Part shown: piece by piece, positions 1-45,182 of the stretch
Numbering within the stretch: the stretch's first letter is position 1
Layout of the letters: every line of letters starts with the position of its first letter
Assembly (NCBI GenBank): GCA_025361935.1
Contig: JANYJB010000013.1
Coordinates: forward strand, 1-45,182
DNA length: 45,182 nt
Reading direction: 5' to 3'
From: Verrucomicrobiota bacterium
GTDB lineage: Bacteria; Verrucomicrobiota; Verrucomicrobiia; Opitutales; Opitutaceae
Position numbers and translations under genes: made by a program
Notes under the pieces: generated by a model
The model's database searches: none
The model's input: only the letters and a program-made list of their open reading frames with translations
Told to the model about the DNA's origin: nothing

Positions 1-444
1 ACCATCGCCGAAGGCACCCAGGAGTTCGACCAGCGCACGCTCCAGACCCACGTCTCGCCGCGCACCACATCAGACCTCCTCTACAAAAACGTCCTCCTCG
101 ACACCGCGACGACCATCTTTTCCGGCCTCATCATCGTAGAACCCGACGCCCAGAAGACCGACGCCTACCAGAAGAACCGCAACCTCATGCTCTCCGACAC
201 CGCGCAGGCCCACAGCCTCCCCGGTCTTGAGATCCAGGCCAACGACGTAAAGTGCTCCCACGGCTCCACCACCAGCCGCATCGAGCCGGAGCAGAAGTTC
301 TACCTCCAAGCCCGCGGCATCGATCCGACCAAAGCCCACGAACTCCTAGTCTTCGGCTTCTTCGAGGAAGTCCTCGGCAAGCTCGACAACGAAGACCTCC
401 ACGCCGCATTGATCGCCCTTATCAAAACCAAGTTCAAAAAGTAA
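1..444 (+). CDS. sufD: Fe-S cluster assembly protein SufD, C-terminal part (5' end outside window)
   Basis: The reading frame is open from base 1 to the TAA at 442-444, giving about 147 residues of a protein that starts before the window. It shows the end of the SufB/SufD beta-helix core and the helical tail: [15 protein letters not shown] followed by [13 protein letters not shown]. The KCSHG form is the SufD version; SufB normally has a Cys-x-His-Glu-Ala-Thr-Thr pattern here. SufD works with SufB and the ATPase SufC as the cytoplasmic scaffold that builds Fe-S clusters. The next gene is sufT, which fits the end of a suf operon. The SufD rather than SufB call is fairly secure from this motif; the rest of the gene cannot be judged. 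Confidence 0.9.
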
Positions 445-452
445 CGGCTCTC

Positions 453-488
453 CATAGGATTTATAAGGCCCATAGGTCCTATAAGTCC
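453..488. repeat. Two degenerate 18-bp tandem units between sufD and sufT
   Basis: Two adjacent units, CATAGGATTTATAAGGCC (453-470) and CATAGGTCCTATAAGTCC (471-488), match at 14 of 18 positions. They fill most of the 62-bp sufD-sufT gap. The second unit contains the dyad AGGTCCT. Translated on the minus strand the stretch reads as a Gly-Leu-Ile / Gly-Pro-Met pattern, a known way in which such intergenic repeats get mis-called as protein. Function unknown. Confidence 0.55.
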
Positions 489-506
489 GATTAGTGCCAT
501 CTTCCC

Positions 507-1055
507 ATGTCCAAAGAACGCACCCTCTCCCGCGAAGTCGTCGTCACCCAGATCCCCAGCGGCGACAAACACACCCTCTTCACCGGCGACAAGGTTTTCA
601 TCCACCAGGTGCTAGGCGGCACCTACACCGTGCAGGGCGACAGCGGCCTCTACCGCATCGACGGCAAGGATGGTGACGCCATCGGCGAAGCCATCGTTGA
701 CCACGCGGTTGACGCCGTGACTTTGGCCGACGGCGCCCCCGACCCCGCCGCCGTCTGGGACCAACTCAAAAAAGTTTACGACCCCGAAATCCCCGTGAAT
801 ATCGTGGACCTCGGCCTCGTTTATACGATGGACATAGAGAAAATCGAAGCCCCCGAAGGCGGCTACAAAGTCGGCGTCGCCATGACCCTCACCGCCCCCG
901 GCTGTGGCATGGGCCCGGCCATCGCCGAAGACGCGAGAGGCAAGATCCTCCTCGTCCCCGGAGTCGCCACCGCCGACGTCCGCATCACTTGGGAGCCAGC
1001 TTGGAACCAGTCGATGATTTCCGAGGAAGGCAAAATGAAGCTCGGCCTCATCTGA
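507..1055 (+). CDS. sufT: Putative Fe-S cluster assembly protein SufT (MIP18/DUF59 family)
   Basis: This 182-residue protein has a SufT-specific N-terminal region (about 1-80) and a MIP18/DUF59 domain (about 82-180). The domain is marked by VYDPEIPVNIVDLGLVY (residues 90-106) and by APGCGMG with Cys133, the conserved cysteine of the family. SufT proteins act as accessory factors in Fe-S cluster assembly or delivery; the exact step is not settled. It lies 62 bp after sufD in the same direction, so it probably belongs to the suf operon, and an intrinsic terminator follows its stop codon by a few bases. The ATG at 507 has no Shine-Dalgarno-like sequence, as for most genes here, but fits the family's N-terminus. 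Confidence 0.88.
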   Translation: MSKERTLSREVVVTQIPSGDKHTLFTGDKVFIHQVLGGTYTVQGDSGLYRIDGKDGDAIGEAIVDHAVDAVTLADGAPDPAAVWDQLKKVYDPEIPVNIVDLGLVYTMDIEKIEAPEGGYKVGVAMTLTAPGCGMGPAIAEDARGKILLVPGVATADVRITWEPAWNQSMISEEGKMKLGLI

Positions 1056-1063
1056 TCGCCCCA

Positions 1064-1092
1064 AGACCCGCCGCCCGGCGGGTCTTTTTTTT
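1064..1092 (+). terminator. Intrinsic terminator after sufT
   Basis: Perfect 10-bp arms, AGACCCGCCG (1064-1073) and CGGCGGGTCT (1076-1085), are followed by a run of T to 1092. It starts 8 bp after the sufT stop and ends before the thiD start at 1127, so it separates the suf operon from thiD. Confidence 0.88.
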
Positions 1093-1126
1093 GCCGCGAT
1101 TGACACCCCTGCACGCCACGCTCCCC

Positions 1127-1939
1127 ATGCCTGACGACATGATTCCCAATGTCCTCAGCATCGCCGGCGTAGATCCCTCGGGTGGAGCCGGCCTCCTAGC
1201 CGATCTAAAGACGTTCTCCGCCCTCGGCGCCTACGGCACTGGCGTCGTCGCCGCCCTCACCGCGCAAAACACCCGGGCCGTCACCGGCATTCATCCTGTG
1301 CCCGTCGCGTTCATCGCCCAACAGCTCGACACCCTCTTCGCCGACGTCCGCATCGACGCCGTGAAACTCGGCATGCTTGGCACCACCGAAGTCGTCGCCA
1401 CCGTGGCCGACGCCCTTCGCCGCCACCACGTTCGCCGCCTCGTCGTCGATCCCGTCATGGTATCCAAAAGCGGCCACCACCTGCTCTCGCCCGACGCCGT
1501 CGCCTCGTTGCGCACGCGCATCCTCCCGCTCGCCGAAATCATCACGCCCAACCTCCCCGAGGCCGAAGTGCTCCTCGCCTGCGCCCCTATCCGCACCCTC
1601 GCCGACATGCGCGCCGCCGCCCGAGCCCTTCATGCGCTCGGCCCGCGCATCGTCGTGCTCAAAGGCGGCCACCTCGACGGCGCCGAAAGCCCCGACGTGA
1701 TCGACGACGGCACTACACAGGTCGAGCTGCCCGCCGCCCGCATCGTCACCAAAAACACCCACGGCACCGGCTGCACGCTCTCCGCCGCCATCGCCGCCCT
1801 GCTCCCGCAGCACGACGATCCCATCGCCGCCATCCGCGCCGCCAAAGCCTACCTCACCGCCGCCATTGCCGCCTCGGGCGAACTCACCGTCGGCTCCGGA
1901 CACGGCCCCGTGCATCATTTTCACACCCTCTGGAAATAA
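1127..1939 (+). CDS. thiD: Hydroxymethylpyrimidine/phosphomethylpyrimidine kinase ThiD
   Basis: This 270-residue ribokinase-fold enzyme phosphorylates HMP and HMP-P in thiamine biosynthesis. Residues 10-22 read LSIAGVDPSGGAG, the substrate-binding motif. DAVKLGML (78-85), VVDPVMVSKSG (107-117) and the anion-hole motif THGTGCTLSA with Cys216 are all typical. A longer frame begins at 989, but it overlaps sufT and the terminator, so ATG 1127 is chosen; ATG 1139 is also possible because the conserved region begins right after it. A hairpin lies between its stop and the converging gene at 1995. It stands alone here, with no other thiamine gene or TPP riboswitch visible. Confidence 0.92.
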   Translation: MPDDMIPNVLSIAGVDPSGGAGLLADLKTFSALGAYGTGVVAALTAQNTRAVTGIHPVPVAFIAQQLDTLFADVRIDAVKLGMLGTTEVVATVADALRRHHVRRLVVDPVMVSKSGHHLLSPDAVASLRTRILPLAEIITPNLPEAEVLLACAPIRTLADMRAAARALHALGPRIVVLKGGHLDGAESPDVIDDGTTQVELPAARIVTKNTHGTGCTLSAAIAALLPQHDDPIAAIRAAKAYLTAAIAASGELTVGSGHGPVHHFHTLWK

Positions 1940-1947
1940 TCATAAAA

Positions 1948-1976
1948 AAAGCCCCGATCATTACGAACGGGGCTTT
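1948..1976. terminator. Bidirectional intrinsic terminator between thiD and the converging small gene
   Basis: AAAGCCCCG (1948-1956) pairs with CGGGGCTTT (1968-1976) around an 11-nt loop. An A-run lies on the left and T's on the right, so it can serve thiD on the plus strand and the gene at 1995-2255 on the minus strand. Confidence 0.8.
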
Positions 1977-1994
1977 GCTTCCGAGTGAGCAGTC

Positions 1995-2255
1995 TTAACG
2001 GTTTGCGCAATGGCCTTTGCAGGCGGCAGTGTCGGTAACCGAGCCACTGCATTCAACCGTTTTGGTGAACTTGCCAATGGTTACCGGCATCTTCTCGCAC
2101 TTTGTATCAGGGGCGGGAACATTGGTAACCACGGGGGCTTGCTCCTTAACGGGATTGCGACGGGCATTCCAGTATTCGATACCGGGACCGGCGAGGGCAG
2201 CGGAAGCGGAGGCAACCGCGATGACCAGTAGGGTGCTGAGACGTAGGGTTTTCAT
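1995..2255 (-). CDS. Small secreted four-cysteine protein, function unknown
   Basis: An 86-residue protein with a clear signal peptide (residues 1-22, MKTLRLSTLL then a small-residue h-region, likely cleaved after ALA). The mature part is about 64 residues with cysteines at 53, 69, 79 and 83, which suggests two disulfides in the periplasm or outside the cell. I do not recognise the family. It converges on thiD across a shared terminator and is divergent from clpP; the 272-bp space between it and clpP probably holds both promoters, but I see no convincing -35/-10 pair. Having a signal peptide and a closing terminator makes a real gene likely. Confidence 0.62.
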   Translation of the reverse strand: MKTLRLSTLLVIAVASASAALAGPGIEYWNARRNPVKEQAPVVTNVPAPDTKCEKMPVTIGKFTKTVECSGSVTDTAACKGHCANR

Positions 2256-2527
2256 GGTGGGTTTTATTTTGAGTTACTTCGGGGAGAACCATTCTCCCTT
2301 TGCATAGTTAAACGCTGTCCGGCCTATTATCCCTTGAATGTTCTTTATTTTTTCATGCGCATATTTTGCTCATGTAAAAATGCTGAATGCTTAGTCTACC
2401 TCACTCCTACATCCGTCCTTATCTCTTAATTCAGGCCCCACAGAGGGAAGAGTTGATTCAACTTGGATACCGCACCTTCTTTCCTGAGCACTTGCCAACC
2501 CTCAACCACTTCTCAACGTGAACCCAT

Positions 2528-3184
2528 ATGCATTTCGATAATCTCCAGCCCGGTCTCTCCGCTGCCCTGCCCCGCGCCGACGATGACGAGGATGATGACG
2601 ACAAGGAATCCGACGCCACCGCCAAGAAATCCGCCGCGCCCGTCGCCATGCTCATCCAGAAAAAATTTCTCGATGAACGTAAGATATTCCTCTGGGGGGC
2701 CGTCACCGACGAGACCGCCAAGGATATCACCGAAAAACTCCTCTACCTCGAAGCCCTCGCCCCCGGTAAGGAAATCTATTTCTACATCAACACCCCCGGC
2801 GGCTCCATTACCGCCGGCATGGCCGTCTACGACACCATGCAGATGATCACCTCGCCCATCACCGTCATCGTGACCGGCATGGCCGCCTCGATGGGCTCCA
2901 TCCTCCTCTCCGGCGCCAAAAAAGGCCGCCGCCTGCTCTATCCGCACTCGCGCGTCCTCATCCACCAGCCGCTCATCTCCGGCCGCATGGTCGGCCCCGC
3001 GACCGACATCAACATCCAGGCCCGCGAAATGGAAAAGCTCCGCTCCGAGCTGAACCAGATTCTCGCCAACGCGTCCGGCCAGCCCATCGAGGTCATCAAC
3101 CGCGACACCGACCGCGATTTCTACCTCAACGCCTCCGAAGCCATCGCCTACGGCCTCGCCGACAAGATCGTGGACAAGCTCTGA
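2528..3184 (+). CDS. clpP: ClpP-type serine protease subunit with acidic N-terminal extension
   Basis: A 218-residue ClpP-family peptidase (S14), which forms the barrel of Clp proteolytic complexes. The catalytic triad is present: Ser121 in MAASMGS, His146 in VLIHQPL and Asp197 in RDTDRD, with the INTPGGSITAG oxyanion region at 88-98. The first ~38 residues are unusual: a run rich in Asp/Glu (DDDEDDDDKESD, 18-29) stands where ClpPs normally have a short propeptide and axial loop. GMAASMG replaces the common GQAASMG. No clpX or tig follows, so the partner ATPase is encoded elsewhere. The active site is intact; whether it is the housekeeping ClpP or a second paralogue cannot be told here. Confidence 0.9.
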   Translation: MHFDNLQPGLSAALPRADDDEDDDDKESDATAKKSAAPVAMLIQKKFLDERKIFLWGAVTDETAKDITEKLLYLEALAPGKEIYFYINTPGGSITAGMAVYDTMQMITSPITVIVTGMAASMGSILLSGAKKGRRLLYPHSRVLIHQPLISGRMVGPATDINIQAREMEKLRSELNQILANASGQPIEVINRDTDRDFYLNASEAIAYGLADKIVDKL

Positions 3185-3195
3185 TCTGGTCAAAA

Positions 3196-3519
3196 ATGAG
3201 TGCTTCGCGTTTTGATATGGATGAAAGATGCCGCGAAGCACTTAGTATATTTTCCAATGGCGATTCGCCGAGTGACAAACTCCTCACATTAAAAAAGAGA
3301 GTGCAGCACGTGATGGCAGCATGTGATAAATCAAAAGAAGACGATAGGATGGATTATGGAGCTCTTTTGCTTTTTCTTTGTGCGATTGATGACCTCGAAA
3401 AGCATGCGAAATCCGAAGATAAAGAATTACGGTCTAAGCTTTTTTGTCGGCAGCCAGAAAGCTTAGGTCTGCGGAAATTCAGTATGACAGAGCTTACTAA
3501 TAGGGATGAGCAGCCGTAG
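3196..3519 (+). CDS. AT-rich orphan gene, hypothetical protein
   Basis: A 107-residue soluble protein begins 11 bp after the clpP stop on the same strand. It looks mostly helical and charged, with two cysteines near residues 43 and 62, no signal peptide and no membrane segment. I do not recognise the family. Its base composition is clearly more AT-rich than clpP and the other neighbours (codons such as AAA, GAT, TTT dominate), which points to recent acquisition. It could be read through from clpP. A real gene is likely because the frame is long for AT-rich DNA, but it has no supporting motif. Confidence 0.5.
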   Translation: MSASRFDMDERCREALSIFSNGDSPSDKLLTLKKRVQHVMAACDKSKEDDRMDYGALLLFLCAIDDLEKHAKSEDKELRSKLFCRQPESLGLRKFSMTELTNRDEQP

Positions 3520-3635
3520 CGAATGCCCAACGCCCTTCTTCTCCTACCGCTTAGAAACACCCGATGGAACCAGATCAGAACAAAGATTGCAGCCTCCTGC
3601 CCTTTCCTGATTTCCAGCTTTCCATATAACAGCGA

Positions 3636-5282
3636 TCACTTGCCGGCTTCTACCGGCGGCGGAGGCAATAAGGTCTTTAGCTCGCCGCGCCAGCGTTCGG
3701 CCTGATCCAAATCCTGCGCGGCCAGCGCTGCGCCCTGCCCCTGTCGCAACCACTCGATCCGCACTTCCTTCGTGAGCGTGCGCATGCCCAGCACCCGCCT
3801 CCACAGTTCCAACGCGAGCTTTGGCGCTCCCGCTTCCCCCAACCGCCGGGCGACGACCGCCTCCGTCGGCGCATCCGCCACCAAAAAGCTTCGCCGCGCG
3901 ACAACCAACGCCAGCGCCATGCGCTCACCCTCGGCATCACCGGCCGCCTTTTGCAGGTCTGCGATGGCCAATGCCACCGCCGGGCTTGGGTGGGTCTTTT
4001 GCTCCTCCAGCCCGACCCAGATCGCTTGGTCGCGCTGGCCGTCGCGATCCAGTTGCCGCATTCGTCGCAACACCACGTAGGGGCGCAGTTCCGGCGCAAT
4101 CTTATCCCGATGCGCCCACTGCTCCTCAAACGAAACCTTGAACGGACGATAAAGCGGATCGCCGATAACCATCGCCTGCCAGCTATAGACCCGCACGGAA
4201 TAGGCCGCCGCGTCGCCCAGAGAATCCCCCCGCGCCAGTGATTTCAAAATAAGCTGCGGTTGATGAGTGAACTCCAGATAAGGCTCCGTCACATTCCCAA
4301 AGGTCGCCGTCACTCCCCGCGCCACCAGCGGCCCCACCCAGCCTCGCAGCGGCGACTGCACCGTTTCCGCCGAGTAGCTGTGGATATGCAACGCGATCGC
4401 CCCCGGCGGAAACGTGAAGCCCGGCTGCACAAACGGTCCATTCACATTGCCCGTATACCAGCCGAAATAAAGCGCCGGCGCATCAAACCGCGCCCACTCG
4501 GGGAATGTGTTCGGCGTCCGATCCACGTCCCCGTCAAAATCCAGCGCCGCGATCTGCTTCGCCGTGTCTTCCAGCCACACGTCGCCCCCCGGATGAATTC
4601 CCCCGATATCGACGTAACTGCGTCCGATTAGACCGCCCTGCTCCGCCGCTATCGCCCGATCCACCAGGCTTATCGCCGACTCCAACGTCGGCCCGTCCAA
4701 TCGGCTCACCTTCACGATCTGCCCGAGATCTAAATCCGACGGGCGGTCGTTTTTGAACAGCGGATTCGGCACAAACGCGATCGTCGGCGTCCCGCTCTGC
4801 GCCAGCAGCGCCAGCTCCGAATCCACCGCCGCCGTGTGCGTGCGAAACGCACCCGTCGCCGCCAGCCCGGTCGTCGGCAGCGGCATATCCATCTCGCCAG
4901 TCACCTTCAACGGCACGCCCCGGCACACCACGAGATAGGAAATTTTGTGCCCCGACATCGCGTATTTCCGTCGGTCGAGCGAGTCCCACGCCTCCATCCC
5001 GATGGCATCAATCCAGCCACGCCTCACCAGTTCCTCCTGCAGGGGCTGAAACAGGGTCGGCACAAACGTGTGCCAGCCGATGGACTCCGCCAGAGACAGC
5101 TTGAGTGCGATGATGTTGGCTGGCGGCACCCCTCGCCGCTCGGCGTAGTAACGCGCCAGTTTCACCGAGTCGGGATCATCGCTGTTGGCCAGAACGATCA
5201 CCCGCGACGCCTCGTCGTCGGCCGCCAGCATGCGTCCGCCCACCGCCAGTAAAAAAAGAATTCCCGTCAGCACGCGCCGCAT
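3636..5282 (-). CDS. Secreted TIGR03790-family protein of unknown function
   Basis: A 548-residue protein with a signal peptide (about residues 1-20, MRRVLTGILFLLAVGG). The body (about 25-380) matches what I know of the TIGR03790 family: it opens with VIVLANSDDPDSVKLARYYAERRG, has YLVVCRGVPLKV, and ends with the VIGDPLYRPF block. The last ~165 residues are helical and Ala/Arg/Leu-rich, resembling a TPR-like tail (WVGLEEQKTHPSPAVALAIADL). The family is uncharacterised; a hydrolase-like fold has been suggested only by general resemblance. It is divergently transcribed from the S1/P1-like nuclease gene across 117 bp, so the two may share a control region. Confidence 0.72.
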   Translation of the reverse strand: MRRVLTGILFLLAVGGRMLAADDEASRVIVLANSDDPDSVKLARYYAERRGVPPANIIALKLSLAESIGWHTFVPTLFQPLQEELVRRGWIDAIGMEAWDSLDRRKYAMSGHKISYLVVCRGVPLKVTGEMDMPLPTTGLAATGAFRTHTAAVDSELALLAQSGTPTIAFVPNPLFKNDRPSDLDLGQIVKVSRLDGPTLESAISLVDRAIAAEQGGLIGRSYVDIGGIHPGGDVWLEDTAKQIAALDFDGDVDRTPNTFPEWARFDAPALYFGWYTGNVNGPFVQPGFTFPPGAIALHIHSYSAETVQSPLRGWVGPLVARGVTATFGNVTEPYLEFTHQPQLILKSLARGDSLGDAAAYSVRVYSWQAMVIGDPLYRPFKVSFEEQWAHRDKIAPELRPYVVLRRMRQLDRDGQRDQAIWVGLEEQKTHPSPAVALAIADLQKAAGDAEGERMALALVVARRSFLVADAPTEAVVARRLGEAGAPKLALELWRRVLGMRTLTKEVRIEWLRQGQGAALAAQDLDQAERWRGELKTLLPPPPVEAGK

Positions 5283-5399
5283 TCCTGAAACACTGCCGGA
5301 TTGTGAGGGTTTTTTCGAGGCTGATCATTGCCGTTAAATCTAAGCGACAAAGAGGGAAAATGCTGGGAACCATCCGGCCCCTAGGCCAATCCAAGATTC

Positions 5400-6419
5400 A
5401 TGCACCTCCGCCGACTTGCCCTCGTCGCCCTCCTGCCGCTGGCCGCCCTTGATTGCCGCGCCTGGGACTACCCCGGCCATCGCATCGTCAACCAGCTCGC
5501 CCTTGCCGGCCTCCCGGCGGACTTCCCCGCCTTCGTCAAAACCCCCGAGGCCGCCGCCCGCATCGCCTTCCTCGCCGGTGAGCCCGACCGCTGGCGCAAC
5601 GCCCCCGACCTGCCCTTGCAGCACGAGAACAAGCCCGACCACTACCTCGACATGGAGGACCTCGACGACGCCGACATCCCTTTGGATAAACTCAGCGAGT
5701 TCCGCTACGTCTTCGCCGCCCAGCTCTCCGCCGCCCGCGCCGCGCATCCGGAAAAATTTGCCGTCATCAACCCCGACAAAGACAAGGATCATGTCGCCGA
5801 GCTCATCGGCTTCCTCCCCTGGTCGATCACCGAGAACTACGGCAAACTCAAGTCCGCCTTCTCCTACCTCAAAACCTACGAGCAATACGGCACGCCCGAG
5901 GAAGTCGCCAACGCCCGCGCCAACGTCCTCTACGTTATGGGCGTGATGGGCCACTACGTGGGCGACGGCTCCCAACCCCTCCACGTCACCAAGCACCACA
6001 ACGGCTGGGTCGGCGACAACCCGCACCACTACACCACGTGGGCGCGCTTCCACGCCTGGATTGACGGCGGCTTCATTGCGAAAACCAACCTCACCGAAAC
6101 CGAGCTTGCCCCCCGTGCCAAACCCGCCCGCATCCTCGAAGCACCTGCCGCCGACCGCGACCCGATCTTCACCGCCGTGCTCGCCTACCTCTCCGCCACC
6201 CACGCCCAAGTCGAGCCCCTCTACAAACTCGACCAGACCGGCGCCCTCAAACCCGGCGCCTCCGACGCTCCCGGCCGCGTCTTTATTGGCGAACAACTCC
6301 TCCGTGGCGGCGAGATGCTGTCCAGCCTCTGGCTCACCGCCTACCGCAAAGCCGAGCCCGACGCCTACCTCCGCACGCAACTCTTGAAACGTCAGCCCAC
6401 CACCTCGGACACACCCTAA
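5400..6419 (+). CDS. Secreted S1/P1-nuclease / phospholipase C-like zinc hydrolase
   Basis: A 339-residue protein with a signal peptide (1-21) that appears to be cleaved so that the mature chain begins with Trp22, as in P1 nuclease, where the N-terminal Trp itself binds zinc. Further ligands line up: His27 (YPGHRIV), Asp63 (EPDRWRN), His81 (DHYLDM), His185-x3-Asp189 (GHYVGD), His195 (QPLH) and His218-x3-Asp222 (FHAWID). This trinuclear zinc site is shared by S1/P1 nucleases and bacterial phospholipase C, so the substrate (single-stranded nucleic acid or phospholipid) is not decided. It probably acts in the periplasm or outside the cell in phosphate or nucleotide scavenging. The region 6420-6579 downstream shows no terminator. 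Confidence 0.82.
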   Translation: MHLRRLALVALLPLAALDCRAWDYPGHRIVNQLALAGLPADFPAFVKTPEAAARIAFLAGEPDRWRNAPDLPLQHENKPDHYLDMEDLDDADIPLDKLSEFRYVFAAQLSAARAAHPEKFAVINPDKDKDHVAELIGFLPWSITENYGKLKSAFSYLKTYEQYGTPEEVANARANVLYVMGVMGHYVGDGSQPLHVTKHHNGWVGDNPHHYTTWARFHAWIDGGFIAKTNLTETELAPRAKPARILEAPAADRDPIFTAVLAYLSATHAQVEPLYKLDQTGALKPGASDAPGRVFIGEQLLRGGEMLSSLWLTAYRKAEPDAYLRTQLLKRQPTTSDTP

Positions 6420-6579
6420 AGCGAACACGATTGAAACTGAACTCAAAGGTAAGTGAAAGCTAGTTGCGGCGTCTCTCTCCCGTCAATTTGCCTTCGCTCT
6501 CGGCGGGCAAGTCAGTGACTGTGAACAAAAGCTGGTGGCAAATTACCCCGTCGAAACCGCTTTCCTCCAGTCAAGTCCC

Positions 6580-9500
6580 GTGAACAAAACCCTGTCCATT
6601 ATTCTCGCCGCCGTCCTGCTCACACCGGCTTTGCCGGCCAATGAAAAACTGAAGATGGAAAACGCGCTCTACGCGGTCGAATACGATGCGGTCGCGACGG
6701 AATTCTCCATTTTTCACAAACCCTCTGGCAGGGAGTTCGCCACCCACGGCAAGTTTGAAAATCGCAGCGGCACGGCGTCGGTCAAACCCGTGACGGACCC
6801 GACGTTCGGCGCGGCACAGTCGATCGAGATCGTCCGCTCTGATGGCAACCGCGACACGATCCTGCTCTGCCCGAATCTGCCCTTCGTGCTTTTCCGTGGC
6901 AGCCTGCACAACGCCTCCGCCGAACCGGTGGTTCGCAACAAAGTCCGCACCGTTTCCGCCGTCGTGGAGACTGGCGTCGTATTGTCGGAGGTGCGCACGC
7001 TCGGCACCGGAGGTTTGCTCGCCCCGGACAAAAATCCCGGCAGTTACGCCTTTCTTTCCGTCGCCGATCCGGCGACGCGGAATGGCGTGGTCGGCGGCTG
7101 GATCACCCATGAACGTGGCAGCGGCGTGGTCTTCTCTCCGGTGCAGGACGGCGCAGTCCGCCTGCAGGCCCAGATCGACTACGGGCGTCTGCGCATCAAA
7201 CCGGGCGCGGACGCCGCCACCGAGACCTTTGCCCTCGGCTGGTTTGACGATGCGCGGCTGGGCCTGGAGGCGTATGCCGATGCCATCGCCAAAGTGTATG
7301 CGATCAAATTGCCGCTCCAGAAAGCCGGGTTCAGCACTTGGTATATGGAGAAACACGGCGGGGCCTGCGACGAGGTTCACCTGCCCGAAGTTTCGGCGCT
7401 CGCCGCTAAAGAGCTAAAACCCTTCGGCTTCGATTTCATCCAAATCGACGACCTATGGCAGGTCGGAATCAAGGACAACGGGCCGAAGAAAAACTTCACC
7501 ACCTACGCGCCCAAGGGCCCCTACCCAAGCGGGATGAAAAAGGCCGCCGACAACATCTCGCAGTTCGGTCTGGTGCCCGGCATCTGGTTCATGCCTTTTG
7601 CGGGTAACTACAAGGACCCGTATTTCAAGGATCATCAGGATTGGTTCGTCAAAAACGCCGAGGGGAAACCCTACGATACCGTCTGGGGCGGCACCTGTCT
7701 CGACATGACCAATCCCGCCGCGCAGGAGCACGTGCGCGGTATCGTGCAACGCATCGCCCACGACTGGGGCTACCGGTTGTTTAAAATGGACGGCTACTGG
7801 ACCGGCAGCGCCACCAAGCAGATTTACGTCAACGATGGCTACAAGGAGGATGGCATGGGCGACGCCGAGTTTTTCAACCCCGACAAAACCAACATCGAGG
7901 CGCTGCGCGACGGCACCAAGCTCGTCCGCCAGGCCGCCGGGCCGGATGTTTTCCTGCTGGGCTGCTGCGTGTCCCAGAACATGCGCTCCTTCGGCGGCAC
8001 CTTCGGTCTGCTCAACGCCATGCGCGTCGGACCCGACACCGGTGGCAACATCGGCTCTCTCCAAGGCTCGCGCCTGTGGTTTCTCAACGGCCGGGTGTGG
8101 TGGAACGATCCCGACTGCGTGTTCGTCCGCAAGAGCATGACCCTCGACCGCGCGCGCCTCAACGCCACCTGGACCGCCATTTCCGGTCAGCTTTTTTACA
8201 CCAGCGACTGGATGCCGGAAACTCCGGCCGAGCGTCTCGATATCGTCAAACGCTGCATTCCCGCGCACGGTTTGCCCGCCCGCCCGGTTGATGTGTTTGA
8301 GAGTTCCGTAGCCAAGGTCTGGCTGCTCACCGACACCCGCCAGACCGTCCGCCGCGATGTCGTTGCCCTCTACAACTGGAGCGACAAGACCGACAACCTC
8401 TCGCTCAAAACCGACCGTATCGGTCTCCCGCCGGCGCCGGAGTATGTCGCCTTCGATTTCTGGGCGGACCAATTCGTGGCGCCCTTCCGCGACACGATCA
8501 CCGCGTCGCTTCCGGCCAATTCCTGCCGCATCCTTGCCGTCCGCCCGGTCTCGACGGTGCCGCAGCTCCTCAGCACCTCGCGCCACGTGACCCAGGGCAT
8601 CGTGGATGTAACCGACGAGCGCTGGGACGAGGCGAGGTCCGTCCTCTGCGGCGTCAGCAAGGTCGTGGCAAACGACCGCTACGAACTCCGCATCGTCCTC
8701 CCCGTCGGGGAAAAATCCTGGCGCTCCGCCGAAGTTATCCTTTCCGCGAGCGACACCGCGGCCGGCGTGAAGGCGACCTTCCAGCAGGATGGTCCGAAAC
8801 TACGGGTCGCACTCAACAGCCCAACCAGCCGCGAAGTGAAGTGGGCGCTCCGCTTCGAACCTGCAAAAATTGAAGTTACACCACCCGCGCCGGTCACAGA
8901 GCTGCGGGCCGAAGCCATCTCCAAGCACGTCAACCTCACCTGGGCGGATGCGCGCGCCGACACCTACCGTATCGAGCGCAACGACGGCGTGGTTTTTCAT
9001 ACGCTCCAAAATGCATTCACCGATTCCACGGTGCAGAGCGGCACCCGCTACACCTACCGCGTGACCGCCCTAGGCTGGGACGGCGCAGCAGCATCTCCCG
9101 CGACCGCGCAGACCACATCCAAAGGGCTGGAGCGTCCGATCACGCCCCCCGCGCCGACGATTCACCTAAGCGACCTTACGCCCACCCGGCTGCTCAACGG
9201 CTGGGGCAAACCCGTTGCCAATAAATCCATCGGCGGCGGACCGCTGCGCCTTGACGGGCAAACCTACGCCAAGGGAATCGGCGCCCACGCCAACGCCCTC
9301 GCGGTTTATTCCATACCGGATAAATCCACCCGCTTTGTCTCGTTGGTGGGCATTGACGATTCGCAGAAGAAAGACCCGCGCTCCAGCGTGGTATTCCAAG
9401 TTTACGGTGACGTGAAGGAAATGGGCGAACCGCCCGTCTTGCTTGCCGAGTCGCCCGTGCTCTCGGACCGGTCGATCCGCACCTGGGCCTTCAACGTGGA

Positions 9501-9609
9501 GCTAAACACCCGCTACAAGGAACTGCGTCTGGTGATGACCGACGCGGGCGACGGCATTAACGGCGACCACGCCGACTGGGCAAACGCGGGCTTCATCACA
9601 GGCCAGTAA
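6580..9609 (+). CDS. Secreted melibiase-type (GH36/GH27-like) glycosidase with FnIII and NPCBM domains
   Basis: From GTG 6580 the protein has 1009 residues and starts with a good signal peptide (about 1-20); GTG 6535 would add 15 residues. An N-terminal beta-supersandwich (about 25-245) precedes a TIM barrel (about 250-570) with FIQIDDLW, GIWFMPFAG and the nucleophile motif FKMDGYW (Asp404). Asp486 in RVGPDTGG is the likely acid/base. A C-terminal beta domain follows, then an FnIII domain (about 780-865) and a C-terminal NPCBM-type domain (about 880-1007; YAKGIGAHANA). Enzymes of this build remove terminal alpha-galactose or related sugars from polysaccharides outside the cytoplasm. The substrate is not shown by the sequence. 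No transporter or regulator is adjacent. Confidence 0.83.
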   Translation: MNKTLSIILAAVLLTPALPANEKLKMENALYAVEYDAVATEFSIFHKPSGREFATHGKFENRSGTASVKPVTDPTFGAAQSIEIVRSDGNRDTILLCPNLPFVLFRGSLHNASAEPVVRNKVRTVSAVVETGVVLSEVRTLGTGGLLAPDKNPGSYAFLSVADPATRNGVVGGWITHERGSGVVFSPVQDGAVRLQAQIDYGRLRIKPGADAATETFALGWFDDARLGLEAYADAIAKVYAIKLPLQKAGFSTWYMEKHGGACDEVHLPEVSALAAKELKPFGFDFIQIDDLWQVGIKDNGPKKNFTTYAPKGPYPSGMKKAADNISQFGLVPGIWFMPFAGNYKDPYFKDHQDWFVKNAEGKPYDTVWGGTCLDMTNPAAQEHVRGIVQRIAHDWGYRLFKMDGYWTGSATKQIYVNDGYKEDGMGDAEFFNPDKTNIEALRDGTKLVRQAAGPDVFLLGCCVSQNMRSFGGTFGLLNAMRVGPDTGGNIGSLQGSRLWFLNGRVWWNDPDCVFVRKSMTLDRARLNATWTAISGQLFYTSDWMPETPAERLDIVKRCIPAHGLPARPVDVFESSVAKVWLLTDTRQTVRRDVVALYNWSDKTDNLSLKTDRIGLPPAPEYVAFDFWADQFVAPFRDTITASLPANSCRILAVRPVSTVPQLLSTSRHVTQGIVDVTDERWDEARSVLCGVSKVVANDRYELRIVLPVGEKSWRSAEVILSASDTAAGVKATFQQDGPKLRVALNSPTSREVKWALRFEPAKIEVTPPAPVTELRAEAISKHVNLTWADARADTYRIERNDGVVFHTLQNAFTDSTVQSGTRYTYRVTALGWDGAAASPATAQTTSKGLERPITPPAPTIHLSDLTPTRLLNGWGKPVANKSIGGGPLRLDGQTYAKGIGAHANALAVYSIPDKSTRFVSLVGIDDSQKKDPRSSVVFQVYGDVKEMGEPPVLLAESPVLSDRSIRTWAFNVELNTRYKELRLVMTDAGDGINGDHADWANAGFITGQ

Positions 9610-9739
9610 AAAACTAAATCGCTCATGCGCCGACTGTGCCCCCACCCTTGATCTCTCTTGTGTTGTCCTCATTTTCAATGGCCCCGTCTTTGTTTTGCGG
9701 ATTTGCCAAGGGCGCGGCTTTTCCCCACGGTCGCGTTCA

Positions 9740-10678
9740 TTGAACGCCTCATGGGACACGCTTAAGCTTCTCTCCGACCCCACGCGCCTGCGTTTGCTGG
9801 CCCTGCTCCTCCGCGAGGAACTCGCCGTCGCCGAGCTCCAGGAAATACTCGGCATGGCCCAGTCGCGCATCTCCTCGCAACTCGCCCTCCTCCGCCAGGC
9901 CGACGTCGTGATTGACCGCCGCGAGGGGAAAAAAGCCTTCTACTCCCTGCGCCCCGGCCTGCCCGCCAAAACCCTTTCGCTCCTTCGTGCCGCCTGCGAC
10001 GCCGTCGCCGAGCTGCCCGAACTCGCCGAGGACCGCGCCAATCTCGAACGCAGCCTCCAGAAGCGCCGTGCCCACCAGGAACAGTATTTCAATCTCATCG
10101 CCGGCAAGCTCGGGAAAAACTACTGCCCCGGCCGCTCGTGGGAGGCCATCGGCCACCTCGCCCTCCGCCTCGCCCCCAAGATCACCATCGCCGACCTCGG
10201 CGCCGGCGAGGGCCTGCTCTCCCAGCTTCTCGCCCGCCGCGTCAACCAGGTGTGGTGCATCGACAACTCGCCCCGCATGGTCGAAGTCGGCACCGAGCTC
10301 GCCGCGAAGAACGGCCTCGCCAACCTCGCCTACAAACTCGGCGACATCGAGGACGTCCCCCTCGCCGACCGCTCCGTGGACCTCGCCATCCTTAGCCAAG
10401 CCTTGCACCACGCGCAGCACCCCGAAAAAGCCGTCGCTGAAGCCTACCGCATCCTGCGCCCCGGCGGACAAGTGCTCATCCTCGACCTCAAGGAGCACGA
10501 CTTTGAAAAAGCCCACGAGCTCTACGCCGACGTATGGCTGGGTTTCAAGGAAAGCGCGCTCCACGGATTCCTGAAAAAAGCCGGCTTCCACCACGTCGAA
10601 GTCTCCACGGTCGCCCGCGAACCCAACGAGCCCCATTTCGAAACGCTGCTCGCCAGCGGCAACAAGCCGACGCGCTGA
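9740..10678 (+). CDS. ArsR-type winged-helix regulator fused to an SAM-dependent methyltransferase
   Basis: From TTG 9740 the protein has 312 residues; a TTG at 9695 would add 15 residues that do not fit the family. Residues 1-75 form an ArsR/SmtB winged helix (LLSDPTRLRLL, then AQSRISSQLALLRQADVV). The metal-sensing Cys motif of ArsR is absent: the region reads ELAVAEL with no cysteine. Residues 130-312 form a class I methyltransferase: motif I DLGAGEG (152-158), CIDNSPRMVEV, and YRILRPGGQVLILD. Related fusions in other bacteria are linked to control of the methionine/S-adenosylhomocysteine cycle, so it may sense SAM or SAH; this is inference. No methionine-cycle gene or SAM/SAH riboswitch is next to it. 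Confidence 0.85.
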   Translation: MNASWDTLKLLSDPTRLRLLALLLREELAVAELQEILGMAQSRISSQLALLRQADVVIDRREGKKAFYSLRPGLPAKTLSLLRAACDAVAELPELAEDRANLERSLQKRRAHQEQYFNLIAGKLGKNYCPGRSWEAIGHLALRLAPKITIADLGAGEGLLSQLLARRVNQVWCIDNSPRMVEVGTELAAKNGLANLAYKLGDIEDVPLADRSVDLAILSQALHHAQHPEKAVAEAYRILRPGGQVLILDLKEHDFEKAHELYADVWLGFKESALHGFLKKAGFHHVEVSTVAREPNEPHFETLLASGNKPTR

Positions 10679-10778
10679 CGAAACAGGTTGGGGCACCCAA
10701 AACCAGTTTTCCCGCTAAATCCACTCACCACGATAGACCACACTGAGCGCAGCCTAATAACACTGTTCATCGAAAATT

Positions 10779-11117
10779 ATGATCTCCGGTCGACTAAAAC
10801 AAAGTAAGCCAATGTCAGCCGTCGGTTTTTTCGGCGGCCTCGTATTCCTTGGACTAGGAATATTTTTTATAATACCGGTATTCGGTCCATTCGGAATCGT
10901 TTGGACCGTGTTCGCAGGTATTATTACCGCGTATCACGGATATGGTTTGTTCTCAAAACGAGGGGTTTCGTTATACGAAGTCGAAGCAGAGAGTCACAGC
11001 AGTCCGAGTATCTCTCCCGCCGATAGGTTATCGAAGCTCGAAGAAGCCAAGAACAGGGGACTTATCTCAGAATCAGAATATCACACTCAGCGTAATCGGA
11101 TACTTTCCGACATATGA
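10779..11117 (+). CDS. AT-rich SHOCT-domain membrane protein
   Basis: A 112-residue protein with one or two hydrophobic segments (about residues 14-53, VGFFGGLVFLGLGIFFIIPV and following) and a C-terminal SHOCT motif (about 82-112: RLSKLEEAKNRGLISESEY). SHOCT is a short helical domain thought to mediate oligomerisation, usually at the end of small membrane proteins. The gene is visibly more AT-rich than its neighbours. It is isolated, with 100 bp of featureless DNA before it and the gap-pgk-tpiA terminator region after it on the other strand. The role is unknown. Confidence 0.7.
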   Translation: MISGRLKQSKPMSAVGFFGGLVFLGLGIFFIIPVFGPFGIVWTVFAGIITAYHGYGLFSKRGVSLYEVEAESHSSPSISPADRLSKLEEAKNRGLISESEYHTQRNRILSDI

Positions 11118-11252
11118 AAACGGAACCGAACCAGTAGGAATGAGTAGCGTAGTAAATACTCACACGCCTTATGAAAACCAAAATCACGCTTTCCACATAA
11201 AGCCAGTCCGGAAGCCATGTCGCGACCTTGATCCGGCAGGTATATCTTGAAC

Positions 11253-11286
11253 AAAAAAAGGCGGCCCTTTGCGGGGCCGCCCTTTT
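11253..11286 (-). terminator. Intrinsic terminator of the gap-pgk-tpiA operon
   Basis: GGCGGCCC (11260-11267) pairs with GGGCCGCC (11274-11281). Read on the minus strand the hairpin is followed by a run of seven T (complement of 11253-11259). It begins about 20 bp after the tpiA stop. The T's at 11283-11286 could give weak termination in the other direction as well. Confidence 0.87.
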
Positions 11287-11304
11287 GTCGAATGAGAGGG
11301 TTCC

Positions 11305-12075
11305 TTACTTGGCGGCCGCGGCGGCCTTGATGAGGTCCACGAAGCTGCGGGACTCAAGCGAAGCGCCGCCGATCAGACCGCCGTCGATGTCCTTTTGCGT
11401 GAGGAGCTCGGGAGCATTGGCGGGCTTCATCGAGCCGCCGTAGAGGATGCGCACCTTCTGCGCGACCGCGTCGCCGAAGAGCTTCACGAGGAGGCTGCGG
11501 ATGAACGCGTGCACTTCCTGCGCCTGCTCGGTCGTGGCGACCTTGCCGGTGCCGATGGCCCACACGGGTTCGTAGGCGATGACCACGCTCGTCGCGAGGT
11601 CCTTGCTCACGCCTTCGAGGCCGGCCTCGAGCTGCGTCTGCACGACCTTGAGCGTCTGGTTGCCTTCGCGCTCAGCGAGGGTCTCGCCGACACAGAGGAT
11701 GGGCTTCAGCTGGCCCTTGAGGGAGGCGAGCACCTTCTGGTTGATGAAAGCGTCGGTCTCCTTGAAATACGTGCGGCGCTCGCTGTGGCCAAGGATCACG
11801 TAGTTGGTAAAGATCGCGCGGAGCATGCCGACGGAGATCTCGCCGGTGTAGGCGCCGCTGGCCTCGGGATGCACGTTCTGCGCGCCGAGCTTGAGGGAGG
11901 AGCCGTCGAGCACCTTGCCCACGGCTTCGATGGCGGTGAACGGCGGGGCGACGACGACTTCGACGTCGGTCTGCTTGCAGACTTCGGCGACAAGCTCCTG
12001 CACGAGCGTAACGGCGTCGGCGGAGGTCTTGTTCATCTTCCAATTGCCGACGATGAGTTTTTTACGAATGGTCAT
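11305..12075 (-). CDS. tpiA: Triosephosphate isomerase
   Basis: A 256-residue TIM-barrel enzyme that interconverts dihydroxyacetone phosphate and glyceraldehyde 3-phosphate in the cytoplasm. The key residues are Lys13 (GNWKMN), His97 (ILGHSERR) and Glu169 (AYEPVWAIGTG), and the phosphate-binding YGGSMKPANA and GGLIGGASL loops are present. Length is normal for the family apart from an Ala-rich tail (AAAAAK). It is the last gene of the minus-strand gap-pgk-tpiA operon, 29 bp after pgk, and an intrinsic terminator follows. Confidence 0.97.
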   Translation of the reverse strand: MTIRKKLIVGNWKMNKTSADAVTLVQELVAEVCKQTDVEVVVAPPFTAIEAVGKVLDGSSLKLGAQNVHPEASGAYTGEISVGMLRAIFTNYVILGHSERRTYFKETDAFINQKVLASLKGQLKPILCVGETLAEREGNQTLKVVQTQLEAGLEGVSKDLATSVVIAYEPVWAIGTGKVATTEQAQEVHAFIRSLLVKLFGDAVAQKVRILYGGSMKPANAPELLTQKDIDGGLIGGASLESRSFVDLIKAAAAAK

Positions 12076-12104
12076 GATGTTTTAAAATTAGCGGATGGTA
12101 AGGT

Positions 12105-13349
12105 TCAGCTTTCCAGAAAAACAACGCCGGGGAGGGCCTTGCCTTCGAGGAACTCGAGGGAGGCGCCGCCGCCGGTGGAGCAGTGGCTGACTTTCTTGGC
12201 CACGCCGAACTTCTTGGCCGCCGTGGCGGTGTCTCCGCCGCCGACCACGGTGGTCGCGCCGTTGGCGGTAGCTTCGGCGACGGCCTCGGCCATGGCCTTG
12301 GTCGCGCCGGCGAAGATATCGAACTCGAACACGCCAGCGGGGCCGTTCCAGATGATGGTCTTCGAGGAGAGGATGGCCTTGCAGTAGAGCTCGACGCTCT
12401 TCGGGCCGGCGTCGAAGCCTTCCCAACCGTCGGGAATGCCGCTCTCCATCGTGGCGGGCTGGGTGTCGGAGTCGGCGGCGAACTTGTTGCCGCACACGAA
12501 GTCGATCGGGAAGATCAGTTCCACGCCCTTGGCCTTCGCCTTGGCTTCGAGTTCGGCGACGATCTCGGCGCCGGCCTTGTCGAAGAGGGACGAGCCGATC
12601 TTCATGCCGCGATTCACCTTGTGAAAGGTGTAGGCCATGCCGCCGCCGATGATGACCTTGTCGGCCTTGTCGAGGAGGTTGTTGATGAGGGGAATCTTGT
12701 CAGCGATCTTCGCGCCGCCGAGGATGGCGAGCAGAGGACGGTCGGGATTATCGAGCACTTTGGCGAAGGCCTTGAGCTCGGCTTCCATCAGGAAACCGGC
12801 GGCCTTAACAGGGAGCGTGACGCCGACCATCGAAGAGTGGGCGCGGTGAGCGGTGCCGAACGCGTCGTTCACGAACACGTCGCCGAGCTTGGTGAGCGAG
12901 GCGCGGAACGCCGCCACTGCAGCGGGATCGGCCTTCTTGGAGGTGCCGTCCTCGAGCTTCACCTTGCCCTCTTCCTCGATGTGGAAGCGGAGGTTTTCGA
13001 GGAGAACGACCTGGCCGGGAGCGAGCTTGGCGCAGGCAGCCTCGACGGCGGGGCCGACGCAGTCGTCGAGAAAGGTCACGGGCGTGCCGAGGAGTTTTTC
13101 CAGCTCAACCGCGACGGGCTTGAGGGAGAATTTGGCGATCTTTTGGCCGTCCGGACGGCCGAGATGCGACATGAGGACCACGGAGGCGCCCTGCTCGAGG
13201 GCGAACTTGATCGTGGGCAGGGCGGCGGTGATGCGCGCGGTGTTGGTGATGGCGCCGGTAACCTTGTCCTGCGGGACGTTGAAATCGACGCGCATGAGCA
13301 CGCGTTTGCCGGCGAGGGAGAGGTCGCGGATGGTTTTGAATTTGGACAT
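12105..13349 (-). CDS. pgk: Phosphoglycerate kinase
   Basis: A 414-residue monomeric glycolytic kinase that transfers phosphate between 1,3-bisphosphoglycerate and ADP. Typical motifs are [10 protein letters not shown] near the N-terminus, [28 protein letters not shown] and, at the C-terminus, [13 protein letters not shown] and [14 protein letters not shown]. The frame extends upstream to 13385, but ATG 13349 matches the family start ([10 protein letters not shown]) and has one of the few clear ribosome-binding sites in the window: GAGGA (complement of 13357-13361), 7 nt before the ATG. It follows gap after a 102-bp spacer that carries a long imperfect palindrome. Confidence 0.97.
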
Positions 13350-13371
13350 AAATGAATCCTCAGAAACGAAG

Positions 13372-13436
13372 CGCCCACGGAACACACAGAATACACGGAA
13401 GAATCGATTCCGTGTGTTCCGTGTATTCCGTGGGCG
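13372..13436. repeat. 65-bp imperfect palindrome in the gap-pgk spacer
   Basis: The outer arms begin CGCCCACGGAA and end TTCCGTGGGCG. The two 29-base arms pair at 26 positions around a 7-nt loop (13401-13407, GAATCGA); one of the three mismatches becomes G-U in one of the two transcripts. Each arm is itself built of ACACGGAA-like short units. Such ACACGGAA palindromes look like dispersed intergenic elements of this group. In the mRNA it would form a strong hairpin between gap and pgk, possibly shielding gap mRNA from decay. There is no T-run, so it is not a standard terminator. Confidence 0.75.
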
Positions 13437-13451
13437 ATGCCTCAGTTTTAA

Positions 13452-14627
<1,176 letters not shown>

Positions 14628-14656
14628 TCACGGCGTTTGTTGCCGCCCGATAATTT

Positions 14657-17140
14657 CTAACCCTCTCGCAACCAGAGGCCAATACCCAGTGCGGGAACGT
14701 AGAGATTGGCCTCCACTCGGCGCCCTCCGCCGGCGTGAAAGGTTGAAAAAAACCGCTCTTGGTCAGCGAGTTGCCGCCAATCACCCAAAGCGACTTCATC
14801 ACTGATCGGGATCGTCACGTCATAGATGGTGGGGTTGATCGCAAAAAGGATCTGCTGCGGCCCTTGAGAATGATCGGCGTTGTAAAGCACGGCGGGCGCG
14901 GCGGTATCGGCCGCCCAGAAAAACTGAAAGAACCCCTCGGTCGCGCGCGAAAAGTGACGCAGCAACCGGCCCGGCTCCGACCGCCGAAAGGCGATCCAAT
15001 CCGCAAAGTAAGCATGGGTGGACGGGAACCGGTAAATGCGCCGGTAATCCAGGGCGTTCACATCGCCCATCTGGTAGGTGTTGTTGATGCCCTGCTTCGA
15101 GCGGATGAAGTCCTGCCCGGACGAAAGCATGGGAATGCCGATCGACATGTGCAGGAAGGCCGCCATCAGGTGCGTGCGGCGGCGGTCGTTGAGCGTGGGA
15201 TGGTCGCCGTTGCCGCTGGGGTTTTCGGTGATGTTGTCGATCCAGGTCTTGTCGTCGTGCGACTCGGTGTAGTTGACAGTCTGCGCCGGCCACTTCGCGT
15301 AATACCACGGCGAGCCCTTCAGGTAATACTCCAAGCTCTCTCGCGTGCCGCCGCCGCGCACGTAGTCGCGCACGAAATTGCGGTAGCCGTCGTTCCACGA
15401 GGCCCAGCCGGTGTCGCGCAGTTCGCCCGCAGCGTGTCCGCGGAAACTCCACGGCTCGGCGATGAGGATCACGTCGGGCTTCACGCGCTTCAGGGCGACC
15501 TCGACCTGCTTAAGCACGTCCACCCCCACGAGATCGGCCAAGTCGAAGCGGAAACCGTCTACGCCGTAGGTTTCCACAAGATGACGACAACTGTCGATGA
15601 TCAGGCGCGTAGCCATCACGGAACGCCCGCGCAGGTCGTTTCCGCAGCCGCTCCAGTTGGAAAGGTTCCCCGCGCCGTCCTGCTCGAAATAATAAAGCCG
15701 GTCCACAAACATCAGGTGCGCCGGTTCGCCCACATGGTTGTAAACCACATCAAGAATCACCGCCATGCCACGCCGATGGAAAGCCGCGACGAGGGCCTGC
15801 AGCTCCTTCACGCCGGAGGCGCGCGCAGGATCGAGCGCGTAACCGCTGTCGGGCGCGAAAAAATTATCCGTCATGTAACCCCAGTGGTATTCGTCGGCCG
15901 TCTTCGCGTCATTCTGCTGCACGGGCTGGAGCTCCACACAGTTCACGCCAAGACGGTGTAGATAAAAATCCGGGTGCTCGACCCACTTGCGCAGACCGGT
16001 GAACCCGCGCCGCTCTTCCGCACTCATCGCAACGGGCGCAAGCGCGGCGAGGTCGCGCACGTGCGCCTCGGCCATCACCAGGTCATGCCACGCCGGGGTC
16101 TTGAAATCGCGATCCCCCTGCCCCACCCAAGCGGCATCCAGCACGATGCCCGGCCCAAGACGACCGACAGCGGCCAACGCATAAGGATCAAGCACGCGAT
16201 ACTGCGGATCAAAAAGCCCGAAGGCGTCCGCCGGCCCGTCCACCTGATACCAGTAGAACCAGCCGTGCAGGTTGTCGGCCAAAGTGATCTCCCACACACC
16301 AGCCCGGCCATGTTGGTCGCCCCGGCGCACGAGAGGATAACGATGCGGATTGTCCTGCTGGTCGAGCGCGGCGCACACGGACAGCCAGACGGATTTTGCA
16401 CGCGGCGCGAAAAGCCGGAAAACCGTCTCCCCTTCGCGCACCAACGCGCCGAGAGGCAAATCGGTCCCCAGCGCGTAAAAAAAGTCGCCCGGCATGAGCG
16501 GCACGCTCTCGTCGGTTTCCCCCAGCGCCCACCGCACCGTCGCCGGCTCCGCGAGATTATGGGGATGCGCCAGAGTGAACTTGAACAAGTGCTGGCCGGT
16601 GCGCTCAGGATCAATCGACAGGTTGAAATTGCCCGAGCCGTCACGCACGGCGTTCGGCGCGCCCGCGTTTACCGGCAGCCAAACGTGCGCCGCCGTCACG
16701 AATTTGAACCGCATGTGCGGATTGCCATAAAACCGATCCGCCGCGCCCGACCACAGCAGCACCGGATCACCGTCCAGCGAAGCGACCCGCAACGCCCACT
16801 CCGTCTGCCCCACCGCCTCCTGCCAGCCGTTAAAATCACCCGCCAGATAAATGGTCTCCACCGCCGGATTGATTTCCGGGTGTTGGGAAAGCCGCAGGAA
16901 AAAATAGATCTCGTTCTTGCGGTTGACGAAGTAGCCGCTCTCGCAGCCAAAAGTATAGTCCGGCACCCGCTGCAACGACTGAAACCGGTCAGCCCCGCCC
17001 AACGCCAGCGGCGGCAGGTGCCGCGCCTTCCAGTCATGGAGCAGCTCGACAAACCCCTGCGTCGGAGATTCCAGCCATGCACGGGCGATTTTTTTGGGGC
17101 GATGAGACATGACTTTGGAAAACGAAGTATCATTCCCCAT
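14657..17140 (-). CDS. GH13 alpha-glucan debranching-type enzyme (pullulanase/isoamylase group)
   Basis: From ATG 17140 the protein has 827 residues; ATG 17110 (MSHRPKKIARAW) is an equally good start. Two beta-sandwich modules come first: one at about 68-190 (IYLAGDFNGW) and a CBM48-type one at about 218-305. The GH13 barrel follows, with YHWGYMTDNFFAP, VILDVVYNHV (region I), GFRFDLADL (nucleophile Asp533), LIAEPWSF (acid/base Glu562) and TESHDDKTW (Asp629). YHWGY in place of YNWGY and the LSSGQDF block fit type I pullulanases and glycogen-debranching enzymes that cut alpha-1,6 bonds. No signal peptide is seen, so it probably acts on intracellular glycogen. No other glycogen gene is adjacent; gap lies downstream on the same strand. 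Confidence 0.85.
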   Translation of the reverse strand: MGNDTSFSKVMSHRPKKIARAWLESPTQGFVELLHDWKARHLPPLALGGADRFQSLQRVPDYTFGCESGYFVNRKNEIYFFLRLSQHPEINPAVETIYLAGDFNGWQEAVGQTEWALRVASLDGDPVLLWSGAADRFYGNPHMRFKFVTAAHVWLPVNAGAPNAVRDGSGNFNLSIDPERTGQHLFKFTLAHPHNLAEPATVRWALGETDESVPLMPGDFFYALGTDLPLGALVREGETVFRLFAPRAKSVWLSVCAALDQQDNPHRYPLVRRGDQHGRAGVWEITLADNLHGWFYWYQVDGPADAFGLFDPQYRVLDPYALAAVGRLGPGIVLDAAWVGQGDRDFKTPAWHDLVMAEAHVRDLAALAPVAMSAEERRGFTGLRKWVEHPDFYLHRLGVNCVELQPVQQNDAKTADEYHWGYMTDNFFAPDSGYALDPARASGVKELQALVAAFHRRGMAVILDVVYNHVGEPAHLMFVDRLYYFEQDGAGNLSNWSGCGNDLRGRSVMATRLIIDSCRHLVETYGVDGFRFDLADLVGVDVLKQVEVALKRVKPDVILIAEPWSFRGHAAGELRDTGWASWNDGYRNFVRDYVRGGGTRESLEYYLKGSPWYYAKWPAQTVNYTESHDDKTWIDNITENPSGNGDHPTLNDRRRTHLMAAFLHMSIGIPMLSSGQDFIRSKQGINNTYQMGDVNALDYRRIYRFPSTHAYFADWIAFRRSEPGRLLRHFSRATEGFFQFFWAADTAAPAVLYNADHSQGPQQILFAINPTIYDVTIPISDEVALGDWRQLADQERFFSTFHAGGGRRVEANLYVPALGIGLWLREG

Positions 17141-17227
17141 GCCAACCACCGCACAAGATTGAAAGCGCCCCTACGCGTTCCACAAGCGGTTGACAAACCA
17201 CAGCCGCTGCCCACGTCGTGATGCTTG

Positions 17228-18310
17228 GTGCCTTCACCCGAAAAGATCCTCGTCGCCATGTCCGGCGGAGTTGACAGCTCCGTCGCCGCCCTCCTCCTCA
17301 AACAGCAGGGGCACGACCTCTTGGGCGCCTACATGAAGAACTGGATCAACGAGGACAACGTCATCGGCCACTGCCCGTGGCAGCAGGACATCGAGGACGC
17401 CCGCGCCGTGTGCGACCGGCTCGGCATCGAGTTCCGCGTCGTCAACCTCATGCAGGACTACCGCGAGCGCGTCGTCGCCTACCTGCTCGACGGCTACCGC
17501 CGCGGCCTCACGCCCAACCCCGACATCATGTGCAACCGCGAGATCAAGTTCGGCGTATTCCGCGCCTGGGCTCGCGACCACGGTTTCTCCGCCGTCGCCA
17601 CCGGCCACTATGCGCGCCGCGAATCGCTCGCCGACGCCCGCTTCGCCCTCATCGAAGGCGCCGACAAAAACAAGGACCAGTCCTACTTTCTCGCGTTGCT
17701 CTCTCAGGAACAGCTCGCCGACGCCCGCTTCCCTATCGGCCACCTGCCCAAGCCCGAGTTGCGCCGCCTCGCCGCCGAGGCCGGCCTGCCCACCGCGCAA
17801 AAAAAAGACAGTCAGGGTATCTGCTTCATCGGCGAGGTGAAGATGCAGGACTTTCTCCGCCAATACGTGCCCGACCAGCCCGGCCCCATCGTGCGCGCCG
17901 GCGACGGCAAACATCTCGGCGAACATCGCGGCCTCCACTATTTCACGCTCGGCCAGCGCAAGGGCATCGGCGTTCCCTCAAACACCGACAACCTCGCCTA
18001 CGTCGTGGTCGGCAAGCGCTCCGCCGACAACGCCCTCATCGTCGCCTTCGACCAGCCGGACGCACCCGGACTCTTTCAAACCGAAGCACGCGTCCATTCG
18101 CTCCAGTGGAACGCCGAGCCGGTAACCGCGCCGCGCCGGCTCGAAGGCCGCGTGCGCTACCGCGATCCCCGCGTGACCATGGAGTTTTTCCCCGAGTGCG
18201 ACGGCACCGCGCTCGTGCGCTTCGAGAAGCCGCAGCGCGGCCTCGCCAGCGGCCAGATCCTCGCCATCCACGACGGCGAGCGCCTGATCGGAGGCGGCAT
18301 TTATACTTGA
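17228..18310 (+). CDS. mnmA: tRNA-specific 2-thiouridylase MnmA
   Basis: About 360 residues. MnmA adenylates and thiolates U34 of tRNA for Lys, Glu and Gln. The PP-loop SGGVDSS is at residues 12-18. The catalytic pair is Cys102 ([10 protein letters not shown]) and Cys199 ([10 protein letters not shown]), with [10 protein letters not shown] following and a C-terminal beta-barrel region ending in [11 protein letters not shown]. The start is uncertain: GTG 17228 or TTG 17225, with no ribosome-binding site; both fit because the PP-loop is near the N-terminus in this family. The gene stands alone, divergent from the GH13 gene across 87 bp and convergent with the TPR lipoprotein gene, with no intrinsic terminator between them. 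Confidence 0.95.
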
Positions 18311-18401
18311 TCATTCCTCATGTTCCGTGGAAAGCGGATGCCATGGAGCAGGCCCGGCACCCGCTCCGACAGCGGACAATACAGCCCTAAACTCAAACCA
18401 T

Positions 18402-18902
18402 TTAGAGCGACAGCTCCTTGAACTCAGAGGTCTGGAAGGTGTGCGGCAGCCCGCGCGGGTCGGCCATTTTCTGGAGATAGGCGCTGTCGGGATGTTCCTT
18501 GAGGCTCTTCTGTAGAAATTTGCCCGCTTCATCGGTCTTGCCGAGCAGGGCTATCACCCACGCCTTTTGCCCGAGGTCTTTCTCATCCTTCTCGGCTTTG
18601 TAGCGATCATCGATGAGCCCGACGGCCTTCTTATAGGCGTCGCGGGCGCCGTCCCTATTGTCCTGACGACGGCGGGCCATGCCCAGCGCTACCCAGTATT
18701 CGGGATAATCCTCGCGAATCTCGATCGCTTTTTTGAAGAGCTCCTCCGCCCGCGAATACTCGCGGATCTGCATGGAAAACTGCGCCTCGCTGACGAGGTT
18801 TTCAGCTTTAAGCCTGTCGCCAGCGGACAAGACCTTCGGCTTGCCTTTGCAGCCGCCCAGCAGGGCAACGGCGACACAAAGAATCAGGGGTAGGTGTTTC
18901 AT
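18402..18902 (-). CDS. TPR-repeat lipoprotein
   Basis: A 166-residue protein from ATG 18902. It begins with a lipoprotein signal (MKHLPLILCVAVALLGGC; lipobox LGGC, Cys18). Residues about 35-145 are TPR-like helical repeats, for example QIREYSRAEELFKKAIEIR, then YWVALGMARRRQDNRDGARD. It is 15 bp downstream of the PilB-type ATPase gene and is the last gene of the long minus-strand block. Small TPR lipoproteins near PilB often help pilus assembly in the manner of PilF/PilW, which secures PilQ multimers. That role is a guess from position only. Confidence 0.75.
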   Translation of the reverse strand: MKHLPLILCVAVALLGGCKGKPKVLSAGDRLKAENLVSEAQFSMQIREYSRAEELFKKAIEIREDYPEYWVALGMARRRQDNRDGARDAYKKAVGLIDDRYKAEKDEKDLGQKAWVIALLGKTDEAGKFLQKSLKEHPDSAYLQKMADPRGLPHTFQTSEFKELSL

Positions 18903-18917
18903 GAAATTCAAAAGCAA

Positions 18918-20633
18918 TTACAAATCCGGAGGCACCGTGGAGATGGCTTCCTCGATCGTGGTCAGCCCCATCTTCACCTTGAGCAAGGAATCCTGATGCA
19001 GGGTCTGCATGCCTGCCCGCATGGCGATTTTTTTGAGTTCGGCGGTTTCCAGCCCCTTGTTGATGCCCTCGATCAATTCCTCGTTTGTCACCATCAATTC
19101 GTGGATACCCACGCGGCCCTTGTAGCCGGAGCTGCCGCACTTGGGGCATCCCTTGGGATTGGCCTTGGGGATGGGACCGCTCCAGCCGATGGCCTTTTCC
19201 AGAATTTCTTTTTCCCGCTGAGTGGGCTCGACGGTCAGCTTGCACTGTTTGCACACACGGCGCATGAGGCGCTGGGCGCAGACGCACAGGAGCGACGACG
19301 AGATCATGAACGGCTCCACGCCCATGTCGGTGAGGCGGGCGACGGTGCTGGGCGCGTCGTTGGTGTGCAGCGTGGAGATAAGCAAATGGCCGGTGAGGGC
19401 GGCCTCGACGGCGATGTTGGCGGTTTCCTTGTCGCGAATTTCGCCCACGAGAATGATGTCGGGATCCTGACGGAGAAAGGCGCGCAGGGCGCTGGCGAAG
19501 GTCAGGCCGATCTGGCGGTGCATCTGCATCTGGTTGATGCCGGCGAGGGTGTATTCAATGGGGTCCTCGGCGGTTCGGATGACGAGCTCGGGGGAATTGA
19601 TTTCGTTGAGCGCGGAGTAGAGCGTCATCGACTTGCCGGATCCCGTTGGCCCGCAGTGCAAGATCATCCCGTAGGGTTGCGTGATGACTTCGCGGTATTT
19701 TCTCAGATTTTCATCCGAAAAGCCCAGTGCCGTCATGGGCAGCGTGGACTTCTGTTTGTCCAGGATACGCATCACGACGCCTTCGCCGTAATTGAGCGGG
19801 GCGGTCGAGACACGAAGATCGATGTCCACGCCTTTCTTCGTGTATTGCTTGAAAACGATGCGTCCATCCTGAGGCAACCGGCGCTCGGCGATGTCGAGGT
19901 TGCACATGATCTTGAAGCGGGCGACGAGCGCAGGGCCGACCTTGGCGGGCAGTCGCAGTTTCTCGTGGCAAATACCGTCGATGCGGTAGCGGACGACCAA
20001 ATCCTTTTCCTGCGGCTCGATGTGAATATCGGAGGTGCCGGCATAGTAGGCGTCCTCGATGATGCGGGTGGAAAGCTGCAGGATGGGCCCTGAATCTTCG
20101 GTGACGTCTTCCTCAACCCCCTCCGCGCCCTCGGCCGCGCCGAACTCGACGCCGATCTCCTTTACCACGTCATCGAAACCGGAGGAACGCTGCTGGGCAT
20201 TATCCTTGGTGAGCTTGTCGCGTATATCCTTGGCCCTGCCGAGCAGGCGGACGACGCGCTTGCCGGTCATTTCCTGAATCTTTGCCGGCACGGTCACCTC
20301 GAAGGGATTGGCAAAGGCCACCAGCAAGATTTCCCCCACCTGGCCGACAGGCAGGACCAGGTTTTCAAGGCAGAATTCCTGCGGGATGCGCTCAAACGTC
20401 TGCGGCGTCATCCGGTAGCGCGCGACGCTAAACGGCGCAAGCCCCGCCGCCCGCGCACGGGCTACGAAAATCTGCAACTCGGTGAGGCGGTATTCCTCAA
20501 GCAGCAGCTTGTCGAGGGCGTCACCGCTCAGGTCGTCCGGATGCTTAACAAGCGCGGCGCGCTGCTCCTCGGTGAGCCGCCCGCCTTCGACCAGCTTGGT
20601 GACGATCTGAGATTGGATTTTTCCGAGTGGCAT
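18918..20633 (-). CDS. pilB: Type IV pilus / type II secretion assembly ATPase (PilB/GspE family)
   Basis: From ATG 20633 the protein has 571 residues; the frame upstream overlaps the preceding gene and is not used. An MshEN-like N-terminal domain (about 1-135) is followed by the ATPase core with [20 protein letters not shown], Walker A GPTGSGKS (328-335), the Asp box RTAEDPIEY, Walker B LVGEIRD (395-401) and a His box at [11 protein letters not shown] zinc tetracysteine (Cys461, 464, 496, 499) marks the PilB/GspE extension ATPases and separates them from PilT. It powers pilin or pseudopilin polymerisation at the inner membrane. The neighbours are a stand-alone MshEN protein 5 bp upstream and a TPR lipoprotein downstream; no pilin or pilC is in the window. 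Confidence 0.9.
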
Positions 20634-20638
20634 GAGAG

Positions 20639-21154
20639 CTAGGCGGCGGGCTTGGCGGGAGCGTTGCCACTGTGTTCGGCGGCAATTTTCTCGAAGGCAT
20701 CGGCAAGCATTTCCAAGGTCGTGCCGAACCAAACGATCGGCCCGCCAAGTTGCTTTTCCCAGTAGGTGCGCACGGCAGGGCTCAAATAGTAGGCCGTGGC
20801 GACAAAAAACATGTCTTCCTCGCGATCAAAAGGCAGCGTCCACGTCGCCCAGCAAACACCCACATCCAGCGTTTTTTTCAAGTCCTCCGAAAGATCGTAG
20901 GAGCGCAAGTCAACGAGACCGACGCCGCGTTCGTCAGCGACATACTGGAGGATATCATCCTCGCGAATCACCTTCAATTCGTAAGCCAAGATGCCGAGAA
21001 CGGTGCTCTGCCGGGGATTGTCGGTGGCCACGAGTTCCAGAAGACGTTCGTTGGCCGCCTCAAGACTCTCGATCTTGACCAGGTTGGCTTCGACGAGATT
21101 AGCGCCCAACAAGCGGTTGGCGCGCATGAGCAGGGAACGATGTTCGGGACTCAT
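20639..21154 (-). CDS. Stand-alone MshEN / GspE N-terminal-domain protein
   Basis: A 171-residue protein that looks like the N-terminal domain of GspE/PilB ATPases without the motor. It has two related helical halves, [18 protein letters not shown] (residues 14-31) and [18 protein letters not shown] (52-69), then the strand [16 protein letters not shown]. The halves resemble the tandem c-di-GMP motif of MshEN, but several positions of the ligand-binding consensus (Arg-Leu-Gly, terminal Gln) are changed, so binding is doubtful. The tail is Ala/Pro/Lys-rich. It lies only 5 bp before the pilB gene, which has its own N-terminal MshEN-like region, so the product probably works with that ATPase. 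Confidence 0.72.
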
Positions 21155-21165
21155 GGTGATTCAGT

Positions 21166-22194
21166 TCAGGCGGTGGCTTTTTTGATGAGTTTCGGCTTTC
21201 CGCCGTTGGCGATCACCCGCTTGCGCAGGGCTTGCTTGAGCGCCTCAAGTCCATCTCCGGTGAGGCAGGAGATTTCGATGATATCGACCTTATGCCGGCG
21301 CTTGAATTTCGCCAGATTCGCCTTGGCGCTGGCGACGTCCATTTTGTTGGCCACCACGACGCGGGGTTTTTCCAGCAAGGAGGCATCATACAGTTCAAGT
21401 TCGCTCGTCAACGTGGCGTAGTCCTCGCGCGGGTCGCGGTCGTCCACCCCCGCCATGTCGATGAGAAACATGAGCAGCGTGCAGCGCTCGATGTGGCGGA
21501 GGAACCGGTGGCCAAGCCCGCGGTTTTCGCTGGCGCCCTCGATCAGTCCGGGCACGTCGGCCAGGAGCAGGCGGTCGTAGGTCTTCGGATATTCGATGAC
21601 GCCGATCTGCGGGTGCAGCGTGGTGAAAGGATAGGCGGCCGTCTTCGGACGGGCCTTGGTGATGCGCGTGGTGAGCGAGGATTTCCCGGCGTTGGGAAAA
21701 CCCACGAGACCGATGTCGGCTATGCTCTTAAGCACGAGGCGGAACTTGCCCGCTTCGCCATCGTGACCAGGATTGGCGCGCTTCGGGGCGCGGTTGGTGG
21801 GCGTCTTGAAGTGGGTGTTTCCCCAGCCGCCGTTGCCGCCCTTGCAGAGGACGATCTCCTGTCCGTCCTCTATGACCTCGGCGACGACTTTGCCGGTCTC
21901 CTCGTCAATCACGACGGTGCCCAGCGGCATCTTCATGATGCAGTGTTCGCCCTCCTTGCCGTGACAATCGGAGCCCTGGCCGTGCTCGCCCTGCTCGGCT
22001 TTCCAGTGGGGCTTGTATTTGTAGTCGATGAGGTTGTTGACGTCGTCGTCGCCCACGAGAATGACGTCGCCCCCGCGGCCGCCGTCGCCGCCGTTGGGGC
22101 CACCCCAGGGCTCGTATTTTTCGCGGCGGAAGCTGATGCATCCGCGGCCGCCGTCACCGGCTTGAACTTTGATCACGCACTCGTCGACAAACAT
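21166..22194 (-). CDS. obgE: GTPase Obg (ObgE/CgtA)
   Basis: From ATG 22194 the protein has 342 residues. The glycine-rich Obg fold (1-158; GDGGRGCISFRREKY, GGDGGRGGDV) precedes a G domain with GFPNAGKSS (165-173), DVPGLIEG (213-220) and the NKMD motif. The long C-terminal Obg extension of some species is absent. Obg binds the 50S subunit and couples ribosome assembly and stringent signalling to growth. It lies 93 bp after ftsZ on the same strand and 11 bp before the MshEN gene, linking the dcw block to the pilus-type genes. An in-frame ATG at 22212 would add six residues that do not fit the family. Confidence 0.96.
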   Translation of the reverse strand: MFVDECVIKVQAGDGGRGCISFRREKYEPWGGPNGGDGGRGGDVILVGDDDVNNLIDYKYKPHWKAEQGEHGQGSDCHGKEGEHCIMKMPLGTVVIDEETGKVVAEVIEDGQEIVLCKGGNGGWGNTHFKTPTNRAPKRANPGHDGEAGKFRLVLKSIADIGLVGFPNAGKSSLTTRITKARPKTAAYPFTTLHPQIGVIEYPKTYDRLLLADVPGLIEGASENRGLGHRFLRHIERCTLLMFLIDMAGVDDRDPREDYATLTSELELYDASLLEKPRVVVANKMDVASAKANLAKFKRRHKVDIIEISCLTGDGLEALKQALRKRVIANGGKPKLIKKATA

Positions 22195-22287
22195 GAGGCC
22201 AATGGTGCACAAACAATCGCGCTTGCCAAGGGGTGCGTTTGAAAACGCCCGTAAATCGGCAAATTGGCGTCGCAGGCGAAAATCACC

Positions 22288-23586
22288 TCACAACGCCAGC
22301 TTGATGCCCTTGCGCAGATAGGTGGGAACATCGAGATCCTGGCCTTCAAAAAGATTTCGGTCAGTTTTGTCGAAATGCCCGCGACGCTCGATCTCGCCAA
22401 ATGTGAACTCGTCCTGGGCGGTGCTGGTGCTGCCTTTGGCATCCGTCGGTTGAACAGTCCCGGCGGTTGTCGTTGGGAAAACCCCGGCGGAAGATACCGG
22501 TGCGGTGGAAGTGATCGGCAACTCGTCGACGCGTGCCTGCGTTTGCAGAAGCGGCCGAGTGGGTCGGGCCAAGGTCGAAGGGCGACGCACACCGCCACCC
22601 CCACGACCGCCGATATCACTCGTGCCAAGCACGACCAACTCGACCTTGCCCTGCATGTCCTCGTCGATGACCGCTCCCATGATGACATGGGACTCGCGCC
22701 CGAAGCGCTCGGTCACGGCGGTCATGATTTCGTTGACCTTTGGAAGCGTGAGATCGGTGCCGCCAACGATGTTGACGAGGAGGCGGTCGGCTTTGCGGGC
22801 GAATTCCGGCGTGGCGAGAAGCGGGCAGAGCTTGATGCTCTCGATGGCTTCCGCGACGGCATTTTCGCCTGCGCCCGAACCGAGGCCGAAAAGGGTTTTT
22901 CCGCTGCGCGTGTGGAACGCCTGGCGCAGCGTGGCGAAGTCTATGTTGATGAGTCCGGTGCGGAAAAGCATCGACCAGATGGATTTCACGCCGCGGCCAA
23001 TCCACTCGTCGGCACGGGCAAACGAATCAAGCGCGGTTTCGCCTTCAGCCGCCTCCTGAAGAAGAATGTCGTTGGGAAGCGGGATGACCGCGTCGCAAAC
23101 CTTGCGCAGAGCGATAAGGCTGTCCTCGGCTTGCTTCACGCGACGGCCTCCCTCGAAACTGAACGGCATGGTTACAAACGCTATGACCAACGCGCCAGAT
23201 TCCGAGGCGATTTCGGCGACCGTGGGAGCCGCTCCGCTGCCCGTGCCGCCACCCATGCCGGCGACGAGAAACACAAGGTCGCAATCTTTCACGACGGCGG
23301 AAATTTTTTCGCGGTCGGCCTCGGCCGCATCATGACCGAGGTCGGGGTCGCCGCCGGCGCCGAGGCCGCGTGTAACGGAAGAGCCTATGAGCACCTTGTC
23401 CTGCACAGGCGAGTTGGCCAGCGCCTGATGGTCGGTGTTGATGACCGCCATCTGGAGGCGGTCTAGGTTTTCCATCTTGAGGCGATCAACCGCGTTGGAG
23501 CCAGCACCGCCGATGCCCACGACTTTGATCGCGATGGTCCGGTCGGTGAGGATTTCGTGGGATAGAGGAAGTTCGGAGGGATTCAT
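22288..23586 (-). CDS. ftsZ: Cell division GTPase FtsZ, with an altered T7 loop
   Basis: From ATG 23586 the protein has 432 residues; the frame extends upstream through ftsA and is not used. FtsZ is the tubulin homologue that forms the division ring. It has VGIGGAGSNAVDRL (23-36), NTDHQAL (50-56) and the tubulin signature GGGTGSG (112-118). The synergy (T7) loop reads NIDFAT: Asn214 and Asp216 are kept, but the second acidic residue (Asp212 in E. coli) is Thr219. The linker (about 330-410) is Thr/Ser/Pro-rich, and the C-terminus DVPTYLRKGIKLAL matches the peptide that binds FtsA. It lies 17 bp after ftsA. Confidence 0.97.
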   Translation of the reverse strand: MNPSELPLSHEILTDRTIAIKVVGIGGAGSNAVDRLKMENLDRLQMAVINTDHQALANSPVQDKVLIGSSVTRGLGAGGDPDLGHDAAEADREKISAVVKDCDLVFLVAGMGGGTGSGAAPTVAEIASESGALVIAFVTMPFSFEGGRRVKQAEDSLIALRKVCDAVIPLPNDILLQEAAEGETALDSFARADEWIGRGVKSIWSMLFRTGLINIDFATLRQAFHTRSGKTLFGLGSGAGENAVAEAIESIKLCPLLATPEFARKADRLLVNIVGGTDLTLPKVNEIMTAVTERFGRESHVIMGAVIDEDMQGKVELVVLGTSDIGGRGGGGVRRPSTLARPTRPLLQTQARVDELPITSTAPVSSAGVFPTTTAGTVQPTDAKGSTSTAQDEFTFGEIERRGHFDKTDRNLFEGQDLDVPTYLRKGIKLAL

Positions 23587-23603
23587 GGCAACCGAGGGTA
23601 AGA

Positions 23604-24812
23604 TCAGTGGGTGGCGAAAAGTTTGCCGAGCCAGTTGGCCGGCTTGCGGCGCGACGTGCCGGCCATCTCGGCACGGGAAGTGAGGCCGTATTGGAGAAGC
23701 CCGAGCACGGTGCTGAACGCGGGGTCGCGAAGATTTTCCGCGACCCACCCGGGGGCCTCGCCGAGGCGGGCCTGCACGCCGAAGACTTTGGCGGCGGCCT
23801 CGTCAATGCCGGGGAGCTTGGCCGTCCCGCCGGTGAGGATCACGCCGGCGGCGGTCTTCTCGGGCGAGAAGGCGGGGCCGAGCTTTTTCTTGACCACCTC
23901 GAAGATCTCCCAGACGCGGGCCGACGTGACCTGCTCGATGCCGTAACGCGAGAACTTGCGGTCACCGATGGCGAAATCGCCGTTGAGCCAGATTTTTTCG
24001 GCACGGTCCTTGGTCGCGATGGTGGCGCGTCCGAAACGGAGTTTGAGCTTCTCGGCCTGTCCTTCGGTGAGGCGAAGACCGAGGCTGAGATCGTTCGTGA
24101 GGTGGCCGCCGCCCACGGGAACGACCCCGGTCATCTGCGCGCTGCCGTCGCGATAGAGCACGAAGTCCGTGGTGCCAGCGCCGATGTCGATCACGAGCAC
24201 GCCGTTCTGCCGGTCTTCGGCCGAGGCAAGAATGGCGCCGGAGGCCAGGCTGGAGAGAATCAACTCGCCCACGTTGAGCCCAAAGCTGCGGATGACGTGG
24301 ATTTTGTCGGCGATCTTCGCCTCGGGTCCGTGGACGGTCCAGTAGCCGGCCTCAAGCCGCTGGCCCACGAGGTGAAGCGGATCGGGCACGATACGGCCGT
24401 CGAGACGGTAGGGACGGCGGAGATGGTGAACCACCATGCGCCCGTCAGGAAGATTCTTGGACTTGGCGAGGCGGCAGACTGTGTCGATGTCGAGTGCGCT
24501 CACCATGTTGTCGGCGGAGGAGACGTTGACGGCGGCCTCGTTGTAGAAACCTTCGAGATGCCCGCCGGACTGGGCGAGGTAGATCTCGTCGATGCGCGTG
24601 CCGGCGTTCTGCTCGGCCGCCATGAGCGCGGCGGTGGTCGCTTCGCTCGCCGCCTTGAAGTCCGCCACGGTGCCCTTCATGACGCCGCGCGACTGGCATT
24701 CGCCGACGCCGATGATGTGAAGGGAGCGATCTTGGGAAAGCTCGCCGATGAGCACGCTGACCTTGGAGGTGCCGATCTCGACGGCGCCGATGAATTTGTT
24801 TCTAGAAATCAC
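23604..24812 (-). CDS. ftsA: Cell division protein FtsA
   Basis: An actin-like ATPase that tethers FtsZ to the membrane and recruits late division proteins. From GTG 24812 it has 402 residues and starts VISRNKFIGAVEIGTSKV (GTG read as Met), with VLVIDIGAGTTDF as the phosphate-2 region and VILTGGTAKLPG as the adenosine motif. The C-terminus KPANWLGKLFATH can form the amphipathic membrane-targeting helix. The frame is open to 24956, but that part lies inside ftsQ. The GTG start gives an 11-bp overlap with the ftsQ stop, in keeping with the tight coupling of this block. Confidence 0.95.
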   Translation of the reverse strand: MISRNKFIGAVEIGTSKVSVLIGELSQDRSLHIIGVGECQSRGVMKGTVADFKAASEATTAALMAAEQNAGTRIDEIYLAQSGGHLEGFYNEAAVNVSSADNMVSALDIDTVCRLAKSKNLPDGRMVVHHLRRPYRLDGRIVPDPLHLVGQRLEAGYWTVHGPEAKIADKIHVIRSFGLNVGELILSSLASGAILASAEDRQNGVLVIDIGAGTTDFVLYRDGSAQMTGVVPVGGGHLTNDLSLGLRLTEGQAEKLKLRFGRATIATKDRAEKIWLNGDFAIGDRKFSRYGIEQVTSARVWEIFEVVKKKLGPAFSPEKTAAGVILTGGTAKLPGIDEAAAKVFGVQARLGEAPGWVAENLRDPAFSTVLGLLQYGLTSRAEMAGTSRRKPANWLGKLFATH

Positions 24813-25821
24813 GTTTCGTGGAGGAAGAGTTGCGTGGAGGAAGGGAGAAAAGCGCGGTGCCAAAGGGCGTGGCGGGCTTGGCCGAGACATGCGGAACGCG
24901 TCCGTCAGCCGTGACCGTCGGAATGTCGAAGGCGACGGGCACTTGGCTGCCGCCAACAGCGAGATTCACAGCCTTGAGCGGTTGCGACGGGTTTTGCCGG
25001 CGAGTCTCGTCCAAAATATAATCGAGCCGCGCCAGTTGCTTGTAGAAGCCATCCGAAACCACGCCGAAAGTGATCGCGTCCACCTCGGTGGATTTGACGG
25101 TGACCGTGGAATCAACGGCATAACGCGCCAGCGAGACGACGCGGAAAGTGCGATAGAGGGCGGGAGTGTTGGCGCGGGCCGCACCCAGCAGATCCGAAAC
25201 CTGGTCGAGGCCTTCGATGCGCGCAAAGCCCGACCCCGACCGGACCAGCTTCACGCCGTCGAGAAACGGCAGGGTTTCCGCCAGTTGCAGGTCATAGCCC
25301 ACGCCCTGATAAACCGAGCCGTCGCGCGCGACCATGTAGGCTTGCGGTTCACCCGTTCCGACCTGCGCCATGATCCGCGCCACCGGCGAACGCTCCTGGA
25401 TGGTCACCGCCAGAACGTCCGGAAACTTCCGCGTCACGACCGCCGTCTGCACCTGTCCGGTCGCCAGCAGGCGATCCTGCAAGGCAGAGAGATTCAGCTC
25501 CATGAGGCTTGCGCCTTTGGGCAACTCCAGCGTTCGCATGACCCAGGCCTTGTCGAGCACACCATCGGTCCGCAGGGCGATCTCGCGGAGAGGGACGCTA
25601 CTGGCGGCGGCGGTGATGCGCGCGGGATTGTTTTCCCAAACGGAAACCAGCTCGCAGATTCCCCAGCCGGCCGCCCCGATCACGAGCGCCAGGCCGACGA
25701 TGTTGCCCACCGCGAACGCGAGCCGCTTCTTACCTTCGCGCGTCATCCCCTTCGTCGTCACATTCTGGGGAATGTCACGCCAAGTGCGGGTGGAGGGGGG
25801 ATTGACGTTCGACTGGCTCAT
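24802..25821 (-). CDS. ftsQ: Cell division protein FtsQ (POTRA domain)
   Basis: A 339-residue bitopic inner-membrane protein. It has a short cytoplasmic part, one membrane segment at about 35-58 (VGNIVGLALVIGAAGWGI) and a periplasmic POTRA domain (about 75-150; IALRTDGVLDKAWVMRTLEL) followed by the beta domain, where TRKFPDVLAVTIQERSPVA is characteristic of FtsQ/DivIB. FtsQ links FtsL and FtsB to the divisome. It starts with a 4-bp ATGA overlap with the ddl stop and ends by overlapping ftsA. The Arg/Ser/Thr-rich C-terminus is in the overlap region. The order ddl-ftsQ-ftsA-ftsZ is the classical one. Confidence 0.93.
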   Translation of the reverse strand: MSQSNVNPPSTRTWRDIPQNVTTKGMTREGKKRLAFAVGNIVGLALVIGAAGWGICELVSVWENNPARITAAASSVPLREIALRTDGVLDKAWVMRTLELPKGASLMELNLSALQDRLLATGQVQTAVVTRKFPDVLAVTIQERSPVARIMAQVGTGEPQAYMVARDGSVYQGVGYDLQLAETLPFLDGVKLVRSGSGFARIEGLDQVSDLLGAARANTPALYRTFRVVSLARYAVDSTVTVKSTEVDAITFGVVSDGFYKQLARLDYILDETRRQNPSQPLKAVNLAVGGSQVPVAFDIPTVTADGRVPHVSAKPATPFGTALFSLPPRNSSSTKRDF

Positions 25822-26759
25822 TGAGCGGGAGTGGCGCTTTGCTTAAAACGCTGCACGGCAGGGCCAACCAGTTCTCGAACCAATTCGGTAAAATCTAACC
25901 CCACACAGCGCGCGCTCTTCGGCAAAAGGCTGGTCTCTTTCATGCCCGGCAGCGTGTTGATTTCCAGCAAATAAAGTGAGTTATTCACATTTTGTTCACC
26001 AAGGATGAAATCCACCCGCGCGTAGTCGCGGCAGCCACAGGCCGCAAAGGCTGTTTCGGCCGCTTTTTGCACCCCAAAAGTGGTCGCTTCATCCAGCGGC
26101 GCGGGCGCCAGATACTCGGTCGCGCCGGGCGTGTATTTGCTCGCGTAGTCGTAGACGCCGGACTTCGGGCGAACCTCGATCACGCCCATGGCCCGCCCGT
26201 GCAACACCCCCACCGAAAGCTCCCGGCCAACGATGCGTTGCTCGATCAACCAGTGACCGGAAGTGATCGCGTCCAACGCGCGCACCAACGTCGGCCGGTC
26301 CAGCGCGACAGTCAGCCCGACGCTGCTCCCCTCGGCGTTCGGCTTGACCACGACCTGGCCGCCAAGCTGCGCGATAACCGCGTCAGCCGTCGGTTTTGCG
26401 GCGGCGGCGAAACTGATGCCTTTGGCAACGCCGACGCCCCTCGCGGCTGCGGCGGCCTTCGTGCGCGTCTTGTCCATCGTCAGCGCACTGCCCACCGCGT
26501 CGCAGCCGGCATACGTCACGCCCGCTGCGTCCAGCAACCGCTGCATTCCTCCGTCCTCGCCAAACGTTCCATGCAGCGTGGAAAACACGACGTGGCGCGC
26601 CGGGTCCAAACCGGGCGGCAGTGCATCGGCGTCTATCTCGAACAACCGCGTCGGATGGCTGCGCGCGAGCGCGACCGCCGAGGCGCGGCCGGAACCGAGC
26701 GAGACTTCGCGTTCAGCCGAGGTGCCACCGCAGAGGACCGCTATGATGGGTTCATTCAT
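25818..26759 (-). CDS. ddl: D-alanine--D-alanine ligase
   Basis: A 313-residue ATP-grasp enzyme that joins two D-alanines for the peptidoglycan stem peptide. Residues include Glu16 (GGTSAEREVS), GSSVGL with Ser146 and Tyr209 in the omega loop (ASKYTPGATEY). Tyr at this point marks D-Ala-D-Ala rather than the D-Ala-D-Lac (VanA-type) enzymes. EINTLPGMKETSLLP provides the metal ligands. The gene overlaps murCB by 4 bp upstream and ftsQ by 4 bp downstream, so the three are probably translationally coupled. Confidence 0.96.
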   Translation of the reverse strand: MNEPIIAVLCGGTSAEREVSLGSGRASAVALARSHPTRLFEIDADALPPGLDPARHVVFSTLHGTFGEDGGMQRLLDAAGVTYAGCDAVGSALTMDKTRTKAAAAARGVGVAKGISFAAAAKPTADAVIAQLGGQVVVKPNAEGSSVGLTVALDRPTLVRALDAITSGHWLIEQRIVGRELSVGVLHGRAMGVIEVRPKSGVYDYASKYTPGATEYLAPAPLDEATTFGVQKAAETAFAACGCRDYARVDFILGEQNVNNSLYLLEINTLPGMKETSLLPKSARCVGLDFTELVRELVGPAVQRFKQSATPAQ

Positions 26760-29071
26760 AAAACATCCTTCCAGTTTTTCCCGTAGAGAATCACCTCGGG
26801 CTCAAGCTGCACGCCCTGCGCCTCGTTCACGCGCGCACGCACGCGGCGCACGAGCGCGATCACGTCCGCCGCCGAAGCGCAGCCTTGGTTGACAATGAAA
26901 TTCGCATGGGTCGCCGAAACCTCGGCGTCCCCCACCCGCTCGCCTTTGAGCCCGCTGGCATCGATGAGACGCCCGGCGGAATCATCCGGCGGGTTTTTAA
27001 AAATGCAACCCGCGCTCGGCTCGCGCGGCTGGGATTTCTGCCGTTTCTCTTTGCAGACCTCCATCCGGGCCGCGACCTCGCCCGCCTCCGCCCGTGATGC
27101 GGGCCGAAGCAACGCCCCCAATGCAATCGCCTCGTGCAACTCCGCGCAGTGGCGGTAGTCCACGTGCATCTCAGATTTTTTAAAAATGCGGATCTCGCCG
27201 TCAAAAGTCATTACCTGAACCTCCTCGACCACGTCGAACATCCAACCTCCCATCGCACCCGCGTTCATGCGCAACGCACCGCCGATGTTTCCCGGAATCC
27301 CCTCCAAAAACTCAAACCCGACGAACCCGACCTTTGCCGCCAGCCCGCAAAGATTTTTCAGACGCAAGCCCGCGCCCGCCCAAACGCAACCGTCCGCGCG
27401 CGGCTCAAAACTCTCCCACGCCGGTTGCCGCAAACTGACGACCAGCGCATCCACGCCTTCGTCGGGCACGAGGAGGTTTGAGCCGCGCCCGAGCATGATG
27501 ACCGGTAGATCCAACGACTTCGCGGCCTTCACCAGCGCCTGCAAATCCCCGACGCCGGCGGGCTCCGCGTAGATGCGTGCGGCGCCGCCGATGCCGATGG
27601 TCGTTTTCTTCGCGAGCGATTCCTCGCATTTGATCTTCGTGGCCGCAGAAACCGCAGACTGTAGAGTTTCCGCACTCTTCACCCAGTCTCTCTTCGTCGG
27701 CATCAACTCCAGCCACTCGCGCGCCATCACGTCGATGTCGCCCGCGCCAACAAATGCCACAAAATCTCCCGCCCGCCGCCCTTGCGCGAGCGCTCGCAGC
27801 AATCCATCGTTGTCACCCTGACGATAAACTACCGGCAGCCCCGGAGCGATGCGCTGCAACTCCGCATGAACATCCGCCGTGGTGCCACCGGCCAGCGGGG
27901 CTTCGCCCGCGCCATAGACATCGATCAGGTAAACGGCATCACCCAGCGCCAGCGCCGACGCGAACTCCGCCTTGAACTGCGCCGTGCGGCTGAAACGGTG
28001 CGGCTGAAAAACCACTACCAGCCGTCGGTCCGTGCGTTTGCGAAGGCTGCCAAGAAGCGCGCGAATCTCCGCCGGATGGTGCGCGTAATCCTCGATCACC
28101 GTCAGCTCTTTCGTCGTGTGCAGCACCGCCTGACGACGGCGCACGCCCGGATACGCGGCCAGCAGATTCTCGAACGACCCGCTCACGCCCATGAGATGCG
28201 CTGTCGCGAGCGCGGTGGTGGCGTTGGCCGCGTTGAATTCACCCATGGCCCGCACCGTGGCCCGTCCCGCAGGAAAACGGCCGCCAAGCGCGAGTTCGAT
28301 GGCTCCGGCGCGGTCACTGACGAGATCGGCCTGATAATCACCCGAGAGGCCAAACGACAACCGCTTCCGATTGGGCGCAGCCTTGGCCAACAGCGAACAA
28401 GCTTCGTTGATCAACACGGTTTTTTTTGTGCGCGCGAAAAGCACGCCAAACGCATTCTCCAGATCGGACTGCTGCCGATAGTGGTCGGGATGATCCCAAT
28501 CGAGGTTCACCGCCACCGTGATTTCCGGACTAAAATTTCCGATCGTGCCGTCGCTTTCGTCGATCTCCGCCACGACCCAGTCGTTCGCGCCCGCGACCGC
28601 CGGCGGCACCGCGTCATCGTTGAAAAGTCCGCCGAGCACATATCCCGCCGGAAAACCCGCCGCACGCAACGCCGTGATCAGCATGGCCGTGGTGCTGGTT
28701 TTCCCATGCGAACCGCAGATGGCGACAAGCCTCCGGTCACGGGTCGCCTCGGCCAGCAGTTCCCCGCGCCGCACCAGCGACAGCCCGCGAGCTTTTGCCG
28801 CAAGCGCGGCGGGATGAGACGACACAATCGCGGATGAACAAACCACAAGCTGCGTCGCTTCAGGCAAGGCACCCGTAGCCGTCAAGGTGACGCCGGCGGA
28901 TATCAGCTCATCGCGCATGGCGGTCGTCATCGCGTCGTCTTCGCCGCTCACGGAAAATCCGCGCCCAACAAGATAGATCGCAAGTGGTCCCAAGCCCATT
29001 CCTCCGACTCCTACGCAATGCAACGCAGTCACGGGTTTACCGAAAAGCATGGGTGGCTGAACAACTCTCAT
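26756..29071 (-). CDS. murC/murB: Fused MurC (UDP-MurNAc--L-alanine ligase) and MurB (UDP-enolpyruvyl-GlcNAc reductase)
   Basis: A 771-residue fusion. Residues about 15-455 are MurC: HCVGVGGMGLGPLA, the P-loop GSHGKTSTT (120-128), EIDESDGTIGNFSP, EDYAHHPAEI and QPHRFSRT. Residues about 480-771 are MurB: TTIGIGGAARIYAEP and LGRGSNLLVPDEG (FAD site), EFLEGIPGNIGGALRMNAGA, VDYRHC and the end LEPEVILYG with the catalytic Glu. The proton-donor position, usually Ser in the GSIFKNP-like motif, is Cys689 (SAGCIFKNP). MurB makes UDP-MurNAc and MurC adds L-Ala, so consecutive steps sit on one chain. No separate murB is in the cluster. ATGA overlaps join it to murG and ddl. Confidence 0.96.
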   Translation of the reverse strand: MRVVQPPMLFGKPVTALHCVGVGGMGLGPLAIYLVGRGFSVSGEDDAMTTAMRDELISAGVTLTATGALPEATQLVVCSSAIVSSHPAALAAKARGLSLVRRGELLAEATRDRRLVAICGSHGKTSTTAMLITALRAAGFPAGYVLGGLFNDDAVPPAVAGANDWVVAEIDESDGTIGNFSPEITVAVNLDWDHPDHYRQQSDLENAFGVLFARTKKTVLINEACSLLAKAAPNRKRLSFGLSGDYQADLVSDRAGAIELALGGRFPAGRATVRAMGEFNAANATTALATAHLMGVSGSFENLLAAYPGVRRRQAVLHTTKELTVIEDYAHHPAEIRALLGSLRKRTDRRLVVVFQPHRFSRTAQFKAEFASALALGDAVYLIDVYGAGEAPLAGGTTADVHAELQRIAPGLPVVYRQGDNDGLLRALAQGRRAGDFVAFVGAGDIDVMAREWLELMPTKRDWVKSAETLQSAVSAATKIKCEESLAKKTTIGIGGAARIYAEPAGVGDLQALVKAAKSLDLPVIMLGRGSNLLVPDEGVDALVVSLRQPAWESFEPRADGCVWAGAGLRLKNLCGLAAKVGFVGFEFLEGIPGNIGGALRMNAGAMGGWMFDVVEEVQVMTFDGEIRIFKKSEMHVDYRHCAELHEAIALGALLRPASRAEAGEVAARMEVCKEKRQKSQPREPSAGCIFKNPPDDSAGRLIDASGLKGERVGDAEVSATHANFIVNQGCASAADVIALVRRVRARVNEAQGVQLEPEVILYGKNWKDVL

Positions 29072-30192
29072 GCGACGGTGGGCTCCGCTTCCCGAACCAC
29101 GCCGACCCGAGACGTCAGTATTTCGAAGTCGGCCAAAATAAGATCGAGCGGATCGGCACGATCCATGGCCTGTAAATTTTTCCTCAGTTCCTGAAGCCGC
29201 GCTTCGTCAAAAATCAATCCGCGCACTTCGCGACTGAGCGCCAGAAGATCGGACTGCTCAACCACCACACCCCCGCCCTGCTGCGCAAAATAGTCCGCAT
29301 TCGCCTGCTGGTGGTTGTCCGCCGCATGAGGATAGGGCACGACCACCGAAGGCGTGCCGCAGCGGATCAACTCGGCGATCGAACCGGCTCCGGCGCGCGC
29401 CACGACAAGATCGGATGCGGAAAGCAGATCGGCCACCTGATCGCAAAACGGCACAAACACCGCCTTCACCGGAACACCGCCCTGCGATTTCAAGGTCATC
29501 ACCTCGGCCGCGCCCTTGCCCATACCGGTCACGCAATAAAGCTGGATGCCACCAGCTGCGAGCAACGGCAATTCCCGGCGCGCCCAGTCGTTGAGCACCG
29601 TCGCGCCCTGGCTGCCTCCGAAAATCGCCAGCACCTTTTGATTGGGTTCAAGCCCCAGTCTGCGCCGGGCCTCTTGCTGATACTGGCGGGATATCTCCTT
29701 GCGCACCGGCAATCCGACATGGCGCACCGCCGAAGACCGGACACCGGCGATGGTCACGCCGGGCGGCAGATAAACCCGCCGAGCCAGCCGACCGAGCAGA
29801 CGAATGGCGCGGCCGGGAATCCGGTTTGCTTCGTGCAACGCCACAGGAACTCCGCAGAGTTTTCCCGCAACGATGATCGCCGCCGTGGTAAACCCGCCGA
29901 ATCCGACGATGCCCGCCGGCCTCAACGCGCGCACCAACTTCATGCTGAAAAAAAAGCCCCGCGACTGCGAAACAACGAAACTAAAAAGCCCCGCAGGTTT
30001 GAGCGTGAACGGCGACCCTGGGATGCGTTCGAATCGCAGGTGTGGATATTTTTCCACGAGGCGAGCATCCACGCGCTTGTGACTGATCAGCAGGACGGCG
30101 GCATGCCCGCGTGCCGCCAACCCTTCCGCCAGCGCGATGCCCGGCGAAAGATGCCCGCCCGTCCCTCCGCACGAAATCAGGTAGGTGCTCAT
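29068..30192 (-). CDS. murG: UDP-GlcNAc:lipid I N-acetylglucosaminyltransferase MurG
   Basis: From ATG 30192 the protein has 374 residues. MurG makes lipid II on the inner face of the membrane. It shows ISCGGTGGHLSPG near the N-terminus, the acceptor loop HEANRIPG (usually HEQN), GGSQGATVLN, ARAGAGSIAELI and PYPHAADNHQQANA, all typical of GT28. The frame extends to 30510 inside ftsW and is not used; ATG 30192 overlaps the ftsW stop by 4 bp. It is followed by murCB with another 4-bp overlap. Confidence 0.96.
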   Translation of the reverse strand: MSTYLISCGGTGGHLSPGIALAEGLAARGHAAVLLISHKRVDARLVEKYPHLRFERIPGSPFTLKPAGLFSFVVSQSRGFFFSMKLVRALRPAGIVGFGGFTTAAIIVAGKLCGVPVALHEANRIPGRAIRLLGRLARRVYLPPGVTIAGVRSSAVRHVGLPVRKEISRQYQQEARRRLGLEPNQKVLAIFGGSQGATVLNDWARRELPLLAAGGIQLYCVTGMGKGAAEVMTLKSQGGVPVKAVFVPFCDQVADLLSASDLVVARAGAGSIAELIRCGTPSVVVPYPHAADNHQQANADYFAQQGGGVVVEQSDLLALSREVRGLIFDEARLQELRKNLQAMDRADPLDLILADFEILTSRVGVVREAEPTVA

Positions 30193-31355
30193 GATGTCAG
30201 CTCCTGCAGTGTGCGGCGGCCTGAGTCCAAACCAGGCCGCGCCCACGCCCGCTGCGTGTTCACGATGATGCCAACCAGCACGCCCATTAGCAGCAGGTTC
30301 GACAGCCCGGCGCTGATGAACGGCAGCGACATGCCCTTGGTGGGGAAAATACCGGTCACCACGCCGAGATTGATGATGGCCTGAAGGCAAATCAGCAGAA
30401 CGCTGCCAGTCACCAGTAGAAACTGGAAAAGATTGGGCGCGCGCCGCAGATGGACGACCCCAGCGATGAACATGATCGTGAAAACCAGGACCACCCCGAG
30501 CGTGACCCACATGCCCAGCTCCTCACCGATGACCGCAAAGATAAAATCCGTGTGGGCCTCGGGTAAAAAGTTGAGTTGCTGCCGCCCCTGCCCAAGCCCG
30601 GCTCCGTCGGTGCCACCAACCGCAAAGGCGGATAACGATTGGTAGAGCTGATAGGTGCCTGCGTCCTTGTGCCCCTCGACATCAAGAAACGCCGTGAACC
30701 GTCGCAGGCGGTTGGGATTGTGGATGACCATCACGGCAAAACCGACCGCCGCGACCGCGACCGTGGGCAGGATGTAGCGCCATTTGGCTCCGGCCAAAAA
30801 CAACAGCACAAGGCCCACGGCAAGCGTGAGCGCGGACGTCCCGAAGTCGGGCTCCAAAATGATCAGCCCAGCGAAACCCCCGATGATGATGAGCGGGAAA
30901 AGATACCCGCGCTTGAAATCGCCGATGCGCGTCTGGTTGATCGCCAGATAATGCGCGAGGCAGAAGACCATCGCGATCTTGGCAAATTCGGAAACCTGGA
31001 AACGAATCGGGCCAAACCCCAGCCAGCGCCGGCTGCCTTTGACGGAAATGCCAAGGTGAGGCACGAGCACGAGCATCAGCGTGAGCACCGAAACGCCCCC
31101 CACGACCCACACATGGCGGCGCACGTATTCCAAATTCAGCCGGCTGACCACGAAAGCCAGCGCGGTCGCGCCGACAAGACCGATGAGCTGCTTGTTCAGG
31201 TAGGAATAGGGCCCCTGCTTGAACGAAACCGTCGCGCTGAACAAAATCGTGATACCAAGCGCCGCCAAGCTGATCGCACAAACGACAATGATAGCGGCCG
31301 GGTTTAAAACAAAGCGGCCGCGCACAGGATCTGGCGCGAGTGCGTCTTGGGACAT
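30189..31355 (-). CDS. ftsW: Division SEDS glycosyltransferase FtsW
   Basis: A 388-residue polytopic membrane protein of the SEDS family that polymerises lipid II at the septum with FtsI. It has about ten membrane segments and the family blocks GSRRWLGFGPIRFQVSEFAK, LEPDFGTS, LPEAHTDFIFAVIGEELG (with the essential Asp) and GIFPTKGMSLPFISAG. Its place in the dcw order and its partner ftsI in the same operon make FtsW rather than RodA the right call. It is 65 bp after the LysM protein gene and overlaps murG by 4 bp. Confidence 0.95.
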   Translation of the reverse strand: MSQDALAPDPVRGRFVLNPAAIIVVCAISLAALGITILFSATVSFKQGPYSYLNKQLIGLVGATALAFVVSRLNLEYVRRHVWVVGGVSVLTLMLVLVPHLGISVKGSRRWLGFGPIRFQVSEFAKIAMVFCLAHYLAINQTRIGDFKRGYLFPLIIIGGFAGLIILEPDFGTSALTLAVGLVLLFLAGAKWRYILPTVAVAAVGFAVMVIHNPNRLRRFTAFLDVEGHKDAGTYQLYQSLSAFAVGGTDGAGLGQGRQQLNFLPEAHTDFIFAVIGEELGMWVTLGVVLVFTIMFIAGVVHLRRAPNLFQFLLVTGSVLLICLQAIINLGVVTGIFPTKGMSLPFISAGLSNLLLMGVLVGIIVNTQRAWARPGLDSGRRTLQELTS

Positions 31356-31420
31356 CAGTTCAGTTTCCGGTGTGAAATAGCGTTGAGGTTAATGATTCCG
31401 AGGCGGCAGGGAAATTTGCC

Positions 31421-32431
31421 TCAGTTGATTTTAGGCGCTCCAGAATCCTCGATTTTTATCACTGGCGCTTCCGACAATGAATCGGGCGCGGGCGACACCA
31501 GCGGAGAGGAGAAGAGTGGCGACTCGGATGCAGGGGCCACCGGCGAGGCATCCGCAGCGGGAGCGTTTGCCGCAGGCGCAGGAGCGGCTGATTTCGGGGC
31601 GACAGGAGCCTGCCAACCGGGAATCTTCAACTTCTGGCCGACACGAATCTTGGTGGGATCGGCAATGTTGTTGGCGGTCGCGAGGTCGCCAACCTTCACC
31701 TGATATTTGCGGGCGATGCTGCCAAGCGTGTCACCCGGTTTGACGACATGCGTCATCGACGATCCAGCGGCGGCAGCGGGCACTGCCTCGACTGTGGCAG
31801 AGGCGGCCGGAGCAGATGCTCCGCCAGCCGGAAGAATCAGAACCTGGCCGACGCGGACGACATCCGACTTGAGCTTGTTTGCCGACTTGATCGCGGCAGA
31901 GGTGGTTCCAGCATGACGGGCAATCAAGGCAAGCGTATCACCCGACTTGACCGTGTAAGATAAAGTTTCGCTGCCTGCACCGGCAGCCGAAGTGGCGGCT
32001 TTTGCGGGAGCTTTGCCCGGAATGACCAGCTTCTGGCCGAGGCGCAGCGAACTGCTGGGCGTGAGATTATTGGCGGCGGTCAGCTCCTTGGGTGTGACGC
32101 CGTTTTTCTTGGCGACCGACCACAGGCTGTCGCCTTTAACAACGGTGTAGGACTGCGGAGCGGCGGGAGTCGGCGTCTCGATAGCGGCGGCCGCAGCCGT
32201 CCCGGGACGGGTGGGGCTGAAAAGCACTTGGGGTGGCGCGCTCACATCTGTGCCCGCCACAACCGGCGAGCTCGCGGCGGCATCACCGGTCGTGGCGACC
32301 GGTGACGATGCGTCCGCGGGAGCGGCGGCCTTTTGTTTTCCCGTGGAGCGGCAGCCCGGGATGGCAAAGATGAACATGAACACAGCGGCGTGAACCGCGA
32401 CAACGAGACTGAATATCTTGAGGATTTTCAT
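31421..32431 (-). CDS. Membrane-anchored triple-LysM protein inserted in the dcw cluster
   Basis: A 336-residue protein with an N-terminal hydrophobic segment (about 7-25) ending in IPGC, a possible lipobox with Cys27 although Pro is unusual there. Ala/Pro-rich linkers separate three LysM domains, which bind peptidoglycan GlcNAc: 95-138 (YTVVKGDSLWSVAKK), 159-201 (YTVKSGDTLALIARH) and 228-271 (HVVKPGDTLGSIARK). A Pro/Ala/Ser-rich tail follows. There is no M23/LytM or other catalytic domain, so it is not a complete NlpD or EnvC. Lying between murD and ftsW, it probably has a role in division-site wall remodelling or anchoring; that is inference from position. Confidence 0.88.
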   Translation of the reverse strand: MKILKIFSLVVAVHAAVFMFIFAIPGCRSTGKQKAAAPADASSPVATTGDAAASSPVVAGTDVSAPPQVLFSPTRPGTAAAAAIETPTPAAPQSYTVVKGDSLWSVAKKNGVTPKELTAANNLTPSSSLRLGQKLVIPGKAPAKAATSAAGAGSETLSYTVKSGDTLALIARHAGTTSAAIKSANKLKSDVVRVGQVLILPAGGASAPAASATVEAVPAAAAGSSMTHVVKPGDTLGSIARKYQVKVGDLATANNIADPTKIRVGQKLKIPGWQAPVAPKSAAPAPAANAPAADASPVAPASESPLFSSPLVSPAPDSLSEAPVIKIEDSGAPKIN

Positions 32432-32467
32432 AAGTAGATTTTTTTGAGAAAGGGAAAATTGGCCAAC

Positions 32468-33760
32468 TTAAACAAGCGCCGCGCCGAGGTTATTCACGAG
32501 GGTGATAAACTGAGTGCCGCGATCTTCATAACTGCGAAACTGGTCGAAACTCGCAAAGCCGGGGCTGAGAAGCACGTTGTCCCCACTCCGGGCCATCCTA
32601 GCGGCACGCTCAACTGCTTCCGCAAGGTCCGCGCAGATCGTATGAGAAACTTCGCACGCCCCGCAAAGCGTGGCCAGGACGTTGCGCGTATCGCCGATGA
32701 AAAACACGTGTTTTACATGCGGGGCGATGCGCCCGACAAACGCCGCCACGTCGCCACCCTTTGATTTTCCGCCCGCGATTAAAATGACCGGGGACGGAAA
32801 TCCAGCAACGGCGGCTTCGACCGCGTGGAAATTTGTGGCCTTGGAATCGTTCCAATAGGTGACGCCGTCTCTTTCCCCGACCCTCGCCAGCCGGTGCGCC
32901 CCGAGCCGGAACGACGCGGCGGCGCCGTAAAGCGCGTCCTCACGCAAACCGGCGCCGCGCCACCATGCGGCCGCCAGAAGAAAATTTGCACGCTGCGGAT
33001 AGTGGGCGAAAACCGTGCCGCGCAGCAAAACGTCAGCCGGCTGGTTCTCCGTCGCGACCAAGGCATCGGCAGGCAGGGTCTGCCCCAAAACGCGGGCGTA
33101 GTGCTGCACGCTCGTCCCGGCAAAAACGTGTCCACCCACCGTGCGCTCGAACAGCCGCCACTTCGCAAGAAAATAGTCCTCCATCGTGCCATGGCGCTCT
33201 AGGTGATCCTCGGCGAAATTTGTCCACAACGCCGCGTCCGCGCGGAAATATCGGAGCATCTCCGCTTGGAACGAGCTCACCTCGCACACCGCGACCGAGT
33301 CGGGCGCGCCGCCCCCGAGCTCCAGCACCAACCGGGCAAACGAATGACCGATGTTACCCGTCGCGCAGGCGTCGCGGCCGATGGACCGCAGGGCGTGGGT
33401 AAGAAACTCGGTCAGCGTCGTCTTGCCATTGGTGCCAGTGATCGCAATCAGCGATCCGCGCCAAAACAATGAAGCGAAATCCAGCTCGGCGAGACACACC
33501 GCGCCGGACGCCCTCGCCGTGCCGATCCAAGGATGCGTCGGCCTGAATCCGGGCGAATACACGACCAGTCGGTGCTCATGCGCCGCCGCCCCGCGAAACT
33601 CTGCACGGACGCCGCCCCCCACCTTTTCGTCGAAGATCACGCCCTTGCCGCCGAGACTTTCCACCAAGGCGAGCACAGCGCGCCCGCTCACCCCGCCGCC
33701 AAAGATGGCGACCGGATGTCCGAGCAGCGGTTGGATAAATTCTGGAGCGATGAGTGGCAT
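32468..33760 (-). CDS. murD: UDP-MurNAc-L-Ala--D-Glu ligase MurD
   Basis: From ATG 33760 the protein has 430 residues. MurD adds D-Glu to the peptidoglycan precursor in the cytoplasm. It has VAIFGGGVSGRA at the N-terminus, the P-loop GTNGKTT (109-115), the EVSSFQAEML block, YWNDSKATNFHAVEAA and ILIAGGKSKGGD, and a C-terminal LLSPGFASFDQF typical of MurD. The frame upstream to 33799 lies in mraY. The start overlaps the mraY stop by one base (TGATG). Confidence 0.96.
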   Translation of the reverse strand: MPLIAPEFIQPLLGHPVAIFGGGVSGRAVLALVESLGGKGVIFDEKVGGGVRAEFRGAAAHEHRLVVYSPGFRPTHPWIGTARASGAVCLAELDFASLFWRGSLIAITGTNGKTTLTEFLTHALRSIGRDACATGNIGHSFARLVLELGGGAPDSVAVCEVSSFQAEMLRYFRADAALWTNFAEDHLERHGTMEDYFLAKWRLFERTVGGHVFAGTSVQHYARVLGQTLPADALVATENQPADVLLRGTVFAHYPQRANFLLAAAWWRGAGLREDALYGAAASFRLGAHRLARVGERDGVTYWNDSKATNFHAVEAAVAGFPSPVILIAGGKSKGGDVAAFVGRIAPHVKHVFFIGDTRNVLATLCGACEVSHTICADLAEAVERAARMARSGDNVLLSPGFASFDQFRSYEDRGTQFITLVNNLGAALV

Positions 33761-34881
33761 CAGCGGAGTTTTAAAGTGCCCAACCCGACGAGGGCGCACA
33801 TAAGAGAGATGACCCAGAATCGCAGCACCACCTTGGTTTCAGGCCAGCCCAATTTTTGGAAATGATGGTGGATGGGTGCCATGCGGAAAAACCGCCGTCC
33901 CTCGCCGTAGCGCCGCCGGGTGAACTTGAAATAACCCACCTGGATGATGACGGAAACCGCCTCCACCACAAAAACCCCACCCACGATCACGAGCGTGAAA
34001 GGTTGCTGCACCATGAAAGCGATCATCCCGATCAGCCCGCCCAGCGCGAGCGAGCCGGTGTCGCCCATGAAGAGCTCTGCCGGATAGGAATTATACCATA
34101 GAAACGCCATTCCCGCGCCGACCAGTGCGCCGCAGATCACCGCGAGTTCACCCGTGCCCGGCACGTAGCTGATGAGCAGGTATTCCGCGATTTTGGAGTT
34201 ACCCGCCGCGTAGGCCATCAACCCGTAAACCAAGGCCACCGTGATCGTGCATCCGATGGCTAGACCGTCGAGACCGTCCGTCAGGTTGATGGCGTTACTA
34301 AAGCCCACGACCCAGAAAAACATGAGCACAAACAACGCAAGCAGGCCGGCGACACCCACGAACTGAAACACGGGATACTTGAGAAACGGAACCCACAGCT
34401 CGCGGATCTTGACTGCGCTCATCGGATGCCAGGCGAGCGCGACGAGCGCCACCACGGTGATGATCGTCTGCCACATGAGCTTTTCGCGCGAGGAGATGCC
34501 ATCGCGGTTTTTCTTCACGACCTTCAGGTAGTCGTCGCGAAACCCGACCGCCGTCAGCGCGGTGTAAACGAAGAGCGCGACCAAGACCCAGATATTGGGC
34601 GCAGCCCAGAGCACCGTGCTAAAAAAAACGGAGAGAAAGATGAGCAGTCCTCCCATCGTGGGCGTGTTTTTTTTGTCGAATTTCTGCGCGAGATCGCCGG
34701 TGCGGTCGTCGTCGTAATGCTGCCCAAACTTGAGCTTGCGCAGCTTGTGGATGAGCCACGGACCGATGATGAACCCGATGACCGTGGCGGTGCCGGCCGC
34801 CATCAGCGTGCGCAGCGTGATGAAGTGCAGCAGACGAAGCGGCCCCCAGAAACTCTCATAGTTGGAAAGATAACTCAGCAT
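33760..34881 (-). CDS. mraY: Phospho-MurNAc-pentapeptide transferase MraY
   Basis: A 373-residue polytopic enzyme with about ten membrane segments that makes lipid I from UDP-MurNAc-pentapeptide and undecaprenyl phosphate. It has KKNTPTMGG, the Asp pair in FRDDYLK, the SNAINLTDGLDGLA block, FMGDTGSLALGG and the triple-His loop APIHHHF. The position between murF and murD is classical. No ribosome-binding site is visible before ATG 34881, and murF ends 6 bp upstream, so it probably depends on coupled translation. Confidence 0.97.
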   Translation of the reverse strand: MLSYLSNYESFWGPLRLLHFITLRTLMAAGTATVIGFIIGPWLIHKLRKLKFGQHYDDDRTGDLAQKFDKKNTPTMGGLLIFLSVFFSTVLWAAPNIWVLVALFVYTALTAVGFRDDYLKVVKKNRDGISSREKLMWQTIITVVALVALAWHPMSAVKIRELWVPFLKYPVFQFVGVAGLLALFVLMFFWVVGFSNAINLTDGLDGLAIGCTITVALVYGLMAYAAGNSKIAEYLLISYVPGTGELAVICGALVGAGMAFLWYNSYPAELFMGDTGSLALGGLIGMIAFMVQQPFTLVIVGGVFVVEAVSVIIQVGYFKFTRRRYGEGRRFFRMAPIHHHFQKLGWPETKVVLRFWVISLMCALVGLGTLKLR

Positions 34882-34887
34882 GGTAAC

Positions 34888-36285
34888 TCAGTGCGCCGCG
34901 AGCGCCGCCTCCCCGGTTAAAACGGATTCCAGTTGGTAGCGTCGGCTCCCCTTTATGAAGACCGCTCCGCGAAATCCCGAAAGCCGCGCCTTGATCGGAT
35001 CGAGCGAGGTCACCACTTCGACCTGTGAAGGCGGAATCGCGCTTTCATGTGTTCCCTGCCGCACCGCATCCGCATCGTCGCCGATGACCATCAGATGATC
35101 GCCACGGCGCAGGCGAATCGCACGGCCCAGCGCGCGGTGATACATCGCGGACTCGTGACCAAGCTCGCCCATGCAGCCGATGATCAAAAGCCGCGGCTCG
35201 GTCTCGGGCGCAACTGCGTAAAAGGCATCAAGAGCATCGCCCATGGCTGCGGGATTGGCGTTGTAGCAATCGAGGTAAAGCAGCCGTCCGTCCTCGCGTC
35301 GCAGTTCGCCGCGCAACGTCGCCGGTTGCCACCCCGCGAGACGCTCTTGAATCTTGCGAGGATCAACGCCGAGCCTCAACGCGGCGCAGATCGCCAGCAC
35401 CGCATTCTGCGCCATTCCCGCCGAGACGCGACGTATCGTGAACACGAGTGGCGGGGGTTCACCATAAGCGATAGCAACGGCCGTCTCGTCATCACGGTTT
35501 GTAATCGTAAAATAAACCCGGTCCTTCGGCGGTGCTGCCGGACGCAGCACATCGGCGGGCTCGATCACCAGCGTATGGACATTCAAGTCGCTGAACGCTG
35601 CAAACCGCCGACTTTGCTCCGGAAAAATCGCGACTCCGCCGGAACGCACTGCGGCGGGCAGCACTGCCTTCTCGCGGGCGACTCCTTCAAGCGACCCCAG
35701 CGCCTCGACATGTGCAGGCGCGACCAGCGTGTTGATCGTAAGATCGGGCGAGATCATCGCCGCCAAAGGAGCCATCTCGTCCGGCCCGCTGATGCCCGCC
35801 TCAATCACGGCAAACGCATGCCGGGCTGGATCGAGTCTCGTGAGCGTGAGCGGCACGCCGATATGGTTGTTGAGGTTACCCTCGGTCGCCAGCACGTCGC
35901 CCGTCTCGTCGCCCAGCAGAAGCGCGAGCAAGTTTTTCGTGGAAGTCTTGCCCGCGCTGCCGGAGACGCCGATGACCGGACCCCGAAAGGTGCAACGATG
36001 CTCGCGGGCGATGGCTTGAAACGCCTTCAGCGGATCTGTGACCACAAGCTGTGGAAGAGACACCGAAGAATCGGCTCGTGAAACCAGCGCCGCGCCCGCG
36101 CCTGCCGACTCGGCGGCGGCTAAAAAATCATGGCCGTCGCGCTTGTCAGTCTTCAACGCGACGAAGACCTGCCCGGTCCGTATCTGGCGCGTGTCCATCG
36201 TGAAGCCGGACAACGGCGCATCTGGTAACGTCGTCCATTTACCGGATGTCCAAGCGGCGAGGGTTTCTGGAGAAAAGACGGGCAC
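34888..36285 (-). CDS. murF: UDP-MurNAc-tripeptide--D-Ala-D-Ala ligase MurF
   Basis: A 465-residue Mur ligase that adds the D-Ala-D-Ala dipeptide made by Ddl. It has FTMDTRQIRTGQVFVAL in the N-terminal domain, the P-loop GSAGKTSTK (109-117), EGNLNNHIGVPLTL, YNANPAAMGDALDAF, and a C-terminal FIKGSRRYQLE. The start codon is GTG. It lies 6 bp after murE and 6 bp before mraY. Confidence 0.95.
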   Translation of the reverse strand: MPVFSPETLAAWTSGKWTTLPDAPLSGFTMDTRQIRTGQVFVALKTDKRDGHDFLAAAESAGAGAALVSRADSSVSLPQLVVTDPLKAFQAIAREHRCTFRGPVIGVSGSAGKTSTKNLLALLLGDETGDVLATEGNLNNHIGVPLTLTRLDPARHAFAVIEAGISGPDEMAPLAAMISPDLTINTLVAPAHVEALGSLEGVAREKAVLPAAVRSGGVAIFPEQSRRFAAFSDLNVHTLVIEPADVLRPAAPPKDRVYFTITNRDDETAVAIAYGEPPPLVFTIRRVSAGMAQNAVLAICAALRLGVDPRKIQERLAGWQPATLRGELRREDGRLLYLDCYNANPAAMGDALDAFYAVAPETEPRLLIIGCMGELGHESAMYHRALGRAIRLRRGDHLMVIGDDADAVRQGTHESAIPPSQVEVVTSLDPIKARLSGFRGAVFIKGSRRYQLESVLTGEAALAAH

Positions 36286-36291
36286 AGCGGG

Positions 36292-37785
<1,494 letters not shown>

Positions 37786-37811
37786 TTTAAAAACACGCTG
37801 ACTGACTGAAT

Positions 37812-37842
37812 CCACGCGCCGGGGACGACCGGCGGCGCGTGG
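37812..37842. repeat. Inverted repeat in the ftsI-murE spacer
   Basis: CCACGCGCCG (37812-37821) and CGGCGCGTGG (37833-37842) are perfect 10-bp arms around an 11-nt loop. It lies in the 101-bp gap between the ftsI stop and the preferred murE start, one of the longer gaps of the block. No T-run follows on the minus strand, so it is not a normal terminator; an mRNA stability or attenuation element is possible. Confidence 0.5.
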
Positions 37843-37886
37843 TTGGAAGGCGTTGATGAGGGTGTGGTTTTGGGTGAGATAGCCGA

Positions 37887-39695
37887 TCATCGACGGCCTC
37901 CATCCATGACCAGCAGATTACGGCCCGGTTCGATCACGGGCTTGATGTCCATGTATTGTATCAACTGCTCGCCGATACGCTTAAAGCTCGGGGCGGCCAC
38001 GGTGGCGCCATAAGCGATGCGACCGTTTGGCAGCTTGGCATCATCTACGATCACGGAAATGACGACGCGGGGACGGCTCGCGGGGAAGAAACCCACGAAA
38101 GAGCCAACGTGGTTGTGCTCGGAGTAATGTCCGTTGATGAGCTTTTGCGCGGTGCCGGTTTTGCCGGCGACCTCGAAGTTCGGAATCGCCGCCATCGGCG
38201 CGGTGCCTTCGGGCGAAGCAACGCCTTCAAGCATACGGGCCATCTGCTCGGCGGTGCGCGTCGTGACGACATGGCGGCGCACAGAACCAGTGAAGTTGTA
38301 AACCACTTCGCCGGAGGCGTCGCGCACCTGGCGGATGATCTGCGGACGCATCAGCACGCCACCGCTGGCAATGGCCGCCATCGCATAGTGAATCTGGAGG
38401 GGAGTCGCCGAAATGCTGTAGCCAGCCGGAATGCGGGTGATGTCAACGCCGCTCCATTTATCCGGCGTGTTTAGAAAACCGCTGACCTCGCCGCCGAAGG
38501 GAAACCCGCTCTTTTCGCCGAAGCCGAAGGCGCGGGCGTAACGGTAAACACCGTCCTCGCCGAGCAACATGCCGAGCTGGGCCGCGCCGACGTTGCTGGA
38601 GTGGCTGATGATCTCCGCGACGGACAGCGGATGGTCGAACTTATGATCGTCCCGCATGAAGCGGCGCGGCTTGCCCTTGTAGTCAATGGATTCGAGCGTG
38701 CAGTTGAAGCGGGCAGCCGGCGTTGTGAGCCCCTCATTGAGCGCGCCGGAAATAGAGACTATCTTGAAGGTCGAACCCGGATCGAGCACGTCTGTGATCG
38801 AGATGTTGCGCATGCTGCCCATCTCGTCCTTCGAAAGCGTGTTGTATTCGTTGAGATTGAACGACGGGTAGTTGGCCATCGCCAGGACGAAGCCGGTGTT
38901 CGGCTCGCTCACGATCACGGAGACCTTGGCGGGGTTAAATTTTTTTACGATCTCGGCAATCTCCTGCTCTACGATGTGCTGCACGGCTGAATCGATGGAC
39001 AGCACGACGCTATATCCAGATGTCGCGGTAACCTCGCGGGTCCGGAACTGGGCCAGCTCGCGACGCAGACCGTCCTTCTCGGATTCGCGCCAGCCATCCT
39101 GCCCGCGTAGATAAAAATCGGCGTAGCTTTCGATGCCCGCCGCCGCCTGCCCCTCCTTGTTGACGTAACCGATGAGGTGCGCGGCCATCGAGTCGTGCGG
39201 ATAGGCGCGGCGGAACGTGCGGTGGCCGTAAACGCCTTTGATATCGAGCTTGTTGATCTGGTCGTAGGTGGACTCCTCGACCTCCTCGCTCAACTTGGCC
39301 CAGCGGATCCTGCGGTCTTCATCGCTTTTGTCGTCGGGCGCGGCGGCGCGTGTCTTTTCGTTGAATACCTTTTCGATATCCGCCAGCGGCATCTTCAGCA
39401 TCGTGGCGAGCTGCGGCCACTTGGCCTCGTCTTCCTTGAGCAGCGCCTGCGGATCGACGCCGAGAACGATGAGAGAGCGGGAGGTGGCCAGGGTGTCGCC
39501 ACGCATATCGAGAATATCTCCGCGCCGGGCGGACTCGACGGTGATCTGACGGCGGGCGCGGTCCACGTAGCTCACCAGCTTTTCGCGATCCAAAACATGG
39601 AGATCAACCAGACGCAGCGCGACACCGCCGAAGCCGGCCAGGACAACAAAGCCCAGCAACACGATGCGATAGTTGGATGCGAAGCCCTTGGACAT
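37887..39695 (-). CDS. ftsI: Septal peptidoglycan transpeptidase FtsI (PBP3)
   Basis: A 602-residue class B penicillin-binding protein that cross-links septal peptidoglycan. One membrane segment lies at about 11-29; the dimerisation domain begins RRGDILDMRGDTLATS. The transpeptidase domain has the SxxK motif with Ser308 (DPGSTFK), SxN at 366-368 (HSSNVG) and KTG at 512-514 (AGKTGTA). The stretch at about 110-145 between the N-terminal blocks is rich in Asp, Glu and Lys. It follows ftsL by 5 bp and partners FtsW. The place in the dcw order supports FtsI rather than an elongation PBP. Confidence 0.95.
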   Translation of the reverse strand: MSKGFASNYRIVLLGFVVLAGFGGVALRLVDLHVLDREKLVSYVDRARRQITVESARRGDILDMRGDTLATSRSLIVLGVDPQALLKEDEAKWPQLATMLKMPLADIEKVFNEKTRAAAPDDKSDEDRRIRWAKLSEEVEESTYDQINKLDIKGVYGHRTFRRAYPHDSMAAHLIGYVNKEGQAAAGIESYADFYLRGQDGWRESEKDGLRRELAQFRTREVTATSGYSVVLSIDSAVQHIVEQEIAEIVKKFNPAKVSVIVSEPNTGFVLAMANYPSFNLNEYNTLSKDEMGSMRNISITDVLDPGSTFKIVSISGALNEGLTTPAARFNCTLESIDYKGKPRRFMRDDHKFDHPLSVAEIISHSSNVGAAQLGMLLGEDGVYRYARAFGFGEKSGFPFGGEVSGFLNTPDKWSGVDITRIPAGYSISATPLQIHYAMAAIASGGVLMRPQIIRQVRDASGEVVYNFTGSVRRHVVTTRTAEQMARMLEGVASPEGTAPMAAIPNFEVAGKTGTAQKLINGHYSEHNHVGSFVGFFPASRPRVVISVIVDDAKLPNGRIAYGATVAAPSFKRIGEQLIQYMDIKPVIEPGRNLLVMDGGRR

Positions 39696-39700
39696 CGGTA

Positions 39701-40102
39701 TCAGCGGTAAATGGTGGGGAGTCGGAAACGCACCGGGGTGACGACCGCGTTTTCAGAGGCAAAAACCTCGGCGTTGTTGCGTGCAGCAAGACGGCGCTCG
39801 GCGGATTCGTTGACCCGGACGACCTGCGGCTCGCGCGGCTGCACCAGTCCCAGGCTCCAATCCGCGTTGCGACGGTTCAGCACCGCGATCGTCTGCTCCT
39901 CGGTGATTTGGGTGTTGAGCTCGGACATGTGGCGCTCGGTCTCGACGATGCGCTGCTCGAGCAACTTGGTGTTATTGGCGGTAACGGAAATCTGGTGGCG
40001 CAGCCAGACCGTGCCGAGGCCGATGGATCCGCTGAAGCAGATCATGACCAGCGTGTAGACGAGGAGCTGGTTCACAAAGGCGTTTTTGTCGGTCTTGTTC
40101 AT
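39701..40102 (-). CDS. ftsL: FtsL-like small bitopic division protein
   Basis: A 133-residue protein with a short cytoplasmic start, one membrane segment (about 13-34, LLVYTLVMICFSGSIGLGTV) and a coiled coil (about 38-75, ANNTKLLEQRIVETERHM and on). The basic periplasmic tail ends RFRLPTIYR. FtsL sequences are hardly conserved, so the call rests on size, topology and place between rsmH and ftsI, which is where ftsL always lies. FtsL with FtsB and FtsQ activates FtsWI. Confidence 0.8.
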   Translation of the reverse strand: MNKTDKNAFVNQLLVYTLVMICFSGSIGLGTVWLRHQISVTANNTKLLEQRIVETERHMSELNTQITEEQTIAVLNRRNADWSLGLVQPREPQVVRVNESAERRLAARNNAEVFASENAVVTPVRFRLPTIYR

Positions 40103-40133
40103 GTTCGGACGGGGCGAAGAGTTTACAGTGTGT

Positions 40134-41081
40134 TTAAAGTTTTCGGATGGCGCGCAGCTTCGAGGAGCGGCTGCGGGGATTGAGGGCGATCTCGGCGTCC
40201 GTCGGCGTTACCGGACGGCGCGTGAGCGGCTCGGCAGATTTTTCACGCAGGTCCTGCGGACGATGATCATCGAGCCCCTCGGGAAGGCCGCAGAGGCGGC
40301 GGAAAAACTGTTTGGCGATGCGGTCTTCGAGGGAATGAAAGCTAATGACCGCAAGCACGCCGCCGCGGTTGAGACGGTCGAAGGCGGCGGGGAGCGCGCG
40401 TTCGATCGCGCCGAGCTCATCGTTCACCGCGATGCGGATGCCTTGGAAGGCACGCGTGGCCGGATGAATCTTCGACGTGAAACGATCGCGGGGCGGGATG
40501 GCCTCGGAAATCAACAGGGCCAGCGAAGCGGTGCGCGCCAGTTTACCGGTGCTGCGGGCGGCAACGATGGCGCGCACGACGTGGCGCCAGTTCTTTTCCT
40601 CGCCATACTCGCGCACGGCGCGGACAAGCATTTCCTCGGTGGCCGTTTCGAGCCAGACAGAGGCGGGCACGCCCGAGCGAGGGTCCATGCGCATGTCGGC
40701 CGGGGCGTCGTTGCGGAAAGAGAAGCCGCGCTCGGTTTCATCGAGTTGGAACGAGGAAACTCCGAGATCGAAAAGAATCCCGTCAAAACCATCCGCGGGC
40801 AGCTCGCCGAGCCGGCCAAAATCACGGTCGATCAGCGCGAAGCAGCCCTCGAACTCGACTCGCAACACCTCGGCGCGCGGTTGGGCGGCGGGATCGCGGT
40901 CGAGCGCGACTACATTGACGCCGGGGGCGGCCTCCAAGATGGCACGGGTGTGCCCGCCGCCACCGAAAGTCGCGTCGAGATAACGTCCGCCCACACGCGG
41001 CGCGAGCAGATCGAGCACCTCGCGCAACAAAACGGGTTGATGGCCGGGCGTCATGGGAGTGCTGGCGGCTTCAAGCAGCAT
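40134..41081 (-). CDS. rsmH: 16S rRNA (cytosine-1402-N4) methyltransferase RsmH
   Basis: A 315-residue SAM-dependent enzyme that methylates C1402 in the decoding centre. It opens with [13 protein letters not shown] and the SAM motif [16 protein letters not shown], then [38 protein letters not shown], and the C-terminal [15 protein letters not shown] and [14 protein letters not shown], all diagnostic. It follows mraZ after a 226-bp spacer and precedes ftsL by 31 bp. ATG 41081 is used; a second ATG ten codons in ([10 protein letters not shown]) is equally possible. Confidence 0.97.
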
Positions 41082-41307
41082 GGCGCACGGCGGCCGACGA
41101 TAACGTGGAGCGAAATTGGCAAAGAAAAAGCGGGCCGCTCAGCCAGACCGGACGGGCGGCCAGAGCGACGGCGAGGTTGCTTTGCTCGAAACGGGCATGG
41201 ACCTCCGAGCGGGAGGAAGACGAGACCTGCATACGCCGGCGGCGCCCGAGTCGGGCTGGCAGCGCCAGCGAGCGGATCGGAAGTGGGTGGAGATTTGAGC
41301 GCATGGG
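41082..41307. other. 226-bp mraZ-rsmH spacer with a possible 77-codon ORF
   Basis: The longest gap in the dcw block. On the minus strand an ORF runs from ATG at 41304, three bases after the mraZ stop, to 41071, 11 bp inside rsmH, so it spans the gap exactly. By hand count 55 of its 77 codons end in G or C. The product would be Arg/Ser/Leu-rich (MRSNLHPLPIRSLALPARL at the start) with no recognised domain, and no ribosome-binding site is seen. The spacer also holds the dyad GCTGGCAGCGCCAGC. It may be coding, a leader or simple spacer. Confidence 0.3.
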
Positions 41308-41760
41308 TTATATTCCGATGCGGCGCATGAGATCGCCGAAGTTCTCCCCGGCCGTGCGCTGTTCCACCCGAACCCAACGGTCGGGACTGTAGAGACTGAA
41401 TTTCGTCAGCGAGCCCACCAGCACGGCGTCCCTGGAGATGCCGGCATGCGTGAGCAGATCGCCGTTGAGCATGATGCGACCCTGCTTGTCGAAACCGAGG
41501 GTCTGCGTCTGCGAGAAAAAGCGGGCGGCGAAATCCTGCGCCGAACCGTCCGACAGCGCGATCGCCTCGATCTTGGCGCGAAGCTTCGCGACTTCGGAAG
41601 GCGGCAGGATGGCGATGTAGCCATCGGGATGCGGCGTCGCGAGAAACTGCTCCCCTTCATCATGCGCAGAACGCCACGCCGACGGAATCGTGACACGATT
41701 TTTGTCATCGAGCGTGTGCCTGAAAAGGCCGGTATAGGAAGCTGTGCCGATTTGAGCCAT
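41308..41760 (-). CDS. mraZ: Transcriptional regulator MraZ
   Basis: From ATG 41760 the protein has 150 residues. It has two SpoVT/AbrB-like halves; each MraZ motif is a variant of DxKGR: TLDDKNRVTIPSAWR (residues ~15-29) and GFDKQGRIMLNGDLL (~89-103). MraZ is the autoregulator of the dcw operon and binds TGGG repeats before its own gene, which are present here. The frame upstream to 41805 crosses that operator and is not used. No ribosome-binding site is visible. Confidence 0.95.
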   Translation of the reverse strand: MAQIGTASYTGLFRHTLDDKNRVTIPSAWRSAHDEGEQFLATPHPDGYIAILPPSEVAKLRAKIEAIALSDGSAQDFAARFFSQTQTLGFDKQGRIMLNGDLLTHAGISRDAVLVGSLTKFSLYSPDRWVRVEQRTAGENFGDLMRRIGI

Positions 41761-41785
41761 TGGAGCATGGAGAACCGCCAAGTCC

Positions 41786-41819
41786 CCCACAGCGCCCCAT
41801 TTCAACCCATTTTAACCCA
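41786..41819 (-). promoter_or_regulatory. MraZ operator: four TGGG boxes at 10-bp spacing, with a -35-like TTGACT
   Basis: On the minus strand TGGG occurs four times with exactly 10 bp between starts (plus-strand CCCA at 41786-41789, 41796-41799, 41806-41809 and 41816-41819). This is the arrangement known for MraZ binding sites. It lies 26 bp before the mraZ ATG. A TTGACT (complement of 41824-41829) just upstream could be the -35 of the dcw promoter, so bound MraZ would cover the -10 region; the -10 itself is not convincing. Confidence 0.88.
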
Positions 41820-41877
41820 CACTAGTCAAGACAACTCCGTGGTAAATCACGTATTTTGGCCGAAAACTTATTCACAA

Positions 41878-42462
41878 TTAAGTATGCCTACCTTGGCCGT
41901 TGGTATAGCGGAGTTTGAACTCAGGTTGATCGGGAAGCCCGATCTTCACCTCGGCCCAGAACTCCCCTCGGTCTATGAACATGTCCTGATTGATGCTCGG
42001 ATAAGCAGCTTGGCCGTTCTTATTCGTCACCTGATTGATCGGAAGCCACGGACTGCCAGAAAAGAATCCGCCGACACCGTCGTAGAACGTGCGGAAGCGT
42101 TTATAACCAACGTCAACCGAGCCAACCTCGGACTTGAGCAGATTGAGGTGAAGGAGATAGTCCTCGGTCCCGCTGAGGGCATGCCCGTCTATGGTCAATG
42201 TGGTAGTCTTGCTAAGGTCACGGCAATAGCGGGCGTCTTCTATGCCGACCCCATCCTTAAACTCCGAAACCCCAGTGCGGGCCTGAAACGCCGAACTGTC
42301 GCCTTTTATGGAGGCGGCTTGTCCTGTGACCTTGATATAGCTGTCGAAGGCAGGGAACGCGTCGGAGTTATCCGCCGCGAGAAGCTGCGCCGAGAATATG
42401 GTAAGCGAGGCCGCCGTAAGCAACCCCACTGCGTGAAACAACTTGGAAGATGTCGTCTGCAT
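41878..42462 (-). pseudogene. N-terminal fragment of an MtrB/PioB-type outer-membrane beta-barrel protein
   Basis: 194 residues with a signal peptide (about 1-30, ending AQLLAAD). The mature part shows features of MtrB/PioB porins: GVGIEDARYCRDLSKTTTL, HLNLLKSEVGSVDVGYKRFR, YDGVGGFF and EFKLRYTNGQ. Full-length members are several hundred residues long and sheathe a multihaem cytochrome through the outer membrane. Here the frame stops five residues after RYTNGQ, where the family normally goes on, and no further barrel sequence is found before the mraZ operator 58 bp away. It is thus most likely a deletion remnant. It directly follows the MtrA/DmsE-type cytochrome gene (18 bp), as in intact loci. 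Confidence 0.7.
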
Positions 42463-42480
42463 GTTGATCGAATTTAAGGG

Positions 42481-43275
42481 TTATTGGCGGAAGTGATTGT
42501 TGACGTTGGACCCGTGGACAGCCTCGTGGCAGCCGGCAGTCCAGCAGGTGCCAGACATCAATCGGCTGTTATGACTTGTGCCGCCGTGATTGATCGCATT
42601 GGCGTTGATCTGACCGGCAGCTATCTGTGTTTCGAGGTGGCAGCGGAGACAGAGGTTGGCGTCGCGGGCGACGAGCATCTTCTGGTTCACCGAACCGTGC
42701 GGGCTATGACAGGAAACGCAGCCCTCCTTGACCGCGCCGTGCTCGAATACAAACGGACCTTTTTGAGAGATATGGCAGTTGGTGCAGGTATCGTTCATAC
42801 TCTCCAACGAAGCGCCCGTTCCCTTGATGGCGTTGCCGCTATGAACGTCGTGGCAATCCACACAGCTGACTTTGCCGGCGAGCACCGGGTGGGTGTGCGG
42901 CAGGCTGAACTCGCCGCGCTTCTCAAGATGGCAGGCGAAGCAGGCCTCGGGAGACTTCCGGGGGTTGACGATGTTGTTGCGTCCGCCGCCGGCCTTCACG
43001 TGCAGGCTGCCGGGACCGTGACAGGCCTCGCAGCCGGTGTCGCCCAGCTTGGGATCGGCGATGGCAAGCTTGGCGTGGCTCGCCGACTTGAAGTGATCGG
43101 TCTGGTCCGAGTGACACTGTGCGCACTCCTTGGTGCCCACGTAGGTGGCACCCGCTATTTTGGCGGGCGCGAGAATTGCGCGGTTCACGCTTACACATCC
43201 GATAAGCACCAGCCCCCATAGGGCGATGCCTCCGAAGATGAGCGAGGTTTTGTTCCAGCGGATGCGGGAGGTCAT
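42481..43275 (-). CDS. Multihaem c-type cytochrome of the MtrA/DmsE type, predicted lipoprotein
   Basis: From ATG 43275 the protein has 264 residues. Residues 1-27 look like a lipoprotein signal (lipobox LIGC, Cys27), which would anchor it to a membrane. Seven CxxCH haem sites start at Cys51, 82, 112, 138, 164, 186 and 209, and an eighth is CWTAGCH at 244-250, a C-x4-CH site. MtrA/DmsE proteins usually carry ten haems, so this one is shorter. The ACHGPGSLHV block and spacing fit the DmsE family. It would carry electrons across the periplasm to an MtrB/PioB porin; the porin gene that follows is truncated. Upstream is a cytochrome b/c fusion. Confidence 0.85.
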   Translation of the reverse strand: MTSRIRWNKTSLIFGGIALWGLVLIGCVSVNRAILAPAKIAGATYVGTKECAQCHSDQTDHFKSASHAKLAIADPKLGDTGCEACHGPGSLHVKAGGGRNNIVNPRKSPEACFACHLEKRGEFSLPHTHPVLAGKVSCVDCHDVHSGNAIKGTGASLESMNDTCTNCHISQKGPFVFEHGAVKEGCVSCHSPHGSVNQKMLVARDANLCLRCHLETQIAAGQINANAINHGGTSHNSRLMSGTCWTAGCHEAVHGSNVNNHFRQ

Positions 43276-43444
43276 GGTTTTAACGGGTGTCGGTTGTCGT
43301 TGGTGTGTGACGCAAATAGTCCGGGTATCTAGCGGTGCCCACATTGCCACTAATGCGGAGTTTCGACTGCGCACGCCTTGGCATGTGCTGCGCAGACTTT
43401 GCCGCAATTCTTGCTATCGCTTGATTTTCGCGGGACATGGCAGC

Positions 43445-45182
43445 CTAGTGACCGAGCCTCAAAATCATCGCATAAACAATGAGGCCGAGCAGCACGAGGC
43501 CGGTGCCAAAGAAAATGAATCCAAAAGTCTTCGCGATGTTCTTACGGCCCTCCCAGTCGTCGGCCTTGATGCGGTAAACTTCGAGACGGCCGGCGGCGAC
43601 AAGGCGATCATACCAACGCTTCCGCTCGTGAAGCATCTCGGTCTTGGAGATGCGCCCCGAGAAGATCACGGTGTCCATCGGGAATTTCTCGATGCGGAAA
43701 TGCGTGTTGAAGAAATGAAATGAGAAGATGAAGCCCGCCGCGAGCAGCGCCTCGTCGGAGTGGACCACGAGGGCGATGTTGATCATCCATCCCGGCATGA
43801 AGTGCGTGAAGAAATTCGAGAACCACCTGACGAGCCCCGAGAATCCGATAATCGCCACGCCCCAGAACACCGCGAAGTAGTCGAAGCGCTCCCAGTAGGT
43901 CCAACGGTCGAACTGCGGACGCGATCCCTTGCCGAAGAACCATTTGTTGTGCGCCACGAAGTCGCGCCAGTCCTGGATGGACGGCACCATCGAGTCGGGA
44001 CCGAATACGGTGGTCCAGATGCGGCGCAGCGAAAACTTGCCGGTGGCCGGATCAAGGAGCGCCTTACGATTATTCCAGAAATTTTTCACGAGGCTAGAAA
44101 CGTGCAGGACGAAATAGGCGAAGGTCACGACCGCCGCATAGTGGTGAAGCGTGCGCGCCACCTCGGCGCTGCCGATGAGGCGGAACATCACCTTGGCCCA
44201 CTCGGTGTAGTAGAACTTGAGCGGCATCCCGGTGATCACCAGCGCGAGGAAGTTCGTCACCATCATCAGGTGCAGGAAGCGCTCGAAGGGCATGAAGCGC
44301 GTGAACACATCGTCGTCGACATGCGTGAGGATCTTCGACTCGCGGAATGTCTTCGTATCGTGCAGATACAGGTAGATCGAGCGGACCAGCCAAAGGAGCG
44401 TGTGCAGTCCGAAGAATACAAACACACTCACGAGCGGCGTGGTCATGAACCAGAAAACCTTGTTGAGAATCGGGTAGTTGGCCTTGTCGAGCGGGTTGGC
44501 GTGCGGCTGGTATTGGGTGAAGCGCGCCGTCACGCCGGGGTGGCATTGCTGGCAGGTGCCGACGATGTTGTCCTTGTGCAGGCGCGAGCGCGGATCGTTT
44601 ACGGGGAAAACGTCATGGTGGCCGTGGCAGTCGAAGCACGAGGGCGCGATCACCAGCCCCATCTTAACGAGGGCGCGGCCGTGAATTCTGTCGAGGTAAT
44701 GGCCGGCGACCTTCTGCTGGCCCATGCGGTATTCCGTGGTGAGCTTGGCGTTGTCGTGGCAGGCGCCGCAGGTTTTCGGGAGGTTGAATTTAAAGACGGG
44801 GGAATCGACCTGCTTCACGGGAATGATGTCGTGTTTGCCATGACAGCTGACGCAGAAGGCGGCATCGGACGCACCCAGCTTGTGGCTCATGCCATGGATG
44901 CTCGCGGCATATTGGGCGGCGGGCTGCGCATGACAGGAGACGCACTGCGCGGGGGAAGCTTCGAGGGGTGCGGCGTCTCGGCAATGCCAGCATGGCAATC
45001 GACACAGTTGAGTTTCCCGTGGACGGATTTTTTTAAGATTTCCGGACGCACGCCCGTCCAGACGGCCGGTTCGCCTTTTTTGAGCGGTTTGAACTCGGCC
45101 TCGTGGCAATCCATGCAGTCGCTGTTGGGCACGGCGGGCTTCGCGGGGGTGACCGCGACCGGTTCGCCTGCGCTCGCGCAGG
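43445..45182 (-). CDS. Membrane cytochrome b fused to a seven-haem c domain, CbcL-like; partial and frameshifted
   Basis: The gene runs off the right edge; its start is outside the window. The N-terminal part, read in one frame to about 44960, has haems CMDCH and CVDCH. After a shift of frame the rest has CVSCH, CVSCH, CGACH, CFDCH and CQQCH, then about six membrane segments of a HydC/FdnI-type cytochrome b (FERFLHLMMVTNFLALVITG, HHYAAVVTFAYFVLHVSSLV). One extra base in the G-run at 44951-44955 restores a single frame that reads KLPPAQCVSCHAQ across the junction. Such fusions (CbcL of Geobacter) pass electrons from menaquinol to periplasmic cytochromes. It precedes the MtrA/DmsE-like gene by 169 bp. 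Confidence 0.8.
   Translation of the reverse strand, partial: LRERRRTGRGHPREARRAQQRLHGLPRGRVQTAQKRRTGRLDGRASGNLKKIRPRETQLCRLPCWHCRDAAPLEASPAQCVSCHAQPAAQYAASIHGMSHKLGASDAAFCVSCHGKHDIIPVKQVDSPVFKFNLPKTCGACHDNAKLTTEYRMGQQKVAGHYLDRIHGRALVKMGLVIAPSCFDCHGHHDVFPVNDPRSRLHKDNIVGTCQQCHPGVTARFTQYQPHANPLDKANYPILNKVFWFMTTPLVSVFVFFGLHTLLWLVRSIYLYLHDTKTFRESKILTHVDDDVFTRFMPFERFLHLMMVTNFLALVITGMPLKFYYTEWAKVMFRLIGSAEVARTLHHYAAVVTFAYFVLHVSSLVKNFWNNRKALLDPATGKFSLRRIWTTVFGPDSMVPSIQDWRDFVAHNKWFFGKGSRPQFDRWTYWERFDYFAVFWGVAIIGFSGLVRWFSNFFTHFMPGWMINIALVVHSDEALLAAGFIFSFHFFNTHFRIEKFPMDTVIFSGRISKTEMLHERKRWYDRLVAAGRLEVYRIKADDWEGRKNIAKTFGFIFFGTGLVLLGLIVYAMILRLGH

Follow-up and report, generated by a model that had tools for sequence, protein, structure and literature searches.

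We found that the end of the contig analysed here (the window, meaning the whole stretch of 45,182 nucleotides) holds part of a putative electron-export gene set that is interrupted in several places; sets of this kind are probably used by some soil and lake bacteria. We read the locus as part of a verrucomicrobial porin-cytochrome conduit, with a probability of roughly 0.6. On the minus strand, the open reading frames give coding pieces of a CbcL-like cytochrome b, an MtrA-like lipoprotein and a porin, in that order, just as the original prediction had placed them, and relatives of all three lie near each other elsewhere.

The MtrA-like gene (42481..43275, minus strand) is intact and encodes a predicted MtrA/DmsE-type octahaem lipoprotein of 264 aa with the lipobox LIGC. 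Its haem sites, seven CXXCH and one CX4CH, are identical in all 13 aligned rows. The MtrA assignment made originally is strongly supported by homology over the multihaem region: the profile matches PDB 6r2q_A with an E-value of 8e-43, best over the C-terminal haem region, and hhalign against a plasmid-borne decahaem homologue gives a probability of 99.9% (E 1.4e-33). We take 6r2q to be the MtrCAB complex of Shewanella. The protein has eight haem motifs, not ten, and misses the curated cut-off of TIGR03508 (157.5 vs 192.2 bits); its best NCBIfam match is to the GSU2203-GSU2204 families (NF041028, NF041027), at 173.3 bits where the cut-off is 325.

The CbcL-like protein, recognised from open reading frames and domain matches, is encoded from 43445 to 45182 (minus strand), and its 5' end lies beyond the contig. 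It combines a multihaem N-terminal half with a C-terminal b-type (HydC/FdnI-like) membrane domain, which is the architecture of the CbcL/MtrH/MtoC family. The predicted seven c-haems are present as CXXCH motifs, but they are split over two frames (two in 44887-45180, five in the frame ending at 43445), the reading frame is broken near 44950, and the intact copy in a genome of the same genus (G003) has 11 CXXCH in 725 aa. Relative to that copy, to which it is 82% to 89% identical, the window protein shows an in-frame loss of ~117 residues with four CXXCH at 44612..44638 (minus strand); blastn gives two colinear blocks that are set apart only in G003, and the protein alignment agrees. The original prediction had recognised the porin as a fragment, while the frame break and the residue loss had escaped it.

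Domain matches of the CbcL-like protein are weak. Cytochrome_C7 is above its cut-off in the window copy (29.1 vs 24.8), and Ni_hydr_CYTB is above the cut-off in the G003 copy (33.6 vs 30.1) and below it in the window copy (22.9 and 28); a search of the b domain against PDB sequences returned a single match, at E 1.1. The protein is thus termed CbcL-like by its architecture and these matches. A formate dehydrogenase gamma or nitrite reductase subunit, the homology that would have spoken against a CbcL-like identity, was rejected on scores below cut-off for TIGR01583 (38 bits vs 115.85), NrfH and NrfB.

The third piece (41878..42462, minus strand) is the N-terminal part of an outer-membrane porin that, from homology and alignment, pairs with the MtrA-like protein. 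It comprises 194 codons, of which ~180 are homologous to the start of a ~740-residue family. A porin fragment had been predicted and is present, but its proposed MtrB/PioB membership is not supported: the fragment matched no Pfam or NCBIfam model, so that an "MtrB/PioB-type" label does not follow from its sequence, and by curated models the porin falls outside that family. Three full-length relatives likewise matched neither PF11854 nor an NCBIfam MtrB model, and hhalign gave a probability of 2.3% against one MtrB-position porin and of 0.8% in a second comparison. Among 76 porin rows scanned, PF11854 was found in 4 (best E 2e-7), YadA_anchor in 10 and Porin_O_P in 6, and seven matched GSU2204 (best E 9.6e-9), which the window fragment did not. 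Ten divergent porins rescanned singly at E up to 0.01 gave no PF11854 and one Porin_O_P just over the cut-off. Searches of porin profiles against PDB sequences returned one chance match (E 0.56) and, in a second search, none; a plasmid search for further MtrB-like porins added nothing to the one record already found.

The porin homology ends at 41896 by blastn, and homology to the sequence upstream of other mraZ genes starts at 41876, placing the junction at 41876..41896 (minus strand). Beyond it lies the gene at 41308..41766 (minus strand), which from its position and conservation we take to be mraZ, the first gene of what is presumably the dcw cluster.

Intact loci in relatives, which the original prediction had proposed to look for, do exist. 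One relative (L141) carries genes for a cytochrome c, a NapC-type protein, the CbcL-like protein, the MtrA-like protein and the porin in the order seen here, the CbcL-like and MtrA-like genes being separated by a radical SAM gene; two others (L159 and L168) have the same five genes in a different order. In this genome, the cytochrome c and NapC-type genes are on a separate contig (C104), where their neighbours are two membrane-protein genes, presumably ResB/CcsA, that also adjoin them in G003 and L141, and the NapC/NirT domain is above cut-off in the NapC-type protein. Across 78 named loci, many of them incomplete in extent, the porin directly follows the MtrA-like gene in 68, a NapC-type gene is present in at least 28 and a CbcL-like gene in at least 7, one of the seven being only 31% identical. 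Within the family, 115 of 252 genomes (33 of 49 genera) carry the MtrA-like gene.

The intact relatives are best read as porin-cytochrome conduits from quinol to the exterior, and the claim that this lineage has, or had, a similar conduit therefore holds as an inference from them, although the set is broken in this genome. Judging from the genes, membrane quinol would be oxidised by the NapC-type hexahaem protein and the CbcL-like b/c protein, and electrons would then pass along periplasmic haems (the c-domain of the CbcL-like protein and the small cytochrome c) to the octahaem MtrA-like protein. The latter, presumably lipid-anchored and inserted in its partner porin, would carry them across the outer membrane to an external acceptor such as humics or metal oxides. 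An outer cytochrome of the OmcA/MtrC type, suggested as a further component, did not turn up: neither the window nor the first 20 kb of C104 showed an outer-surface decahaem gene. With the porin cut and the reading frame of the shortened cytochrome b broken, the conduit could not operate in the strain as assembled.

The remaining genes appear to be constrained. Relative-rate counts, with an intact sister genome as reference, revealed no significant acceleration in this lineage (13 comparisons, four genes), and the MtrA-like gene has fewer amino-acid changes here than in G003. Against G003, dN/dS is 0.09 for the NapC-type gene, 0.08 for the CbcL-like gene, 0.24 for the MtrA-like gene, 0.13 for the porin piece and 0.24 for the small cytochrome c, as compared to 0.04-0.12 for six dcw genes. 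The values of the MtrA-like gene and the small cytochrome c, above the dcw range, could reflect some relaxation; the CcsA-like neighbour (0.155) is also elevated. Since no tested gene is significantly faster here, the breaks would be either recent or assembly errors, and any real loss would be recent.

That misassembly at a contig end produced the breaks, with an intact conduit in the organism and its remainder in the unrecovered part of the genome, has in our view somewhat less than an even chance. All three lesions lie in the final 3.3 kb of the window contig (C83), the first 105 bases of C104 are window sequence oriented in a way that does not suit a simple join, and the genome is 88% complete; the unaccelerated remaining parts fit as well, and in another genome (G008) contig ends likewise cut the NapC-type and porin pieces. 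However, the conserved region upstream of mraZ is complete in the window, and neither a further copy of the sequence joining porin and mraZ nor the porin C-terminal part nor a DsrP gene was found in this genome assembly. Moreover, the two genomes nearest by mraZ (G005 and G006, 97%) gave no match to the MtrA-like, CbcL-like, NapC-type or porin genes, which may thus be subject to loss in this group. The last observation, with the broken cytochrome b and porin, the presence of the MtrA-like gene in just 2 of the 13 genomes of the genus and its raised dN/dS, would also fit real and recent decay, in which the conduit is disappearing from the lineage and this genome represents an intermediate stage; we hold this tentatively, as a serious possibility. 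Against decay stand the lack of any significant excess of amino-acid changes in the remaining parts, the MtrA-like gene included, and the chance that some absences reflect incomplete assembly, as in G008 (G005 is 87% complete).

The retained parts might instead form a periplasmic relay from quinol to a periplasmic acceptor, dispensing with the outer-membrane step, which would explain an MtrA-like protein that stays intact and constrained despite a cut porin. We consider this very improbable, as the cytochrome b frame is also broken and the porin so regularly follows the MtrA-like gene in the named loci. A more elaborate account is unlikely too, namely that an eight-haem, lipid-anchored MtrA sits in a non-MtrB porin and is fed by NapC- and CbcL-type quinol oxidases, and that a small-genome lineage is losing the membrane-spanning part while the haem proteins are still selected, perhaps as a periplasmic relay.

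Three further candidates were dropped. A deletion of ~8.8 kb between the CbcL-like and MtrA-like genes, suggested by G003, was abandoned because L141 has a single radical SAM gene there. A neighbourhood that we take to be HIT-nrdR was rejected as proof of porin loss because its neighbours vary within the genus and G006 shares the layout of this genome. G008 was set aside as a second decaying genome since its pieces stop at contig ends. The polysaccharide-degrading background assumed originally receives slight support: a scan of ten proteins of the window found one alpha-amylase/CBM48 protein and one with an NPCBM domain.

Were the conduit functional, humics or minerals could serve in respiration for much of one verrucomicrobial family, which would bear on the carbon flow of wet soils and brown lakes; the window would be one more, damaged, example. 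Two earlier reports are relevant here, an mSphere 2017 paper on verrucomicrobial porin-cytochrome clusters, presumably by He et al., and a Front Microbiol 2018 paper on the CbcL/MtrH/MtoC family, whose authors we take to be Zhong and Shi. The former describes clusters of a porin and a periplasmic cytochrome with eight haem sites in bog Verrucomicrobia, Opitutus terrae and others, and reports no homologues of the Shewanella and Geobacter systems (PMC5615132). These clusters resemble the locus type in having a porin gene beside an octahaem cytochrome gene, an arrangement present in 68 of the 78 named loci and in the window with only a porin fragment; they differ in that the passages describing them name no CbcL-like or NapC-type partner, while the window cytochrome is clearly MtrA-related and its porin truncated. 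The MtrA homology would tie clusters there called non-homologous to a well-studied system, testable with known tools. The CbcL/MtrH/MtoC family is described as having 3-23 haem motifs, with four homologues in Verrucomicrobia (PMC6295460); it shares the N-terminal CXXCH region and C-terminal b-type membrane domain with the locus, where the haem count is 11 in the G003 copy and 7 in the window. The parts are thus already described for Verrucomicrobia in the relevant sections of these two papers, and what stands of the claim to a little-described combination is that the portions of the literature searched report no single verrucomicrobial cluster combining porin, octahaem and CbcL-like genes. Set beside GSU2203-GSU2204, the window cytochrome finds its closest NCBIfam family, below cut-off, and the porin is unmatched. 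The locus differs from Shewanella MtrCAB in having 8 haems rather than 10, a lipobox cysteine, no MtrC-like gene beside it and a porin not recognisable as MtrB; it shares with MtrCAB a homologous cytochrome whose gene is directly followed by that of a porin.

At its end, the window carries three called coding pieces on the minus strand: a CbcL-like b/c protein (43445 to beyond 45182) in which an N-terminal region of CXXCH motifs precedes a C-terminal membrane domain, an MtrA-like lipoprotein (42481-43275), and a porin piece (41878-42462) of 194 codons that is followed directly by the upstream region of mraZ, the first dcw gene. The three parts claimed by the original prediction are real and lie on one strand, and no other called ORF of the window contains a CXXCH motif. 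The locus belongs to a kind already described and adds a damaged example to it. The MtrA-like gene is intact and encodes 264 residues; of its eight haem motifs, seven are CXXCH and the remaining one is CX4CH. The seven c-haems predicted for the cytochrome b were counted as CXXCH motifs, but they are spread over two frames, with two in 44887-45180 and five in the frame ending at 43445, which places a frame break near 44950. The intact CbcL-like protein of a same-genus genome, G003 (725 residues, 11 CXXCH), contains about 117 residues, four CXXCH among them, that are absent from the window copy. Similarity to the 761-residue G003 porin stops at 41896, similarity to other mraZ upstream regions starts at 41876, and the C-terminal porin part was not found in this genome's assembly.

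The MtrA-like protein scored below the cut-offs of NCBIfam GSU2203 (173.3 bits, cut-off 325) and DmsE (TIGR03508; 157.5 bits, cut-off 192.2). Its 13-row profile matched PDB chain 6r2q_A at E 8e-43; the PDB table gives this chain another label than MtrA, and we take 6r2q to be the Shewanella MtrCAB structure. By hhalign, the protein matched at 99.9% a decahaem protein of a Photobacterium plasmid, whose gene is flanked by one for a surface-type cytochrome with 10 haems and one for a porin; the plasmid record has no annotation there, and the names MtrC, MtrA, and MtrB were assigned here from haem number, order, and homology. All eight haem motifs and the lipobox cysteine are present in 13 of 13 aligned rows, and a simple lipobox pattern was found in nine.

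The MtrB/PioB assignment of the porin was over-called. No Pfam or NCBIfam model matched the window piece or any of three full-length relatives, and hhalign against the plasmid porin gave probabilities of 2.3% and 0.8%. Two alignments, comprising the window piece and 75 relatives, gave 76 rows, which were scanned at E up to 1 in one scan pair and up to 0.1 in the other. Four matched PF11854 MtrB_PioB (best E 2e-7) and seven GSU2204 (best E 9.6e-9), against ten for YadA_anchor and six for Porin_O_P, so the MtrB signal was not the commonest; PF11854 had 0 matches in ten divergent rows scanned one by one. Because model scans and hhalign gave little MtrB match, the resemblance of the porin to MtrB lies in its position and size rather than in the families tested.

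The MtrA-like profile yielded 78 named loci in relatives, some from the same genome. Among these, drawn from the best 80 of 532 confirmed matches, a rule placed a porin directly after the MtrA-like gene in 68, having missed called porins in three of the ten failing loci (L129, L181, and L188). Many loci are short, and at the length examined a NapC-type hexahaem gene occurs in at least 28 of the 78, a DsrP-like gene in at least 23, a related 13-haem b/c gene in at least 8, and a CbcL-like gene in at least 7, one copy being only 31% identical. The search of relatives for the locus found L141, with the order cytochrome c, NapC-type, CbcL-like, radical SAM (8550-9890), MtrA-like, and porin; the same five genes, the radical SAM gene aside, are arranged differently in L159 and L168. 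Near conduit genes, L055:14044-16362 and its relatives encode a further b/c protein, which is kin of the CbcL-like protein and has 13 CXXCH. The NrfD/DsrP-type quinone subunit of a neighbouring cluster (L057:7733-9484 in G027; L058:13082-14842 in G035) has a clean insert of about 155 residues between its halves, which in G027 holds a cyclic-nucleotide-binding domain; the G003 subunit has no such insert.

Cytochrome c and NapC-type genes of this genome lie at the start of another contig, C104, adjoined by two membrane-protein genes, presumably ResB/CcsA. Since the same pair is found in G003 and L141, C104 and the window contig, C83, are probably neighbours; the first 105 bases of C104 equal window sequence, in an orientation unfit for a simple join.

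Within the family, 115 of 252 genomes, representing 33 of 49 genera, carry the MtrA-like gene (E 1e-40); within the genus, it is in 2 of 13 genomes (E 1e-30), the NapC-type gene in three, and the C-terminal porin part in two, this genome not among them. G008, whose gene pieces end at contig ends, may be a third carrier. The nearest genomes by mraZ (97%), G005 and G006, 87% and 92% complete, had no match for the MtrA-like, CbcL-like, NapC-type, or porin sequences.

The damage could reflect decay or assembly. Against G003, dN/dS was 0.09 for the NapC-type gene, 0.08 for the CbcL-like gene (501-residue in-frame part), 0.13 for the porin piece (180 residues), and 0.24 for the MtrA-like gene, the last therefore above the range of six dcw genes (0.04 to 0.12); a small cytochrome c gave 0.24 and CcsA 0.155. 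In none of 13 relative-rate comparisons had this lineage accumulated significantly more changes, the largest difference being 21 vs 12 for the CbcL-like gene (p 0.16). MtrA-like changes were fewer here than in G003 (p 0.044, 0.006, 0.16, and 0.058 with four outgroups), and in the MtrA tree the window copy pairs with G003 on a shorter branch (0.07 vs 0.29; support 93/54). The dN/dS values, relative-rate counts, and branch length show that constraint acted on the remaining conduit parts until recently; the breaks are either young or assembly errors at the contig end. Synonymous divergence from G003 was 0.66 for the MtrA-like gene (42484-43275) and 0.76 for the CbcL-like gene (43448-44950), lower than in the other five of the six dcw genes once mraZ (0.73) is set aside (1.24-1.81), which might reflect either exchange between lineages or chance.

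Elsewhere, window 26756-29071 is a single 771-residue frame joining Mur ligase and MurB-type domains, and 9695-10678 encodes a methyltransferase fused to an ArsR-type DNA-binding domain. Carbohydrate-active candidates lie at 6535-9609 and 14657-17149, one with an NPCBM domain and a Melibiase match just under cut-off, the second an alpha-amylase/CBM48 protein.

The function originally proposed is a reasonable guess, but the original prediction over-called the porin family and the novelty. Homology and gene order suggest that the locus would act as a conduit. From their gene content, PMC5615132 proposes that clusters of this type pass electrons outward to humics, and Verrucomicrobia appear again in PMC6344600 among the bacteria with putative conduits. 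The b domain scored 22.9 and 28 bits against Ni_hydr_CYTB in the window and 33.6 in G003 (cut-off 30.1), and 38 bits against formate dehydrogenase gamma (cut-off 115.85). These matches appear to agree with the description in PMC6295460 of a HydC/FdnI-like b domain in CbcL. An Opitutus protein was named MtrA in 2013, with 7-8 canonical haem motifs according to PMC3669403; its eighth motif is given there as TxxCH, whereas our alignment has CX4CH.
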